Shown piece after piece: positions 1-57,174 of a DNA stretch of 57,174 bases. A model generated the notes under the pieces. It did no database searches and was not told the DNA's origin. It worked only from the letters and a program-made list of their open reading frames with translations. Position numbers and translations under genes: made by a program. Each line of letters begins with the position of its first letter. The stretch's first letter is position 1. This stretch comes from a virus. The stretch is taken from positions 1-57,174 of IMG/VR virus record IMGVR_UViG_3300047472_000206; one strand, given 5' to 3'.

Positions 1-475
1 GCAGCTTGTCGACGGCTTTCAGCAGCAGCTTGATGACCTCGTCGGCCTTGGCCGGGCTGGCCGCGTCGACGACCAGCCAGCCGTTGACGGGGTCGATCCA
101 GGTCCAGACATTGCTGCGGATGCTGAACGCGCGCGGCAGCAGTTCGTCGGCCACCCGTTCCTTCAGCTCCTTCATGGCTTTCTTGCCCGGCGCAAAACCC
201 TGCGCCTCTTCCAGCTCGGCGGCGCGGACCTTGGCGAACTGGTTGATGACGGTAGCCGGCAGCAGTTTTTTCTCGGTGCCCAGCAGGATCAGCATCTGCT
301 TGTTGACGGCGTGGACCAGGGAGCCGTTGTTGCGCGGCGAATCCCACCCCTGCTGCTGCAGGTCCATGCTCGTGCACGGAACCATCGCATGCGGCGCCAG
401 CGCGGCTTCCAGTTGCTCGGCCGTGAAATTCCAAGGGGCGGGAAGGCGGTAGATCTGTAAATTCTTGAACCACAT
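1..475 (-). CDS. rdgC: RdgC recombination-associated protein, 5' part (runs off window)
   Basis: RdgC is a ring-shaped DNA-binding protein that modulates RecA-dependent recombination; phages often carry it with their recombination genes. About 158 N-terminal residues are visible, beginning [15 protein letters not shown], the hallmark RdgC start, followed by the [10 protein letters not shown] and [16 protein letters not shown] segments. The start at 475 is the first ATG before this conserved N-terminus. The C-terminal half lies outside the window. It is the last visible gene of the leftward operon, 9 bp after the preceding gene. A host copy is possible, but its tight spacing with phage genes makes it part of the prophage. 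Confidence 0.93.
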
Positions 476-484
476 GATGATTCC

Positions 485-1222
485 TTATTTGACGGTAGCG
501 ATGACGGATTTAGGATGGATGCCGGAGAGCCGCGTTATGACGTTCTCGCCTGAATACATGTCAAGCGGCCCAGTATTGAACCGTGCTTTGCATGCAAGTA
601 CAGTGGCTCGCACAATTGCCATGTCGCGTTCGGCGCGTCCTGCACCCTCATGCTTGTATGCGATAGCCTGGCCGTCGGCGTAGGCTTTGCGGATTGCCTC
701 TGTGGACTGCTCAGCATCCACGACCTGGCTGGTATCGACGGCATGACGAAGTGCGGCGTTGGCAGCGGAATGCAGGTGCCTGACGGTCATGGTCATATTG
801 TTGTGGTTCATGCCGGCGGCGTGGCGCAGATCATCGTCACCCATCAGCGTCTCCGGATACACGTTTGGCGGCGCTGGCCAGGTGCAGCCTGCCAGATGTC
901 CGCTGCTTGTTGGCCCGGGCACGAACACGGCGCCACTCGGATCGATCAGATCATCGCCCACAAACACCGGTTTGCCGTCGATGATGCCCAGCGGCAGCAT
1001 GACGAGGTCCAGCGGCATCTGCGCGCTGACGCAGGTTCCGCGCGAATCCCATTTCGCCATGACGTCGCAGTTTTGCGCTGCAATCTCACCGAAAATCAGA
1101 TGATCTCCGCCGCGAGCCTGCCAATTGTGGATTTTTACGGTCAGTCCGTTGACGCAGGCGAAGGGCGCGCCGGCGCGCGCGGCGGACAGATCAAACGGCC
1201 GGCTGTGTGCTGGGGCGCTCAT
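485..1222 (-). CDS. Phage protein of unknown function, 245 aa
   Basis: I do not recognise a function. The start at 1222 overlaps the stop of the upstream gene by four bases (ATGA), which argues for translational coupling; an upstream extension is only antisense-like sequence. The N-terminus (RPFDLSAARAGAPFACVNG) resembles a short module seen at the start of many phage early proteins that precedes varied domains. The C-terminal half is alpha-helical by composition, rich in Ala and His. It is cotranscribed with recombination genes, but nothing in the sequence shows a catalytic site. Confidence 0.72.
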   Translation of the reverse strand: MSAPAHSRPFDLSAARAGAPFACVNGLTVKIHNWQARGGDHLIFGEIAAQNCDVMAKWDSRGTCVSAQMPLDLVMLPLGIIDGKPVFVGDDLIDPSGAVFVPGPTSSGHLAGCTWPAPPNVYPETLMGDDDLRHAAGMNHNNMTMTVRHLHSAANAALRHAVDTSQVVDAEQSTEAIRKAYADGQAIAYKHEGAGRAERDMAIVRATVLACKARFNTGPLDMYSGENVITRLSGIHPKSVIATVK

Positions 1223-1848
1223 GCTGCGACCTCGACTTTCGACGCGTCGTACTGCTCGATACCCCAGGCCAGCGCGTAGCAGCACCACACGAAGCGGTGC
1301 GTGTATTCCTCGCTGTCGACTTCGTAAAAATCCGGGAAGACGTATTTGCCTGCCCATTTAAAGTCCATCGCCGCGCGGTACGCTACGTCAGCGCTATCAT
1401 CCGCATGGTCGAGGACCTCCGACTCCAGCTCGTCGCGCAGGCCGTGGCCCAGCTTCCCGACCAGGCCGCGCTGCTCAATCCAGTCCATGATGTTGGCCTT
1501 GAACTTGTCGGCGGAGTATTTGCGGTAACCGTCGCCGCGGTCGGTCGCCTGCAGCTTTTCGCCCCAATACGACAAGTTGATGGCCAGCTTCTTGCCGCCG
1601 CGTTTTTTGTACTCGCGGTCGGTCCGGAAGAACTCGAACATGTCGGTCAGGCGCTGGAACACGTAGGTGCCCATGTCACCCGTGTAGCAGAGGTACCCCG
1701 GCCAAGTGATCAGGTCGAAGTGCATGCAGATACTGTCCGGCTGCTTGAAACGGATGTGGCGGTGTACGCCGTCGTCGCGGATCACGATTATCTTGTGCTC
1801 GGCCACTTCGCGCATGAACTGGTCCTCGGTAAGGATGGCGGCGCTCAT
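1219..1848 (-). CDS. Phage protein of unknown function, 209 aa
   Basis: Function not recognised. The protein is rich in aromatic and charged residues (for example FDLITWPGYLCYTGDMGTY) and has no signal peptide or membrane segment. It overlaps both neighbours by four bases, with ATGA junctions at each end. The same type of protein is common in the recombination clusters of betaproteobacterial and pseudomonad phages, which is recollection rather than a search result. The ATG at 1848 follows directly on the stop of the coiled-coil gene. Confidence 0.75.
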   Translation of the reverse strand: MSAAILTEDQFMREVAEHKIIVIRDDGVHRHIRFKQPDSICMHFDLITWPGYLCYTGDMGTYVFQRLTDMFEFFRTDREYKKRGGKKLAINLSYWGEKLQATDRGDGYRKYSADKFKANIMDWIEQRGLVGKLGHGLRDELESEVLDHADDSADVAYRAAMDFKWAGKYVFPDFYEVDSEEYTHRFVWCCYALAWGIEQYDASKVEVAA

Positions 1849-3122
1849 GCTGCGACCGCCTGCACCTTGTACGCGGTGAAGTCGATGCTGCTCAGGCGCT
1901 CGATGGCAGCGTCGCGGTCCATCTGGAATTCAGCCATCACCGCGTCGATGACGAAGTGGGCGATCTGGAAGCTGGTCAGCTCAGGCTCGACGTAGGCATC
2001 GGCCAGCACGGCCAGCGGCTCAGCGATCGGTGCCGACGCGGCTGCCGGGGCAGGTTGCAGCAGGACCAGCGCTGCGGCTGCGGCTACGTCCACATCGAAC
2101 TGGGCATTCATCGCCAGCGCATCGCCGTGGTCGACCTGCACCCGGGCGGCCAGCTGCTCGGTGGCCAGCGCGTCGGCGCGGCGCTTATCCTCGGCGGCGC
2201 GCTCGTCGGCCAGCGCCTGGCGGTCGGCGGCGAGCTGGGCCTGCTGCGCAGCCATTTGGCGTACCAGATCAGCGGCCACGCGGTCGCGCTCCGCCTTTTC
2301 GGTGCGCGCGGTGGCTTCGAGCTTTTCGCGCTGCTCACGTGCTGCCTGCTCGAGGGCCGCCTGCTGGTCGGCCAGCTTCTTGGCTGCTGCGGCATTTTCG
2401 GCAGCGATACGCTCGTTCTCGGCGCGCTGGCGGGCCAGTTCCTCAGCCTCGGCGGCGCGGCGCCTGTCTTCCGCCGCAATGTCGGCCAGGCGCTGCGCCT
2501 CGGCGGCCTCGGCGGCAATGCGGTCGGCCAGCATAGTTTCCAGCTTCGCCAGCGCATCGGCCCGTACGGCGGTGGCCTGGTCCTGGTAGTTCTGTTCGCC
2601 GAAGATTGCCTCGGTGATGACGATCTCGGTGACCTGGTCCACTGCCATCTGGATTTCCGCGGCCGGCTTGCCGGCGACTGACAGAGGAATCTTGCGGATG
2701 TCCTCGATATGCTCGGCGATCAACGCCACGCGCGCCATTTCCGCCGCGACCTCGGCATCTTTGCGATCTTGCTCCACCTTGTCGTAGGCGTCGCGCAGTT
2801 CCAGCAGGCGTTTTTCCTCATCCGTGATGATCGCTACCAGGCGCGCAGCCTCAGTTTTGACGGCCTTAGTGAATTTCTTGGCGTCCTCGGTGGCGTCAGT
2901 CTCCGCATGGTCGACGGCGACACGGGAATTCTTTAGCTTCATGTAGGCGGCGTGGCACTCTTCACGGCCAGCCTTGTTCTTTACCTCGAGGATGCCGGCC
3001 GACGCCTTAATCAACTCGCGAAGGGCCAGCTCGGTCTTCGTGCTGCCCAGGGCCAGGGCCGCACGGGCAGCAGGCGGCAGGGTTGCCAGTGCGGTATTTT
3101 CGGTTTGCGTTGCTGCGTTCAT
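1845..3122 (-). CDS. Long coiled-coil phage protein, 425 aa
   Basis: A soluble protein dominated by an Ala/Glu/Arg/Gln-rich coiled coil at about residues 195-335, preceded by a helical N-terminal domain and followed by a compact C-terminal segment (residues 370-425). Similar proteins lie beside ERF and SSB genes in lambdoid phages, and a role as a structural partner of the recombination proteins is inferred. No catalytic motif is visible. High GC and repeated GCG/GAG codons create several long false open frames on the opposite strand. The ATG at 3122 is the only plausible start; it follows a 76-bp gap after ssb. Confidence 0.8.
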   Translation of the reverse strand: MNAATQTENTALATLPPAARAALALGSTKTELALRELIKASAGILEVKNKAGREECHAAYMKLKNSRVAVDHAETDATEDAKKFTKAVKTEAARLVAIITDEEKRLLELRDAYDKVEQDRKDAEVAAEMARVALIAEHIEDIRKIPLSVAGKPAAEIQMAVDQVTEIVITEAIFGEQNYQDQATAVRADALAKLETMLADRIAAEAAEAQRLADIAAEDRRRAAEAEELARQRAENERIAAENAAAAKKLADQQAALEQAAREQREKLEATARTEKAERDRVAADLVRQMAAQQAQLAADRQALADERAAEDKRRADALATEQLAARVQVDHGDALAMNAQFDVDVAAAAALVLLQPAPAAASAPIAEPLAVLADAYVEPELTSFQIAHFVIDAVMAEFQMDRDAAIERLSSIDFTAYKVQAVAA

Positions 3123-3198
3123 TTTCGATGTCCTATGGTCTGGTTTTGGTCGGTGTCAGGGCCGTATTTATCACGCCCCATCCTGTACGGCGCTTCAG

Positions 3199-3630
3199 TC
3201 AGAAGGGGATGTCGTCATCCATGTCGGAGAAGTTGGGCGCTGGCCGGCCCGCTGGCTGCCGCGCAGGCTGGCGTGCAGCTGGCTGCTGCTGGGGCTGTTG
3301 CGCCTGCTGCGGCGCAGGGCCGCCCGCCAGCTCGACATCAATCACGCGGCCCGCCAGCTTCGTTCCTTGGCCGCTGGCACCCTGGTAGGTTTCGATATGC
3401 ACTTCGTCGAGCGTCACGGCGATCAGCGTGCCCTTGAGCAGGTACGGGGCCAGCGCTTCGGCGCGAGCACCCCACAGGGCGCCATCCACCCATTGAGTCG
3501 AGCGCTTGCCATCGGCGCCTTTCTTCCCGTAGGTGAATGCCAGCGACAAGCTGCACACCGGATCCTGATTTGCCGTAAAGCGGACCTCCGCATCGCGCCC
3601 GATACGCGCCAGACCAAATAACTTAGCCAT
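3199..3630 (-). CDS. ssb: Single-stranded DNA-binding protein, 143 aa
   Basis: Binds ssDNA during phage replication and recombination. An OB-fold-type N-terminal domain (about residues 1-105) is followed by a Gln/Pro/Ala-rich flexible linker and the acidic tail MDDDIPF, the canonical SSB C-terminal tip that recruits partner proteins. It is shorter than bacterial SSB (about 175 aa). The N-terminus MAKLFGLARIGRDAEVRF is divergent from host SSB, typical of phage SSBs. It lies between the coiled-coil gene and the nuclease/ERF pair. Confidence 0.93.
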   Translation of the reverse strand: MAKLFGLARIGRDAEVRFTANQDPVCSLSLAFTYGKKGADGKRSTQWVDGALWGARAEALAPYLLKGTLIAVTLDEVHIETYQGASGQGTKLAGRVIDVELAGGPAPQQAQQPQQQPAARQPARQPAGRPAPNFSDMDDDIPF

Positions 3631-3646
3631 TTTCTTTGTCTTCCTT

Positions 3647-4372
3647 TCAGTTAAATTTGTGTTCGAGGTTGATCCGTGCCACCAGGGTCAACAGGTACTT
3701 TTGCGCCACACGGCATTTGTTGATCATTTTTTCTTCCAGCACCGCGTCACGCTGATAGGTGATGCTGGTCAGGCGCAGTGCCGGGTCGATGTGGTCGACC
3801 TCGTGCAGTTCGCGCTGCTCGTACCGGATCAGGTCTTCCGGCGTGCTGAGCATCACGAAGCACACCTCGTGCTCTGGCACGTCCCACAGCCGCATGTACG
3901 CGCGCCCTTGCCATTCGTAGAGCGGATCGTGGCAGTCGTCGCTCAGCGCCGGGAACGTGTCCAGATCCCAGGCGACCTTCGTGTCGATCGTCTTCACGCC
4001 CGGCACGTAGATGTCGCATTCGCCGGTCAGGAACTCGTCGGTGCGGCGCTCGGTATTCTTGGCGTAGCTCTTGAAGCGCAGGCGGTTGATCATCTCGATC
4101 GCCTCGTCCTCGCACGCCAGGCCTTTGTCCATGTATTTCGTCTCGACGACCTTGCTGTACGAGTAGACGAACTGCTTCGCCAGCTTGCCCAGGTAGGTCT
4201 TCGCGCCGGCCGACAGCGACATCTCCTTATATGGCGCCAGGGCCTCACGGTCGGAATCCGTCTTGCGGGCCTTGAGCGTCAGATGATGCAGATCGGCTGG
4301 CACGAGCGCGGGGTCTATCGACTGCGCATCCGTCATGATCAGGCCCAGCGAGGATGGATGAAATCTAAGCAC
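3647..4372 (-). CDS. Phage PD-(D/E)XK-type nuclease, probable partner of ERF
   Basis: Probably the exonuclease that resects DNA ends for the ERF annealing protein encoded just upstream. The core shows GECDIYVPG followed by TIDTKVAWDLDTFP, fitting the D-(x)n-(E/D)xK pattern of the PD-(D/E)XK superfamily, and YEWQGRAYM resembles the downstream Q-x-x-x-Y motif of YqaJ/RecB-like nucleases. The stated start is a GTG overlapping the erf stop; an ATG at 4336 is an alternative that would remove 12 residues. Exonuclease activity is inferred from motif and synteny. Confidence 0.78.
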   Translation of the reverse strand: MLRFHPSSLGLIMTDAQSIDPALVPADLHHLTLKARKTDSDREALAPYKEMSLSAGAKTYLGKLAKQFVYSYSKVVETKYMDKGLACEDEAIEMINRLRFKSYAKNTERRTDEFLTGECDIYVPGVKTIDTKVAWDLDTFPALSDDCHDPLYEWQGRAYMRLWDVPEHEVCFVMLSTPEDLIRYEQRELHEVDHIDPALRLTSITYQRDAVLEEKMINKCRVAQKYLLTLVARINLEHKFN

Positions 4373-5111
4373 GGGCCACCTCGTCGTGGACCTGGGTCAG
4401 CTGGTCGTCGGTCAGCACGTATTCGGCCTTCAGGCGCTCGATGGTGAATTCCTTATTGCGGATGGAGGCGATGGCGCTGGCCAGGCCATTGGCGCCGATG
4501 GCCCTGCGCTGCTTCGGCGCGGCGGGCGCCTGTTCTTGTTCGCCGCCGCGGCCGTCATCGTCCATATCCTTGGTGGCCAGGCCGCAGGCGCCCAACAGCG
4601 TATAGCGCTGCAGGTAGGTGACCGTGCTGGCGATCTGCTGGATGACGTTCTTCTTGCCGGAGTTGTCCGGCGGCGCCTCCATGGTGGTGGACTTACTGTG
4701 GCCCAGCACGTGCGTGAGCGTGCAGCTGACGATGATCATGCCGCTGGCCGGCTGCTGCGTATCCCAGTCGTGGCTGATGCCATGGCGCGCCAGCGCTTCG
4801 ATGACGACGTCACAGATGCCGCCCAGCGTCGCGTGGTTGTAGTTCGTGCCGGAGAACGAGACGTTTTTATCCTTGAGGATCGTCGGCGCGCGCTTCTTGA
4901 AGTCGGCCATCGCGGCGACGAAGGCCATGCGGGCCTTATTCGCGTTGTCACGCTCCTGCAACTCCATCAGCTTTTCCAGGCGGTCCAGGTCAGCGCCGCT
5001 GTCCAGCGCGTAGCGCAGCAGGTCGGCCGGGCCCACGGTGGTCATGCCGGCCTGGGCTGCCACAGCGATAGCCTGCTTCGGTGCCTGCTCCATTTCGATT
5101 ACGTCGCTCAT
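4365..5111 (-). CDS. erf: ERF-family single-strand annealing recombinase, 248 aa
   Basis: ERF proteins anneal complementary ssDNA and drive phage recombination. Family features are SFSGTNYNHATLGGICDVV (about residues 84-105), the GMIIVSCTLTHVLGHS segment and QQIASTVTYLQRYTLLGACGLAT. This is the typical ERF core, followed by an Asp/Gly-rich linker and a C-terminal tail starting near residue 200. It lies between tiny early genes and the nuclease gene, overlapping the former by four bases (ATGA). ERF, nuclease, SSB and RdgC together form a complete recombination cluster. Confidence 0.93.
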   Translation of the reverse strand: MSDVIEMEQAPKQAIAVAAQAGMTTVGPADLLRYALDSGADLDRLEKLMELQERDNANKARMAFVAAMADFKKRAPTILKDKNVSFSGTNYNHATLGGICDVVIEALARHGISHDWDTQQPASGMIIVSCTLTHVLGHSKSTTMEAPPDNSGKKNVIQQIASTVTYLQRYTLLGACGLATKDMDDDGRGGEQEQAPAAPKQRRAIGANGLASAIASIRNKEFTIERLKAEYVLTDDQLTQVHDEVARA

Positions 5112-5227
5112 CGCATATTCCTTTGAAGTTTGAAAATCTCGTACTGCAGGGCCGCCAGCTGCACGGCATGTTTTACGGTCAGGCCGGCGCGCCGGTAGCG
5201 GATTGCGCGGCCGAGGGCACGGATCAC
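5108..5227 (-). CDS. Tiny basic phage protein, 39 aa, GTG start
   Basis: Reads as a basic peptide ending EIFKLQRNMR. Its GTG start overlaps the previous stop (GTGA) and its own TGA overlaps the ATG of erf, so it is placed by translational coupling on both sides. Function is unknown. The chain of overlaps is the main evidence that it is translated. Confidence 0.55.
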   Translation of the reverse strand: MIRALGRAIRYRRAGLTVKHAVQLAALQYEIFKLQRNMR

Positions 5228-5352
5228 GGCAGCACCCGCATGCTCATTTCCAGCGCCTGCTCGACGTCGTCGTCCGTGCGCTGGCAGTCGGCGTAGGCCA
5301 GGGCCAGAAGGGCGAAGAAGGCGAGGGTGGCGAGCGGCCGGCGCAGCTTCAT
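5224..5352 (-). CDS. Tiny secreted or membrane-anchored peptide, 42 aa
   Basis: The sequence begins MKLRRPLATLAFFALLALAYADC, a charged start followed by a hydrophobic stretch that reads as a signal peptide or single membrane anchor. A short acidic tail follows. It overlaps both neighbouring small genes by four bases. Function is unknown. Confidence 0.58.
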   Translation of the reverse strand: MKLRRPLATLAFFALLALAYADCQRTDDDVEQALEMSMRVLP

Positions 5353-5480
5353 GGCTGCACCATCGCAGAGACGCCCAGCGCGCCGGCGTCGTATGCGGCA
5401 TCCATCAGGGCGGCCAGGTCACCGATGGCGGTGTAGCGATGCGCGCCGGCGGCGGTGCGGACCGTGATGACGTAGCTCAT
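5349..5480 (-). CDS. Tiny phage protein, 43 aa
   Basis: Begins MSYVITVRTAAGAHRYTAIG. The start overlaps the stop of an 18-residue frame and its own stop overlaps the next ATG (ATGA). The composition looks like a small beta-rich domain. No function is recognised; coding status rests on the overlap chain and good codon use. Confidence 0.55.
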   Translation of the reverse strand: MSYVITVRTAAGAHRYTAIGDLAALMDAAYDAGALGVSAMVQP

Positions 5481-5533
5481 GGCTGAGCATCCCGGCGCTC
5501 TTGAACCCACTTGAAAACTTGAACCTGTCGCAC
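5477..5533 (-). CDS. Possible 18-aa leader peptide
   Basis: A GTG codon preceded by a good ribosome site (AACGAGGAG, six bases away) opens an 18-residue frame ending ERRDAQP. Its TGA overlaps the ATG of the next small gene. It is the first frame after the structured region, so it may be the ribosome entry point for the overlapping chain down to erf. Too short to be certain. Confidence 0.4.
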   Translation of the reverse strand: MRQVQVFKWVQERRDAQP

Positions 5534-5724
5534 GTCGATCTCCTCGTTATGTTCTGGCGCCCCTGCGGGCAATCTGGACCGGCTTTTCACCGGATCGGGG
5601 CTTTGACGATGTCCCTCATCGTGTGGCGGTCGGGCTACTTTCACTTTTTACAGATGAAGCGCAGGTGATATCGGCCTACGGCTTTCCGGAGCGGGTGCTA
5701 CCCGGTCAGATCCAGTCATGCGAC
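5534..5724 (-). other. Non-coding leader with hairpins
   Basis: No convincing reading frame on either strand. Short inverted repeats are present, for example ACGATG/CATCGT around 5606-5622 and CCGG arms around 5579-5593. It lies downstream of the tRNA-like element and upstream of the tiny-gene chain in the leftward transcript, so it is probably untranslated leader or processing RNA. Confidence 0.4.
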
Positions 5725-5812
5725 AACCACACAGCAAGGGGCTGGTGTCGAACCAGCTATCACGCTGCATTTCTGCAGTGGCGTACCTCCTGCCTACCCT
5801 TGCTGTGTGGTT
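5725..5812 (-). ncRNA. tRNA-like structured element with tetraloop in place of anticodon
   Basis: Read on the minus strand, 5804-5812 and 5797-5803 pair perfectly with 5725-5733 and 5734-5740, a 16-bp terminal stem. Inside, in order, come TA, a 3-bp stem GGC/GCC with a loop containing GG, a 5-bp arm CTGCA/TGCAG closed by GAAA, a 7-base spacer, and a 5-bp arm GCTGG/CCAGC with a seven-base loop TTCGACA. The last is a tRNA T-arm except for its final loop base. From acceptor to acceptor it is 70 nt, close to tRNA size. There is no anticodon loop and no CCA. Its existence as RNA is an inference; the pairing is seen directly. Confidence 0.55.
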
Positions 5813-5843
5813 CCTGCGCTCACCTGGCGCAGGGCAGGGCGGA

Positions 5844-6086
5844 TCAAGCCGCGATATTCTTTTCGACGTAATCGATCGCCTGTGCGACGGTTTTGATCTG
5901 ATCAGCGTCCTCGTCCGAGATCTGGATTTCAAATTCATCTTCGATGGCCATGACCAGCTCGACCGTGTCCAGCGAGTCGGCGCCAAGGTCGTCAACGAAC
6001 GCCCATTCGGTCTTGATGTCCGCCTGAGTGACGCCCAGCTGTACAGCGACTACTTTTTTGACACGCTGCTCGATCCCGTTTTCCAT
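5844..6086 (-). CDS. acpP: Acyl carrier protein, phage-borne, 80 aa
   Basis: Carries fatty-acyl intermediates on a 4'-phosphopantetheine arm. The sequence matches bacterial AcpP along its whole length. The [20 protein letters not shown] segment holds the conserved DSL serine (residue 38) to which the arm is attached, and the acidic helix II follows. At 80 aa it has the normal length. It sits inside the left early operon between small phage genes, with no fatty-acid genes nearby, so it is a phage-carried copy that would depend on the host phosphopantetheinyl transferase. Its role is unknown; it may redirect lipid or acyl-dependent metabolism, or modify a phage protein. Confidence 0.95.
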
Positions 6087-6138
6087 GTTTTCTCCAATGA
6101 TTTGGCCGAAACGCCGGCCGGCGGCGCCGAAGCGCGAA

Positions 6139-6252
6139 TTAAGAACAGGTCGACCGCGCGCAGGTTGGTGGCTTCGATGGCTGGACCACTTCGGCGGCGA
6201 CCAGCGCAGAAAACAGCGCGATGACGAACAAGATTGCGATGACTTTTTTCAT
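6139..6252 (-). CDS. Small membrane or secreted peptide, 37 aa
   Basis: Begins [20 protein letters not shown], a typical signal peptide or single membrane segment, then a short Pro/Cys-containing tail. It lies 52 bp upstream of acpP in the leftward transcript. Function is unknown. Confidence 0.6.
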
Positions 6253-6255
6253 GGC

Positions 6256-6615
6256 TCAGGCCCTGTCGTAGTAAGCGGATTCGGCGCGCGCTTCCTGGCG
6301 GGCGGACTGCTTGGCCGCCACAGCCCGACTGTCGACGAAGCGCTCCATGCGGCGCAGCTCTTCCGGCTTGGTCATGCAGGTCAGGTCGATCTTCGTGCCG
6401 GCCAGCGCCACGCCTTCGACCATGCAGCCGTCATCCTCATCGGCGTAGCCATACAGGTCGAGATACACCTCGTCGTGGAGGTAGCCGGTCATCAGGCAGT
6501 CGAGGTCGACGGTTGCCAGCTGCGGCTGCTCGATGCGCGGTGCCGGCGCAGGACTCACGGCGCGCGCGGCAGCCAGGGCCAGTTGCACGGCTTCGTTGCG
6601 GTGGTTGGCGCTCAT
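6256..6615 (-). CDS. Phage protein of unknown function, 119 aa
   Basis: Starts at the ATG at 6615, whose A is shared with the TAA stop of the preceding small gene (TAATG). The N-terminal half is Ala-rich; the centre is acidic (YLHDEVYLDLYGYADEDDG) and the C-terminus basic and helical. No family is recognised. The much longer open frame upstream of this start is out-of-frame sequence of other genes. Confidence 0.65.
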   Translation of the reverse strand: MSANHRNEAVQLALAAARAVSPAPAPRIEQPQLATVDLDCLMTGYLHDEVYLDLYGYADEDDGCMVEGVALAGTKIDLTCMTKPEELRRMERFVDSRAVAAKQSARQEARAESAYYDRA

Positions 6616-6737
6616 TATTTGCCCGCCGTCGAAAGGGTTGCGGGAGCAGCTGGGGCGCTGAAGTCGAACGGTGGAATGATCTCGCCGGTAGCGGCTGCGA
6701 GGGCGTGGAATTCTGCGGCGGTCATCATGGCGTTCAT
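6615..6737 (-). CDS. Small phage protein, 40 aa
   Basis: Begins MNAMMTAAEFHALAAATGEI. It overlaps the upstream gene by four bases and the downstream gene by one base (TAATG), so it is part of a tightly coupled early series. Function is unknown. Confidence 0.55.
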   Translation of the reverse strand: MNAMMTAAEFHALAAATGEIIPPFDFSAPAAPATLSTAGK

Positions 6738-7045
6738 GCTCCCACCAGTTCAGCGACCAGGGTGGCGTGGCGTGCCGATGCGACAGCCTTGGCGATTGCC
6801 TCGGCGGCAGCGGCAGCAGCCTGCTTTTTCGCTTCGGCGACCATTTTGCGCGCCTCAAATTCAGCGATCTTCGTCAGACCGTTGTGCGGGACGAAGCTGT
6901 AAAACTGCTCGTTGCGCGTCAGCAGGTAGGCATCCGGAGCGAAGTTTCCCGGCGTGCTGACGATCGCCAGCACTTCGAGACCAGCCACGAAGCCGACCTT
7001 GACCAGCGCGCCGACTGCCCAATTTTGTTTGCCCTTCTTGATCAT
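6734..7045 (-). CDS. First gene of the left operon, 103 aa, Ala-rich C-terminus
   Basis: The ATG at 7045 is chosen over a GTG at 7048 because the GGAG site lies six bases before the ATG. Residues 1-60 form a compact hydrophobic domain (GALVKVGFVAGLEVLAIVSTPG) and residues 65-95 are an Ala/Lys helix. It is the first gene after the leftward promoter, where lambdoid phages often carry antitermination or host-takeover proteins, but no N-like arginine-rich motif is seen. Confidence 0.65.
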   Translation of the reverse strand: MIKKGKQNWAVGALVKVGFVAGLEVLAIVSTPGNFAPDAYLLTRNEQFYSFVPHNGLTKIAEFEARKMVAEAKKQAAAAAAEAIAKAVASARHATLVAELVGA

Positions 7046-7061
7046 CACGTTCTCCGTTGCG

Positions 7062-7145
7062 TTTAGTGTTCCGATGCATTGAAGTGTAGAGTGCTAAACA
7101 TACGATGTCAAGCGTTCTAAATTAAATAATCGAAAAATGCTAAAC
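7062..7145. promoter_or_regulatory. Left operator region, repeated TNCTAAA motif
   Basis: Four copies of a TNCTAAAC/T element occur here: 7091-7099, 7114-7122 and 7138-7145 on the plus strand, and an inverted one near 7062-7069. The same element recurs at 9108-9115 and 9155-9163 around the repressor/Cro promoters, so it is probably the phage repressor or Cro site. Binding is inferred from repetition and position. Confidence 0.5.
7083..7111 (-). promoter_or_regulatory. Left operon promoter (PL-like)
   Basis: On the minus strand TTGACA (7111-7106) is followed after exactly 17 bp by TACACT (7088-7083). The -35 box is a perfect match and the -10 box matches four of six positions. It points to the 103-aa gene about 40 bp downstream. 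Candidate operator half-sites overlap the spacer and both flanks. Confidence 0.75.
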
Positions 7146-7155
7146 CGGACGGACG

Positions 7156-7180
7156 AAAAAAAGCCCGCGCTTGGCGGGCT
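7156..7180 (-). terminator. Intrinsic terminator of the 263-aa membrane-protein gene
   Basis: A 7-bp stem AGCCCGC/GCGGGCT with a five-base loop is followed on the minus strand by a run of seven T. It stands about 25 bp beyond the stop at 7205 and separates that gene from the left operon promoter. Confidence 0.85.
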
Positions 7181-7204
7181 CGGCGTTGATTCGTTAAAAG
7201 TTAT

Positions 7205-7996
7205 TCATCTGGTGGTCGCGTTGGCGATCCCGGCCGATGGCCGATCTGGCTTCGCTCCGCGCCTGAGTTTTGATGATTTCTCATCGATCATTGCCGTGGT
7301 GAAACCGTAGCTTAGGTAAGCGCCGTAGGCACTCACCAGTCTCACCGAAGATGCGCTCATCTGCACTTTCAGTTCTTTAAGTCGCTCGGCGACAGCCTTG
7401 GCGTCTACCCCTGGCTGGATCGATTCCATCAGGACTGATGATCGCTTCTCTTGTATCGCCCCAATGTCCTGAAGGCCTTTTAGTGCCGAGAGTAGAAGAT
7501 CGTAGGCCTGCTGATTGTCAATTTCCGGAATTGATATTTTATCTATTCCTTCCTTTTCTTCAGTGGCATCCATGCTGTAGTTCGTCATCGCGCTCATCAT
7601 TGCAGTGGTATCTACATCGCGATAGCCGGCCCGGAGCTTGAGCGACACACGATCCTCGATTGCATCGGTCGCACGAAGATGCCTGAACAGAATTCCGACA
7701 AAGTCGGAGACGGTGGCTATCTCCTCCTTTGAGTATTTTCCGACAGGCTCCCACGCATCGGCGTTCGGCTGCTTTTCCATGGAGGTCTGATGAGGCGCAG
7801 CACTGGGACTCGGGATTCCTCCAATGACGGAAGAGTTTGCCGCTGCAGCGGCCAATGGCGCGACCGGGAAAACCTTTTCCGGGGATTTAATGGTTCCATA
7901 AATCGCCAGGGCAATGCATAACGCAATGAAGGCGCCACCAAAAATAATAATAGGCGAAGGGGATTTTTTTGCTGCCTGGCTCTGTGGTTCGATCAT
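7205..7996 (-). CDS. Membrane-anchored protein of unknown function, 263 aa
   Basis: One hydrophobic segment (IIIFGGAFIALCIALAIYG, about residues 16-34) follows a short basic start, so the bulk is probably periplasmic. The rest is helical with no motif I recognise. ATG 7996 is preferred over an upstream in-frame TTG at 8020. It has its own terminator and lies in the immunity region with low-GC flanks, the usual location of superinfection-exclusion or other lysogen-expressed genes; that role is only a positional inference. Confidence 0.6.
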   Translation of the reverse strand: MIEPQSQAAKKSPSPIIIFGGAFIALCIALAIYGTIKSPEKVFPVAPLAAAAANSSVIGGIPSPSAAPHQTSMEKQPNADAWEPVGKYSKEEIATVSDFVGILFRHLRATDAIEDRVSLKLRAGYRDVDTTAMMSAMTNYSMDATEEKEGIDKISIPEIDNQQAYDLLLSALKGLQDIGAIQEKRSSVLMESIQPGVDAKAVAERLKELKVQMSASSVRLVSAYGAYLSYGFTTAMIDEKSSKLRRGAKPDRPSAGIANATTR

Positions 7997-8086
7997 TTGA
8001 ATCTCGCGTAGGACTTCCAAGGCCGGATTGCCAATATTTATTATATTAAAATTATTTATTGGAAATCTATCGCATTGTAATTAGTC

Positions 8087-8326
8087 CTATTTATCCAAGA
8101 GCTCACGCATCATTCTTTTTAGATCGGCAATCTCGCGAGCCTGGGCGGCAAATTCGTCGCGCAAGGTACTCGCTTCCAGACGGGACAAAATCTCAGCAGT
8201 TACCGTCGTTGCGCCAGCCTTGGCTGCGCGGCTGATGCGCTCATGCAGTTCGACAGGTATGCGCAGAGTGATCCGGTGTATGTCTCCGGAAAAATCTTGC
8301 TCTTTTTGCTCTTTTGACGTTTTCAT
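8087..8326 (-). CDS. Arc-type ribbon-helix-helix DNA-binding protein, 79 aa
   Basis: Small repressor fold: the segment HRITLRIPVELHERISRAAK has the beta strand and following helix of Arc/MetJ-type RHH proteins, followed by a leucine-rich C-terminal helix. The ATG at 8326 is preferred over a TTG 21 bp upstream. It may bind the palindrome at 8441-8454 just upstream of its own gene. Arc homologues regulate lysogeny accessory genes in P22-like phages. Confidence 0.75.
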   Translation of the reverse strand: MKTSKEQKEQDFSGDIHRITLRIPVELHERISRAAKAGATTVTAEILSRLEASTLRDEFAAQAREIADLKRMMRELLDK

Positions 8327-8347
8327 CGCGCGATTCTTGCGCGACAA

Positions 8348-8556
8348 CGGCCATCCGTGTCGTAAAAGACATACTTTATATGTCCGTGTTTTTTTAGCTC
8401 GAGAAAGCTTCCAAGGACGTTATCTCACTCTGCCGGTGACAATTAGTGATAATTCGTTTAACAATTGGCATGGAAAACCCACTCTTTTCGACACATTAAA
8501 GTTTACTCGTGAGCAATAATATTGTCATCTATGCCAAAAAAAGTTGAATTGTAGAA
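8348..8556. promoter_or_regulatory. AT-rich intergenic control region with palindrome
   Basis: About 210 bp without a supported gene, much lower in GC than its surroundings. It contains the inverted repeat AATTA-GTGA-TAATT at 8441-8454, a candidate operator for the adjacent RHH protein, and divergent promoters for the flanking genes are expected here. Confidence 0.4.
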
Positions 8557-8811
8557 ATGAACAAAAGTTCTGAGCTGTTGATGGACTATGAAGCAATGGA
8601 TGATTATTCACGCGCCAGAATCAGGGATATGGCCAAACGCTTCGCGATGCTTAGGCCGCGCCGCAAGGTTGAGAGCCAGGCGCCCCCGATGTTGCGCTTA
8701 GCTTCCAGTGGCGACGGCAATTCCGGCGCCTCGCCCAGAGGCGGCACTCTCCGCAGTCTGCATGATGTCCTCTCGCCCCCGCTGGTCGCACCTCCCATAC
8801 AGCGAAAGTAG
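8557..8811 (+). CDS. Possible small helical protein, 84 aa
   Basis: The N-terminal part (LLMDYEAMDDYSRARIRDMAKRFAML) reads like a helical segment from the C-terminus of a phage regulator. The 3' third overlaps the repressor gene in the antisense direction (8698-8811) and has the low-information look of a shadow. The ribosome site is weak. Either a genuine short gene convergent with the repressor or a fragment of an older regulator. Confidence 0.35.
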   Translation: MNKSSELLMDYEAMDDYSRARIRDMAKRFAMLRPRRKVESQAPPMLRLASSGDGNSGASPRGGTLRSLHDVLSPPLVAPPIQRK

Positions 8812-9099
8812 GCGAACGATTTCAATCGTATTGTCCTGCGTCGACATGACTACATGAGGCCGCCCCGTCACCTTGGGGTCGCCGTCGCCCGTCATAAGCC
8901 AGATGTGCGAATACCCAAAAACCGCCTCAATACCAAGGGCATATTTGATATCGATCGTCTTAATTTTTTCGTTGAGCCATTGATTAACGACGCTCTTAGA
9001 TGCGCCAGAGGCGTTCGCAAGACTGATCTGACCTCGATCACCGTCCATATCAGGCGTTTCCGCGTAAATTTTGGCAAGTCTTTCTGATAATAGTTTCAT
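8698..9099 (-). CDS. CI-like phage repressor, short form, 133 aa
   Basis: Likely lysogeny repressor. An HTH_3-type domain fills the N-terminal half, with recognition-helix region ANASGASKSVVNQWLNEK, then IKYALGIEAVFGYSHIWLMTGDG, the usual end of phage XRE domains. No S24 LexA-like autocleavage domain follows; only about 60 further residues are present. Start at ATG 9099. The gene is divergent from the Cro-like gene across 93 bp containing shared operator motifs. Loss of lysogeny cannot therefore rely on simple RecA-driven self-cleavage of this protein. Confidence 0.8.
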   Translation of the reverse strand: MKLLSERLAKIYAETPDMDGDRGQISLANASGASKSVVNQWLNEKIKTIDIKYALGIEAVFGYSHIWLMTGDGDPKVTGRPHVVMSTQDNTIEIVRLLSLYGRCDQRGREDIMQTAESAASGRGAGIAVATGS

Positions 9100-9107
9100 G
9101 TTAAGAA

Positions 9108-9163
9108 GTCTAAACAAATTCCAATTAAGAGTGCTTGACTAGTGTGCATGTAGTGTTCTAAAC
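9108..9163 (+). promoter_or_regulatory. Right promoter (PR-like) with operator motifs
   Basis: TTGACT at 9135-9140 and TCTAAA about 16 bp downstream form a promoter toward the Cro-like gene. The -10 box lies inside one TNCTAAAC motif (9155-9163); a second motif is at 9108-9115 close to the repressor start. Occupancy by repressor or Cro would thus cover the polymerase site. Confidence 0.55.
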
Positions 9164-9192
9164 TTCGGAGAACTATTCCGAAGGGAGTGCGC

Positions 9193-9435
9193 ATGAGCAC
9201 CAACGATCCATCATTTGCCGACAAGGTTATCGACGCCTTGGGTGGCACCGGAAAGACCGCAGATATCTGTGATATCTCGGCCAGCGCCATTTCGCAATGG
9301 CGCTCCAAAGGCATCCCGAAGGGGTGGCTCCGCTTTCTTCAAAAATCTCACCCTGAAATTTTTGAAGATGTGGCGCCGGCAGCACGAGCTGCTGGTGCGC
9401 ATGCGCTGGACTTCCAGCCCAAGGTTGCATCGTGA
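9193..9435 (+). CDS. Cro-like HTH protein (YdaS type), 80 aa
   Basis: Short helix-turn-helix protein: VIDALGGTGKTADICDISAS followed by AISQWRSKGIPKGWLRFL is the YdaS/Cro arrangement, in which the recognition helix reads SAISQW. ATG 9193 is chosen over a GTG at 9187 because AAGGGAG lies six bases upstream. As the first gene of the right operon, divergent from the repressor, it is the expected lytic-switch regulator. Confidence 0.85.
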   Translation: MSTNDPSFADKVIDALGGTGKTADICDISASAISQWRSKGIPKGWLRFLQKSHPEIFEDVAPAARAAGAHALDFQPKVAS

Positions 9436-9779
9436 GCCGCGCCGACATCCCCAACCAGGACATGCGAATGGTCCGCGAGTCCTTGCGCTTGATTGCCGAG
9501 GCGATCGTCGACATCAACATGTCCACTCGCACCGTCCAGGCTGGCCGAGAAATTTACGACTTCGCCTCGCAGATCGGCGGCGGCCCTTCGGCGTCCGAGC
9601 TTGATCGCCTCCGGCTGCGCGATCTGATTGCTGATGTCGTGCTGTCGTCGATCAACACCGGCGCCACCGATTCTGAGGCGCTGAGCGCGGCCGCCTCGGC
9701 TGCCAAGGCATTTGCCGCGGGACTTGCGGCCTTCAATGTCCCCACGCCAGCGCACCCCCAAGCGCCAGAGCCGCCCTGA
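9432..9779 (+). CDS. Phage protein of unknown function, 115 aa
   Basis: GTG start overlapping the cro stop (GTGA). Helical composition with an Ala-rich C-terminal half and a Pro-rich tail. Its position right after cro corresponds to CII-type regulators in lambda, but no DNA-binding motif is evident. Confidence 0.65.
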   Translation: MSRADIPNQDMRMVRESLRLIAEAIVDINMSTRTVQAGREIYDFASQIGGGPSASELDRLRLRDLIADVVLSSINTGATDSEALSAAASAAKAFAAGLAAFNVPTPAHPQAPEPP

Positions 9780-9847
9780 CACCCATTCGCTTTACCTGCC
9801 AACCCGTTTGGCTCAAACCCCGCCACACCGACCACCAGGAGAAAACC

Positions 9848-10132
9848 ATGAAGCACCCGCAAAAACGCACGGCCCTCGTGAAGGGCTACGTCACCGACGA
9901 GACGAAAGAGGCCCTGGAGAGCGTTTGCTCCGACCTCAAGCGCAGCGTCAGCGACGTCCTGAACGAATGCACGATCGTGATTGTCCGCAACCACCTCGAC
10001 GCGAAACCGAAGCGCAAGGATAGCCCGCCGTTTCCCGGCGGCGCTAGACCCAGATCGGGCGATAACCGGGCCCAGTTGTTCCCGGCGCGCCCGAGCTTCG
10101 GCGCTGTTCCGCGTGCGCGGTACCTGATTTAA
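9848..10132 (+). CDS. Ribbon-helix-helix-like regulator, 94 aa
   Basis: Residues 8-48 (LVKGYVTDETKEALESVC and onward) have a strand-helix-helix pattern like RHH transcription factors. The C-terminal 40 residues are Pro/Arg-rich and probably disordered. Preceded by AGGAGA six bases before the ATG. Probably a minor early regulator. Confidence 0.6.
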   Translation: MKHPQKRTALVKGYVTDETKEALESVCSDLKRSVSDVLNECTIVIVRNHLDAKPKRKDSPPFPGGARPRSGDNRAQLFPARPSFGAVPRARYLI

Positions 10133-10149
10133 CGGGATGGAGGCAGACA

Positions 10150-10350
10150 TTGATTAAACGAAACGACCGGATCACTCCGGAAGAAGCGGAGCTGGTGTTG
10201 CAGCGCTCGCTGATCTACCGCCAGGCCGAGAAGGATTTGCAGGGTGCAGCCGCCGGCAGTGCAGGGGAGGGCAAGGCGAGGGCGGCCTGCACCGAGGCGC
10301 GCAGAAAGTGGCGTGACGCCACCGACCAGGCACTCAAGAAACCGCCATGA
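10150..10350 (+). CDS. Small phage protein, 66 aa, TTG start
   Basis: The start is the TTG at 10150, with GGAGG seven bases upstream and no in-frame ATG nearby. Charged and helical (ITPEEAELVLQRSLIYRQAE), suggesting a short coiled coil. Function is unknown. Confidence 0.6.
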   Translation: MIKRNDRITPEEAELVLQRSLIYRQAEKDLQGAAAGSAGEGKARAACTEARRKWRDATDQALKKPP

Positions 10351-10416
10351 CGGCGCCGGACAGCAGCAAAACGGGAAGTCGCGCACCGATCCGCGCGACG
10401 CATAACTGGGTAATAA

Positions 10417-10692
10417 ATGAATTCCATACCTGCCAGCTACACCCTGCCAAAAAGCACCAAATGGCCAGTCACCACCAACGGCATCAACCGTCTGCTCGAT
10501 GAGTGCACGCGCCTGGCCGAGCTCAAAAACGACGCCGCCTTGTCCCGCGCGCTGGAAGTGGCGCCGCCGGTGATTTCCAAACTGCGCAACGACCGCCTGC
10601 CGCTGGGCGCCAGTCTGATCATCCGCATGCACGAGGCATTCGGCCTGAGCATCGCCGATATCAAGGACCTCGCAACAGAAGGCGCAGCGTGA
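10417..10692 (+). CDS. XRE-like helix-turn-helix phage regulator, 91 aa
   Basis: The central LKNDAALSRALEVAPPVISK segment and the following KLRNDRLPLGASLIIRMHEA form a helix-turn-helix of the XRE/Cro family; residues 1-30 are an extension. It ends in a four-base overlap with the next small gene. Similar regulators recur in Burkholderiales prophages, by recollection. Confidence 0.75.
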   Translation: MNSIPASYTLPKSTKWPVTTNGINRLLDECTRLAELKNDAALSRALEVAPPVISKLRNDRLPLGASLIIRMHEAFGLSIADIKDLATEGAA

Positions 10693-10829
10693 GCCAGGTC
10701 GAGCAGCAGGACCAGGCCGACGGCGAGGTCGAAGTGCTGGACATCGATCCCGGCCACGTCCGCGCGCTGGCGCACTACCAGGCAATGCTGGCCGAGGCCG
10801 GCGCCGAAGCGAAAGAGCAGCAGCAATAA
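10689..10829 (+). CDS. Small acidic phage protein, 46 aa
   Basis: GTG start overlaps the preceding stop (GTGA). Strongly acidic and Gln-rich (EQQDQADGEVEVLDIDPGHV). It ends just before a strong hairpin. Function is unknown. Confidence 0.55.
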   Translation: MSQVEQQDQADGEVEVLDIDPGHVRALAHYQAMLAEAGAEAKEQQQ

Positions 10830-10832
10830 AAA

Positions 10833-10855
10833 AAGCCGGCTTCGCAGGCCGGCTT
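10833..10855. terminator. Hairpin between small regulator genes and rha
   Basis: An 8-bp stem AAGCCGGC/GCCGGCTT with a seven-base loop. The run of seven T needed for intrinsic termination is on the minus strand, so it would stop leftward transcription efficiently; on the plus strand it is a hairpin without a T tract and may act only as a pause or RNA-stability element. Confidence 0.6.
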
Positions 10856-10887
10856 CCGTGTAACGCAATAAATCCCTGAAAGAATTT

Positions 10888-11619
10888 ATGACCCAGATTG
10901 TACATCAAACGCCGGAATCGGCAACCATGACGAGCCGCGACATCGCGACGCTGGTCGAATCGCGCCACGATAAGGTCAAGCAAAGCATCGATCGCCTGGT
11001 CGCGCGCGGCGTTATCACCCAGCCCCCAACGGGGGACGGGGACAAGGCCGGTAACGGCATCGTCGAGCAGCTGTATTTGATTGGCAAACGCGACAGCTAC
11101 ATCATTGTCGCCCAGCTCTCGCCCGAATTCACCGCACGCCTGGTCGACCGCTGGCAGGAACTGGAATCGGTAGCCGCCACGCCGGCGCCGGCCGCGCGCG
11201 TCGCGCCGACTAAGCCGCCCATCATGATCGCCGCCGGCATGGCGCCATCACTCGTGCGCGCGCTGCGCTCCTTCGGCATCGGCACGAACGCCGCCGCCAT
11301 CAGCGCGAACCAGATCATCAACAAGGAAACCGGCGTCAACCTGCTCGCGCTGGCCGGCCACACGCACCTGGTCACGCCGACGCAGGAAATCTGCTTCACG
11401 CCGACCGAGCTCGGCAACCGCCGCTGCGTCAAGGCCCACACGATGAATCGCGCGCTGGCTGATGCTGGCCTGCAAGAGCGTGTCGGCAAGCACTGGGTGC
11501 CGACCGAGAAGGGCCGGCCGCACGCGGTGGTGATGGATTCCGGAAAAGCGCACGGCGACGGCGCGCCGATCCAGCAGGTGAAATGGCGCGACAGTGTGCT
11601 GGCGGAGATCGCGTTATGA
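10888..11619 (+). CDS. rha: Rha-family phage regulatory protein, 243 aa
   Basis: Rha proteins interfere with phage growth when the host lacks integration host factor. The N-terminal Rha domain spans about residues 10-85 (TSRDIATLVESRHDKVKQSI, then LYLIGKRDSYIIVAQLSPEF and DRWQELE). The C-terminal half (residues 110-225) resembles an Ant-type or unrelated winged-helix DNA-binding part. It opens a new block after the hairpin and overlaps the next gene by four bases. Confidence 0.88.
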   Translation: MTQIVHQTPESATMTSRDIATLVESRHDKVKQSIDRLVARGVITQPPTGDGDKAGNGIVEQLYLIGKRDSYIIVAQLSPEFTARLVDRWQELESVAATPAPAARVAPTKPPIMIAAGMAPSLVRALRSFGIGTNAAAISANQIINKETGVNLLALAGHTHLVTPTQEICFTPTELGNRRCVKAHTMNRALADAGLQERVGKHWVPTEKGRPHAVVMDSGKAHGDGAPIQQVKWRDSVLAEIAL

Positions 11620-12053
11620 CTGGCGAATCGAGCAATAGCGCGGGCGTGCGCGAAGTAGCAAGCCTTGACGGTGACGACCTCGCCCTATGGGTGGCGCGTG
11701 CCGCAAGCCACGACATCGAGGCCTGGGGAGTATTTGATGGAAAAGATAAATGCTACCTTGGCCATATTGGCGGGAGTATTCAGTCTTTCGCGCCGCATGC
11801 GGATTGGGCTCAGGGCGGCCCGATCATCGAGCGCGCCAACATTCATCTCAGCCCACCGACCAGCCCCGTGCACCGTTTCGGCGGCCCGAATGCTGGCAAT
11901 GGCCCAAGCGGCCACTGGTCCGCGTGTACTTGGCATCGCGGCGCCGACGGACACCGCTCCTTCGGCTGGCACGAGACGAGCCCGCTGATCGCCGCAATGC
12001 GCTGCTTTGTACGCAGCGTGTACGGTAAAACCGTGTCGGGAGCGCAGCCATGA
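11616..12053 (+). CDS. DUF2591-family phage protein, 145 aa
   Basis: The segment DWAQGGPIIERANIHL and the C-terminal LIAAMRCFVRSVYGKTV match my memory of the DUF2591 family, small lambdoid phage proteins of unknown role found in nin-like regions. Start at ATG 11616, overlapping the rha stop. Confidence 0.75.
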   Translation: MTGESSNSAGVREVASLDGDDLALWVARAASHDIEAWGVFDGKDKCYLGHIGGSIQSFAPHADWAQGGPIIERANIHLSPPTSPVHRFGGPNAGNGPSGHWSACTWHRGADGHRSFGWHETSPLIAAMRCFVRSVYGKTVSGAQP

Positions 12054-12391
12054 CGACCCGCCTCCCACCAAAGGGCTCGCGCCCGCGCAACTTCCTGCAC
12101 CAGCTGCTGGTCGGCCCTGGCACCTTCTGGCAAATCTGCGAGCGCGCCAATATCGACCTGGAGCGCGATGTCGAAGTGGCGATGCGCTCCTCGCTGTCGA
12201 TCATGCAGCGCGACGGCCTGGTGTATGTCGACCGCATCACGTACCACCTGACGGCCGCCGCGCGCCTGGCGCTGACCGGGCAGCTAGCGGCGCCGCTGGT
12301 CGGCCAGGTGGCCGGGCCGGCATACCGCGGCGCCACTTACTTTGCGCCGGTCACGGTCGTGCGCCGGGAAACGCGGGCGGTGCGTCCATGA
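12050..12391 (+). CDS. Winged-helix-like phage protein, 113 aa
   Basis: The middle part (TFWQICERANIDLERDVEVA then MQRDGLVYVDRITYHLT) has the alternating helix and beta-wing look of a winged-helix domain that senses or binds DNA. It overlaps neighbours by four bases at both ends. Function is unknown. Confidence 0.65.
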   Translation: MTTRLPPKGSRPRNFLHQLLVGPGTFWQICERANIDLERDVEVAMRSSLSIMQRDGLVYVDRITYHLTAAARLALTGQLAAPLVGQVAGPAYRGATYFAPVTVVRRETRAVRP

Positions 12392-14406
12392 AGCGCGACC
12401 TCATCACCCGCACCGAGACAATCCGCCACTTCCATTTTTGCTGCGGTCTGGGCGGCGGCAAGAAGGGCTTCAACAAGGCACGGCCACAGGTCGGAACCGT
12501 CGCCGGAGAATTCGTCTGCATCGGCGGCATCGACAACGATTCGGCGGCAATCCGTGACTTCGACCGCGCCGGCCCTGGCCGCCCGGGCACCGTCATGGAC
12601 CTGTTCACTCGCGGCCAGTACACGGCATTCCACGGCAAAGAGCCACCAGCGACCTGGCGTGAAGCCACGGCCGCCGACATTCGTCGCGCCGCCGGCAACG
12701 AGAGCCCGAACGTGGTTTTCATCAGCAGCCCCTGCAAAGGTGCATCCGGCCTGCTGAGCGAGACGCTGAGCAAGACCGCGAAGTACCAGGCGCTCAACGA
12801 GCTGACGCTGCGCTGCATCTGGCTGATGGCCGAGGCCTGGGCCGACAACCCGGTCGACCTGATCGTGTTCGAAAACGTACCGCGACTGGCCACGCGCGGC
12901 CGGCACCTGCTGGACCAGATCAATCAGCTGCTGCAGCAATTCGGCTACGCGGTCGCCGAGACGACGCACGATTGCGGCGAGCTGGGCGGCCTGGCCCAGA
13001 GCCGCAAACGCTTTCTCCTGGTGGCGCGCCACATCGAAAAGGTGCCGCCATTCCTGTATGAGCCAGAGAAGAAGCGCCTGCGCGCCGTCGGCGACGTGCT
13101 CGGCCGCATGCCGTTCCCCGGCGACGCCGCCGGCGGCCCAATGCACCGCATTCCGCGGCTGCAGTGGAAAACCTGGGTGCGCCTGGCATTTGTCGAGGCC
13201 GGCAGCGACTGGCGCAGCCTGAACAAGCTGGCCGTCGAGAATGGCCACCTGAGCGAATATCTGATCGTGCCCGACATGCACAACGGCGTGCTGGGCGTGC
13301 GCGATTGGGCGGCGCCGGCCGGCACGGTGACAGGTCACAGCCGGCCGCTGACTGGTTCGTTTTCAGTAGCCGACCCGCGCCACTTCGGGCCCGACAAGCA
13401 CAGCAACGAATGCCGCATCGGCCCATGGGACGAGCCAGCCAAGGTGGTGTCCAGCGCGCACAGCACCGGCCAGTGCGTAGCCGACCCGCGGTATGTGAAT
13501 GGCGGCGACTATGGCCAGCTCGGTGTCCGGACGTGGGACCAGCCGACCGGGACGATTACTGGCCAGCGCTCGCCGATCCAAGGCGGATTTTCTGTCGCAG
13601 ATCCGCGTCCGCCGGCTGGCCCGCTGTTCAGCAAATACGCTGTCACGCCCTGGGGCAAGCGCACCGGTACCGTGATCGGTGGCGACGACCAGGGCGCGTA
13701 TGCCGTGGCCGATCCCCGCTCGAGCACCGGGTTCGAAGGCGCCGGCAAGTACCTGGTCACGCCATTCGAGGCGCCGGCCGGCACGGTCATCGCCGGCAGC
13801 ACCACGGGGCAGGGCGCCTTCGCCGTGGCCGATCCGCGCACTATCCACCGGGAGAAGGGCGATTCCTACCTGACTGGCGGCCATTACGGCGTGATCGACT
13901 GGACCGCGTCGAGCGGCGCCGTCAGCGCGTCAGCCGGCTACGACAACGGTCGCTGGTCGGTCGCCGATCCGCGGCTCGACGCGGCGCCAGTCCTGCCCGC
14001 GCTCAACGAGAAGACCATCGCCATGATCCGCGCGCGCGACGGCACCTGGCATCGTCCATTCACCACGCTCGAGCTGGCGGCCCTGCAATCGCTGATCGAC
14101 CCCGACGAGCACTGGTCGACCGATCCGCAGACGCAGTTCGAAATTGACGCGTACAAGGCGCAGGCCATGCTGGCCGCGGCGCCGGCGCTCGACGGCACGA
14201 ACGACAGCGCCTGGCGCGAGCGCATTGGCAACGCCGTACCGCCGGACGCAGCCACCGCGATCGCCGAGGTGATGGGCGTGACGCTGCTGCTCGCCCGGGC
14301 CGGCGAGACGTTCGTGCTCAGCGCCATGCCGATCTGGGTTCAGCCAGTGGCGATCGCAATCGCTGTTGCGCAGGCTGACGGCGAGATCGTTGGGAGGGCA
14401 GCATGA
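12388..14406 (+). CDS. C5-cytosine DNA methyltransferase with six-module target domain, 672 aa
   Basis: Transfers methyl groups to cytosine C5. Conserved motifs appear in order: I (CCGLGGG, residues 18-24), IV (SSPCKG, catalytic Cys116), VI (FENVP, 161-165), VIII (AQSRKR, 203-208) and the late GNAVPP motif near the C-terminus. Between VIII and GNAVPP lie six repeats of 37-45 residues, each with W-x-x-P-A-G-T-V-like and VADPR elements; VADPR begins near 327, 364, 403, 440, 480 and 525. Typical enzymes are about 330-450 aa, so the repeats account for the extra length. Start at ATG 12388, overlapping the upstream stop. No cognate restriction enzyme is nearby, so it is an orphan methyltransferase, probably protecting phage DNA from host restriction. 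Confidence 0.93.
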   Translation: MKRDLITRTETIRHFHFCCGLGGGKKGFNKARPQVGTVAGEFVCIGGIDNDSAAIRDFDRAGPGRPGTVMDLFTRGQYTAFHGKEPPATWREATAADIRRAAGNESPNVVFISSPCKGASGLLSETLSKTAKYQALNELTLRCIWLMAEAWADNPVDLIVFENVPRLATRGRHLLDQINQLLQQFGYAVAETTHDCGELGGLAQSRKRFLLVARHIEKVPPFLYEPEKKRLRAVGDVLGRMPFPGDAAGGPMHRIPRLQWKTWVRLAFVEAGSDWRSLNKLAVENGHLSEYLIVPDMHNGVLGVRDWAAPAGTVTGHSRPLTGSFSVADPRHFGPDKHSNECRIGPWDEPAKVVSSAHSTGQCVADPRYVNGGDYGQLGVRTWDQPTGTITGQRSPIQGGFSVADPRPPAGPLFSKYAVTPWGKRTGTVIGGDDQGAYAVADPRSSTGFEGAGKYLVTPFEAPAGTVIAGSTTGQGAFAVADPRTIHREKGDSYLTGGHYGVIDWTASSGAVSASAGYDNGRWSVADPRLDAAPVLPALNEKTIAMIRARDGTWHRPFTTLELAALQSLIDPDEHWSTDPQTQFEIDAYKAQAMLAAAPALDGTNDSAWRERIGNAVPPDAATAIAEVMGVTLLLARAGETFVLSAMPIWVQPVAIAIAVAQADGEIVGRAA

Positions 14407-14408
14407 AA

Positions 14409-14708
14409 TCACGGTGTAGGCGTGAGGCCACCTTGCCATGGCCTGTTTTGCAGGCTGCCCTCTACGTCGAAATTCTGTCCGCGGGGAATGGGGAACGATT
14501 TGAAATGTGCGATTACCAGCCGCGCCAGATATTCGTCTCGCCTTGCCTCACCTACCTCTTTGAGCGCTTTGGGAAACTCGCAATCCGAACTGTACCTCAG
14601 CTCGAAGGTAGGGCGGCCGTACCAAATAACTGCCGAAGGCCTGCCCTCATCGAATTTCGTCTCGACCAAGCATTTTCCTTCTGGATCAACTTCAAAATTA
14701 AATCGCAT
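14409..14708 (-). CDS. Reverse-strand mini-gene 1, 99 aa
   Basis: Unrecognised protein starting MRFNFEVDPEGKCLVETKFD, transcribed against the surrounding operon. A strong ribosome site (ATGGAGGC) precedes the ATG. The composition is balanced and looks coding, and no plus-strand gene fills this gap. It ends two bases after the methyltransferase stop and begins 32 bp before a duplicated gene start at 14741. A promoter would have to lie within the downstream plus-strand genes or in the 30-bp divergent gap. Confidence 0.6.
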   Translation of the reverse strand: MRFNFEVDPEGKCLVETKFDEGRPSAVIWYGRPTFELRYSSDCEFPKALKEVGEARRDEYLARLVIAHFKSFPIPRGQNFDVEGSLQNRPWQGGLTPTP

Positions 14709-14734
14709 GCCGCCTCCATTGTTAGAAAGGCAAG

Positions 14735-14776
14735 CATATCATGATCCCCGATCTCTCCCGCACCGACCGCCAGCAC
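14735..14776 (+). repeat. 42-bp direct repeat, copy 1 (duplicated gene start)
   Basis: Exact copy of 15062-15103. It includes the ATG and first 12 codons (MIPDLSRTDRQH) of the gene at 15068. Beyond copy 1 the reading frame stays open but codes for a nonsense-like antisense of mini-gene 2, so this start is a remnant. Confidence 0.9.
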
Positions 14777-14781
14777 AGGGA

Positions 14782-15036
14782 CTACTCGAAATTTTCTACG
14801 TCCAGCAAGACGAAGCCGTTGCCGACATCCCGCACACCAAAGGCGACGGCTTTTATTCTTTCGATATGGCGCTCAAAAGCAACCGTTGCCGAAAGCCGCT
14901 CGACTGCGCCAAGAACTGCCAGCGCCGTCAACGAGACGCGAACTGCCCGCCATTCGCCAGCGTCGAAAAGCTCGAAGGCAAGGAAATCGCCGGTCGTCCT
15001 CAAGGACACATTCCGGATATCTGGGTCGTTCAGCAT
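14782..15036 (-). CDS. Reverse-strand mini-gene 2, DUF1488-like, 84 aa
   Basis: The C-terminal half (VAFERHIERIKAVAFGVRDV then GFVLLDVENFE) resembles the DUF1488 family, small proteins of unknown function in proteobacteria. The N-terminal part (FLAFELFDAGEWRAVRVSLTAL) agrees. ATG 15036 is preceded by the same ATGGAGGC ribosome-site context as mini-gene 1. It is flanked by the two 42-bp repeat copies, suggesting insertion with duplication of the neighbouring gene start. Confidence 0.65.
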   Translation of the reverse strand: MLNDPDIRNVSLRTTGDFLAFELFDAGEWRAVRVSLTALAVLGAVERLSATVAFERHIERIKAVAFGVRDVGNGFVLLDVENFE

Positions 15037-15061
15037 AACGCCTCCATTATCAAAAAGGAAT

Positions 15062-15103
15062 CATATCATGATCCCCGATCTCTCCCGCACCGACCGCCAG
15101 CAC
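15062..15103 (+). repeat. 42-bp direct repeat, copy 2
   Basis: Second copy of the repeat at 14735-14776; this one leads into the intact 145-aa gene. The copies are 327 bp apart. Confidence 0.9.
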
Positions 15104-15505
15104 CTGGCCATCGCCCGCGAACCCGCCGCCATTTCCCTGGTCCCGAAGACCTGCGCCTGCGGCAAGCGCTCGCCGGCCAAGCAGCTGGCCCAGCACGGCA
15201 AGTGCGTCGCCTGCCTGTTCGATGCGCGCGTGGCGACGCTGCAGCCGGGCGACGCCGAAAAGCTGGCGCATACCCTGGGCGCCGTGCCCGAGCGCCCGAA
15301 ATCGAAGTGGGGCTTCCGCAATTACTACTGCGCAAGCAACAGCGGCTCCAGTTTCAACGCGATGCAGCGCCTGGTCGCGGCCGGCTTTGCCGAGGTCGGT
15401 CACATTGCTGGCACGCAGACCTACTTCCACGCCACGAAGGACGGCTGCAAGCTGGTCGGCCTGAACGCGGCGCGCACCCGCGAAGCGCTGGGAGGTCAGC
15501 CATGA
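15068..15505 (+). CDS. Cys-rich phage protein with possible zinc site, 145 aa
   Basis: Two CxC/CxxC pairs (CACGKRSP and GKCVACLF, about residues 28-50) suggest a small zinc-binding domain. The C-terminal half (FNAMQRLVAAGFAEVGHIAG then TYFHATKDGCKLVGL) looks like a winged-helix or phage-specific domain. Start at ATG 15068 within the repeat, with AAAAGGA upstream. It overlaps the following gene by four bases. Function is unknown. Confidence 0.7.
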   Translation: MIPDLSRTDRQHLAIAREPAAISLVPKTCACGKRSPAKQLAQHGKCVACLFDARVATLQPGDAEKLAHTLGAVPERPKSKWGFRNYYCASNSGSSFNAMQRLVAAGFAEVGHIAGTQTYFHATKDGCKLVGLNAARTREALGGQP

Positions 15506-15978
15506 CACCCCCTATCCCACCGCGCGCCACGGTGCGCAACACGATCGCCACACGCCGATCGGCCGCCAATCTCGAGATCGCCATCACCACGATCACGCGC
15601 GGCCCGACCTCCGTTCTTGAACTCTCCGGCGTGCTTGGCATGTCCCTGTCCGGCACCCGCAAGTACACCTACGAGCTGCAGCGGGCCGGGATTATCCAAT
15701 CAGTCGACAGCGAGCGCACGCATGCGCTGTCCGCCGGCGAGCAGGCCTATGTGATCGCCGCGCAGACGGACCAGGTCGAGGCCTACGTCAGCAAGCTGGT
15801 GACGACAGGCCCGGCCGCGGCGCCGCGCGTCGACAAGAGCATGCGGCCGCCGCCGGCGGGCTGCCACCGCCACCTGATCCGCGACGACAACGAAGTCAGC
15901 ACGCACGTCCCGCGCGAGCGGTTCCGCGGCCAGCACATCGAGTTGCACGAGGCTTTCTTCGGGAGGGTGCTGCCATGA
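15502..15978 (+). CDS. Winged-helix phage regulator-like protein, 158 aa
   Basis: Residues 22-70 (AITTITRGPTSVLELSGVLG then SGTRKYTYELQRAGIIQS) form a winged-helix pattern as in MarR/ROK-type readers. The C-terminal part carries a possible metal-binding HRH segment. Four-base overlaps on both sides place it in the coupled operon. Function is unknown. Confidence 0.65.
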   Translation: MTPPIPPRATVRNTIATRRSAANLEIAITTITRGPTSVLELSGVLGMSLSGTRKYTYELQRAGIIQSVDSERTHALSAGEQAYVIAAQTDQVEAYVSKLVTTGPAAAPRVDKSMRPPPAGCHRHLIRDDNEVSTHVPRERFRGQHIELHEAFFGRVLP

Positions 15979-16493
15979 CGGAAATCACTCTGGTCAAGCA
16001 TTCCGACGTCGAGCCCACCGAGGCCCAGGCGGCCGTGCTGCGCTCGTTCCTCTTCGAGTCGATCGACGGCCTGGCCGAGGCCGACCAGAAATCCTGGCGC
16101 CGTTTCTGGAACTGGATCATCAAGTCCGGCTCCGGCGAGCTGTTCACCATCGAAACTTGGACCGCGCGCCACGGCGGCTTCCACAAGATGCACATGGTGA
16201 TGGAGACGAAGGTCTTCCAGGCCCAGGAGCGCATCAAGAACTTCCCGCAGTTCCGCCTCTGGTTGAAGGTGGGCGCCGGCTTCGTCGATTGGATGGCCGG
16301 GCCGACCGGCGGCGTCGTGCCGGTGCCGCGCTCGATCAGCTACAAAAAATGCGACGAGGACGAAATGCGCCAGTTCCACCTGGACGCGATCGCTTTCCTG
16401 CGCACGCAGCACGCTCAGCACTACCTGTGGAAGCACCTGACGCCGCAGATGGCCGACGAGATGATGGAATCCGTTCTGAGGAGCTTTTCATGA
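15975..16493 (+). CDS. DUF1367-family phage protein, 172 aa
   Basis: The central segment FPQFRLWLKVGAGFVDWMAG and the later VPRSISYKKCDEDEMRQFH match DUF1367, a family of lambdoid phage nin-region proteins of unknown function. Length is normal. Its stop overlaps a now-isolated ATG (ATGA) at 16490, as if the next gene originally started there before mini-gene 3 intervened. Confidence 0.82.
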   Translation: MTEITLVKHSDVEPTEAQAAVLRSFLFESIDGLAEADQKSWRRFWNWIIKSGSGELFTIETWTARHGGFHKMHMVMETKVFQAQERIKNFPQFRLWLKVGAGFVDWMAGPTGGVVPVPRSISYKKCDEDEMRQFHLDAIAFLRTQHAQHYLWKHLTPQMADEMMESVLRSFS

Positions 16494-16512
16494 GCGCGCG
16501 CAAGCGCGCAGG

Positions 16513-16779
16513 TCATTTCAGAAATTTACGAATTTCTTCAATCGCTGCTTCGCGAGCATCGGCGACGGCTTGCTCTTTGTTCGGGCTCAAAAAAGCGCCA
16601 ACCGCTTGCGAAAGTCCTCGATTTTCGATTCCGCGTATTGCAGCGCTCGATCGCCATGAGTCGTTCGCCAGGCGGACAGCCCAAATCCGAATTTTAAAAC
16701 CATCGATGTCTTCGGTAAATGTCGGCGCCGATTCATTGGCGCCTTCATATTCCTCGCGCATTTCATCGATACCAATCAT
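16513..16779 (-). CDS. Reverse-strand mini-gene 3, 88 aa
   Basis: Unrecognised acidic helical protein (MIGIDEMREEYEGANESAPT). The ATG at 16779 is preceded by AGGGGG five bases away. Lower GC than the genes on either side. Like mini-genes 1 and 2 it fills a gap between two plus-strand genes, ends near a stranded ATGA start and diverges from the next plus-strand start by about 36 bp. Confidence 0.6.
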   Translation of the reverse strand: MIGIDEMREEYEGANESAPTFTEDIDGFKIRIWAVRLANDSWRSSAAIRGIENRGLSQAVGAFLSPNKEQAVADAREAAIEEIRKFLK

Positions 16780-16815
16780 TTGCTGCCCCCTTAATAAAGA
16801 AGGGATCGTAACATC

Positions 16816-17313
16816 ATGCGCCGCTCACCCATGAAGTCAGCCAAGAAAGGCCAGAAACGCTCCGGCTTCTCGCAGGCGCCGACCGGCATCCTATCCCTGC
16901 AGGCGCACCAGCGCACGCGCAAGGCCGCGCCGGCACGCAAGTCGACGATGAAAACGAAGCAGCGCGCCGTCAGCGCCGACGAAAAGGTGCTGTGGGACCG
17001 CCTCGCGACAGAGATCGGCTGCGTTGCCTGCATGCTCGACCACCGCCGCAACACCTACGTCAGCATCCACCACACCGACGGCCGGACGAAGCCGGGCTGC
17101 CACAAGCTCGTGCTGCCGCTGTGCGCTCCCCACCACCAGCAAGACGACACCGACCCGCTGCAGCGCATCGCCGTGCACCCGAACAAAGCGCGCTTCGAGG
17201 CGCGATACGGCAGCCAGGCTGAGCTGATGGCGATCTGCGAGCAGATTCTGAACGAAGTGCGGCCGGCCGCAGCGCCAGTCGCCACACCCAACCAATTTTC
17301 GGAGCAACCATGA
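16816..17313 (+). CDS. Ref-like recombination nuclease, 165 aa
   Basis: Resembles the C-terminal HNH-type domain of phage P1 Ref, a RecA-dependent nuclease: CVACMLDHRRNTYVSIHHTD, then LPLCAPHHQQ, then IAVHPNKARFEARYGSQ. The paired CxxC and HH elements fit the metal-binding HNH core. The N-terminus is Lys/Arg-rich and disordered, also a feature of Ref. An ATG at 16831 is an alternative start. Confidence 0.8.
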   Translation: MRRSPMKSAKKGQKRSGFSQAPTGILSLQAHQRTRKAAPARKSTMKTKQRAVSADEKVLWDRLATEIGCVACMLDHRRNTYVSIHHTDGRTKPGCHKLVLPLCAPHHQQDDTDPLQRIAVHPNKARFEARYGSQAELMAICEQILNEVRPAAAPVATPNQFSEQP

Positions 17314-18749
17314 GCGCATTCAATTTACCCGAGCGTGGCGCCGTCGCTGAGGCGCAGCAGCTGGGCGACTACGAGCAGTTCATCCGCAGCAAGCTGCGCG
17401 CCGAGGTGCCGGCCGGCTTCGACGCCGACATCCCCACCGGCCCGCTGTTCGACTTCCAGGCCGCCTGCGTCAAGTGGGCGCTGAAGCGGGGCAGGGCGGC
17501 GCTGTTCGCTGACACCGGCCTCGGCAAGACCGCCATGCAAACCGCATGGGCACAGGCAGTGGTCGATCACACGGGCGGCAACGTCATCATTGCGGCGCCG
17601 CTGTGCGTGGCGCAGCAGACGGTCGAAGAGGCGGCCAAGTTCGGCATCACCGTGAAGTACTGCCGCACCGACGCAGACGTCGAGCCGGGTATCACGATCA
17701 CCAACTACGAAATGCTCGACCATTTCGACCTGGAGGCGTTCGCCGGCGTCGTGCTGGATGAATCCAGCATTCTGAAGTCGCACACCAGCAAAACCCGCGA
17801 GGCCATCGTGGCAGCATTCAAGACAACGCCCTACAAGCTGTCGTGCACGGCGACACCATCGCCGAACGACTACATGGAGCTCGGAAACCAAGCTGACTTC
17901 CTCGGCGTCATGTCGGCATCCGAAATGCTGGCGACCTTTTTCACGCACGACGGCGGCGACACGTCGAAGTGGCGCCTGAAGGGTCATGGCCGCACGAGGT
18001 TCTGGGAATGGATGGCGACCTGGTCGATCTGCATCCGCAATCCTTCCGACCTGGGCTTTGATGGCGCGCGCTATGAACTCCCGGCCCTGAACATGGTCGA
18101 GCACACCGTGTCCGGCGGCGAGCTTTTGGAAGGCCAGTTGTTCGCCGTCACTGCGCAGTCGCTGTCCGAGCGTCGCCAGGCCAAGAAAAATAGCATGGTC
18201 GACCGCGTCGCGCTGGCCGCCGGCATCGCCAACGCCACCGACCGGCCCGTCATCGTCTGGTGTCACATGAACGAGGAAAGCACGGCGCTCACCGCGGCGA
18301 TTCCTGGCGCGGTCGAGGTAACCGGTTCGATGACGATCGACCAGAAGACGGCCAACGTGATGGCCTTCACGCATGGCGCTGCCCGCGTCCTCGTCAGCAA
18401 GGCATCAATCTGCGGCTTCGGCATGAACTGGCAGCACTGCAGCGACATGATCTTCGCTGGCATGGACGACTCCTTCGAGAAATACTACCAGGCCGTGCGC
18501 CGGTGCCATCGCTTCGGCCAGCGCCGGGCCGTCACGGTCCATATCATCACCGCCGAGACTGAGGGCGCCGTCAAGGCGAACATCGAGCGCAAGCAGGCCC
18601 AAGCCAACGAAATGGCCGGCGAGATGGTGGCGCACATGCGCGCGATCACGCGCCGGCAGATCGTCGGCGTCACCAGTAATACCGAGACCTACAACCCGAC
18701 CATGCCGATGACCGTGCCGGCCTGGATCATCGCCAATACCGAGAACTGA
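17310..18749 (+). CDS. SNF2/DEAD-like helicase, 479 aa
   Basis: ATP-dependent DNA helicase or translocase. Walker A is ADTGLGKT (residues 68-74), motif II is LDESS in place of DEAH, motif III is CTATPSPND, and the C-terminal RecA lobe ends in the arginine-finger motif QAVRRCHRFGQ. This is the SNF2-type arrangement seen in phage helicases. It overlaps the Ref-like gene by four bases and lies one base before a DNA methyltransferase. The pair could support replication, or with the methyltransferase modify phage DNA; no nuclease domain is visible. Confidence 0.88.
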   Translation: MSAFNLPERGAVAEAQQLGDYEQFIRSKLRAEVPAGFDADIPTGPLFDFQAACVKWALKRGRAALFADTGLGKTAMQTAWAQAVVDHTGGNVIIAAPLCVAQQTVEEAAKFGITVKYCRTDADVEPGITITNYEMLDHFDLEAFAGVVLDESSILKSHTSKTREAIVAAFKTTPYKLSCTATPSPNDYMELGNQADFLGVMSASEMLATFFTHDGGDTSKWRLKGHGRTRFWEWMATWSICIRNPSDLGFDGARYELPALNMVEHTVSGGELLEGQLFAVTAQSLSERRQAKKNSMVDRVALAAGIANATDRPVIVWCHMNEESTALTAAIPGAVEVTGSMTIDQKTANVMAFTHGAARVLVSKASICGFGMNWQHCSDMIFAGMDDSFEKYYQAVRRCHRFGQRRAVTVHIITAETEGAVKANIERKQAQANEMAGEMVAHMRAITRRQIVGVTSNTETYNPTMPMTVPAWIIANTEN

Positions 18750-18750
18750 C

Positions 18751-19653
18751 ATGACCAACGTTATCAATCAAGCCATCGGCGACAAGTTCGCTCTGTTCAA
18801 TGCCGACTGCGTCGACGTCACCAAGACCCTGCCGGACGATTCGATCGATTTCAGCGTCTACAGCCCGCCATTCGAGAGCTTGTACGTTTTCAGTAACAGC
18901 GAGCGCGACATGGGCAACAGCGCATCGAGCGATGATTTTTGGCAGCATTACCGCTACCTGATCGCCGAAATGTTCCGCGCGATGAAGCCCGGGCGCCTGG
19001 TCGCCGTGCACTGCATGAACCTGCCCACCTCGAAGGCGCGCGACGGCTACATCGGCATCAAGGACTTCCGCGGCGAGATAATCCGATCGCACCAGGCCGC
19101 CGGCTTTATCTACCATTCCGAAGTTTGCATCTGGAAGGATCCCGTGGTCGCTATGCAGCGTACCAAGGCGCTGGGCCTGCTCTACAAGCAACTGCGCAAG
19201 GACAGCGCGATGTCGCGCCAAGGCATCGCCGACTATCTGGTCGTGCTGCGCAAGCCCGGCGAGAACCCGGACCCAGTGACCAAGACGACGGAAAGCCACT
19301 CGGTAGACCTCTGGCAGCACTACGCCAGCCCGGTGTGGATGGACGTCAAGCAGAGTCGCACGCTGCAATACATGAGCGCGCGCGAAAGCGACGACGAGCG
19401 CCACATCAGCCCGCTACAGCTGGACGTCATCGAGCGCGCCATCGATCTCTGGACGAACCCGGGAGATCTGGTCTTCACGCCGTTCTTGGGCATCGGCTCC
19501 GAAGCCTTCGTCGCGCTGCAGATGGGCCGGCGCGCCTGCGGCTCGGAACTGAAGCGGTCGTACTTCGACCTGGCTGTGCGGAACTGCCGCGATGCGCAGC
19601 AGGGTCGCGCTGACGACCTGTTCGCCAGCATGGACGCCGAGCAGGGAGGCTGA
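18751..19653 (+). CDS. Beta-class N6-adenine/N4-cytosine DNA methyltransferase, 300 aa
   Basis: The catalytic motif IV is SPPF (residues 38-41) near the N-terminus, and the AdoMet-binding motif I is TPFLGIGSEAF near residue 242. This permuted order defines beta-class amino-methyltransferases. The N4-cytosine type often has SPP(Y/F), so N4 methylation is a little more likely, but that is inference. It follows the helicase after one base and has no paired restriction enzyme. Confidence 0.88.
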   Translation: MTNVINQAIGDKFALFNADCVDVTKTLPDDSIDFSVYSPPFESLYVFSNSERDMGNSASSDDFWQHYRYLIAEMFRAMKPGRLVAVHCMNLPTSKARDGYIGIKDFRGEIIRSHQAAGFIYHSEVCIWKDPVVAMQRTKALGLLYKQLRKDSAMSRQGIADYLVVLRKPGENPDPVTKTTESHSVDLWQHYASPVWMDVKQSRTLQYMSARESDDERHISPLQLDVIERAIDLWTNPGDLVFTPFLGIGSEAFVALQMGRRACGSELKRSYFDLAVRNCRDAQQGRADDLFASMDAEQGG

Positions 19654-19654
19654 C

Positions 19655-20665
19655 ATGCGTGACTATGGCAAGGTCTACACGGCATTTTGGACCAGCGAGG
19701 ACGTCCTCGCCATGTCGGAGGATGAGCGCACCCTGGCTCTGTACCTGCTGACGTGCCCGCACGGGAACATGCTGGGATGCTTTCGGTTACCGAATGCGTA
19801 TGCTTCCGACGACCTGAAATGGGATATGGAAAGGGTATCGAAAGGGTTTAGTGGTCTTGTCGCAAAGGGTTATATATACCGTTGCGAACGGTCATTTTGG
19901 CTCGTCATCAAGCGCTACCTGAAGTGGAACCAGTTCGAAAACCCCAATGTTGGTAAAGCGGCAGGAAAACTGTTCGACACGCTGGGCGCGCCCACCACGG
20001 TCAAAGCGTGTCTGGCTGCGGCTTTGCGCGATTTTGCACCTACTTTTCCCACCTCGATTTTGGACAATTTTGAGGCGGAAAACGAACCCTTTCGAAACCC
20101 TTCGGTACTGAGCCCCGAAACAGGAGCAGTAGCAGTAACAGGAACCAGAGCAGAAACAGGAGCAGAAGACACGTCGGCGAAAATCGCCGCCGCGGCGCCG
20201 GACGATTCCGACCTGGTCGACGCAGTTCTCGAATCCGTCGAGGAATCGAAGGAGCGCCGGGAGAAACGCCGCGCCACCGAGGCCGACGAGAAATGCGCGC
20301 GCTGGTGCTTCGGTCTGATCCTCGACAACAACCCGACCGCCAAGGCGCCCAACTTCCAATCCTGGGCCGAGGACGTGCGGCTGATGCGCGAGCGCGACCA
20401 CCGCAAGCTGCCTGACGTCTGCGAGCTATTCCGGTGGGCGCAGGCAGACGATTTCTGGTGCGGGAACATCCTGTCGCCTGCGAAGCTGCGCGAGAAGTGG
20501 GATCAGCTGACGATCCAGCGGCAACGCGGCCGTGGCAAGCCTGCGGGCCTGCCGGCCCCGATCGACATCGCAGCGGCACGTCAGGCGTCAAACGCGGAAG
20601 CCAAGCGCCGCTTGGGCTTCGCAGACGACGGCGCCGACGGGGAGGTAATCGATGCAGCGCGCTGA
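19655..20665 (+). CDS. Phage replication initiator (lambda O-like), 336 aa
   Basis: The N-terminal domain (MRDYGKVYTAFWTSEDVLAM, through VIKRYLKWNQFENPN) is the winged-helix initiator typical of phage O/DnaD-like proteins. The C-terminal part (CARWCFGLILDNNPTAKAPN and SPAKLREKWDQL) resembles the end of phage replication proteins that recruit the helicase loader. A low-complexity Thr/Glu/Ala segment at about residues 155-180 is encoded by repeats that may form the origin. ATG 19655 follows GGGAGG. It overlaps the next gene. Confidence 0.85.
   Translation: MRDYGKVYTAFWTSEDVLAMSEDERTLALYLLTCPHGNMLGCFRLPNAYASDDLKWDMERVSKGFSGLVAKGYIYRCERSFWLVIKRYLKWNQFENPNVGKAAGKLFDTLGAPTTVKACLAAALRDFAPTFPTSILDNFEAENEPFRNPSVLSPETGAVAVTGTRAETGAEDTSAKIAAAAPDDSDLVDAVLESVEESKERREKRRATEADEKCARWCFGLILDNNPTAKAPNFQSWAEDVRLMRERDHRKLPDVCELFRWAQADDFWCGNILSPAKLREKWDQLTIQRQRGRGKPAGLPAPIDIAAARQASNAEAKRRLGFADDGADGEVIDAAR
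19830..20165. other. Candidate replication origin inside the O-like gene
   Basis: AAAGGGT occurs at 19830, 19841 and 19864 with an AT-rich tract (TATATATA) directly after the third. Inverted counterparts AACCCTT occur near 20085-20102, and a 13-bp repeat GAAACAGGAGCAG occurs at 20117 and 20153. Lambdoid origins lie inside O as iterons next to AT-rich DNA. Origin function is inferred. Confidence 0.4.
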
Positions 20666-21449
20666 CTTCGACGAGTTCGCCCAGTTGCTCGACGATGCTT
20701 ACGACCTGCTGGGCGTGGGCGCGGCCAACAAGGTCATCAGCGGCGGCGCCAAGGGCATGTTCTTCGCCGCGCTGGCCGCGTACCCGATGGCGACTGTTCG
20801 CGCCGCGCTCGGCGCCCACTGCGCGCGCGGCAAGTTTCCGCCACGGCCTGGCGACGTCATCGACATCATCGAGGCGTCCGCTGCGAACGACGGCCGGCCC
20901 GGCGTCGAGGAGGCCTGGGCCATCGCGCTGACCAGCCGCGACGAGTCGGACACGGTCGTCTGGACCGCCGAATGCGCCGAGGCTTTCGCCATCTGCCGGC
21001 CGATCCTGAACCTGGACGACGAGGTCGGCGCGCGCATGGCGTTCAAGGAAGCCTACGCGCGCATCGTTGGCCAAGCCCGCGCCGCGCACCGGCCGGCGGC
21101 CTGGTCCGCCTCGATCGGCTGGGACTCTGGCAAGCGCGACGGCGCGCTGAGCCGCGCGGTGGTGGCCGGCCTGTTGCCAGCCCCTGAGGCGACGACGCTG
21201 CTGCTGGGCGGCCCGGCCGACATGCCACCGCCGGACGACAAGGCGCGCGCGCAGCTGGCCGCCATCAAGCAAATGCTGGCCGACAGGGCCGCGCAGCGCG
21301 AAGCGAATTCTGAGGCAGCGCACGAACAGCGCATTGAGGCGGATCGCGCAGAGAAGGCGACGCTGCAGCAGCGCGTCGATGACCATATTCGCGAGGAGAA
21401 AGCGCGAATGCGGGGATTGCGTTCAGGCGCCAATGCGCCGCCGGCTTGA
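20652..21449 (+). CDS. Phage replication protein, P-like or helicase-loader-like, 265 aa
   Basis: Follows the O-like gene with a 14-bp overlap, the position of helicase loaders such as lambda P. The sequence (VISGGAKGMFFAALAAYPMA, GKFPPRPGDVIDIIEA) resembles replication-module proteins of Burkholderia phages by recollection; no Walker motif is present, so it is not DnaC-type. The C-terminal third is a charged helix. The loader role is positional inference. Confidence 0.65.
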   Translation: MQRADFDEFAQLLDDAYDLLGVGAANKVISGGAKGMFFAALAAYPMATVRAALGAHCARGKFPPRPGDVIDIIEASAANDGRPGVEEAWAIALTSRDESDTVVWTAECAEAFAICRPILNLDDEVGARMAFKEAYARIVGQARAAHRPAAWSASIGWDSGKRDGALSRAVVAGLLPAPEATTLLLGGPADMPPPDDKARAQLAAIKQMLADRAAQREANSEAAHEQRIEADRAEKATLQQRVDDHIREEKARMRGLRSGANAPPA

Positions 21450-21546
21450 TCTGCGGCCCCGCCACGCTGCGCAAGCATGCCGGCCGGTACGAAGTAATGC
21501 ACCCATGAAAAATAATGGCTCAAAAGGCCGATAGGGAATTCTGAAA

Positions 21547-22398
21547 ATGATCGATATCGAAAAAATGTTCACCCTGATCGCGGCCCGGCCGCAGATCCGC
21601 ACGGTCGAGATCGCCGAACTGATCGACTGCGACTCGGACCAGGTCCAGCCCGCGCTGCAGCCGCACATCGACAGCGGCAACCTGACGCTGATCGAGGTAA
21701 CGGCGCCGAACGGGAGGCCGGCGAACGGCTTCATGCTGACCCGCAAGTTCATGGCCGGCGAGCTGTACCAGGCCCTGCTGCCAGCGATCCAGGAGCAGCG
21801 CACGGCCGACGGGTGGGTCAAGCCGGCGCCGCCACCAGCACCGAAGCCTGTGGCGCCTCGCGCGCCCGAGCAGTCGATGACAGCGCCAGGCGTGCAGCGC
21901 GCCGCGCGGCGGCCGGCGCCACCCGATGATGAGGACGATCCGGACGTGCACCCGACGGCACCCGCGCCGCGCGCGGCAGTAGAGCCAGCGAGGCCCTACG
22001 ACCGTTCGGCCACGCAAAAGGCGATCGACTATCTGGCGCAACATGGCCCGAGCAAGGCGAGCGATTTGCGGCAGCCAATGGGCCTGAGTTCGAGGCAATA
22101 TCCGATGAACAGCCTGCGCGCGACTATCCTCGCCGGCCGCATCGTACGCCACGGCGATATTTTGTCGCTGCCAGGCGCGGCGCTGCCGGCGGCCGAGTCG
22201 GCAGCTGTCGCACCCGCGCAGCCGTTGACCGAGATCGCGCCAGCCGGCAGCCCGCCGGCGGCGTTCCGGTTCGCGCGCTGGTCCGACGGCTCGATTGAGC
22301 TGCACCGGGGCGGCAAGGTGGTGATGACCCTGACGCCGGCCGAGTGCGTGCAGCTCGCGCCTTCGGTGGTGCTGACGACGATGGAGGCGGCGCAGTGA
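21547..22398 (+). CDS. Two-domain winged-helix phage protein, 283 aa
   Basis: Residues 5-60 (MFTLIAARPQIRTVEIAEL, then VQPALQPHIDSGNL) and residues 157-205 (QKAIDYLAQHGPSKASDLRQ) look like two winged-helix domains separated by a Pro/Ala-rich linker. The C-terminus (ELHRGGKVVMTLTPAECVQL) is a small beta unit. Regulatory or recombination function is possible; no family is assigned. It overlaps the resolvase gene by four bases (GTGA). Confidence 0.65.
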   Translation: MIDIEKMFTLIAARPQIRTVEIAELIDCDSDQVQPALQPHIDSGNLTLIEVTAPNGRPANGFMLTRKFMAGELYQALLPAIQEQRTADGWVKPAPPPAPKPVAPRAPEQSMTAPGVQRAARRPAPPDDEDDPDVHPTAPAPRAAVEPARPYDRSATQKAIDYLAQHGPSKASDLRQPMGLSSRQYPMNSLRATILAGRIVRHGDILSLPGAALPAAESAAVAPAQPLTEIAPAGSPPAAFRFARWSDGSIELHRGGKVVMTLTPAECVQLAPSVVLTTMEAAQ

Positions 22399-22868
22399 GT
22401 ACGATCCTTGCAATCGATCCCGGGACGGTGATATCCGGCTGGTGCGTTCTCGGTGCCGCCGGCGTGGTGGCCTCGGGCGTGGCCGACAACGGCGATCTGC
22501 TGGTCATGGTGCAGCAGTCCAGCGCCGACCGCCTCGCCATCGAAATGATCGCAAGCTACGGCATGCCGGTCGGCCGTGAGGTGTTCGAGACCTGCGTGTG
22601 GATCGGTCGCTACCTGCAGGCTTGGGCCGGGCCGGAGGCAGTCGAGCTGGTCTACCGCAAGGACGTGAAGATGCACCTGTGCGGCACGCCACGCGCGAAG
22701 GATCCGAACGTGCGCCAGGCGCTGCTGGACATGTTCCCGGCTACTGGTGGCGGCAAGACGCCGCAGATCGGCATCCAGTCGAAGCCGGGCCCGCTGTTCG
22801 GTGTGGTGTCGCACGCGTGGGCGGCGCTGGCCGTGGCCGTGACCGCGACGAAGTGGGAGACGGCATGA
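22395..22868 (+). CDS. RuvC-fold Holliday junction resolvase-like protein, 157 aa
   Basis: The N-terminal STILAIDPGTVISGWCVL carries the first catalytic Asp of the RNase H-fold RuvC family, ADRLAIEMIASYGMPVGREV the second acidic position, and the end (FGVVSHAWAALAVAV) has the final helix with a conserved His in place of Asp-Ala. GTG start overlapping the previous stop. Placed late in the early operon, as is RusA or Rap in lambda, where it resolves recombination junctions. Confidence 0.83.
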   Translation: MSTILAIDPGTVISGWCVLGAAGVVASGVADNGDLLVMVQQSSADRLAIEMIASYGMPVGREVFETCVWIGRYLQAWAGPEAVELVYRKDVKMHLCGTPRAKDPNVRQALLDMFPATGGGKTPQIGIQSKPGPLFGVVSHAWAALAVAVTATKWETA

Positions 22869-23365
22869 GCAAGCCTCGCAAAAAGTACCAGGGCCCGAAA
22901 TATGTCGCACGCAATCCGATGGCGACGTTCTTCGGCGGAATGAGCGGCGAGCACGCCGAGCACCTGCAGAAGCTGAACCTGCTGAACCATGGCGCGCTAT
23001 CGGCGCTGGCGCAGGGTCGGGGTGATCGCGACGGCTGGGATCGCCTGGTCGGCGCCATCAACATGGCCAACGTCATGTGCGAGCAGGGCATCGGCAACGA
23101 GTTCCGCGACCAGGCGCTGGCCGCGCGCGACGCGCTGTGCGAGGTCGGCAAGCGCGCGATGAAGACAGGGCGCTTCATCTGCCGCGGCGACGAGCTGCGC
23201 ACGATCAGCGAGGCGATGGGCTGTCACGACGCCCAGCTGGAGAACGTCCGCGCCATCGACGTCGACCGCGCCAGCAACGAGGTGCTGCGCCGGATCCGCG
23301 AGGGCATCAACACCACCAACGTGCGCGCCGAGCTGGCCAAGGAGATGGCGCATGAGCAAAATTGA
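22865..23365 (+). CDS. Phage early protein of unknown function, 166 aa
   Basis: Basic N-terminus (MSKPRKKYQGPKYVARNPM) followed by a helical domain with several Cys/Met. Comparable proteins sit before late-gene activators in Burkholderiales phages; I recall the family but not an assigned role. It overlaps both neighbours. Confidence 0.7.
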   Translation: MSKPRKKYQGPKYVARNPMATFFGGMSGEHAEHLQKLNLLNHGALSALAQGRGDRDGWDRLVGAINMANVMCEQGIGNEFRDQALAARDALCEVGKRAMKTGRFICRGDELRTISEAMGCHDAQLENVRAIDVDRASNEVLRRIREGINTTNVRAELAKEMAHEQN

Positions 23366-23540
23366 TCCCGACGAGATGCTGGCCATCCTGACCGCCGGCG
23401 CGCGCCTGGCGCCCGAGAAGAGCAGGGCGCTGCCGGCGTCCAGTTACCGGGATCCGGCGGAATCGGTGCGGCTGGCGGGCGAGGCGGCGCCGAAGAGGCG
23501 GAGGAATCGGCCGCCGAAAATTAACAAAAAGTGGCGGTGA
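23352..23540 (+). CDS. Small basic phage protein, 62 aa
   Basis: Starts 14 bp inside the preceding gene and ends in a Lys/Arg-rich tail (KRRRNRPPKINKKWR). Its last 20 bp overlap tail-to-tail with the PEP-CTERM gene. The basic tail might bind nucleic acid. Function is unknown. Confidence 0.6.
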   Translation: MSKIDPDEMLAILTAGARLAPEKSRALPASSYRDPAESVRLAGEAAPKRRRNRPPKINKKWR

Positions 23541-24108
23541 CGGATGGTGCGCTGGCCCGGCGCCGGCGCGTCGCCGCGAACCCGATCAGTCCAAACCCGG
23601 CAATGAGCATCGCAGTTGTCGAGGGTTCCGGCACAGCAGAAATTCGGAAGGCTGCGTTTTGCAGAAACTCGCCACCACTTAAATCAATCCAAATTCCCTT
23701 TGGATTATTCAAATGTAAGGCGTATGCGGGAACTGTATTAAGCGTTAAATCGTCGGGTGAAATTTGCCCATCGAGGGATGTAATCCCGGTCAGAGTTACC
23801 AGGTCGCTGGTAATGTGAATGTAGCAGGACGGAGCTACGCAGCCGCCGATTCCGTCGAAAACCAGTTCGTCTCCTATCAGGGAGACGCCGCCGTTGGCAA
23901 ATGCGGCGTGGATGGCGGGGTTCCCGTTATAGCCAGGTACCGTAGCGTCTGCCGGATTTTCATAATTTCCATCTTTGCCCTGATTGTTAATGACGTATTC
24001 AAAAGTCAAATGGTAATCAAGCAAATTGGCAAAAGCCGGAGCGCAGCTCCCGAAGGCAATGCCGACCAGCGCTGCTTTGAAAGCAGTGGACAGAGATATG
24101 ATTTTCAT
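23521..24108 (-). CDS. PEP-CTERM sorting-domain protein, 195 aa (moron)
   Basis: Exported protein with an N-terminal signal peptide (about residues 1-27, cleaved near APAFA), a beta-rich body and a C-terminal PEP-CTERM tail: VPEPSTTAMLIAGFGLIGFA followed by ATRRRR. PEP-CTERM proteins are processed by EpsH-type exosortase and occur in exopolysaccharide-producing bacteria. It is on the opposite strand to the phage operon, is AT-richer than its neighbours, and has its own AT-rich upstream region. This is a cargo gene expressed in the lysogen, dependent on the host exosortase. Confidence 0.92.
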   Translation of the reverse strand: MKIISLSTAFKAALVGIAFGSCAPAFANLLDYHLTFEYVINNQGKDGNYENPADATVPGYNGNPAIHAAFANGGVSLIGDELVFDGIGGCVAPSCYIHITSDLVTLTGITSLDGQISPDDLTLNTVPAYALHLNNPKGIWIDLSGGEFLQNAAFRISAVPEPSTTAMLIAGFGLIGFAATRRRRASAPSVTATFC

Positions 24109-24244
24109 AGATATCCTTAAAATTAATATATTAAAAATTATATATCAAATAAACATTCCAGATTGCATTTCTATAAATAAATAATTTCCTGTTCGAATTA
24201 GTTGAGATATGGTAAGGTAGGAGGGTCTTGTTTCGGGAGGTGCC
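24109..24244. promoter_or_regulatory. AT-rich divergent promoter region
   Basis: 136 bp very rich in A and T between the PEP-CTERM gene (minus) and the late-regulator candidate (plus). Several TATAAT-like hexamers are possible on both strands and I cannot single one out. GGGAGG precedes the plus-strand ATG. Confidence 0.45.
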
Positions 24245-24583
24245 ATGAGTGCAATGCGTGAGTTCGATGAAGTCGAAACAAAAACTCCTTTCGGAACCGT
24301 CATGGAAATCTGGAAGCGCTGGATGCAGCTGAAGGACTATCAGCACTCCGACGGTGATGCGAACCAGCAGGACACGAAGGACTTCATGCGCACCGGCGAG
24401 GCCGTCGACACGATGGTCAACGGCCTGCCGCGCCTGGAGTTGTGGGCGGTGCGGAAAGCGCAGGGAATCGCCAGCGTCTGGATTTTCAAGGAGCACAATT
24501 TCATGGATGCGCTGGCCAGCGCCGAACTGATTTTGACGCCAAAGATGCAGATAAATGTTGCCACGCGGCGCTACTTCCATTAG
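24245..24583 (+). CDS. Candidate late-gene regulator (Q-like position), 112 aa
   Basis: Compact protein with conserved-looking segments TPFGTVMEIWKRWMQLKDYQ and GLPRLELWAVRKAQGIASVW. The same protein type occurs at this position, between replication and packaging modules, in related prophages as I recall it. In lambda this is the place of antiterminator Q, and the run of intrinsic terminators downstream makes an antiterminator plausible. The role is inferred; no zinc or DNA-binding motif is obvious. Confidence 0.6.
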   Translation: MSAMREFDEVETKTPFGTVMEIWKRWMQLKDYQHSDGDANQQDTKDFMRTGEAVDTMVNGLPRLELWAVRKAQGIASVWIFKEHNFMDALASAELILTPKMQINVATRRYFH

Positions 24584-24650
24584 GATGCGTGCATTAGATC
24601 TGATTTTTACGTCTGAATTTCACTGCGCACTATAGCCGCAGGAATTGAAT

Positions 24651-24674
24651 AAAACCCGCCTCGCGCGGGTTTTT
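24651..24674 (+). terminator. Intrinsic terminator after the late-regulator candidate
   Basis: Stem ACCCGC/GCGGGT with flanking A-T pairs, a five-base loop and five T. The downstream CATTTCTGGA is the recurrent phage ribosome-site sequence described in the findings. Confidence 0.85.
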
Positions 24675-24691
24675 GCATTTCTGGACCTCCG

Positions 24692-24859
24692 ATGACCAAC
24701 ACGACGCGTCCGCCGCCACACCTTGTGCGTGAGTGGCTGGAGCGGCGCACGCATTCGGAAGAGCCACCGCCCACGCCGGAGGAGATTCGCCGGCAGTTGG
24801 GCTGGAAAATTATCGAGGCCGAGCGCGAGGCGCAGGCCGACGGCGACGAACGAAATTGA
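24692..24859 (+). CDS. Small Pro/Glu-rich phage protein, 55 aa, between two terminators
   Basis: Begins MTNTTRPPPHLVREWLERRT and ends in an acidic helix (WKIIEAEREAQADGDERN). The ATG lies a few bases after a weak ribosome site. It is isolated between terminators at 24651 and 24873, so it would be read only by antiterminated or local transcription. Function is unknown. Confidence 0.6.
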   Translation: MTNTTRPPPHLVREWLERRTHSEEPPPTPEEIRRQLGWKIIEAEREAQADGDERN

Positions 24860-24872
24860 CTGCATCTCCCCG

Positions 24873-24928
24873 CCTGGCTCGCGCCAGGTTTCGCCGCCAG
24901 CCGCATCACTGCGCCAGCGGCTTTTTTA
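24873..24928 (+). terminator. Tandem hairpins with T tract
   Basis: First hairpin CCTGGC/GCCAGG (24873-24888, loop TCGC), then AGCCGC/GCGGCT (24899-24922) followed by six T. Probably an intrinsic terminator ahead of the SGNH-hydrolase gene. Confidence 0.7.
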
Positions 24929-24942
24929 TTTGAAAGCGCCAC

Positions 24943-26592
24943 ATGACGACAGGAGCCTGGGTCCCGCAAGAGCTGGCTGTTGATGTGAGCGGCAACCCCA
25001 TCGGATCACCCGGAGAGATTATGGCCAATGGCGCATGGCTGCCGACAGTGCAGCTCGTCGATCTTGGCGGAAACGTGATCAGCGGTGGCGGATCCGGAAC
25101 GCTGTCACCTTTGACGGGTGACGTCGACACGGTGGTGACGGCCTCGTTGCCCGCCGGTGTCATCGGCACTATCCAGTTCACGCGCACCATGCGCACCGCG
25201 CCGTTCACAAAAACCGCCATCGCCGGCGCCGTGGCCAGCAACGTCAACACGCTGACCTACACGATTGCCACTGCGGATGCTGGCTGCAACGTCGGATATG
25301 ACGTGTCGAGCGAGGTTTCGTCGTCGGCGACCATTCCCGTCCCAACTGCGCCGATCGTTGTGCCGCTTCTGCGAGTAGCTACCCCTTACAACCGCGTAGC
25401 CACTTCCGTTGCGCAGTCCGGGGCTGGAAAGACGATTCGCCTTTCCACCGTTAAAAATTGTACAACTGGAAGCGGCGATTTGGCATCGCTTGTTGTGAAG
25501 TATGACAATCTTTTCCTCAGTGCGGGTGGCGCAGCAATTCAAGGCCCAGGGAATTCTGTGAAAATCATCGGAATGCAGATCGGAATCGACGGTCTTACCG
25601 GGATGATGGATGTGACTTTCGGCGGCGAAACATCCATCGATGTAGCAGATTTTCAGTACAACGTACTCTCAGACACGATACTCCCAAGCCTTTTCGGCCT
25701 GAGTGTAATTCCGCAAGGCAGCAGCGTATTCGTCACTTCGACTATCGAAGTGACCGGGGGCCAAATTCCCCAGCTTGAAGGCACTGATACTTTTGTGGAA
25801 GGCGTCATTTATGACCCCGCCGTTACCACTTTGAACTTCACCTCGCCTTTTCCTCCAACAACCAGCGGCGCCCCATCCCTCGGCCAGTCGGGCGGAAGTA
25901 GCGTTTCGCTGCTTGGTACATATGCCTCTGGCGACCCGCACACATGGATGCTTGACGGCGACTCCCTGTTTGCGCAAGGCTTTCAGATGTCATACGGCGT
26001 CGGGGCGATGTTGGTTGGAGACAAAGTCTCTGCATTCCAAGTCGGACGCGTCGGCGGCGCGCAGACTACCACTTTGGGATACAAAGATTTATACAAAGAT
26101 TGCTGGTTGCAATACTGTCGCGGCGTCATCAACGAATACGGTACAAACACCATCATCGGCGATCTTACCTCGGACACTGCGAACCTACAGGGGTTCAGCC
26201 TTGAAGCATGGGCATTCTTCAGGGCGAACAGCAACAAACACCCGCTCGCCGGCAGCTTTAACCTAGTGCGTCTTTCGCTGCTTCAGCGAACCTCCGGTTC
26301 GTTCGGCGATACATCGAGCCAGACGGTTCAAGGCGGTTGGGGCGCAGGACAATCCGCAGAGGTATTCGATGACTGGTGCGCAAGCCAGGTCGGCGTGGGT
26401 AACGGTCCGGACCACTATTTCGACCCTAACGTGGGGTCACACGGAACCACGCGCGCGGGTGCAACACGCTCCGACCCAGATTACTACAAATGGGCCGCGA
26501 ATCTCACGATTGATGGCCTGCACAACGACACCGAAGGCCGCGAGATCCTAGCGCCGAACTTGCGCGAGCAGCTCAATACGATCGGGGCATGA
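24943..26592 (+). CDS. SGNH/GDSL-hydrolase-domain phage protein, 549 aa
   Basis: The C-terminal 220 residues contain SGNH-hydrolase blocks: WMLDGDSLFAQGF (block I, nucleophile Ser in GDS), INEYGTNTII (block III region, Gly-Asn-like) and ANLTIDGLHND (block V, Asp-x-x-His). This fold in phage virions usually removes acetyl groups from surface polysaccharide. The N-terminal 330 residues are beta-rich and repetitive, as in tail spikes or decoration proteins. It lies just upstream of the terminase genes rather than among the tail fibres, which is unusual. Its codon use is less GC-biased than the genes around it, suggesting separate acquisition. Confidence 0.78.
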   Translation: MTTGAWVPQELAVDVSGNPIGSPGEIMANGAWLPTVQLVDLGGNVISGGGSGTLSPLTGDVDTVVTASLPAGVIGTIQFTRTMRTAPFTKTAIAGAVASNVNTLTYTIATADAGCNVGYDVSSEVSSSATIPVPTAPIVVPLLRVATPYNRVATSVAQSGAGKTIRLSTVKNCTTGSGDLASLVVKYDNLFLSAGGAAIQGPGNSVKIIGMQIGIDGLTGMMDVTFGGETSIDVADFQYNVLSDTILPSLFGLSVIPQGSSVFVTSTIEVTGGQIPQLEGTDTFVEGVIYDPAVTTLNFTSPFPPTTSGAPSLGQSGGSSVSLLGTYASGDPHTWMLDGDSLFAQGFQMSYGVGAMLVGDKVSAFQVGRVGGAQTTTLGYKDLYKDCWLQYCRGVINEYGTNTIIGDLTSDTANLQGFSLEAWAFFRANSNKHPLAGSFNLVRLSLLQRTSGSFGDTSSQTVQGGWGAGQSAEVFDDWCASQVGVGNGPDHYFDPNVGSHGTTRAGATRSDPDYYKWAANLTIDGLHNDTEGREILAPNLREQLNTIGA

Positions 26593-26665
26593 CCGGACGT
26601 ATGGCGCACGCGTTGAGGCGCAGGCTCGGTAACTGCACGGAAGGCAATGAAACGGAAATCACACC

Positions 26666-27214
26666 ATGGGGCGCAAATCATCCCTGACAGAAAAGCAGTG
26701 GTCGGAGATTGGTAGGCGCCTCCTGGCAGGCGAAGCGGGCAGGGCGCTGGCCAGGGAGTTCGGCGTATCCGAAGCTGTGATCAGAAAGCGCTTTGGTGCG
26801 CAGACGAAACAAATAAAAGATGTTGCAAATCAATTGGTTGCAGCAGAGACGGCGTTTAGTGCGCTACCGATTGGTGCGCAGATTAGTGCGCGCACTTTGG
26901 CAGACGAGCTGAAAGAGATTTCGATGCACATCGCCGGCGCCGCACGATACGGCGCCGCCACCGCGCATCGGCTGTCCGGGATTGCTCACGCCAAGGTTTC
27001 CGAGATCGACGACGCCGCACCGCTGGACGACAAAAGCATGCTCGCCCTGAAGGGTATCGCCGTCCTGACCAACCTGGCCAATGCGGCAGCTGAGATTCCA
27101 ATCGGTCTGCTCAAGGCCAACAAGGACATGCCGACCGAGGACGAGAAGCCGACGCCGGTCGCCATTACCTTTGGCGTGAAAGACGCCAAGCGCCATGACG
27201 ACAATCCAGCTTGA
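26666..27214 (+). CDS. Terminase small subunit, 182 aa
   Basis: Recognises phage DNA for packaging. The N-terminal HTH (SLTEKQWSEIGRRLLAGEAG then ALAREFGVSEAVIRKRFG) is typical of small terminases; helical oligomerisation segments follow. It precedes the large subunit with a 20-bp overlap. Confidence 0.86.
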   Translation: MGRKSSLTEKQWSEIGRRLLAGEAGRALAREFGVSEAVIRKRFGAQTKQIKDVANQLVAAETAFSALPIGAQISARTLADELKEISMHIAGAARYGAATAHRLSGIAHAKVSEIDDAAPLDDKSMLALKGIAVLTNLANAAAEIPIGLLKANKDMPTEDEKPTPVAITFGVKDAKRHDDNPA

Positions 27215-28466
27215 TCTGAACGTCCCGCAATCCGAATTCCTGCAGCTGCCTCACAAATTCCGCGCCTACGTCGCCGGGTTCGGCTCGGGTAAGACGTACG
27301 TTGGGTGCGCCGGTGTCTGCGCACACTTTTGGCAGTGGCCGGGCATCAACCAGGGCTACTTCGCGCCGACCTACCCGCAGATTCGGGACATCTTCTATCC
27401 GACGATGGAGGAGGTCGCCGCCGGCATGGGCCTGCGGACCAAGGTAAAAGTGGCCGACCACGAGGTCGAGGTGTACGAGGGGCGCAAGTACCGCGGCATG
27501 GTGATTTGCCGCTCGATGGAGAAGCCGGAAACCATTGTCGGCTTCAAGATCGGTCACGCGCTGGTCGACGAGCTCGACGTGATGTCGATGAAGAAGGCTG
27601 AGATGGCCTGGCGCAAGATCATCGCCCGCATGCGCTACAACGTGCCGGGCCTGATCAACGGCATCGACGTGACCACGACGCCTGAGGGTTTCAAGTTCGT
27701 GTACCAGCAGTTCGTGAAGGCGGTGCGCGATAAACCCTCACTGGCAACGCTGTACGGCCTGATTCAGGCGAGTACCTATGACAACGAGCTGAACCTGCCG
27801 CCGGACTACATCTCGTCGCTTCACGCTTCGTATCCGCCGGCGCTGATCGATGCGTATCTTCGCGGCCAGTTCGTCAATCTAACGGCCGGCCGAGTGTACC
27901 CAGAATTCACGCGATTGCTGAATGGTTGCAAGACGGTCGTGGAGCGTCGCGAAGATGTGCATGTCGGCCTCGACTTCAACGTTGGAAAGATGGCTGCCGT
28001 CGTGCACGTGCTGCGCGATGAGATGCCGCATGCTGCGGCCGAACTGGTTGACGTGCGCGACACGCCGGCCATGGTGGAATTGTTGCGCGATCGATATCTG
28101 CTGGAAGGGCATCAGGTCTTTGTTTACCCCGACGCCTCTGGCCAGAACACATCGAGCAAGGGCGCGTCGATTTCGGACATCAGCATCCTTCGCGAGGGCG
28201 GCCTGAGTGTCCGGGCACGCGACAGCAACCCCAGGGTGAAAGACCGGGTCAACGCGATGAACGCGATGTTCCTGAACGACTTGGGGCAGCGCCGTTACCG
28301 AGTGAACCCTGACACCTGCCCGGTCTACACAGAATGCCTCGAGCAGCAGGCGTATGACAAGTTTGGCGACCCGGACAAGGAAGCGGGCTTTGACCACCCG
28401 ACAGACGCGGGTGGCTACTTCGTTTCGTACCGATGGCCGCTCGACAAAACACAGTGGGCGTTTTAG
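27195..28466 (+). CDS. Terminase large subunit, 423 aa
   Basis: Packaging ATPase and headful or cos nuclease. Walker A is AGFGSGKTYVG (about residues 27-37), the Walker B-like ALVDELDVM lies near residue 120 and a coupling TTTPEG follows. The nuclease half has VGLDFNVGKMAAVV (first acidic residue) and YPDASGQNTSS, the RNase H-fold pattern of terminases. Length is normal. Confidence 0.95.
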   Translation: MTTIQLDLNVPQSEFLQLPHKFRAYVAGFGSGKTYVGCAGVCAHFWQWPGINQGYFAPTYPQIRDIFYPTMEEVAAGMGLRTKVKVADHEVEVYEGRKYRGMVICRSMEKPETIVGFKIGHALVDELDVMSMKKAEMAWRKIIARMRYNVPGLINGIDVTTTPEGFKFVYQQFVKAVRDKPSLATLYGLIQASTYDNELNLPPDYISSLHASYPPALIDAYLRGQFVNLTAGRVYPEFTRLLNGCKTVVERREDVHVGLDFNVGKMAAVVHVLRDEMPHAAAELVDVRDTPAMVELLRDRYLLEGHQVFVYPDASGQNTSSKGASISDISILREGGLSVRARDSNPRVKDRVNAMNAMFLNDLGQRRYRVNPDTCPVYTECLEQQAYDKFGDPDKEAGFDHPTDAGGYFVSYRWPLDKTQWAF

Positions 28467-28480
28467 CCCGTAAGGTAAAA

Positions 28481-29863
28481 ATGATCCCGACGCAACGCAA
28501 GCCCAGCCTGATGACGCGGGTGGAAGAGTGGGCCGCCGAGAAGCTGGCCCGCGCCATCTGGGCCGGCCGCATGCGCAAGAGCCCGCAGCGAGAAACGAGT
28601 GCGTACGCCAAGCTGCAGAGCCTGGCTGGCGGCTACAGCACCGGCAAGGATCGTCCGCTCATCAAGCCGACGCCGTCGAACCTGCGCCGCTTCTCGCGCA
28701 CGCCGTACGCGCGCCGGGCGATCAATCGCATCAAAAACGCGATCGTCATGCTGCCGTGGGAGATTCGCACGAAGAAGGGCGTCGCGCTGACCGGCGAGTT
28801 GAAGCGACAAATCGAGGTGGCGACGGCGTGCTTCCAGCGTCCGAACCAGGACGATTCGTTTCGCACGATGCTCGAGCAGGTGATCGAAGATATTTGCATC
28901 GCCGGCGCCGGCGCGCTCGAGCGTGAGCAGGGGGCTGATCAGATGCGGCCGCTGTGGATGTGGCCCGTCGATGCCCTGTCGATCCAGATCTATCCCGGCT
29001 GGTCCGGCGACCGCAACGAGGCGCGCTACCTGCAGTCGCTGGGCTACGGCAATGTCGGCATCAACCGGGGCATCCAGCTGCGCAACGACCAGCTGATCTA
29101 CATCAAGAAGGACCCCAGCACGAACGATCCATTTGGCTACGGTTTCCTCGAGGTGGCCTTCAACAGCATCAGTCGCCAGCTTGGCGCGGCTGAATACGCC
29201 GGCAACGTGGCCAGCAATGGCCAGCCTGAGAACCTGCTGCAGTTCGTCGGCATGGACACTCCCACCTTGGATCGCTTCCGCGGCTGGTGGCGCAACGAGA
29301 TCGAAGGGCAGGGCATGACGCCGCTGCTGGGCGGGGACGAGGTCAAGGTTCACAAGCTGCGCGGCGGCAACGATGATGCGCTGTTCCTTAAATATCAAGA
29401 ATTCCTGTTGCGTGAGATCGCCACCGCATTCGAGCTCAGTCCGCAGAACCTGGGTGTCGAGGCCGACGTGAACCGTAATACGTCCGAGGTCGGCGACGAC
29501 CGGGACTACGACGGCGCCATCACGCCGATGGCCACAAACGTAGCGGCGTATCTGACGCGCGAGGCCATCGAGAGCGGCCTGGGTTTTTCGCAGCTCGAGT
29601 TCGGCTTCGTCGGCCTCGAGCGGGATGATGTGCTGAATCTGGCTCAGGTGTTCGCCCTGGAGTACGAAAACAACTCGAAAACGCCGAACGAATACCGCGA
29701 GCAGCGCGGGCTGCCGCCAATGGAAAGCAAGTGGGGCGACATGACCGCTGCTGACGTGCAGATCGCGGTCCAGGCAGCAAAGGGCATGGCGGCTGATCTC
29801 GATCCGAACCTGAAGGCGCCCAAGGGCGCAGCGCCGAAGAAGCGCGACACGAAAAACGTTTGA
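28481..29863 (+). CDS. Portal protein, 460 aa
   Basis: Dodecameric head vertex channel. Begins MIPTQRKPSLMTRVEEW and contains SNLRRFSRTPYARRAINRIK and LLREIATAFELSPQNLGVEA, family features of SPP1/HK97-type portals. ATG 28481, with AAGG upstream, is chosen over an upstream ATG at 28433 inside terL. Directly follows the terminase. Confidence 0.92.
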   Translation: MIPTQRKPSLMTRVEEWAAEKLARAIWAGRMRKSPQRETSAYAKLQSLAGGYSTGKDRPLIKPTPSNLRRFSRTPYARRAINRIKNAIVMLPWEIRTKKGVALTGELKRQIEVATACFQRPNQDDSFRTMLEQVIEDICIAGAGALEREQGADQMRPLWMWPVDALSIQIYPGWSGDRNEARYLQSLGYGNVGINRGIQLRNDQLIYIKKDPSTNDPFGYGFLEVAFNSISRQLGAAEYAGNVASNGQPENLLQFVGMDTPTLDRFRGWWRNEIEGQGMTPLLGGDEVKVHKLRGGNDDALFLKYQEFLLREIATAFELSPQNLGVEADVNRNTSEVGDDRDYDGAITPMATNVAAYLTREAIESGLGFSQLEFGFVGLERDDVLNLAQVFALEYENNSKTPNEYREQRGLPPMESKWGDMTAADVQIAVQAAKGMAADLDPNLKAPKGAAPKKRDTKNV

Positions 29864-29891
29864 TAACCGGGCATCGCCCACAGGAGCAAAT

Positions 29892-30200
29892 ATGGCTTTG
29901 GACATTCACACCATCTCGGTGCCAGCCGGCGCGTACGGCTTCGGCGCCAATGATCGCATCCGCATGGGCCTGGGCCTGGGCGTGGCGAATGCTGCCGGCG
30001 GTGCGGCCGGCACTGCTGTCGCGGTCGTCGTTACCGGCCAGAAACTGCCGCCAGCGTACTCGGTGTTCGTCAATCCCGGCCAGGACGCCACATGGTGGAT
30101 CACCAACAAGACCGCGAATGGCTTCACGATTAATCTGGCGCCGCGCCTGGCCGCCAACACCATCGCCGCCGGCACCATCGACTGGCACCTGGTCGCTTAA
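29892..30200 (+). CDS. Small beta-rich virion-module protein, 102 aa
   Basis: Gly/Ala/Val-rich with a Trp-Trp near the C-terminus (DATWWITNKT). Its position between portal and protease suggests a head decoration or head-morphogenesis protein. No family is identified. Confidence 0.65.
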   Translation: MALDIHTISVPAGAYGFGANDRIRMGLGLGVANAAGGAAGTAVAVVVTGQKLPPAYSVFVNPGQDATWWITNKTANGFTINLAPRLAANTIAAGTIDWHLVA

Positions 30201-30211
30201 GGATGAACGAC

Positions 30212-30715
30212 ATGAGCAAAAAGAACGCGGGCAAGACGACCGAGGTCATCGAAGGCCTGGTCACGACCGATATCGCAGCGTTGAGCGCCGGCCAGCTGGC
30301 CGCCTTGTCGACCTCCGATATTGTCGTGCTGGGCACCGGTGCGATCGACGTACTCTCGACCGCGATGGTTGATGCGTTGACGACGTCGAGCGTCATGGTG
30401 CTGGGCACGACGGACATCGATGCGCTGTCGCCTGCTGCGGTCCAGGCCCCGGACGCCGAGCAGTTCGAACAGTTGGATGTGCACATCGACACCAGCGTCG
30501 GCGAGGAATGGAAGCCTCCAGCCGGCTATGTCTCGGTCACAGACCAGATCGGCGCCGCCTCCAACGCTGCGCTGGCCGATGGCGATCACCCCGCCTACGC
30601 CGCACTCGACGATTTGCACCAGCTGCTGCACGCATTCAAGGTGAAAGCCGCAGCCGCGCTGCCGAAACTGTCCGGCGATGCTGCTGAGCTGGTCGATAAG
30701 CTGCAATACCTGTAA
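30212..30715 (+). CDS. Octapeptide-repeat protein in head module, 167 aa
   Basis: Residues about 20-80 consist of seven tandem eight-residue units of the type (I/L/V)-x-x-L-(S/T/G)-T-x-x, for example IAALSAGQ, LAALSTSD, IDVLSTAM. This would give a regular solenoid or beta-helix. The C-terminal half is a mixed helical domain. ATG 30212 is used because AAGGATG gives the better spacing; an ATG at 30203 is the alternative. Role unknown; a decoration protein is possible. Confidence 0.7.
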   Translation: MSKKNAGKTTEVIEGLVTTDIAALSAGQLAALSTSDIVVLGTGAIDVLSTAMVDALTTSSVMVLGTTDIDALSPAAVQAPDAEQFEQLDVHIDTSVGEEWKPPAGYVSVTDQIGAASNAALADGDHPAYAALDDLHQLLHAFKVKAAAALPKLSGDAAELVDKLQYL

Positions 30716-30723
30716 GGAAAACA

Positions 30724-32154
30724 ATGGCGGACCTCGACAAAGTGGCGCGCGACGCGCTGCCGGAAGCGGATTTCGCCGTGCCTGGTAAGCGCAAGCTGCC
30801 CATTCACGACGCGACGCACGCGAAGCTGGCCTGGGACATGGTAGACCGGACCTCTGGCTTGAGCGGCGAGGAGCGCAGCACAGCCCGTCAGCGGATCAAG
30901 GCGCGCGCTCAGGCGCTCGGCGTCGACACCTCGGCATGGCACATCACCGCCAGCTTCTCGTTCGAAGCAATGGCGCTGGATATGCCAGATGTTGAGGGAC
31001 ATCCGAACAAGATGCCATTCAAGGGCGTGCTGACGCGCGTCGACCTGCCGTCGGATCTGCCGCCTGGCGGCGCAGGCGGCAAGCGAACGATGATGCCCGC
31101 CGCCGTGGCCGAGGCGGCGATCCCGTCGCTGATGGGGATGGCGGTTGATTTCAAGCCCGACTTCGACGGACATGATCGTCAAAACAAGATCGGCCTCATC
31201 ACCGGCGCGCAGGTCGTCGGCGATGCAGTCGAGATCGAAGGATTTTTCTACGCAAAGGACTTTCCCCAGGAGTGCAAACGGATCCGCGCTGAAAAGGGCG
31301 CGTTGGGCTTCAGTTTCGAAGCCGACGCCCGCATCCAGGACGCGAACGCTGACATCTGGGTAATCGAACACTGCGTATTCACCGGTGCGGCAGTCCTGTA
31401 CAAGGATCTGGCGGCCTATCAAACCACCTCACTGGCCGCCAAGGCTGAACAGGACATTGAAATGACCAAGGAAGAACTGCAAGCCATTCTGGATGCGGCC
31501 CTGAAGCCCATCACTGCATCGATCGAGAAACAGGGTGTCGAACTGGCCGTCGTCCAGAAGGCCGTCATCGAGGCCGGTAAGGGCGCCTCGCTGGCTGGCC
31601 CCATCATCGACCAGGTGAAGCCGCACGTTGACGCGATCAACGCCGCTGCCGATGCCGCTGAAAAGGCTGGTGTTGGTACCCACTCGGAAAACGGTCACGT
31701 GCGCCACCTGCGCCACGTCGCCGCCCACATGGCTGCCGAAGCCGTCTCCGGCCGCGTGCCGAACGTCTACCGCGACCACGACTTCCTGCCCGGCGCTCGC
31801 GTCGAGGCCGGCAAGGATGCTGCAGCCCTGGCTGCCGCCGCCGCTGATGTGGCCGCCAAGGACAAGCAGATCAAGGATCTGACCGACAGCGTTGCAAGCC
31901 TGGGCACGAAGATCACCGACCTGAGCGCCGCGGCGTTCAACGGTTCCCCGGCGCCGGCACGCGCGACGATCTCGCCCGAGATCAAAACGCTGATGGCCAA
32001 GGGCGGCATCAAGGATGACGACGTCAAGGAAGGCAAGCTGAGCACCAGCCAGGTGAATGCGATGCTCGACGCCGGCGGCATCAAGGGCTCGAAGGCGATC
32101 GAAATGAAGCTGAAGCTGCGCCACGACGGCCTGATGGAAGTCGGCACCGCTTAA
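30724..32154 (+). CDS. Prohead protease fused to scaffold, 476 aa
   Basis: The N-terminal EADFAVPGKRKLPIHDATHA motif recurs in capsid-maturation proteins, residues 95-235 form a protease-like domain (PFKGVLTRVDLPSD, LGFSFEADARI), and residues 250-440 are a helical scaffold with a coiled coil around residues 380-400. Proteases fused to scaffolds cleave themselves out during prohead maturation. The nucleophile cannot be fixed by eye. It sits directly before the major capsid protein. Confidence 0.82.
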   Translation: MADLDKVARDALPEADFAVPGKRKLPIHDATHAKLAWDMVDRTSGLSGEERSTARQRIKARAQALGVDTSAWHITASFSFEAMALDMPDVEGHPNKMPFKGVLTRVDLPSDLPPGGAGGKRTMMPAAVAEAAIPSLMGMAVDFKPDFDGHDRQNKIGLITGAQVVGDAVEIEGFFYAKDFPQECKRIRAEKGALGFSFEADARIQDANADIWVIEHCVFTGAAVLYKDLAAYQTTSLAAKAEQDIEMTKEELQAILDAALKPITASIEKQGVELAVVQKAVIEAGKGASLAGPIIDQVKPHVDAINAAADAAEKAGVGTHSENGHVRHLRHVAAHMAAEAVSGRVPNVYRDHDFLPGARVEAGKDAAALAAAAADVAAKDKQIKDLTDSVASLGTKITDLSAAAFNGSPAPARATISPEIKTLMAKGGIKDDDVKEGKLSTSQVNAMLDAGGIKGSKAIEMKLKLRHDGLMEVGTA

Positions 32155-32183
32155 GCACCGCAGCATCACAAAACCAATCCGAA

Positions 32184-32205
32184 AGGCCGCCTTGAGCGGC
32201 TTTTT
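32184..32205 (+). terminator. Terminator-like hairpin before the major capsid gene
   Basis: Stem GCCGC/GCGGC with loop CTTGA followed by five T, then CATTTCTGGAG, the ribosome site of the capsid gene. Such a hairpin may protect or set the 5' end of the highly expressed capsid transcript. Confidence 0.7.
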
Positions 32206-32225
32206 CCATTTCTGGAGAAATGAAT

Positions 32226-33221
32226 ATGGGTATTCAAGCAAAAACCATGGACCTGTCGGCAGCTGCTGACTTCCTGGGTACGGGCGCCATCGAGGTGCCG
32301 GAGTTCGAGCGCGAAATCATGGACGTGCTGCGCCGCTCGTCGGTGCCACTGCAACGCATCAAGGCGAAGAAGGCCACCGGCCATCCGCACCGCTACTTCG
32401 AGCAGACCGCCCTGGCATCCGCCGTGGCAGTCGATCCGCGCAATCTGGCGTCCACCGCAACCGGCCCGACCCGCGTCGAGCGCCCCGCCTTCATCAAGGC
32501 CGTCATCGCCCAATCGAACATCAGCATGTTCGACAAGGACGTGACCGAGCAGCAGGGCCAGTTCGCCAGTGTGGTGGCGCAGGACGTCGACGACATCATC
32601 TCGGCGTGCGAACTCAAGCGCGCCGGCATGCTGTGGGGCGGCACCGACACCAGTATGTCGGCTCCGACGACGCTGGAATGGATGGGCGGCCTGAATCAGA
32701 TCACGCTGCAGTTCGTCGTCTCCCCTGGCGCGAGCATCATCGATGGTCTGAAAACTGCCGTGGCCCAGATGGTGGCGAACGCGACTTATGTGGTGCGCCC
32801 GTCCGCGATCTATCTGAACCCACTGCTGGCCGATCTGATCGACCAGGAGGCCAAGGCCGCGCGCATCACGCTCGACAGCATGGAAGTGGTTGCTGGCGTG
32901 TCCGTGTCCGCTATCTCCACCCAGGTCGGCAAGCTGCCGCTGGTGGGTGATCCGTTCATGCCAACCAGCGCCGCGGCTACCGCTGCGTACGGCTTCAGCG
33001 CAACGCCGGCCGGTATGAAGGGCTACTACGCCGTCATCCTGATGGAGTCGGAAGTCGAAATCGCCTACATCTCGGGCAAGGAAGACAACCCGAACCCGCG
33101 CCTGTTCCAGCTGGGCCTGGTCGGCAACCTGGCCGGGCAGTTCGTCGGCGTCAAGTTCGACACGGCGATCTTCAAGGGCGCCAACTACGCCCACGCGACG
33201 GTGCAGGTCCAGCGCCCTTAA
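32226..33221 (+). CDS. Major capsid protein, HK97-like, 331 aa
   Basis: Virion coat protein. MGIQAKTMDLSAAADFLGTG starts a typical N-terminal arm; QTALASAVAVDPRNLASTAT, the ELKRAGMLWGGTDTSMSAPT loop region and KLPLVGDPFMPTSAAATAAY resemble coat proteins with the HK97 fold. The ATG at 32226 is preferred over that at 32220 because it is spaced eight bases from GGAG. The hairpin upstream and location after protease/scaffold support the call. Confidence 0.85.
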   Translation: MGIQAKTMDLSAAADFLGTGAIEVPEFEREIMDVLRRSSVPLQRIKAKKATGHPHRYFEQTALASAVAVDPRNLASTATGPTRVERPAFIKAVIAQSNISMFDKDVTEQQGQFASVVAQDVDDIISACELKRAGMLWGGTDTSMSAPTTLEWMGGLNQITLQFVVSPGASIIDGLKTAVAQMVANATYVVRPSAIYLNPLLADLIDQEAKAARITLDSMEVVAGVSVSAISTQVGKLPLVGDPFMPTSAAATAAYGFSATPAGMKGYYAVILMESEVEIAYISGKEDNPNPRLFQLGLVGNLAGQFVGVKFDTAIFKGANYAHATVQVQRP

Positions 33222-33241
33222 GTCGGCGCAGCAGCGAGAAG

Positions 33242-33271
33242 CCCTGCGGCAATTCAGTCGCAGGGATTTTT
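33242..33271 (+). terminator. Terminator after the capsid gene
   Basis: Stem CCCTGCG/CGCAGGG, ten-base loop, then a run of five T. Followed by CATCTGGAG and a TTG start. Confidence 0.75.
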
Positions 33272-33286
33272 CATCTGGAGAGTGAT

Positions 33287-33535
33287 TTGAAAGTTTACCA
33301 AGCAGGCACGCGCGGCAAGCGCACCATGTTTCTGCAGCCCGGTAAGGAATATCCCTCGTCGGCGTTCGTCGATGGAAACGGATATCCAACCATGTTCGCG
33401 ATCACGTTTATCGAGGGCGAGGCGACCGTCGGCGAAGAGCTTGGCAACTATATGGCCGACAAGGGCCTCGCCACCACCAGTCCAATCATCCTGTTCGGCG
33501 ACACGCTGTCCGGGGCAATGAATTTCTACAGCTGA
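33287..33535 (+). CDS. Small head-module protein, 82 aa, TTG start
   Basis: TTG start with CATCTGGAG upstream. Beta-rich, with PGKEYPSSAFVDGNGYPT. Found directly after the capsid gene where decoration or head-completion proteins usually lie. No family is assigned. Confidence 0.65.
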   Translation: MKVYQAGTRGKRTMFLQPGKEYPSSAFVDGNGYPTMFAITFIEGEATVGEELGNYMADKGLATTSPIILFGDTLSGAMNFYS

Positions 33536-33537
33536 TT

Positions 33538-34467
33538 ATGCCAAGCGCCTACCTGCAACCCGCTGACTATGCGGCCTTCGGCGCCGCCAGCGCGACCGCC
33601 GACCAGATTACGCAGGCCAGCACGCTGATCGACGCTTATCTGCTTCGGCCGCAGGGCTTGGTGTATGCGGTGGACGGCAATGGTCAGCCGGCCTACATGG
33701 CTGCGCTGGCGCCCGATTTGACACTCAAGAGCGTGAGTGCCTTCGGCCCCGGCAATGGCGTGCAAGTTCAGGTCACCGGTCCGCTGTCAGCCTTGCAGGT
33801 CGGTGACTGCGTGGTGCTGGACCGCCAAAATTCGGAGATCACCGAAACAGTCCAGGTCACGGGGATTAACGGGCAGGTGGCCACGCTGGGCAGCTTGGCA
33901 TCGAACTTGCCGACTGGTGTTGCATTTACCCACGGCGCCGACTGCACGATGGAAACCGGCATGCTGATCAGCGAGGCCCGGTATGTACCGCGCCAGCGCA
34001 GCGAGATCGTGCTGGGCAATACGCCTGTCGCGCGGATCGTCGGCGGCACCGGCCGTTACGCCTACGGGCGCCGCGGCGATGCTGGTTATTCGAACATGGA
34101 CGACTTCAATCTGCTGTCGGCCGTGACGCAATTTGGAGGGCCGCCCGTCTGGGAGCTCTGGCCGGCGAACACTCCGGCCGGTATCGACGCACCCACGGGC
34201 AAGGTCTGGGTACCTGCTGGCGTCATGCTCGCCTACTACAGCGAGGTGAACGTGAGCTATCTGGCCGGCTACAGCTACGCAAGACTGCCTGACGTGGTAA
34301 AGATGGCATGCGGCCGCATCGTCACAGCGCTGGCGCAGGACCCTGGCATCGGCAACTTTCGCTCCGTTGCCGCCGGCGACACAAAGCTCGAGCGGTTTGC
34401 CAGCTCGAACATTGATGCTGACACCAAGGCGATGCTGCAGCCATTCCGCGCGCGAGCCTTCGCATGA
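33538..34467 (+). CDS. Head-tail connector (adaptor-like), 309 aa
   Basis: The last 60 residues, LPDVVKMACGRIVTALAQDP and onward, are of the kind found in adaptor proteins that sit on the portal. The N-terminal half is beta-rich with two repeated-looking segments. Larger than a typical gp6-like connector (about 100 aa), because of an insertion of about 170 residues. It overlaps the next gene by four bases. Confidence 0.7.
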   Translation: MPSAYLQPADYAAFGAASATADQITQASTLIDAYLLRPQGLVYAVDGNGQPAYMAALAPDLTLKSVSAFGPGNGVQVQVTGPLSALQVGDCVVLDRQNSEITETVQVTGINGQVATLGSLASNLPTGVAFTHGADCTMETGMLISEARYVPRQRSEIVLGNTPVARIVGGTGRYAYGRRGDAGYSNMDDFNLLSAVTQFGGPPVWELWPANTPAGIDAPTGKVWVPAGVMLAYYSEVNVSYLAGYSYARLPDVVKMACGRIVTALAQDPGIGNFRSVAAGDTKLERFASSNIDADTKAMLQPFRARAFA

Positions 34468-34805
34468 GCTTCATCTACCCGCGCACGATCGCGATCACGC
34501 GGCCGGTGGACCAGGCCGGGGAGGGCGCTGTCGGCTACGGCGGCACGCAGAACTTCCCGGAAACGCCTGTTGTCTCGGACGTGCCGGCGTCGATCCAGTA
34601 TGCCAAAAGCGGCATGCGCCCGAGCGGCAACATCCCTGACGACATCGACAAAAAGACCTTCTGGAATATCTTCTTTCGGCTGCCAGAGGGCATCGTGAAC
34701 GCGCGCGACATCATCACCGACGACCTGGGCGTGCGCTACCAGGTCAACGCGCCCTACTGGAACAGCCTGGGCTACAAGATCACCGCAGAAAGGCTGGACA
34801 CATGA
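34464..34805 (+). CDS. Head closure-like protein, 113 aa
   Basis: Beta-rich small protein (SFIYPRTIAITRPVDQAGEG, KTFWNIFFRLPEG). Its position after the adaptor suggests a head-closure or stopper protein. The assignment rests on synteny. Confidence 0.65.
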   Translation: MSFIYPRTIAITRPVDQAGEGAVGYGGTQNFPETPVVSDVPASIQYAKSGMRPSGNIPDDIDKKTFWNIFFRLPEGIVNARDIITDDLGVRYQVNAPYWNSLGYKITAERLDT

Positions 34806-34996
34806 ACAAATTGCAAGCCATCGCCAAGGCGCTGCAGTCGGGCCGACAACTCGCGCCGCGTCCCGACTCGGCCATCACGCTGCGCGTCACCGTGCACGAT
34901 TCCGACAACACCCGTCACGAGCGGGTGCTGCGCCTCGAGTCCGAGGACCTGGCCAAGGTGGGCGACTTGCTCGAGCAGGCGGCCGCCGATGGCTGA
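34802..34996 (+). CDS. Small head/neck protein, 64 aa
   Basis: Overlaps both neighbours (ATGA at the left, eight bases at the right). Sequence MNKLQAIAKALQSGRQLAPR followed by a short beta unit. Function is unknown. Confidence 0.6.
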   Translation: MNKLQAIAKALQSGRQLAPRPDSAITLRVTVHDSDNTRHERVLRLESEDLAKVGDLLEQAAADG

Positions 34997-35846
34997 CATC
35001 AGCGACGTGGCCAACGCGCTTGTGTCGCTGATCGCCGGCGTCACGTACCCAGCGGGCACCGCCGAGCCGTCGATTGTCGGGCTGCCGGTCATGATCTATC
35101 AAGGCTGGCCAAACGCCACCACGCTCGATAAGGATCTGAACGGAACGGCCAAAAAGGTGCATGTTTCGGTCTATCCAGGCGTCACCGGCCGGGTGACGGA
35201 AAGCTTCGCGTTCGGGCTCATTCCAGTCAACGTCGTTGCGGCTACGGTTGAGGCGGCCGTCGACGGCGATGTCGTGACAATCGGCGGCAGCGCCACGGCC
35301 GGGCAGAACCTTGCCTTGCTGATCGATGGCGCGCCGTTCGGCTACACCGTCCAGGCGGCCGACACACCGACGAGCATCGCGACTGCGCTCGCGACGATCA
35401 TTTCCCGATCGTTCGCGGCATCGAGCACTGGGCCTGCGCTCACCATTCCAGGCGCGAAACGCATCTCGGCGAGCGCTGGCGGTACTGCGACCATGCTTTG
35501 CCCGCTGGAGCGCAACGATCGGTTTTTCATGATCTCGATCTGGGCGCCTTCGCCGGATGCTCGTGACCGACTGGCTGCGCTGCTCGACGCGGCGCTGCGC
35601 CGCAGGACCCGCATCGCGCTGCCCGACGGCACGCAAGGCGTGGTGCGCTATCGCAATGACCAGCAGCACGACGATCTACAGAAGACGGGTATCTGGCGGC
35701 GCGACATCAACTACGCCGTGGAATACCTGATCACCGACACGGTGACCGCGACGCAAGTCGTTTCGACAAAGCTGGAAGTTTCGGTCGTCGTCGCAAAACC
35801 CGACGGCACCGACACCCAGATCGCCAGCAAAACCATTTATTCGTGA
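34989..35846 (+). CDS. Neck or tail-terminator-like protein, 285 aa
   Basis: Residues 1-70 (ISDVANALVSLIAGVTYPAG, GLPVMIYQGWPNA) and 170-260 (ISIWAPSPDARDRLAALLD, QKTGIWRRDINYAVEYLIT) look like a tail-terminator fold, interrupted by a Gly/Ala-rich beta insert at residues 75-165. Such proteins cap the tail. It precedes the sheath gene, as in other myoviruses. Moderately confident. Confidence 0.65.
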   Translation: MADISDVANALVSLIAGVTYPAGTAEPSIVGLPVMIYQGWPNATTLDKDLNGTAKKVHVSVYPGVTGRVTESFAFGLIPVNVVAATVEAAVDGDVVTIGGSATAGQNLALLIDGAPFGYTVQAADTPTSIATALATIISRSFAASSTGPALTIPGAKRISASAGGTATMLCPLERNDRFFMISIWAPSPDARDRLAALLDAALRRRTRIALPDGTQGVVRYRNDQQHDDLQKTGIWRRDINYAVEYLITDTVTATQVVSTKLEVSVVVAKPDGTDTQIASKTIYS

Positions 35847-35853
35847 GGAAACC

Positions 35854-36018
35854 ATGAAACTTGTCGCAACCGCGCACTTCCAGAATTACCAGCCCGGGCA
35901 GGAAATCACGGATCCGGCCGAGGTCGCCGTGATCCTGGCGGGCGAGAGTGCCCATCACGTCGTCAAGGTCGCCGACGATCCGGCGTCCGATCCGGCGCCG
36001 AAGGCCAAGGCTAAGTAA
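35854..36018 (+). CDS. Small protein before the sheath gene, 54 aa
   Basis: Starts at ATG 35854 after GAGGAA. MKLVATAHFQNYQPGQEITD has a short beta domain, then an Ala/Lys-rich tail (PAPKAKAK). It lies between tail terminator and sheath and ends before a terminator. Function is unknown. Confidence 0.6.
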   Translation: MKLVATAHFQNYQPGQEITDPAEVAVILAGESAHHVVKVADDPASDPAPKAKAK

Positions 36019-36031
36019 TCCAACCATCCAG

Positions 36032-36054
36032 ACCGCGCCCAGTGCGCGGTTTTT
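36032..36054 (+). terminator. Terminator-like hairpin before the tail sheath gene
   Basis: Stem ACCGCGC/GCGCGGT, loop CCAGT, followed by a run of T, then CATTTAGGAG as the ribosome site of the sheath gene. Confidence 0.72.
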
Positions 36055-36070
36055 CATTTAGGAGCATCGC

Positions 36071-37627
36071 ATGACGATTTCCCAACAGGGGCAGATCAAC
36101 GCGACGGCGCAGGTCGTTCCCGACCTGATCGTCCAGATCATCCCGCCCAGCCAGGCAACCTTGAACGGCGTGCCGTCGAACGTCCTGGCCATCTGCGGCA
36201 CCGCGCAATGGGGCCCTGTTGGCGCCGTCACGCCAGGCTCGTCGATGTCGGACTATGCTCAGGCCCACGGCGCTGTGCAGAACCGCAAATACGACATGGG
36301 TACCGCCGCGGCGATCGCCGTGCAGCAGGGTGCGAACAACTTCCGTTTCACGCGCGTGACCGATGGCACCGACCTGGCTGCCACCGCGACGATCCAGACG
36401 ACCTGCCTGACGCTGACCGCGAGGTACAGCGGCACGCTCGGTAACTCGATCCAGGCGGCCGTCGGCATCGGCAGCGCGAACGGCACGTCGAAGATCACGA
36501 TTGCCATGCCTGGCCAGTCGCCCGAGGTCTACGACAACATCGCAGGCGCCGGCAACGCGCTGTGGCTGGCCATGGCGGCGGCGATCAACAACGGCAACTC
36601 GGTCCAGCGCGGCAAGTCGCAGCTGGTCGTCGCGTCCGCAGGCGTCGGCACCACGGCGCCCGCCGTCGCCACGACGACGCTGTCCGGCGGCACCGATGGC
36701 GCGGCCACGATCACCGGTACGGTCCTGCTGGGCGTTGACGGCGTTTCGCGCACTGGCATGTACGCATGGCGCGGCGCCGGCATCTCCGTCGGCATGCTGG
36801 CCGACTGCGACGACTCCACGACCTGGGCGACGCAGGTAGCCTTCGGCTTGTCCGAGGGCATTTACATGATCGGCACGGGCCCGGCCGGCGACACCGTCGG
36901 CGACGGCACGACGACGGGCGCGGCATACACCAAGAAGAATCTGGGCATCGATTCCTACGCGTTCAAGCTGCTGTTCGGCGACTGGGTGTACTGGCTCGAC
37001 ACCGTCAACTCGGTCACGCGCCTGGTATCGCCGCAGGCCTTCTGCGCCGGCCTGCTGGCCAACCTGAGCCCGGCCAGTTCCGGCCTGAACAAGCAGGTGC
37101 AGGGCGTTGTCGGCACCCAGCGCAGCGCCCAGAACAAGGTGTACTCTAGCGCGGAGCTGACGATCCTCGGCCAGGCCGGCCTGGACCTGACTTGCAACCC
37201 GGTACCGGGCGGCGCCTACTTCGGCATGCGCTTCGGCCGCAACAGCTCGAGTAACGCCAGCATCCGCGGCGACAACTACACCCGCATGACGAACTTCCTC
37301 GCGGCGACGCTGAACGCGGGCATGGGTGGCTACGTTGGCCTGCTGCAGTCGCAGAGCCCCGACGACACGCTTCGCCCGAACGTCAAGGCCACGCTGGACA
37401 ACTTCCTGCAGGGTCTGAAGCAGCCGACCGCAGCGAGCCAGAACGGCATGATCGACAGCTACAGCACGAAGTGCGACCTGGGCAACAACCTGCCTTCAGC
37501 GATCGCCGCCGGCAACCTGACGGCGAATGCGACGGTGCGCTACCTGTCGGTGGTGGAGAACTTCGTCATCAACCTGCAGGGCGGCCAGAACGTCCAGGTC
37601 ACCAAAACCAACACCGCGGCACAATAA
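36071..37627 (+). CDS. Contractile tail sheath protein, 518 aa
   Basis: Proves a contractile (myovirus) tail. N-terminal PDLIVQIIPPSQATLNGVPS and the ICGTAQWGPVGAV motif, then the long C-terminal domain with YVGLLQSQSPDDTLRPNVKA, are family features. Length fits P2- and Mu-like sheaths (about 400-520 aa). Followed by the tail tube gene nine bases downstream. Confidence 0.93.
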   Translation: MTISQQGQINATAQVVPDLIVQIIPPSQATLNGVPSNVLAICGTAQWGPVGAVTPGSSMSDYAQAHGAVQNRKYDMGTAAAIAVQQGANNFRFTRVTDGTDLAATATIQTTCLTLTARYSGTLGNSIQAAVGIGSANGTSKITIAMPGQSPEVYDNIAGAGNALWLAMAAAINNGNSVQRGKSQLVVASAGVGTTAPAVATTTLSGGTDGAATITGTVLLGVDGVSRTGMYAWRGAGISVGMLADCDDSTTWATQVAFGLSEGIYMIGTGPAGDTVGDGTTTGAAYTKKNLGIDSYAFKLLFGDWVYWLDTVNSVTRLVSPQAFCAGLLANLSPASSGLNKQVQGVVGTQRSAQNKVYSSAELTILGQAGLDLTCNPVPGGAYFGMRFGRNSSSNASIRGDNYTRMTNFLAATLNAGMGGYVGLLQSQSPDDTLRPNVKATLDNFLQGLKQPTAASQNGMIDSYSTKCDLGNNLPSAIAAGNLTANATVRYLSVVENFVINLQGGQNVQVTKTNTAAQ

Positions 37628-37636
37628 GGAGCGCAC

Positions 37637-38071
37637 ATGAGCACTGGCAATCAATCACTGGGCAAGGACGTGCGCGTCGTCATCATGACGTCCGCCGGCG
37701 CCCTGAATATCCCGGCCGCGGCGATCACGAAGTTCGACTCGAAGCCTGTCACCGGTGACGAAAAGCGGATCGGCCTGGACGGCCAGGTCCGCAACAATGT
37801 GACGCACGAGGGCTGGGGCGGCTCGTTTGAAATCGACCGGTTCGACTCGACCATCGACGACTTCTGGGCGCAGGCCGAGGCGGCTTACTACAACGGCACG
37901 GCGCTGCCCTGGGGCACGATCCAGGAAACCATCACCAATCCGGACCTGTCGATTTCGCAGTTCACCTACACCCGCGTGGTGCTGAAGCTGACCGATATCG
38001 GCACGCGCGAGGGCAACAAAACCGTGAAGATGAAGGTCGACTTCGTCGCTTCGCGCCGCATCGCCAGCTAA
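37637..38071 (+). CDS. Tail tube protein, 144 aa
   Basis: Short beta protein following the sheath, with KFDSKPVTGDEKRIGLDGQV and FTYTRVVLKLTDIGTREGNK; this is the Mu/P2-type tube profile. It polymerises into the inner tail tube. The order sheath, tube, chaperone, tape measure supports the call. Confidence 0.88.
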   Translation: MSTGNQSLGKDVRVVIMTSAGALNIPAAAITKFDSKPVTGDEKRIGLDGQVRNNVTHEGWGGSFEIDRFDSTIDDFWAQAEAAYYNGTALPWGTIQETITNPDLSISQFTYTRVVLKLTDIGTREGNKTVKMKVDFVASRRIAS

Positions 38072-38119
38072 ATCTAAGTGCCGGCCAGCGCCGGCGCCAA
38101 CCACCCAACAAGGAATTTC

Positions 38120-38497
38120 ATGAGCAAAGTTACCGTCAAGCCGAGCATCGCCGCATCGGCCGGCGCCGCCACGGCGACCATCACGAAAAGCGCCGATGCC
38201 CAAGTCATCATGGCCGGCGCGATGCAGGTGAGCCTACAGAAGCCGGGCGTCCTGAGCCACTACCGGATCGTCGAAGTGGTGGGCGAATCGGCCAAGAACC
38301 AGGTCTACATGAGCATGGTGATGCCTCTGCTCTGGATTACCGAGATTGACGGCGCACCACAGATGGCGCCGACGACCAAGCGCGAGCTCGAGGCGCTGAT
38401 CCAGCGGCTCGGCGACGACGGCGTCAACGCCATCATGGCTCACGTCTACAAGGATTCAGCGGCAGCTGCGGCGTCGGGTGATTCCGTAAAAAACTAG
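38120..38497 (+). CDS. Tail assembly chaperone, G-type short form, 125 aa
   Basis: Translation without frameshifting ends at TAG 38495-38497. MSKVTVKPSIAASAGAATAT precedes a conserved-looking region (YRIVEVVGESAKNQVYMSMV). It binds the tape measure during tail assembly. ATG 38120 is preferred over an upstream in-frame ATG at 38078, which reads through the intergenic spacer. Confidence 0.85.
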   Translation: MSKVTVKPSIAASAGAATATITKSADAQVIMAGAMQVSLQKPGVLSHYRIVEVVGESAKNQVYMSMVMPLLWITEIDGAPQMAPTTKRELEALIQRLGDDGVNAIMAHVYKDSAAAAASGDSVKN

Positions 38498-38667
38498 CGC
38501 GGAACCCTGAATTCATCGAGGCCACCTACCTCGTTGAGCAAGGGGTTCCGATCGATGTGGCATTCAATATGCGCGACGACGTGCGCCTGGCCTGGGTGAT
38601 CGCCGCGGGCGAGCGCAACGGCGCGGAGTTCGATTTCGATTCGATGTCCTGGTTGGAGCGGAAATAA
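38120..38667 (+). CDS. Tail assembly chaperone GT-type long form by -1 frameshift, 182 aa
   Basis: The heptamer A AAA AAC at 38488-38494, in the right frame, allows a -1 slip just before the TAG. Translation would continue from 38494 for 57 codons (LARNPEFIEATYLVEQGVPI and onward) to TAA at 38665. This second frame has no ATG of its own near its beginning and its stop overlaps the next gene (TAATG). The arrangement matches G/GT tail chaperones of many phages. The join is 38120-38494 then 38494-38667. Confidence 0.85.
38488..38494 (+). promoter_or_regulatory. Programmed -1 ribosomal frameshift site AAAAAAC
   Basis: X-XXY-YYZ slippery heptamer in register with the short chaperone frame, immediately before its stop codon. 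Confidence 0.85.
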
Positions 38668-39128
38668 TGGATTTTGATGATGCCGGCGCCTTCGCTATGC
38701 ACCTGGTCGAGATTGAGGTGAAGCTGATGGCCAGGGCCGAGAGTGCCCTGGAAAAATCCGCGCAAATAATCGAGCGCGCCGCCAAGGATGAGCTGGGGCA
38801 CTACCAGCCGACCGTAGGGCCTTTCGATGCGTGGCCGCAGCTCGCACCCACGACGCTCGAAGAGCACGCCCGGGTAGGCGTCGGTGATACGCCGCTACTC
38901 GTGCACGGCGGGCTGTACGCCAGCATCGAGCATGAGACCTCCGGCGGCGAGGCGATCATTGGCAGCAAGTCTGATATCGCGGAATTTCAGGAATTCGGCA
39001 CCGACAAGATCCCGCCGCGCCCGTTCATTGGCCCGGCCGAATTTACGAGTCGCGAACGTGTGATCGAGGTCATGGGTAAGGGCCTGGCCACGGCGATCGC
39101 TGGCGGAAACGCCATCGCTGACGCCTAA
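38667..39128 (+). CDS. HK97-gp10-like tail completion protein, 153 aa
   Basis: The C-terminal motif DIAEFQEFGTDKIPPRPFIG is the signature of phage tail-completion or gp10-like proteins. The ATG at 38667 overlaps the TAA of the frameshifted chaperone, tying the two together. Normal length. Its place after the chaperone rather than in the neck module is unusual but known in Mu-like phages. Confidence 0.8.
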   Translation: MDFDDAGAFAMHLVEIEVKLMARAESALEKSAQIIERAAKDELGHYQPTVGPFDAWPQLAPTTLEEHARVGVGDTPLLVHGGLYASIEHETSGGEAIIGSKSDIAEFQEFGTDKIPPRPFIGPAEFTSRERVIEVMGKGLATAIAGGNAIADA

Positions 39129-39358
39129 AAGATCGCCTTGTAGGCGATGAACACCATGGCCATCAGCGTCAGTAGGGCGATGACGACGGCCGCCGCGCTC
39201 AGTACAGCAAGCGTCAGGCGCACCTCCCATGGCATCGAATGTTTCCACCGCATGCCGTGGTGCGAGCGGGTGTGGGCATCGGCTGGGCGCAGGTTCGGGT
39301 ATTGAATGAAGCTGACGCGGTCGGCCAGCCATTCATGCGCGCGAGTAATTTTTTTCAC
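39125..39358 (-). CDS. Reverse-strand small membrane protein, 77 aa
   Basis: One strong membrane segment (VRLTLAVLSAAAVVIALLTL then MAMVFIAYKAIF, residues 45-76) after a polar N-terminus. It fills exactly the 240-bp gap between the tail completion gene and the tape measure, ending tail-to-tail with the former. Start is GTG 39358; later in-frame ATGs are possible. Coding is likely, but translation has only this structural support. Confidence 0.5.
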   Translation of the reverse strand: MKKITRAHEWLADRVSFIQYPNLRPADAHTRSHHGMRWKHSMPWEVRLTLAVLSAAAVVIALLTLMAMVFIAYKAIF

Positions 39359-39369
39359 GGACTTGCCAA

Positions 39370-41319
39370 ATGAGCTTCGAAGCCTACAAAGTCGCAGTAA
39401 AACTGGTTCTTGTCAACCAGGTAAGCACCGGCCTGATCGCAATAACCGCCGAAATGCGCGGTTTGCACGGCGCCACCGGCACGGCCACGCAGGGATTTGC
39501 GGCGCTCGAGCGCCAGATGCTGAGCATCAAGCGCATGGGCATGGCGGGTGGGATCATGGCCGGGCTGGGCTTCGGCATGATCGGCATGCTAAAGGGCCCG
39601 CTCGACGAGGCAATCAAATTCGACCAGGCGGTCGGCAAGTTCAAGCTGTTCGGCATGGGCGATGCCGTCAATGCCGAGGCGGTGAAATTCGCCAAGGGCA
39701 TGGATTCGATCGGCACCAGCTACACCGAGAACATGAAGCTGATCACGGAGGCGCAAGGCGTGTTCCGCGAATCCGGCCTTGGCGGATCGCAGGCGCTCGA
39801 GGGCGCCAAGTTGGCCGCGCCGATGCTGGCGAAGATCCAGTTTGCGACCGAAGGCTTGGATGACGAGTCGAAGTCCAAGATGCACACGCAAAGCCTGGCC
39901 ATGTTGCGCTTCGTTGAGATGCGCGGGGGGCTGAAGGACGCTGGCTCGTTCAACCGCATCGCCGACGAGGGCTGGAAGGCGATCCAGAGCTCCGGCGGCA
40001 ACATCAACTGGGAGCAGATGCGCCAGTTTATGGCGCGCGGCGGCGTGGCGGCGCAAGGCCTGACCGATCAGACGCTGTTCGGCAAGATGGAGCCAATCAT
40101 CGGCGAGCTGAAGGGCAGCACCGCTGGCAATGCCCTGATGACGGCCTACAACCGCCTAGTCGGCGGCGTCAAAGTGCCGAACCAGGTGGCGCACATCCTG
40201 GCCGATAACGGAATTTGGGACGCACAGCGCATTGAGTGGAATTCGCAGGGCGGTATTAAGCAGTTCCGCGGCAACCCGCTCAAGGACATGGATACCTTCA
40301 GCAAGGATCCAACGGCGTTCTACGAAAAAACGATCATGCCGATGTACGCGGGCATGAACAATGGCGCCGGCCTGAGCGCTGTCGAGCGGGCGCGCGAAAA
40401 CACGATCATCTTCGGCCGCACCGGAGGCATGATGTTTTCGCTCATCGATCGCCAGATGGAGACGCTCAAAAAATCAGCGCTCTCGCAGGCGCAGGCGCTG
40501 GGCGTTGACCGGTCAGTCGATACTGCCGCACAAACTCCAGCCGGGCAGAGGATCATTCTACGCAAGGAATTCAAGAACCTAGAGAATGAGCTCGGGAATG
40601 CAATCCTTCCGATGGCGATCAAGGCCATGAACGGGATGATTTCCGCCTTGCACACTTTCAATGATTTCGCCAAAGAAAACCCAGTCGTTATCAAAACTCT
40701 CATGATCGCATTCACGGGCCTAGCCGTTTCATTGGCCTTCGGCGGCGTCGTCATGCTTGCGGCGGCCGGGTTTCGCGGACTAAGCCTGGCACTTTCGGTG
40801 CTGGGCGCATCGGAAGGGACGATCGCCGTGGCCTCGCGCGGCGTTTCCATGCTGGGCAAAGGGCTTGGCGTGCTGGGCGCGATCGGTGCCGCGTTCGAAA
40901 TCGGCTGGCAGATCGGCGGAATTATCAGCCGCACGCTGGTTGAGGGAACCAAGTTCGGCGACTGGCTGGGCGGCCTTATTGCAAAGATCCTTGGATGGAT
41001 GGGCAACAAGGAAGCCCAGGACGCCGTCAATGCGAACAAGAGCGCCTATGAGCGCAGCAAGGATCAGGTCCAGGCCGACACGGAGCGCTACGGTTTGAAC
41101 GGCGCCATCCGTGCCGCTGCTGCGCGCCAGTCGATGGTTGCGCCGGCTGGCGGCCAAGCGGTGCACGTCACCACGAATTTCAACATCGATGGCCGCAAAG
41201 TGGGCGAGGCCGCAAGTATGTACCAAGCAAAACAAATGGGACGACCGCCCGCTGGACCTTCGTATTTCGACTCATCCATGCATCTTTCGCCCGTCGCTTT
41301 TAATGGAAATGTCTCCTGA
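39370..41319 (+). CDS. Tail tape measure protein, 649 aa
   Basis: Determines tail length. Helical and Ala/Gly-rich with hydrophobic stretches (GMAGGIMAGLGFGMIGMLKG near residue 57; TLMIAFTGLAVSLAFGGVVM near 440; GVLGAIGAAFEIGWQIGGII near 500). It follows the chaperones and precedes baseplate genes. At 649 residues it predicts a tail of roughly 100 nm at 1.5 angstrom per residue, an approximate rule. Confidence 0.92.
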   Translation: MSFEAYKVAVKLVLVNQVSTGLIAITAEMRGLHGATGTATQGFAALERQMLSIKRMGMAGGIMAGLGFGMIGMLKGPLDEAIKFDQAVGKFKLFGMGDAVNAEAVKFAKGMDSIGTSYTENMKLITEAQGVFRESGLGGSQALEGAKLAAPMLAKIQFATEGLDDESKSKMHTQSLAMLRFVEMRGGLKDAGSFNRIADEGWKAIQSSGGNINWEQMRQFMARGGVAAQGLTDQTLFGKMEPIIGELKGSTAGNALMTAYNRLVGGVKVPNQVAHILADNGIWDAQRIEWNSQGGIKQFRGNPLKDMDTFSKDPTAFYEKTIMPMYAGMNNGAGLSAVERARENTIIFGRTGGMMFSLIDRQMETLKKSALSQAQALGVDRSVDTAAQTPAGQRIILRKEFKNLENELGNAILPMAIKAMNGMISALHTFNDFAKENPVVIKTLMIAFTGLAVSLAFGGVVMLAAAGFRGLSLALSVLGASEGTIAVASRGVSMLGKGLGVLGAIGAAFEIGWQIGGIISRTLVEGTKFGDWLGGLIAKILGWMGNKEAQDAVNANKSAYERSKDQVQADTERYGLNGAIRAAAARQSMVAPAGGQAVHVTTNFNIDGRKVGEAASMYQAKQMGRPPAGPSYFDSSMHLSPVAFNGNVS

Positions 41320-42281
41320 TGGCCGATACCAAACTGACCCTGGGCGATTTCACCTTCGAGGAATTCGAAATTCCCGACCGCATCCCGCTGGGCGGCGAGC
41401 AGGCGCTGGTTGTCCACAAGCTGCCTGGCGGCGCGCGCGTCGTCCAGTCGATGGGGCGCGACGACGCGCCGATTTCCTGGTCCGGGCTGATGCTGGGCCC
41501 CGACTCGCTCGACCGCGCGCGGCAGCTCGACCTGATGCGCGCGCAAGGCCTGCCGCTGCAGTTCCAGTTCTTCGGCTTCAACTACCAGGTCAAGATCAAG
41601 AGTTTCGTCCCGTCGATCGAGCGCTTTTACCGCGTACCGTTCACCATCGAGCTGATGGTGGTGGTCGATAACACGCAGGGCCAGCCGCAGCCGGGCGAGG
41701 ACAGCGCGGACACGACGATCCGCGCCGACACCGCCACGGCCGTCACGCTGGCCGACCAGGTCGGCGACGACCAGGTGAGTGCCGCCGTCGATCAGCTGAA
41801 CACGTCCGTCGGCGCAGTGCCGGACTTCAGTCAGGCTTCGCCGGCGGCGCTGGCGCCCGTCAGCGCTTCCGCGAATGCAGTCTTGGCGCAGGCCACGATC
41901 ACATCTGACGGCGACGATGTTACGGTTGCGAGCGTTGACACCGTCGGCGGCGTGGCCACCGGCTATCCGGTCTCGACGTCTGCGCCAGCGTTCCAGGCGC
42001 AGCTGGCGGCAACGCAGCGCCTGCCGGTGCTGGCCAGCCTGATGTCGGTCGTCGGCCGGATTTCGGCGAATGTGGCGCTGCTGGGGCCGAACACGTCCGC
42101 GCGGCGCGTCACCCAGGCCGGCGGATCCCTGTTCAAGCTCGCGGAGCAAGAATATGGCGACGCGTCGCGCTGGTCCGCCATCGCGCAGGCAAACAATTTG
42201 ACAGACCCGGTCCTGACCGGCGTGCAGACCCTTGATATTCCGCAGAACCCGGCCGACGCCGGCGGCGTGTTCACCCAATAA
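41319..42281 (+). CDS. Baseplate hub adaptor with LysM domain, 320 aa
   Basis: The N-terminal domain (about residues 1-120, TLGDFTFEEFEIPDRIPLGG) resembles Mu gp43-type tail proteins. A Thr/Asp/Val-rich linker leads to a C-terminal LysM-like segment GGSLFKLAEQEYGDASRWSA and TDPVLTGVQTLDIP, which binds glycan or joins the tape measure end. It abuts the tape measure by one base. Confidence 0.8.
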   Translation: MADTKLTLGDFTFEEFEIPDRIPLGGEQALVVHKLPGGARVVQSMGRDDAPISWSGLMLGPDSLDRARQLDLMRAQGLPLQFQFFGFNYQVKIKSFVPSIERFYRVPFTIELMVVVDNTQGQPQPGEDSADTTIRADTATAVTLADQVGDDQVSAAVDQLNTSVGAVPDFSQASPAALAPVSASANAVLAQATITSDGDDVTVASVDTVGGVATGYPVSTSAPAFQAQLAATQRLPVLASLMSVVGRISANVALLGPNTSARRVTQAGGSLFKLAEQEYGDASRWSAIAQANNLTDPVLTGVQTLDIPQNPADAGGVFTQ

Positions 42282-42286
42282 ATCCC

Positions 42287-43411
42287 ATGCTCAATGATCC
42301 AAACAGCGGCAGCACGTCGCAGAGTCCGCGCGGACTCGTTTTCGCGAACGGCCAGCGCCTGGCCGGATTACTGTCGTTCAGCGTCGAGAACAATAACTTC
42401 TTCCACGCTGACACCTTCCAGTTCACGCTGGTGATATCCGAGCAGTCAGCGGCGACCGACCTCAATTGGTGGTCGCAGCAAGAAAAGCTCGAGATCGAGC
42501 TGTTCGGCGGGCTGCCAGACGACCCCGACAACTTCGACAAGACCGACCTGGCCAGCTACATGGTCGGCTACGTCGATGATCTGGAGTTCGACCTGGTCGG
42601 CGACCAGATGACATTTACCGGCCGCGACCTGACGTCGAAGCTGATCGATACGAAAAATACGCTGTTCGATCAGGCCATGAAGCCGCTGACGGCATCGAAG
42701 ATCGTAAGCGCCATCGCCGCCGCCGTGGGCCTCCAGGCGGCGGTGACTGATACGCCAGAGGCCACGCCGAGCGGCACCTATTATCAGATCATCGATTCGT
42801 TGCTGAAATCGCATTGCTCGTACTGGGACATCGTCTCGAAATTGGCGCAGATCGAGGGCTTCCAGACCTACGTCGTTGGCCACACGCTGTATTTCGAGCC
42901 GCGCGCAGCGGTGGGCGCCGAGCCGTACGTGCTCCAGTGGACGCCAGGCCTGAACGGCGGGCCTCCGGCATCGAACGCGGTCACGCTGCACTTCACACGC
43001 AATTTGTCGATCGCCAAGGATCTCAAGGTCGAGGTGATGTCGTTCAATCCGAAATCGGGGAAGACATTCAAGGCGACGGCGACGCGGCCGCGCGCCGGCA
43101 GCGGGAAGGCTGTGCCGTTCGAGCAGCAACAGACGTACGTTTTCAACGTGGCGAACAAGACGCAGGCCCAGGTGCAGGCGATCGCAAACGCCAAGCTGCA
43201 GGAATTGAGCCTCCACGAAATGAACCTGAGCGCCACCATGCCGGCCGACCCAGTGCTCACTCCGCGCAACCTGATCCAGGTGCGCGGGACCGGCACCGCT
43301 TTCGATCAGGCCTATTTCGCCACGTCGATCCGCCGAAATTACTCGCGGGACGAGGGCTTCATGATGACCGTGCTGGCCAAGAACCAGACGCCGAACGAGC
43401 CGACACAATGA
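42287..43411 (+). CDS. Baseplate hub protein, gpD-like, 374 aa
   Basis: P2 gpD/T4 gp27-type hub on which the spike sits. Features include VGYVDDLEFDLVGDQMTFTG and the late domain (NLIQVRGTGTAFDQAYFATS then RNYSRDEGFMMTV). It overlaps the spike gene by four bases. Confidence 0.87.
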   Translation: MLNDPNSGSTSQSPRGLVFANGQRLAGLLSFSVENNNFFHADTFQFTLVISEQSAATDLNWWSQQEKLEIELFGGLPDDPDNFDKTDLASYMVGYVDDLEFDLVGDQMTFTGRDLTSKLIDTKNTLFDQAMKPLTASKIVSAIAAAVGLQAAVTDTPEATPSGTYYQIIDSLLKSHCSYWDIVSKLAQIEGFQTYVVGHTLYFEPRAAVGAEPYVLQWTPGLNGGPPASNAVTLHFTRNLSIAKDLKVEVMSFNPKSGKTFKATATRPRAGSGKAVPFEQQQTYVFNVANKTQAQVQAIANAKLQELSLHEMNLSATMPADPVLTPRNLIQVRGTGTAFDQAYFATSIRRNYSRDEGFMMTVLAKNQTPNEPTQ

Positions 43412-44079
43412 ACCAGATCGAGAACCACATGCGCCGCGCGGCGCAGCAGTCGATGCAGGGCGTCGGTAGCACGCGCTACGGCACCGTCTCAAGCTACGAT
43501 CCCAACACGTTCAGCGCGATCATCCTGATGCAGCCGGAAGGCGTGCTGACTGGCTGGCTGCCGATCGAGACGATCCAGGTCGGCGCCGGCTGGGGTATTT
43601 GCGCCGCGCCGAACGTCGGCGATCTGGCGCGCGTCGAGTTCCAGGAAGGCGACATGAGCGCCGGCATGGTGACGGGATTCTTTTTCAATGACAGTGCTAG
43701 GCCGCCAGCCACGCCGGCCGGCGAGTTCGCACTGGTGCACAAGTCGGGATCGCTCTTGAAATTCCACAACGACGGCAGCGTCGAATTGGCAGCTGCGCAG
43801 AACCTGCGCGCGACGGTCGGCGGCAATGCCAGCATCGCCGTCACCGGCAACATCACCAGCAGCGCGACGTCCTGGAAGCATACGGGAAACTTGAGCGTGG
43901 TCGGCATCATTGGCGCCACCGGGAATATCAATTCTGGCGCGGCCATTACTGCCGCGACCAGTGTGACAGCGCCGAACGTTGCCGGCACAATCGACGTTTC
44001 TTTCGGTGGCAAGTCGAGCATCAACCACCACCACAGCGGCGGAACGCTGTCTGGCGGCATCACCGGAGCGCCGGCATGA
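43408..44079 (+). CDS. Baseplate spike protein, gpV-like, 223 aa
   Basis: Membrane-piercing spike: an OB domain (RYGTVSSYDPNTFSAIILMQ, GDLARVEFQEGDMSAGMVTG) followed by a beta-helix of short repeats (ITSSATSWKHTGNLSVVGII) and the tip NHHHSGGTLSGG, whose clustered His suits a metal-binding apex. Normal length for P2 gpV. Confidence 0.92.
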   Translation: MNQIENHMRRAAQQSMQGVGSTRYGTVSSYDPNTFSAIILMQPEGVLTGWLPIETIQVGAGWGICAAPNVGDLARVEFQEGDMSAGMVTGFFFNDSARPPATPAGEFALVHKSGSLLKFHNDGSVELAAAQNLRATVGGNASIAVTGNITSSATSWKHTGNLSVVGIIGATGNINSGAAITAATSVTAPNVAGTIDVSFGGKSSINHHHSGGTLSGGITGAPA

Positions 44080-44441
44080 GCGACCTGAACCACTACGTAG
44101 GCAACGACCTGGCCGTCTCGACGACGGGCGACATCGACGTCGCCAGCGGCACGCTCGAGGGCCAGCAGCGCGTGCTGCGCCGGCTCACGACCAACCCATC
44201 CGATTACATCTGGCACCCGACGTACGGCGCCGGCGTGCCGGCCGAGGTAGGTGGTGATGGGGACGCGGCCCGCATCACCGGCGTCATCCGCGCGCAGATT
44301 TTCAACGAGTCGGTGGTATCGCAATCACCTGACCCGGTCATCACGGTCACGGCCATCGATGACGGCGTGAGCGCCCAGGTGCTCTACACCGACGCAGCAA
44401 CAGGCCAGCCGGCCAGCCTTTCTTTCGACATCTCCAGGTAA
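44076..44441 (+). CDS. Baseplate wedge protein, gpW/gp25-like, 121 aa
   Basis: DLAVSTTGDIDVASGTLEGQ followed by QRVLRRLTTNPSDYIWHPTY and GAGVP is the gp25/gpW-type wedge signature. It initiates sheath assembly. It overlaps the spike gene and precedes gpJ. Confidence 0.88.
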   Translation: MSDLNHYVGNDLAVSTTGDIDVASGTLEGQQRVLRRLTTNPSDYIWHPTYGAGVPAEVGGDGDAARITGVIRAQIFNESVVSQSPDPVITVTAIDDGVSAQVLYTDAATGQPASLSFDISR

Positions 44442-44444
44442 CCC

Positions 44445-45563
44445 ATGACCGCTTTGAACACCAAGACGTTCACCACCATGGTGACGGATCAGATCACGTC
44501 CATCCAAGCCAAGGCGTCGCAGCTCATCAACTTCACGATTGGCTCGGTGCTGCGCGCGCTGGTCGAGACGAACGCAGCGGTCGGCCTATGGCTGCAGGGC
44601 ATGATCGTCCAGCTGCTCGGCACGACCCGCGCTTCGACGTCGAGCGGCAGCGACCTCGACACATGGATGGCTGACTACGGCGTCTTTCGGCTGCCGGCGA
44701 CGGCCGCCATGGGCTTCCTCACCTTTTCACGCTTCACGGCGACGGCTCAGGCCATCATCCCATTCGGCACGCTGGTGCAGACGCCGGACGGCTTGCAGCA
44801 GTTCGCCGTCTCGGTCGACCTAAGCAACGCCGCCTATACGCCAGCCGGCTACGTGATCGCCGCTGGCACGACCAGCGTCACCGTGCCGGCAGTGGCTGTG
44901 ACCGCGGCGGCGGCCGGGAACGTCGGCGCGAACCAGATCACGGCGCTGGGCCAGTCCATCCTGTATGTCGATACCGTGAATAACGCGCTGGCGTTCGTCG
45001 GCGGCAGCGATGCCGAGCAGGATCCGGCGCTGCGCTCGCGCTTCGTGCTGTACATCGCGTCGCTGGCCAGGGCTACCGTCACGGCGGTGAAATTGGCGGC
45101 GACATCGGTCCAGCCGGGCCTGTCGTGCACGCTGACCGAGAACCAGCAGTACAACGGCACGGCCGATATCGGCTACTTTTATGTCGTGCTCGACGACGGT
45201 AGCGGCGCGCCGCCGACGCCACTCATCGCCGCCGTCAGCAGCGCCATCGATGCCGTGCGCGCGATCACCACGCGGTTCGGCGTGTTCGCCCCGGTCGTCA
45301 TACATGCGGCGGTGACGCTGACGGTCACGCTCGCCGCCGGCGCGCCGAGCGGTACCAGGACGCTGGTGCAGACAGCAATCCAGAACTACATCAATGCGCT
45401 GGGCGACGGCGTCGGCCTGGCCTATTCGCGATTGATCCAGGTGGCCTATGACGCCTCGCCGTCCGTGGTGAACGTGTCGAGCCTGCTGATCAATGGTGGC
45501 ACGGCCGACCTGAGCGCCACCGGGCAGCAGGTCATCAAATATTCGACCGTGGTGGTGTCCTGA
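44445..45563 (+). CDS. Baseplate J-family protein, 372 aa
   Basis: Family features: GSVLRALVETNAAVGLWLQG, the SGSDLDTWMADYGVFRLPAT segment and AEQDPALRSRFVLYIASLAR. P2 gpJ forms the baseplate periphery with gpW and gpI. Next to gpI with one-base contact. Confidence 0.93.
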   Translation: MTALNTKTFTTMVTDQITSIQAKASQLINFTIGSVLRALVETNAAVGLWLQGMIVQLLGTTRASTSSGSDLDTWMADYGVFRLPATAAMGFLTFSRFTATAQAIIPFGTLVQTPDGLQQFAVSVDLSNAAYTPAGYVIAAGTTSVTVPAVAVTAAAAGNVGANQITALGQSILYVDTVNNALAFVGGSDAEQDPALRSRFVLYIASLARATVTAVKLAATSVQPGLSCTLTENQQYNGTADIGYFYVVLDDGSGAPPTPLIAAVSSAIDAVRAITTRFGVFAPVVIHAAVTLTVTLAAGAPSGTRTLVQTAIQNYINALGDGVGLAYSRLIQVAYDASPSVVNVSSLLINGGTADLSATGQQVIKYSTVVVS

Positions 45564-46150
45564 TGGCGACCGGCGACCAAGATGATTTCCTCGCTCGGCT
45601 GAAATCGACACTGCCACCGTGGTTCACGGACGACACGCCGATCCTCGATGCGGTGCTGTATGGCTGGGCTGCGACTTGGACGTTTATTTACGCGCTGCTG
45701 GCCTATGCGAAGCAGCAGACCAGGATCCTGACAGCTTCCGATGGCTGGCTCGACATGATCTCGGGCGATTTCTTCGGCAACCTGCTCCTGCGGAAAACGG
45801 GCCAGACCGACCAGAGCTACCGGACAGCCATCCAGGCAAACATCTTTCGTGAGCGCGCGACACGCGATGCCGTGACGCGAATGTCCGAAGACATCACCGG
45901 GCGCACACCGATCGTGATCGAGCAGGCGCGCATTCTGGACTATGGCATCTACAGCGGGCCGACGTCGTTCTACGGCGCCACGGCGCGCTACGGCAGCCAA
46001 CTGTTGACCACGAAATACCAGTGCTTCGTCAAGGTCTACCGGCCGCTGCCAGGCACGCAGTGGTACGGCCTGACCGACGCGGACATCTATTCGGCGATCG
46101 ATTCGGTCCGTCCAGTCGACGTGACGATCTGGGTTCAGATTTTAAATTAG
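45563..46150 (+). CDS. Baseplate or tail protein I-like, 195 aa
   Basis: Position after gpJ and sequence (LPPWFTDDTPILDAVLYGWA, DGWLDMISGDFFG then NLLLRKTG) fit gpI-like or DUF2612-type peripheral baseplate proteins that attach fibres. Confidence 0.82.
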   Translation: MATGDQDDFLARLKSTLPPWFTDDTPILDAVLYGWAATWTFIYALLAYAKQQTRILTASDGWLDMISGDFFGNLLLRKTGQTDQSYRTAIQANIFRERATRDAVTRMSEDITGRTPIVIEQARILDYGIYSGPTSFYGATARYGSQLLTTKYQCFVKVYRPLPGTQWYGLTDADIYSAIDSVRPVDVTIWVQILN

Positions 46151-46157
46151 GAGAAAT

Positions 46158-47234
46158 ATGGATCGCGCTACCGCATATCCGAACGAGGAAACGACCGAGA
46201 TCGACGTCCTGAACACGAACAAGTTCGCGATGATCGGCTTGGGTAAGCTCGCGCTGGCGATAATCGGCACGGGCCCCGTGCTGCACGGGTTGCCGTGCAC
46301 GCCCGGCGCCGGCCTGACGGTCCAAGTTGCCGCCGGCCAGATTTACCTGGTCGAGCAGACCGATGCCACGGCTTATTCGTCGCTGGGCGTCGACACGCAC
46401 ACCCTCGTGAAGCAGGGCTTGCTGCTCGACCCGGTCAGCCTGAACTGTCCAGCGCCGACGACGGCCGGCCAGGCCATAAATTATCTGGTCCAGATCGGCT
46501 ACCAAGACGCCGACACCGGTCCGGTGGTGCTGCCGTTCTACAACGCCAGCAACCCGACGGTGCCATATACCGGGCCGGGCGGCAATGGCGCACCCGTCGC
46601 GACTGTGCGTTCCGCCCAATGCCTTGTCGCAGTGAAGGCGGGCACCGCAGCTGCTGCCGGCAGTCAGACTACGCCAGCCGTCGATGCTGGCTTCGTCGCG
46701 GCCTACGTTGTCACTGTGCCGACCGGCGCCACCAGTGTCGCAAGTGGGAACATCGTTGCCGCAGCCAATGCCCCGTTTCTGGCCGGCCTGCTCAACTCCC
46801 ATCATCACGGCACGGCTGGCCAGGCGCCGCAAATCGATCTTACGAGCGAGGTCAGTGGAATTATTCCTATCGCAAACCTGCCCGCTACGGTTCGGGCCGG
46901 GTATTACACCGACACCGGAATCGCCAACGCTTATGTGGTCGCACTGGCGCCATCCGTATCAAGCTACGTGAACGGCTTGACCGTTAAATTTCGCGCCGCA
47001 AACGGAAATGCTGCGGCATCGACTCTGGATGCGGGCGCTGGTCCGCGCCCGCTACTCAACAACGGCGCTGGCGCACTCATTTCCGGCGACCTTCCGGTCA
47101 ACGGGCTCGTGACAGCAACTTACGACGCGAATCTCAATTCTTGGCTTCTCGAGAGTCTGGTGCTATCCCAGATTCCGTCGTCGAGCAGCACTTCCGCAGC
47201 GCTTGCGCTGTATCAACTCGGTCTTGTCATGTAA
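46158..47234 (+). CDS. Tail fibre protein, 358 aa
   Basis: The N-terminal half (NTNKFAMIGLGKLALAIIGT) resembles proteins linking fibre to baseplate. LNSHHHGTAGQAPQIDLTSE and an Asn/Ala-rich beta section are like fibre shafts with metal-binding His clusters. RBS GGAGAA before ATG 46158. Receptor specificity unknown. Confidence 0.8.
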   Translation: MDRATAYPNEETTEIDVLNTNKFAMIGLGKLALAIIGTGPVLHGLPCTPGAGLTVQVAAGQIYLVEQTDATAYSSLGVDTHTLVKQGLLLDPVSLNCPAPTTAGQAINYLVQIGYQDADTGPVVLPFYNASNPTVPYTGPGGNGAPVATVRSAQCLVAVKAGTAAAAGSQTTPAVDAGFVAAYVVTVPTGATSVASGNIVAAANAPFLAGLLNSHHHGTAGQAPQIDLTSEVSGIIPIANLPATVRAGYYTDTGIANAYVVALAPSVSSYVNGLTVKFRAANGNAAASTLDAGAGPRPLLNNGAGALISGDLPVNGLVTATYDANLNSWLLESLVLSQIPSSSSTSAALALYQLGLVM

Positions 47235-47243
47235 GGAGTTTCA

Positions 47244-47648
47244 ATGTCAGTAAATGCAAACTACGCGTCCACTCCCATCTCGGGCGTTGCGGCGCTGACG
47301 ACTGGAGACACGTCGCGAACGGCGCCTGTCGGCGGAGGATCGGCGATTTTTTCGCCTGGCGCGACCGGCGGCATGTGTGAGCGCGTCGTCATCATGCCCA
47401 CTGCGACCACTATCACCTCCGTCGTTCGACTCTTCAAATACGACGGCACGACAGCGCATCTTTATATGGAAGTGCCAGTGGTAACCCAGACCGTCACGCC
47501 GTCGGCCGCTGTAACTGCCACGGCGCTGACCGCCGTCGCATTCCCGGAGTATTTTCCGATCGCCTTGCCGGCGAACTGGTCCTTGCGCGCGACGGTGAAC
47601 GATGCTCAAACTGGAATCCAGGTACACGCGGAAGGAGGGGCATTCTAA
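47244..47648 (+). CDS. Tail-fibre-associated protein, 134 aa
   Basis: Thr/Ala/Val-rich beta protein between fibre and Gly-rich tip genes, ending one base before the next start (TAATG). Probably part of the receptor-binding complex. No family name is recognised. Confidence 0.68.
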   Translation: MSVNANYASTPISGVAALTTGDTSRTAPVGGGSAIFSPGATGGMCERVVIMPTATTITSVVRLFKYDGTTAHLYMEVPVVTQTVTPSAAVTATALTAVAFPEYFPIALPANWSLRATVNDAQTGIQVHAEGGAF

Positions 47649-48418
47649 TGAACCGAGGACTTATTGGCTTCCCGTATCCGACAGGTCGGCAAGTAACTAA
47701 CGCAGGGACCGCGTCGCCGGGCCAGAGCACATTGCCTGGCAACGGCACGATGAAGTCCTCCATTTTGGTTTTTGATTCCCGGCCGGGAACGCACACTTGG
47801 CTCGTCCCGCAGGGCGTGTACAAGATCCGCTCCGCATCAGTGGGTGCTGGCGGGCTCGGTACTTCTTCCGCCCCAGGCTCATCTGGCGGCTACGAGGAAA
47901 TTATCCTAAATGTCCTTCCAGGGCAGTCGCTCGTATATGTGAACGGTGCCGGCGGAACGCTCTCCACTCCAAACGGCGGAACATCGTCGTTTGCCGGCTT
48001 GATTAGCGCAACAGGTGGACAAACTGCAGGTGGATCGCCAGGAGTTGGCAGTGGAGGAAGTGTAAGTTCCTCTGGCGCGGCTGGAACTGGCTCCAATGGA
48101 GGCCCGTCCTCGGGGAATCGTTTCGGGAACGGATTTTCTTCAACCGGCACCGGGGGTTCGGGATGGGGCGGAGGAAGTGCCAGTTCTGTCGGTGGAAACG
48201 GTGGTATTGATGGTTTCGGACTCGGCTTTTTGCCGGGCCTAGGAGGAGCGCTCAACACCCCAGGCGGCTATGGCGCTGGTGGTGGTAGCGGCGCCCCTGG
48301 TGGATATGGAGCCGGGTCGGGATCCGGCGGGGGCGGTGGTGGTGGTGGGGCTGGGTTGATTGGATCTTCAGGCGCGAATGGCGGCAACGGCGGCACAATT
48401 ATCGAGGTGATCGGATGA
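47648..48418 (+). CDS. Glycine-rich tail tip adhesin-like protein, 256 aa
   Basis: A compact N-terminal domain (residues 1-110) is followed by about 130 residues of Gly/Ser-rich sequence with GGSG/GGGG runs. The design resembles gp38-like adhesins, in which polyglycine helices form the receptor-binding tip, and Gly-rich tail fibre tips of other phages. An equally possible view is a Gly-rich fibre of unrelated origin. It follows the fibre gene and overlaps the next gene by four bases. Confidence 0.7.
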   Translation: MNRGLIGFPYPTGRQVTNAGTASPGQSTLPGNGTMKSSILVFDSRPGTHTWLVPQGVYKIRSASVGAGGLGTSSAPGSSGGYEEIILNVLPGQSLVYVNGAGGTLSTPNGGTSSFAGLISATGGQTAGGSPGVGSGGSVSSSGAAGTGSNGGPSSGNRFGNGFSSTGTGGSGWGGGSASSVGGNGGIDGFGLGFLPGLGGALNTPGGYGAGGGSGAPGGYGAGSGSGGGGGGGGAGLIGSSGANGGNGGTIIEVIG

Positions 48419-48633
48419 CTATTCAAAATTATGCGCGCTGCGGTGCCGACAATATTGTGATCGAGACCTGGGCACCTCCAGCATCAATGTCAACCCTCAT
48501 CCCTTCGCAGGTCTTCGATGCTGTTGTTGCACCACAGTTTGTTCCATGCCCGAACGATGTTAGCCAGCTCTGGATTCATGACCCGATCGCTAACACCTGG
48601 ACCGCGCCGATCGGTGCGCCGCCGACGCAGTAA
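48415..48633 (+). CDS. Small fibre-module protein, 72 aa
   Basis: MTIQNYARCGADNIVIETWA followed by QLWIHDPIANTWTAPIGAPP. Its location suggests a fibre assembly protein or tip component. It ends before a terminator. Function is unknown. Confidence 0.62.
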   Translation: MTIQNYARCGADNIVIETWAPPASMSTLIPSQVFDAVVAPQFVPCPNDVSQLWIHDPIANTWTAPIGAPPTQ

Positions 48634-48652
48634 CTCGCCTCGTTTTCACAGG

Positions 48653-48673
48653 CCGCCTCCGGGCGGTTTTTTT
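48653..48673 (+). terminator. Terminator between tail and lysis modules
   Basis: Stem CCGCC/GGCGG with a four-base loop and seven T, followed by TCTGGAG, the ribosome site of the next gene. Confidence 0.85.
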
Positions 48674-48688
48674 ACGTCTGGAGCATTT

Positions 48689-49222
48689 ATGCAGGTAACC
48701 GAGATCCACGAAGAAAAAAACACCTTTCAGGTGGACGTCAACATTCCCGGCCACGACGCGCGCGGCGCCGCCTCGGCGCTGTTCGTGCGCACGCGCAAGC
48801 AGCTCATCGAGCGCGAGGCCGGCCGCTGCTGGCTGTCCGGCCTGACTGCCGAGCAGCTGGGCGCGCCGCTCGAGGCGCACCACTATCCGATCGAGCGCTG
48901 CTTTGCCGAGGGCATCGACTGGGTGCGGTTTTCGAACGATGCAAAGTTCGGTCACTGGGGCCCGTATGCCCAGGGCTTCGACTGGACCAAGTTCTTCGAT
49001 GGCGCCGCGCCCGGTGCGACCGGTTGCCTGGTTCCGGTCGACCCCTACCTGTTCGTCGACGACATGACCGTGAACGGCCGACTGCTGGGCAAGCAGTATC
49101 ACACCGGCAAGGACGAGGGCATCCACGACCTGCCGGAGCCGGTCTGGCTGGCGCAGAAATACATGGTCGAGGGCTACAAGTTTTCTGCCGTCGAAGTCGT
49201 CCACCACGCGCAGGAGGCTTGA
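48689..49222 (+). CDS. HNH-like phage protein, 177 aa
   Basis: REAGRCWLSGLTAEQLG followed by EAHHYPIERCFAEGIDW has the Cys-x2-3-Gly and His-His look of degenerate HNH nucleases. The remainder (FDGAAPGATGCLVPVDPYLF, GIHDLPEPVWLAQKYMVEGY) is a conserved phage domain of unknown role. Start at ATG 48689 after the TCTGGAG site. Confidence 0.72.
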   Translation: MQVTEIHEEKNTFQVDVNIPGHDARGAASALFVRTRKQLIEREAGRCWLSGLTAEQLGAPLEAHHYPIERCFAEGIDWVRFSNDAKFGHWGPYAQGFDWTKFFDGAAPGATGCLVPVDPYLFVDDMTVNGRLLGKQYHTGKDEGIHDLPEPVWLAQKYMVEGYKFSAVEVVHHAQEA

Positions 49223-49626
49223 TGACGGAACGCAAGCATCCCGCCGACACGCCGCCGCTGAACCCGCTGCAGGTCAGCGACCAGGCAGACCTCCGCGAGC
49301 TGGTCGACGTCATCCGCAAGCTGTCCATCGACCTGCATGCCCTGAAGGGCAGCCTGGCCGCCAACACATCGCTCACGCTTGAGACGCTGGAGAAGCAGCA
49401 ACAGCAGCACGTGCGCCTGACAGCCTTCGAAGAGAAGCTGACGGCGGTGGCGACGTCGACGTCTGATATGACGACCCTCTTTGAGGCCGGCCGCAAAGGA
49501 GTCGGCTTCTTCCAGGGCGCCGGCCGGCTGCTGTTCCGCCTGGCCAGCTGGTTGCGCCCAATCCTGATCGCCGGCGGGATCGTCTGGGGTCTCATGCATG
49601 GCCAATGGCCGAAGGGAGGCGAATGA
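49222..49626 (+). CDS. Membrane protein of lysis module, holin candidate, 134 aa
   Basis: A long helical N-terminal part, then one or two hydrophobic segments at the C-terminus (FRLASWLRPILIAGGIVWGL, residues 107-126). Position just before the endolysin makes a holin or holin regulator plausible. The single membrane segment would be a class III-type holin, or it may need the next gene product. Confidence 0.65.
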   Translation: MTERKHPADTPPLNPLQVSDQADLRELVDVIRKLSIDLHALKGSLAANTSLTLETLEKQQQQHVRLTAFEEKLTAVATSTSDMTTLFEAGRKGVGFFQGAGRLLFRLASWLRPILIAGGIVWGLMHGQWPKGGE

Positions 49627-50105
49627 AGCCCGAAGATTTTATTGCCGCGCTGGCGCCGGCCGCGCGCGCATCGATGGCGCGTACCAAAATCCCGGCCAGC
49701 TTCACGATCGCCCAAGCCGCGCTCGAGTCCGGCTGGGGTGCGTCGAAACTGACCGTCAGCGCCAAGAACCTGTTCAACATCAAGGCTGACAGCGCCTGGC
49801 GTGGCCCGATGCTGCGCATGCCGAGCACCGAGTGCGTCGCCGGCCATGACGTGCTGCAGCCGGCGGCCTGGCGCGTGTATCCGGACTGGCTGGCCAGCAT
49901 CGAGGATCACGCCAATTTCCTGCTGCCGACGACAAACCCGCGGTACGCGCCGGCGTTCGCGCGCTGCGACAACGGCGAGGCCTTCGCCGTGGCCGTGGCT
50001 GCCGCCGGCTACGCCACCGATCCGAATTACGCCGCGAAGCTCATCGCCACGATGCGCTCGCACAACCTGAAGCAGTTCGACCAACCTCAAGGAGTAAAAC
50101 CATGA
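49623..50105 (+). CDS. Endolysin, FlgJ-type glucosaminidase, 160 aa
   Basis: Peptidoglycan hydrolase of the GH73 family: KIPASFTIAQAALESGWGAS holds the catalytic Glu (ALESGWG), then KNLFNIKAD and YPDWLASIEDHANFL are family features. No signal peptide; release would need the holin. It overlaps both neighbours by four bases. Confidence 0.93.
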   Translation: MKPEDFIAALAPAARASMARTKIPASFTIAQAALESGWGASKLTVSAKNLFNIKADSAWRGPMLRMPSTECVAGHDVLQPAAWRVYPDWLASIEDHANFLLPTTNPRYAPAFARCDNGEAFAVAVAAAGYATDPNYAAKLIATMRSHNLKQFDQPQGVKP

Positions 50106-50779
50106 ATCGTCAGTGGGCCGTCCAAATCTTCTCGCTGCTGGCCATCGTCGCCGGCGCGCTTATCTCTTACTTCCCGCCAGCGCACAACGCCGAGGCGATG
50201 TGGACGCTGATCGGCAGCTTCCTAGGCTACGGCATTCGAGATCTGTTCGGTTCGACTGGCCTGGTCGGAACGCTCCTGGCCGCGAGCGCCGCACCAGCGC
50301 CGGCCGTGCCGCCGCAGGGCGGGCAGGGCGGATTCGCACGCCTGCCGCTGCTGGTTCTGGTCGCACTGGTCGCCGTCGCGGCCCTTGCGCTGCCGGGATG
50401 CGCTACGACTGCCGCCGGCACCTCGGCCGCTGGCATGCCGCCTGCGATCGTGGCGCAGACGCCGACGCAGATCGCCGCGCGCGTGTGCCCGGCGCTGACC
50501 GTGACCGTCACCAACCTGCAGGGCTTGATGGGCCTGTCGGATTCGATCCAGGCCAAGCTCGACAATGCGCACCAGATCGTCGACGTCGCATGCGGCGCCG
50601 GCGCGGTGGTCAACCTGACGAGCCTGCGGACGCTGATGGATAGTGGCATCCCCGCGCTGCAGGACCTGGTGCGCGGCGCCGGCCTGCCGAACGACGACGC
50701 CAACCAGCTGCTGCTCGGCCTGTCGGTGGCGCAGGTGGTGCTGGCCGGCCTGGTGGATCCGCTGCTGGCGGCGCCGTGA
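50102..50779 (+). CDS. Fused membrane and lipoprotein-like lysis protein, 225 aa
   Basis: An N-terminal membrane segment (WAVQIFSLLAIVAGALISYF) precedes a second hydrophobic stretch (LLVLVALVAVAALALPGCAT, residues 82-101) ending in a lipobox-like LALPGC-A. The C-terminal half is helical and Val/Leu-rich. It looks like a holin-like unit fused to a lipoprotein, or two stacked start points. Function uncertain; could aid lysis. Confidence 0.6.
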   Translation: MNRQWAVQIFSLLAIVAGALISYFPPAHNAEAMWTLIGSFLGYGIRDLFGSTGLVGTLLAASAAPAPAVPPQGGQGGFARLPLLVLVALVAVAALALPGCATTAAGTSAAGMPPAIVAQTPTQIAARVCPALTVTVTNLQGLMGLSDSIQAKLDNAHQIVDVACGAGAVVNLTSLRTLMDSGIPALQDLVRGAGLPNDDANQLLLGLSVAQVVLAGLVDPLLAAP

Positions 50780-50823
50780 CCCCGCTCGGCTCGAAGTTGG
50801 TCACCCAGGAAAGCGGATACACC

Positions 50824-51096
50824 ATGTTCCGCTGCCCAGCATGCAAAACGCCGCACGCGCTCAGCATCGCGCCGGGCGGGTGGGGCTTCAATGGAGATGG
50901 CGACCGGCCAACGTTCACGCCTTCCGTGCTGGTCACGCACGCTGCTGTGCCCGGCGCAGGCCCAGGCTTCGAAGAATACCTCACTACCAGGGCTTGCCAC
51001 AGCTTCGTCACGGACGGCCGCATCCAGTTTCTCGCCGACTGCACGCATGCGCTGGCCGGCCAGACGGTCGACCTGCCCGACTGGAGTGCAGCATGA
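50824..51096 (+). CDS. DUF6527-like phage protein, 90 aa
   Basis: MFRCPACKTPHALSI (zinc-binding-type CxxC), then DRPTFTPSVLVTH and CHSFVTDGRIQFLADCTHAL fit the DUF6527 family, common in lysis regions. ATG 50824 with AGGAA upstream is chosen; a GTG at 50776 overlapping the preceding stop would add 16 residues. Function is unknown. Confidence 0.8.
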   Translation: MFRCPACKTPHALSIAPGGWGFNGDGDRPTFTPSVLVTHAAVPGAGPGFEEYLTTRACHSFVTDGRIQFLADCTHALAGQTVDLPDWSAA

Positions 51097-51392
51097 GGTG
51101 CACCGCCATCGCGCTGTCCCTGGCGCTCACCGGCTGCGCCAGTTGGCAGCAGGCCATCAGCGGCGCCGCGGCCGCTGGCGCGGTATCCGCGCGCGCCGCC
51201 GAGGACGAGAACATTCGTGTCTGGGTCTTCAGCGCCTGCGCCACGCCGTACAGCGCCGCGCTGCGCAATCCACAGATCATGCCCGGCCTGCGCGCGCTGT
51301 GCGGGCCGTCGCTGCTGCTGGATGACCTGATCGGCCCAACCGTATCAATTACCGCGCCGGCGCCGGCCGCCGGGACAGGAGCAAAACCATGA
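51093..51392 (+). CDS. Small lipoprotein, spanin-like candidate, 99 aa
   Basis: N-terminal MRCTAIALSLALTGCAS is a signal peptide with lipobox LTGC, so the mature protein is lipid-anchored at the outer membrane. Ala/Arg-rich after the anchor. Its location after the endolysin suggests an outer-membrane spanin, but no embedded Rz partner is evident. Confidence 0.72.
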   Translation: MRCTAIALSLALTGCASWQQAISGAAAAGAVSARAAEDENIRVWVFSACATPYSAALRNPQIMPGLRALCGPSLLLDDLIGPTVSITAPAPAAGTGAKP

Positions 51393-51778
51393 TGGGAAAT
51401 TTCATCGGCGACCTGGTCGTCAAGCTGATCGAGGACAACCAGTCGGGCCTGTGGGAACTGCAGGCGCCGCTGGCGTTCTATTCGGCGAAGCTGGCCCGGA
51501 CTTTCACTGCGCCGACCGGCTTTCGCACGGACTTTTGCAGCGTGCCGCGCGTGCCCATCGCGTTCCCGCTGCTGGGCGACCGCGCTCGCCGCGCTGGCAC
51601 GCTGCACGACCTGCTGTACACAACGCACGAGGTCGACCGCGAGACGGCTGATGGACTGCTGAAGGAGATGCTGCTGCAGGATGGCGTCGACGAGTGCGAG
51701 GCGCAGGCCTTTTATCTGGGCGTGCGGCTGGGTGGCGGATCGCACTGGGGGCCGGATCCCGCGCCGGCTGCTGGCTGA
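51389..51778 (+). CDS. DUF1353-family phage protein, 129 aa
   Basis: The pattern FTAPTGFRTDFCSVPRVPIA, GTLHDLLYTTHEVDRETADG and FYLGVRLGG matches DUF1353, a frequent late-module phage protein of unknown function. It overlaps the lipoprotein gene by four bases and closes the late operon. Confidence 0.88.
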   Translation: MMGNFIGDLVVKLIEDNQSGLWELQAPLAFYSAKLARTFTAPTGFRTDFCSVPRVPIAFPLLGDRARRAGTLHDLLYTTHEVDRETADGLLKEMLLQDGVDECEAQAFYLGVRLGGGSHWGPDPAPAAG

Positions 51779-51959
51779 CCTGCAGTTTTGAGCTACTCCT
51801 GCACTTTTCTCTCGCTCCTGCGCTGCACTGTGCCACTGACGTCGGCGACGGCGATTTATATCTAAGCTTTCACCCGTCATCGAGCGCCAAAAGTCACTTT
51901 TTTGAAAAATTGAAATTAAAAATACGGTAGGATTTGCCAATACAAACTCAGGGGGTGAT
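51779..51959. promoter_or_regulatory. AT-rich intergenic region with probable promoter
   Basis: 180 bp free of genes between late operon and accessory genes, falling to very low GC near 51890-51930. TTGAAA boxes are followed by TACGGTAGGAT-like sequence before the GGGGG ribosome site of the next frame. A promoter is likely but I cannot fix it. Confidence 0.4.
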
Positions 51960-52148
51960 ATGCGCAAATCCATAGATGAATTAGAATTTTTGAAAATGCA
52001 TGATCGTGAAGCAAAGGCAGATGCGGAGTTGGGGACGGGTCTTGGAAGTCGCACTCGGCTTAAGCGGCTTGCGGCCGTCGTTACGGAACTTCATCGGCGG
52101 GCAAACGAATACGCGCTACCCAAGGTGACAGTCTATCGTAGCAGCTAA
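51960..52148 (+). CDS. Small phage accessory protein, 62 aa
   Basis: Charged helical peptide (MRKSIDELEFLKMHDREAKA, then TRLKRLAAVVTELHRRANEY). AGGGGGTGAT precedes the ATG. Function is unknown. Confidence 0.55.
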   Translation: MRKSIDELEFLKMHDREAKADAELGTGLGSRTRLKRLAAVVTELHRRANEYALPKVTVYRSS

Positions 52149-52192
52149 CGGGGGCATACGGCGGTTGCTGGAGGCGGCGATGGTCGGCTGCC

Positions 52193-52417
52193 TTACAAAT
52201 CCCGCCAGATATCCAGCATCGCCTTGATTTTTCTCTCCGTCTCTGCGGCCCGTCTGCGCTTCTGACGTATCAGGTAAAACAGGAGGAGGGCGCCCATCAT
52301 CGTGGCTCCGATCAAGCCGACAACGCCAAAATAATGCGCGACAAGAGCGCCGGCGCCCAAGAGGATCCAGGCCACAAGCAGCCATGGCGGGGAGGGGCGT
52401 ATCCTTGGTGGGCTCAT
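52193..52417 (-). CDS. Small two-helix membrane protein, 74 aa
   Basis: Two membrane segments (WLLVAWILLGAGALVAHYFG and LIGATMMGALLLFYLI) followed by a basic RQKRRRAAETERKIK tail, presumably cytoplasmic. It is convergent with the preceding small gene. Function is unknown; such proteins can be lysogen-expressed. Confidence 0.6.
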   Translation of the reverse strand: MSPPRIRPSPPWLLVAWILLGAGALVAHYFGVVGLIGATMMGALLLFYLIRQKRRRAAETERKIKAMLDIWRDL

Positions 52418-52550
52418 CGCACGATTATAATCGCGCTCGGGGATAATCCTGGGGATAGTTGAGGGGATTCAGGGGTATCGATAGGGGAGGGTGCACTATG
52501 ACGCGATCCCCTGCAATCCCCTCAAATACCTCAAAAAGTGGGTTCATAGC

Positions 52551-53252
52551 CTATAAGGGCAGGGCGATCGGCTCGGACAAATTCACACCTTCGGTGCCGG
52601 CTCGGTTCACTTCTGTACTGACGGGAAACCACTCGAAATTGTCGGGGCCCAGCGCCGCCTGGCGCGCCAGCTCGGCCGCCTGCTCGGGTGACAGCGCCGG
52701 ATCCAGCCACAGCGCCGCGTCGGCCGCGCTCAGCACCACAGGCCGCCGGTCGTGGATGTCGACCATGCCTCCCTGCGCGTCGGCTGTCACCAGCACGAAA
52801 CCGGCTTCCTCCTTGTGCTCCCGATATTTCCCGAAGTTGGCCAGGGCCAGCATGAAAATCGGCTGGCGGTCCTTCCGGTGTATATGCCATGGCTGCTTGG
52901 CGCCTTTCTCTCCCGTCCACTCGTACCATCCGGATGCGGCCACCACGGCACGGCCGCCGCGCATGAGCGGCTTCCAGTAGCTGCCCATGATCTTCTCGAG
53001 CTTCGCATTGACCGCGACAGGGATGCGCCGCTTGCCGGGCGCCGGCGTCGCCGCGGCGGCCCAGGCTGGCCGGTAGCTCCAGTACACGTCGTCAATGCGC
53101 CGCTCGTCGCCGGCCAGGTGCATCACCGGCACGTACGTGCCCGGGCTGACGTTGAAGCGCTGCCGCCCCTCGCCCTCATAGATCGCATCCGCCCAGCCGA
53201 AGGTGGAGGCGTAGTGGTTTGCTGTTTCGCTTTGATCGAATCGTCCGCACAT
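52551..53252 (-). CDS. SRAP-domain (YedK/HMCES-like) protein, 233 aa
   Basis: SRAP proteins form a covalent link to abasic sites in ssDNA. MCGRFDQ provides the catalytic Cys2; FNVSPG, AVNAKLEKI, ASGWYEWT and DIHDRRPVVL are family motifs. The Asn, Glu and His needed for cross-link formation are present; the last motif reads HDRRP in place of the commoner HxRMP. Diverges from the unknown gene at 53320 across a LexA box, so expression is likely damage-induced. Confidence 0.9.
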   Translation of the reverse strand: MCGRFDQSETANHYASTFGWADAIYEGEGRQRFNVSPGTYVPVMHLAGDERRIDDVYWSYRPAWAAAATPAPGKRRIPVAVNAKLEKIMGSYWKPLMRGGRAVVAASGWYEWTGEKGAKQPWHIHRKDRQPIFMLALANFGKYREHKEEAGFVLVTADAQGGMVDIHDRRPVVLSAADAALWLDPALSPEQAAELARQAALGPDNFEWFPVSTEVNRAGTEGVNLSEPIALPL

Positions 53253-53286
53253 GGCGAAATAGTAACCGGTTTATTCCTTTGATATA

Positions 53287-53302
53287 CTGTACGTATATAC
53301 AG
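53287..53302. promoter_or_regulatory. LexA (SOS) box
   Basis: CTGTACGTATATACAG fits the consensus CTGT-N8-ACAG with an alternating AT core. It lies between the divergent SRAP gene (start 53252) and the 53320 gene. Confidence 0.85.
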
Positions 53303-53319
53303 TTAATTGGGGGTGTATC

Positions 53320-53997
53320 GTGAAGGTGTGGATTGTAAGGCGGCGCAGCGGCGGGGCGCTGCTGGACAAGGCGGTGGGTATTGGCGGCGAATGGGACGAG
53401 TTCGAAATCGTCGTGGTCGAGGTCACGGACCAGGGCCGGCGCCGCCCGATGAAGGTCGCGCGGCTGATGCGCGCCGGCGCGAAGCCGATCGTCGCCGAGC
53501 TGCTGGCGCCGAAGCTCGTCTATTTCAAAAATTGGCAATTCATCCTGAGCGGCATCGAGGAGGTCTCGCATCTCGAAGGGCAGCGCGGCGTGGCGCAGAC
53601 CTGGCTCTGCAAGATGATCCTGCCGCCTCGCGCTGTTTTGCGGGCGACGCTGACGCACAAGGAAGGTGTCGAGCTGCCGCGGCGCGTGCTCAACGACCGG
53701 TCCGCGCGCTCGAGCGTGGGGCAGTTGATGATGGCCAGCGTCAGGGACGAAAACCTCGGCCGGCATGCGATGCACGCTGAGCTCGGGCTGGCGCGAAGCA
53801 GCCTTCGCCCGGAAGTTCTCACGGAATGCAGTCTGGACTGGATGTCGACGGAGACGTTCGGCCTTTCAGGGCTCTATCCCTTGCCGGCGCATGAGGACCG
53901 ACCCCCTGCATTGATCCGGCAGGGCTGGGTCTGCAATATAGAGGTGCCGGCGGGCGAGGGCGGCCCGGCGCCGCGCAAGCCGAAATCCGATCGGTAG
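53320..53997 (+). CDS. Unknown protein, probable SOS-regulated, 225 aa, GTG start
   Basis: Function not recognised. A compact N-terminal half (KVWIVRRRSGGALLDKAVGI, YFKNWQFILSGIEEVSHLEG) precedes a charged C-terminus with a GP-rich tail. GTG start with GGGGG upstream. The LexA box 18 bp before the start suggests DNA-damage control together with the SRAP gene; a DNA-repair or induction role is inference only. Confidence 0.65.
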   Translation: MKVWIVRRRSGGALLDKAVGIGGEWDEFEIVVVEVTDQGRRRPMKVARLMRAGAKPIVAELLAPKLVYFKNWQFILSGIEEVSHLEGQRGVAQTWLCKMILPPRAVLRATLTHKEGVELPRRVLNDRSARSSVGQLMMASVRDENLGRHAMHAELGLARSSLRPEVLTECSLDWMSTETFGLSGLYPLPAHEDRPPALIRQGWVCNIEVPAGEGGPAPRKPKSDR

Positions 53998-53998
53998 A

Positions 53999-54181
53999 TC
54001 AGCTGCGGCCGCCGCGGCGCTGAGCAGGCTCGCGCAGCACGCGCACGATGGTGCGGTCGCTGATGCCGCGCGATACCAGGAACGCGGCGCCACGGCGGGC
54101 GCCAAAGGCCTCGGCCAGCAAAATGCCAGCTTCGACGATCTCGGATTGCGTGGCGTGGGGCTGTCGGTTGTCGCGTTCCAT
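53999..54181 (-). CDS. Small phage protein, 60 aa
   Basis: Starts at ATG 54181 with GGAG six bases upstream. MERDNRQPHATQSEIVEAGI, then GISDRTIVRVLREPAQRRGG. The helical pattern with a possible HTH could make it a regulator. It ends convergent with the preceding gene. Possibly the last gene before the prophage end. Confidence 0.55.
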   Translation of the reverse strand: MERDNRQPHATQSEIVEAGILLAEAFGARRGAAFLVSRGISDRTIVRVLREPAQRRGGRS

Positions 54182-54278
54182 ATCTATCTCCATCCGTTGT
54201 TTCAGATATCATGCTCCGATGGCGAATTTGATGCTTAAATTGACCTGAAGTGCTGATGCTGAGCAGGTCCATATAGGC

Positions 54279-54319
54279 GCGAAAATCCACGCGAAAGCGC
54301 GGGCGAAATTTGGGCGAAA
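54279..54319 (+). repeat. Four phased GCGAAA repeats near the prophage right end
   Basis: GCGAAA begins at 54279, 54291, 54303 and 54314, so the spacing is 12, 12 and 11 bp, close to one helical turn. This is the arrangement of integrase arm-type, excisionase or replication-iteron sites. The location just inside the host junction favours recombination-protein sites. Confidence 0.6.
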
Positions 54320-54405
54320 ACGTGGACGGTTTGCGACATTCTGAGACAGTTCAAAAAATGGCAGATTGCAAATCCTCCTATGTCTGGAGTAGTTTCCAGT
54401 AGTTA
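54320..54405. other. Presumed right attachment region (attR)
   Basis: No gene can be supported here. It holds GATTGCAAATCC at 54364-54375, identical to the anticodon loop and 3' stem side of bacterial tRNA-Cys, but the rest does not form a tRNA; a weak hairpin CTGGA/TCCAG follows. The host sequence begins somewhere in this stretch, immediately upstream of the guaB promoter. The crossover point cannot be set without the other prophage end. Confidence 0.35.
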
Positions 54406-55921
<1,516 letters not shown>

Positions 55922-55946
55922 GTTCCTTCGGCCGGTGGCGTACCCG

Positions 55947-55983
55947 GGCCGGCGCCGCGTTATCGCGGCGCCGGCCTTGTTTC
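55947..55983 (+). terminator. Terminator between guaB and guaA
   Basis: A perfect 13-bp stem (55947-55959 with 55964-55976) closed by TTAT and followed by TTGTTT. Termination may be partial so that guaA is cotranscribed. Confidence 0.85.
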
Positions 55984-56033
55984 ACCGTCGCCAGCATTTC
56001 GCCCGTATTTATCTCTCAAGACAAGAGCCTCTC

Positions 56034-57174
<1,141 letters not shown>

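Follow-up and report, generated by a model that had tools for sequence, protein, structure and literature searches.

The DNA analysed here (the window) comprises positions 1 to 57,174 of the IMG/VR virus record IMGVR_UViG_3300047472_000206 and is taken to be a prophage, since an IMP dehydrogenase gene at 54461-55921, found among ten window proteins scanned in Pfam, looks like host flank. Between an acpP-like gene and the gene of an Erf-family single-strand annealing protein, all on the same strand as a sequence-only reading of the window had described them, the leader of the phage's early (recombination) operon contains, at 5725-5812, a unit of structured noncoding RNA. The upstream gene, which belongs to the early operon, is a phage-borne acyl carrier protein gene, and another viral contig (L002) has one that is 65% identical to it. 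Judged by the Erf protein (76%), the nearest prophage is that of Janthinobacterium sp. ROICE36 (L075), which keeps GCGCAGGAACCACACAG and a long stem at the same place in its leader and has a different interior; it is this comparison that first indicated a replaceable interior, hereafter the payload. The features of the locus are as follows.

5844-6086, minus strand: acpP-like gene, upstream, in the same operon direction.
5813-5833, minus strand: handle hairpin H1, CCTGCGC-CAGGTGA-GCGCAGG, upstream of the stem; it adjoins type-1 elements.
5725-5812, minus strand: RNA unit 1 (payload in handle), a complete element of tRNA topology (RNAfold; match to covariance model R2).
5797-5812, minus strand: 5' arm of the 16-bp stem, made of the handle sequence AACCACACA (segment A) and the inner GCAAGGG (perfect inverted repeat).
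5795-5796, minus strand: 2-nt linker (TA) ahead of the 5' hairpin.
5780-5794, minus strand: 5' (D-like) hairpin GGC-AGGAGGTAC-GCC, of 3 bp only; its position matches that of a covarying 5-bp hairpin in 27 of 27 relatives.
5765-5778, minus strand: central domain, the hairpin CTGCA-GAAA-TGCAG in the place of the anticodon arm, corresponding to the variable domain of the family (RNAfold).
5741-5757, minus strand: 3' (T-like) hairpin GCTGG-TTCGACA-CCAGC, flush with the stem (RNAfold; family comparison).
5725-5740, minus strand: 3' arm of the 16-bp stem, CCCTTGC followed by TGTGTGGTT (perfect inverted repeat).
5721-5730, minus strand: 3' part of segment B, GTGGTTGTCG, which as read from the letters can pair with segment A (unit 1) or segment C (unit 2).
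5623-5632, minus strand: segment C, CGACCGCCAC, the 3' end of a putative unit 2, complementary to B at 9 of 10 positions including one G-U.
5555-5601, minus strand: 3' module GCCCCG...GGGGCGCCA, tRNA-like with a T-arm in relatives and degenerate in the window.
4365-5111, minus strand: Erf-family single-strand annealing protein gene, downstream.

Read from 5812 to 5725 on the minus strand, the element runs AACCACACAGCAAGGG-TA-GGC-AGGAGGTAC-GCC-A-CTGCA-GAAA-TGCAG-CGTGATA-GCTGG-TTCGACA-CCAGC-CCCTTGCTGTGTGGTT. The terminal 16-bp stem and the D-like, GAAA-capped and T-like arms described in the sequence-only reading are all present where it had placed them, both in the sequence and in the minimum free energy structure computed by RNAfold, which is identical to the proposed fold (-47.9 kcal/mol, z -6.1, none of 200 shuffles equally stable). 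The stem is the sole perfect 16-bp inverted repeat among those listed for positions 1-24000 of the window, with 56 nt between its arms. The plus strand of the same interval is of comparable stability (z -6.6) and, because any inverted repeat folds well both ways, the strand is not set by fold energy alone. The D-like loop does contain the GG pointed out earlier, which had captured only part of a fuller A14/R15/G18/G19/A21 pattern in AGGAGGTA; this loop and the T-loop TTCGACA match the elbow-type consensus as sequences, the tertiary contact between them being predicted. The 16-bp stem is followed by more structure and not by a U-tract, and the reading as an intrinsic terminator was dropped on that ground.

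ARAGORN calls neither a tRNA nor a tmRNA at the element, and an Rfam scan of the window returns no match at the gathering threshold. When the threshold is lowered, the tRNA-Sec model aligns end to end with 20.5 bits (E 0.09, cutoff 47), the best score within the tRNA clan. An ordinary tRNA gene was therefore rejected, given the ARAGORN result, the sub-cutoff Rfam score and a GAAA tetraloop instead of a 7-nt anticodon loop. At the elements of the family loci scanned, the tRNA-derived payload of one locus (L159) is the only one with an Rfam match.

Relatives of the window payload (family F1) were recruited with the pattern AGCTGG-N5..9-CCAGCCCCTTGC, which occurs in 37 viral contigs, about three quarters of which have GCAAGGG upstream and a further outer stem of 8-12 bp and varying sequence. 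The layout is constant: an outer stem, the inner stem GCAAGGG/CCCTTGC (common to about 25 viral elements), a 2-nt linker (present in 27 of 27 relatives), then a hairpin of 5 bp, the central domain and, directly abutting the stem, a 3' hairpin whose GCTGG/CCAGC pairing is common within the family and has double changes at two pairs. The central domain ranges in these relatives from a 13-nt loop or about 30 nt up to more than 100 nt. The 5' hairpin, of 5 bp in most relatives, covaries, with 92% of cells paired versus 69% after shuffling (1/2000), and among 23 aligned members both partners vary at 19 of 26 pairs, with 93.1% of cells paired versus 83.2% in shuffled alignments (0 of 500 shuffles). 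Compensatory change, named earlier as the check on the proposed fold, is thus what the relatives' alignments display in the outer stem and in the 5' hairpin.

A covariance model built from these 23 other phage elements, with the window left out (R2), matches the window element with 54.5 bits (E 1.5e-11); the match is partly circular, as the motif used for recruitment was derived from parts of the window element itself, its 3' hairpin and its inner stem, whereas the outer stem and the 5' hairpin were absent from that motif. The window follows the layout rules of the family, with the 2-nt linker preceding a hairpin and the 3' hairpin flush with the stem, and is the smallest member found, its central domain being just the GAAA hairpin. 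It departs from the family in its 5' hairpin, which has 3 bp and the AGGAGGTAC loop in place of 5 bp and a loop of the GAAAGCAGA type. Most F1 relatives have the loops GAAAGCAGA and AGTAGCGC and no D- or T-loop sequences; three of them (L192, L147 and L140) combine a GG-containing 5' loop with a (U/A)UC(G/A)A 3' loop, as the window does, and because they too differ at this place the GAAAGCAGA-type loop is not a constant of the family. The T-loop of the window could be a lineage-specific variant. No direct homologue of its 3-bp D-like stem and GAAA arm was found. A fixed D-loop/GNRA/T-loop pattern hit 10 contigs, none of which fits the model, and gave no close copy of the window payload, and the T-arm pattern GCTGGTTCGACNCCAGCCCC hit mostly ordinary tRNAs in viral contigs. 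The genome-wide model searches covered samples under strict filters, and R2 had zero matches over 369 genomes of the class, a set with no positive control among them. On balance, the window element very probably belongs to this conserved family of structured RNAs.

The outer part of the element has a distribution of its own. Hairpin H1 (with the counterpart CCCGCGC/GCGCGGG in L147 and L159) and the pair AACCACA/TGTGGTG form a handle, within which different folded payloads are found in other prophages, and searching with the handle brought up additional members, both in viral contigs and in the genus Janthinobacterium, where about a quarter of the 40 genomes searched have one. Behind GCGC(A/G)GGAAC(C/T)ACA there are 20 distinct payload sequences, each closed by at least 13 paired bases, which is the listing script's own threshold for closure, and a second (type 2) scaffold, GGCCAACA...TGTTGGCGGCC, carries further payloads. 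In three loci (L136, L137 and L138) the 60-nt flanks are 87-98% identical and the payloads 51-54% alike, against a mean of 51% for shuffled sequences; since near-identical flanks enclose payloads at shuffled-level similarity, payloads are exchanged whole as cassettes. Three variants of one payload type (F9) differ by compensatory changes inside the arms, at 6 pairs, so that selection acts on the payloads in their own right as folded RNA. Since many of the payloads found in this handle do not resemble tRNA, tRNA mimicry cannot be the general purpose of the handle.

Some payloads do resemble tRNA closely. A covariance model made from the single sequence of the window element (R1) has only two matches at E <= 1e-4 over 394 genomes, L159 and L158. 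The payload of L159 (type F2) exceeds the Rfam tRNA cutoff (34.8 bits, cutoff 29), has a 13-nt loop on its anticodon stem and recurs in three other loci (L152, L175 and L181); the letters of its D-arm are what we take to be tRNA-Glu-like. L158 is called tRNA-Arg by ARAGORN, with a long extended acceptor stem, and sits between a Q-like gene and what looks like a small terminase gene. When six tRNA-like elements are aligned to R1, 98.7% of pairs are kept and 20 of 29 pairs have double changes, in a set that includes one tRNA-Pro from outside the handle which may be an analogue only. This phage tRNA-Pro(TGG), at L018:10225-10315(+), lies in a tRNA cluster, has its acceptor stem extended to about 15 bp and no encoded CCA, and is an independent tRNA with paired leader and trailer.

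Further tRNA-like sequences occur in the 3' modules downstream. Those at L075:2011-2094, L139:3496-3579(-), L156:4547-4630 and L157:1341-1424(-) have a CCA and an 8-nt anticodon loop, in which ARAGORN reads the four-base anticodons CACT or AACT; placed immediately ahead of the next gene, they may be frameshift tRNAs or else processing signals of tRNA-like form. In L144, L149, L151 and L153 the 3' module, which sits close ahead of the following gene's ribosome-binding site, is called tRNA-His(GTG) by ARAGORN; its anticodon loop is unusually large.

The F1-family contigs have the element between a small upstream gene and genes of the Erf, RecT or exonuclease type, these neighbours being named by the look of their sequence and not by profile. 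In HK75 and HK620 the element follows pR' and precedes the holin gene, and members are found also in late leaders and in lytic phages. In ten loci (L186, L187, L189, L190, L193, L204, L205, L206, L208 and L214) the element is closely preceded by the gene of a recurring small protein, about 115-145 aa long (e.g. TPEQREDALDRLTRQNIAGITAALATGLPDTVTLIDEALGDYLQDDQARAEL), and the Rfam Betaproteobacteria-1 RNA (RF02932) lies within about 1 kb of the element at L154:4009-4125(-), L156:3337-3453(-) and L202:9294-9413(-). Searched with the leader of the window, named phages gave acpP or chance matches only. By eye, the same architecture with other stem sequences can be recognized in the Pseudomonas phages PotUPM1 and Persinger, where R2 matches are weak and partial, and phages phi297, AUS531phi and D14P have similarity in the central domain. 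In phi297 a hypothetical protein (phi297_00020, L220:2970-3227) is annotated across the RNA element, as is also the case in D14P; the gene call phi297_00020 is probably spurious.

Escherichia phage ep3, Klebsiella phage UPM 2146 and HK620 possess the downstream unit GTGGTGAATGCGCAGGCTGATGCGC...CCGGAGATCAGCACCGGCCACCACA; in HK75 that position is taken by a tRNA-like end, AGCTCAATGGCGAGCT...GCCGGTTCGATTCCGGCCGCCACA. A 281-nt query from ep3 matches 150 phage records, and 1,070 of 5,426 complete E. coli genomes are matched by a shorter one; both sets of matches are partial and often consist just of segment B and the hairpin region. Annotation under the match is absent in nearly all of those listed. 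The plasmids searched had no match. In UPM 2146 about 2.6 kb (L222:404-2400) without annotated genes contains, in addition to the A-B-C unit, several stretches that are tRNA-like or rich in hairpins. The hairpin loops of unit 2 (e.g. L222:1513-1605), AGGCTGAT and AGATCAGCA, are complementary over six bases and might contact each other where a tRNA has its elbow; the two loops are nearly invariant, leaving no covariation to read. The family is apparently large and uncatalogued, and no description of it was found in the open-access literature; it may have been published elsewhere.

What these comparisons show is a modular RNA family, selected for pairing, that swaps its payloads, resides in noncoding leaders and combines a tRNA outline with a free central domain. 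The view of the window element as a tRNA mimic holds insofar as its RNA structure is conserved, has tRNA topology and cannot decode, and has to be widened to a unit that is one member of such a family. Likewise, the GAAA tetraloop is there as the smallest version of the variable central domain, not as a specific replacement of the anticodon loop, and the 16-bp 'extended acceptor' owes its extension to a conserved handle that surrounds many unrelated payloads.

With regard to function, we consider it most plausible, with a probability of about 0.4, that the RNA is released from the mRNA and acts through its tRNA outline on factors that read tRNA shape. The conserved handle (H1 and outer stem) would hold an exchangeable payload, in which the stack of acceptor and T-arm and the D-like arm are retained and the anticodon domain is free to vary, here as a GAAA-capped hairpin. 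As a stable folded RNA, the unit would be cut out of the operon mRNA or be protected while still part of it; stacking of the outer stem on the T-like arm would give about 21 bp, a size that RNase III likes, and thus a plausible processing site for this enzyme. It counts against the mechanism that RNase P should be impeded by a 9-bp extension that is paired throughout. With its tRNA elbow and acceptor-like helix, the released RNA would be a target for host or defence factors that recognise the shape of a tRNA and not its anticodon, candidate readers being RNase P, RNase Z, modification enzymes and tRNA-binding immunity proteins; what each version is specific for would depend on its variable domain. 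The tRNA elbow is a known recognition site for several factors, among them RNase P, RNase Z and modification enzymes (PMC4810234).

The main rival is a cis-acting switch or processing element, in which segment B (CTGTGTGGT) pairs either with A, forming unit 1, or with C (CCRCCAC), forming unit 2, and so controls processing, termination or translation of the operon, the payloads being mere filler. Segments A, B and C recur together, as GTGGTG...CCACCACA in L190, ep3, UPM2146 and HK620, and a motif similar to segment C, CCGGCCRCCACA, occurs in relatives; unit 2 is laid out like unit 1, the modules stop immediately ahead of the following gene's ribosome-binding site, and in the type 2 scaffold B (TGTTGGCGGCCC) and C (GGGCCGCCAGCA) pair at 12 of 12 positions (one G-U). 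However, the predicted minimum free energy structure of 5541-5860 keeps A:B and does not form B:C, and an automatic search found a clear C with the GGCCRCCAC motif in part of the members only; by eye the arrangement is clear in several members. Moreover, the compensatory changes that F9 payloads possess on their own account are not expected of filler. Taken as a whole, the switch appears rather doubtful.

A second possibility is an immunity or antisense RNA of the P4 CI / P1 C4 type, a processed leader RNA with an exposed segment that would pair with complementary leader segments and end transcription, the handle setting the immunity group. In P4, segments seqA, seqB and seqC lie in the leader and the RNA matures by RNase P; the present family resembles this arrangement in that a single leader segment is complementary to two further ones, with repressor-like genes close by in several loci. 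Against this, a C4 match in Rfam is absent from all loci scanned, some carriers have protein repressors, and members reside in late leaders and in lytic phages, where such immunity is unexpected, all of which makes this explanation improbable. We regard with similar scepticism the idea of a decayed or hitch-hiking tRNA gene, that is, a phage tRNA captured in a hairpin and now non-functional. The tRNAs of L158 and L018, callable by ARAGORN and equipped with long extended acceptor stems, and the tRNA-Glu-like F2 payload would fit such an origin, but decay would break pairs, whereas all stems are intact and compensated over large divergence, and the inner stem and 3' hairpin of the window are common to family members that are not tRNA. 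Least likely is a DNA-level element (an origin hairpin, or an inverted repeat for recombination or transposition), for which the near-perfect inverted repeats and the exchange of payloads between conserved flanks near Erf/RecT genes could speak, given that the orientation is constant with the operon, that G-U pairs outnumber A.C mismatches by 14 to 3 on the operon strand, and that multibranched payloads with compensatory changes fit RNA.

If the shape-reading mechanism is followed further, one may venture, at somewhat unfavourable odds, that the elements constitute an undescribed class of phage RNA, widespread and built on a scaffold of tRNA topology, which bears within the conserved handle a cassette-swapped domain instead of the anticodon arm and engages or evades tRNA-reading host and defence factors, possibly with an A-B-C switch that joins two tandem units. 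A largely unannotated folded RNA with partial matches in about 150 phage records and 1,070 E. coli genomes would amount to a large blind spot of phage biology. Anti-defence genes are swapped in a similar way to these RNA domains in their constant handle, which suggests that the RNA faces a changing opponent; should the opponent indeed change, the family would be a candidate for RNA-based counter-defence. Its occurrence in the tractable coliphages HK75 (which grows on E. coli K-12) and HK620 makes expression, processing and knockout studies straightforward.

Several known RNAs invite comparison. The HK022 put RNA is about 70 nt long, has two stem-loops and lies just after PL or about 270 nt after PR (PMC9378689). 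Both it and the present element are structured RNAs within leader transcripts of lambdoid phages; the element is a multibranched unit that is found also after tR' in the late leader of HK75, and identity with put was rejected on size and place. The Pas / STnc100 prophage sRNAs, discovered in the case of the Pas RNAs through Hfq binding, are likewise intergenic in lambdoid prophages, some near Q (PMC13192938), and Pas RNAs end in an intrinsic terminator, whereas the window element has more structure behind it and no U-tract. The P4 CI and C4 antisense RNAs are leader RNAs with one segment complementary to two others, from which the family differs by the missing Rfam C4 match and by its presence also in late leaders and lytic phages. 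YrlA, a bacterial Y RNA whose partner is Ro60, has a tRNA-mimicking module closed by a long stem, an organization that the element shares without matching it in Rfam. With tRNA (RF00005) and tRNA-Sec (RF01852) the element has in common the stem, the 2-nt linker, the D-like arm, the T-like arm flush with the stem and the AGNNGGNA and TTCGA loops; it differs in having neither an anticodon loop nor CCA, in an acceptor extended to 16 bp and in scoring below cutoff. Finally, while the element is not detected as tmRNA by ARAGORN or Rfam, lacks CCA and has an extended stem, it shares with tmRNA the principle of a tRNA-like domain that carries another domain in the place of the anticodon arm.
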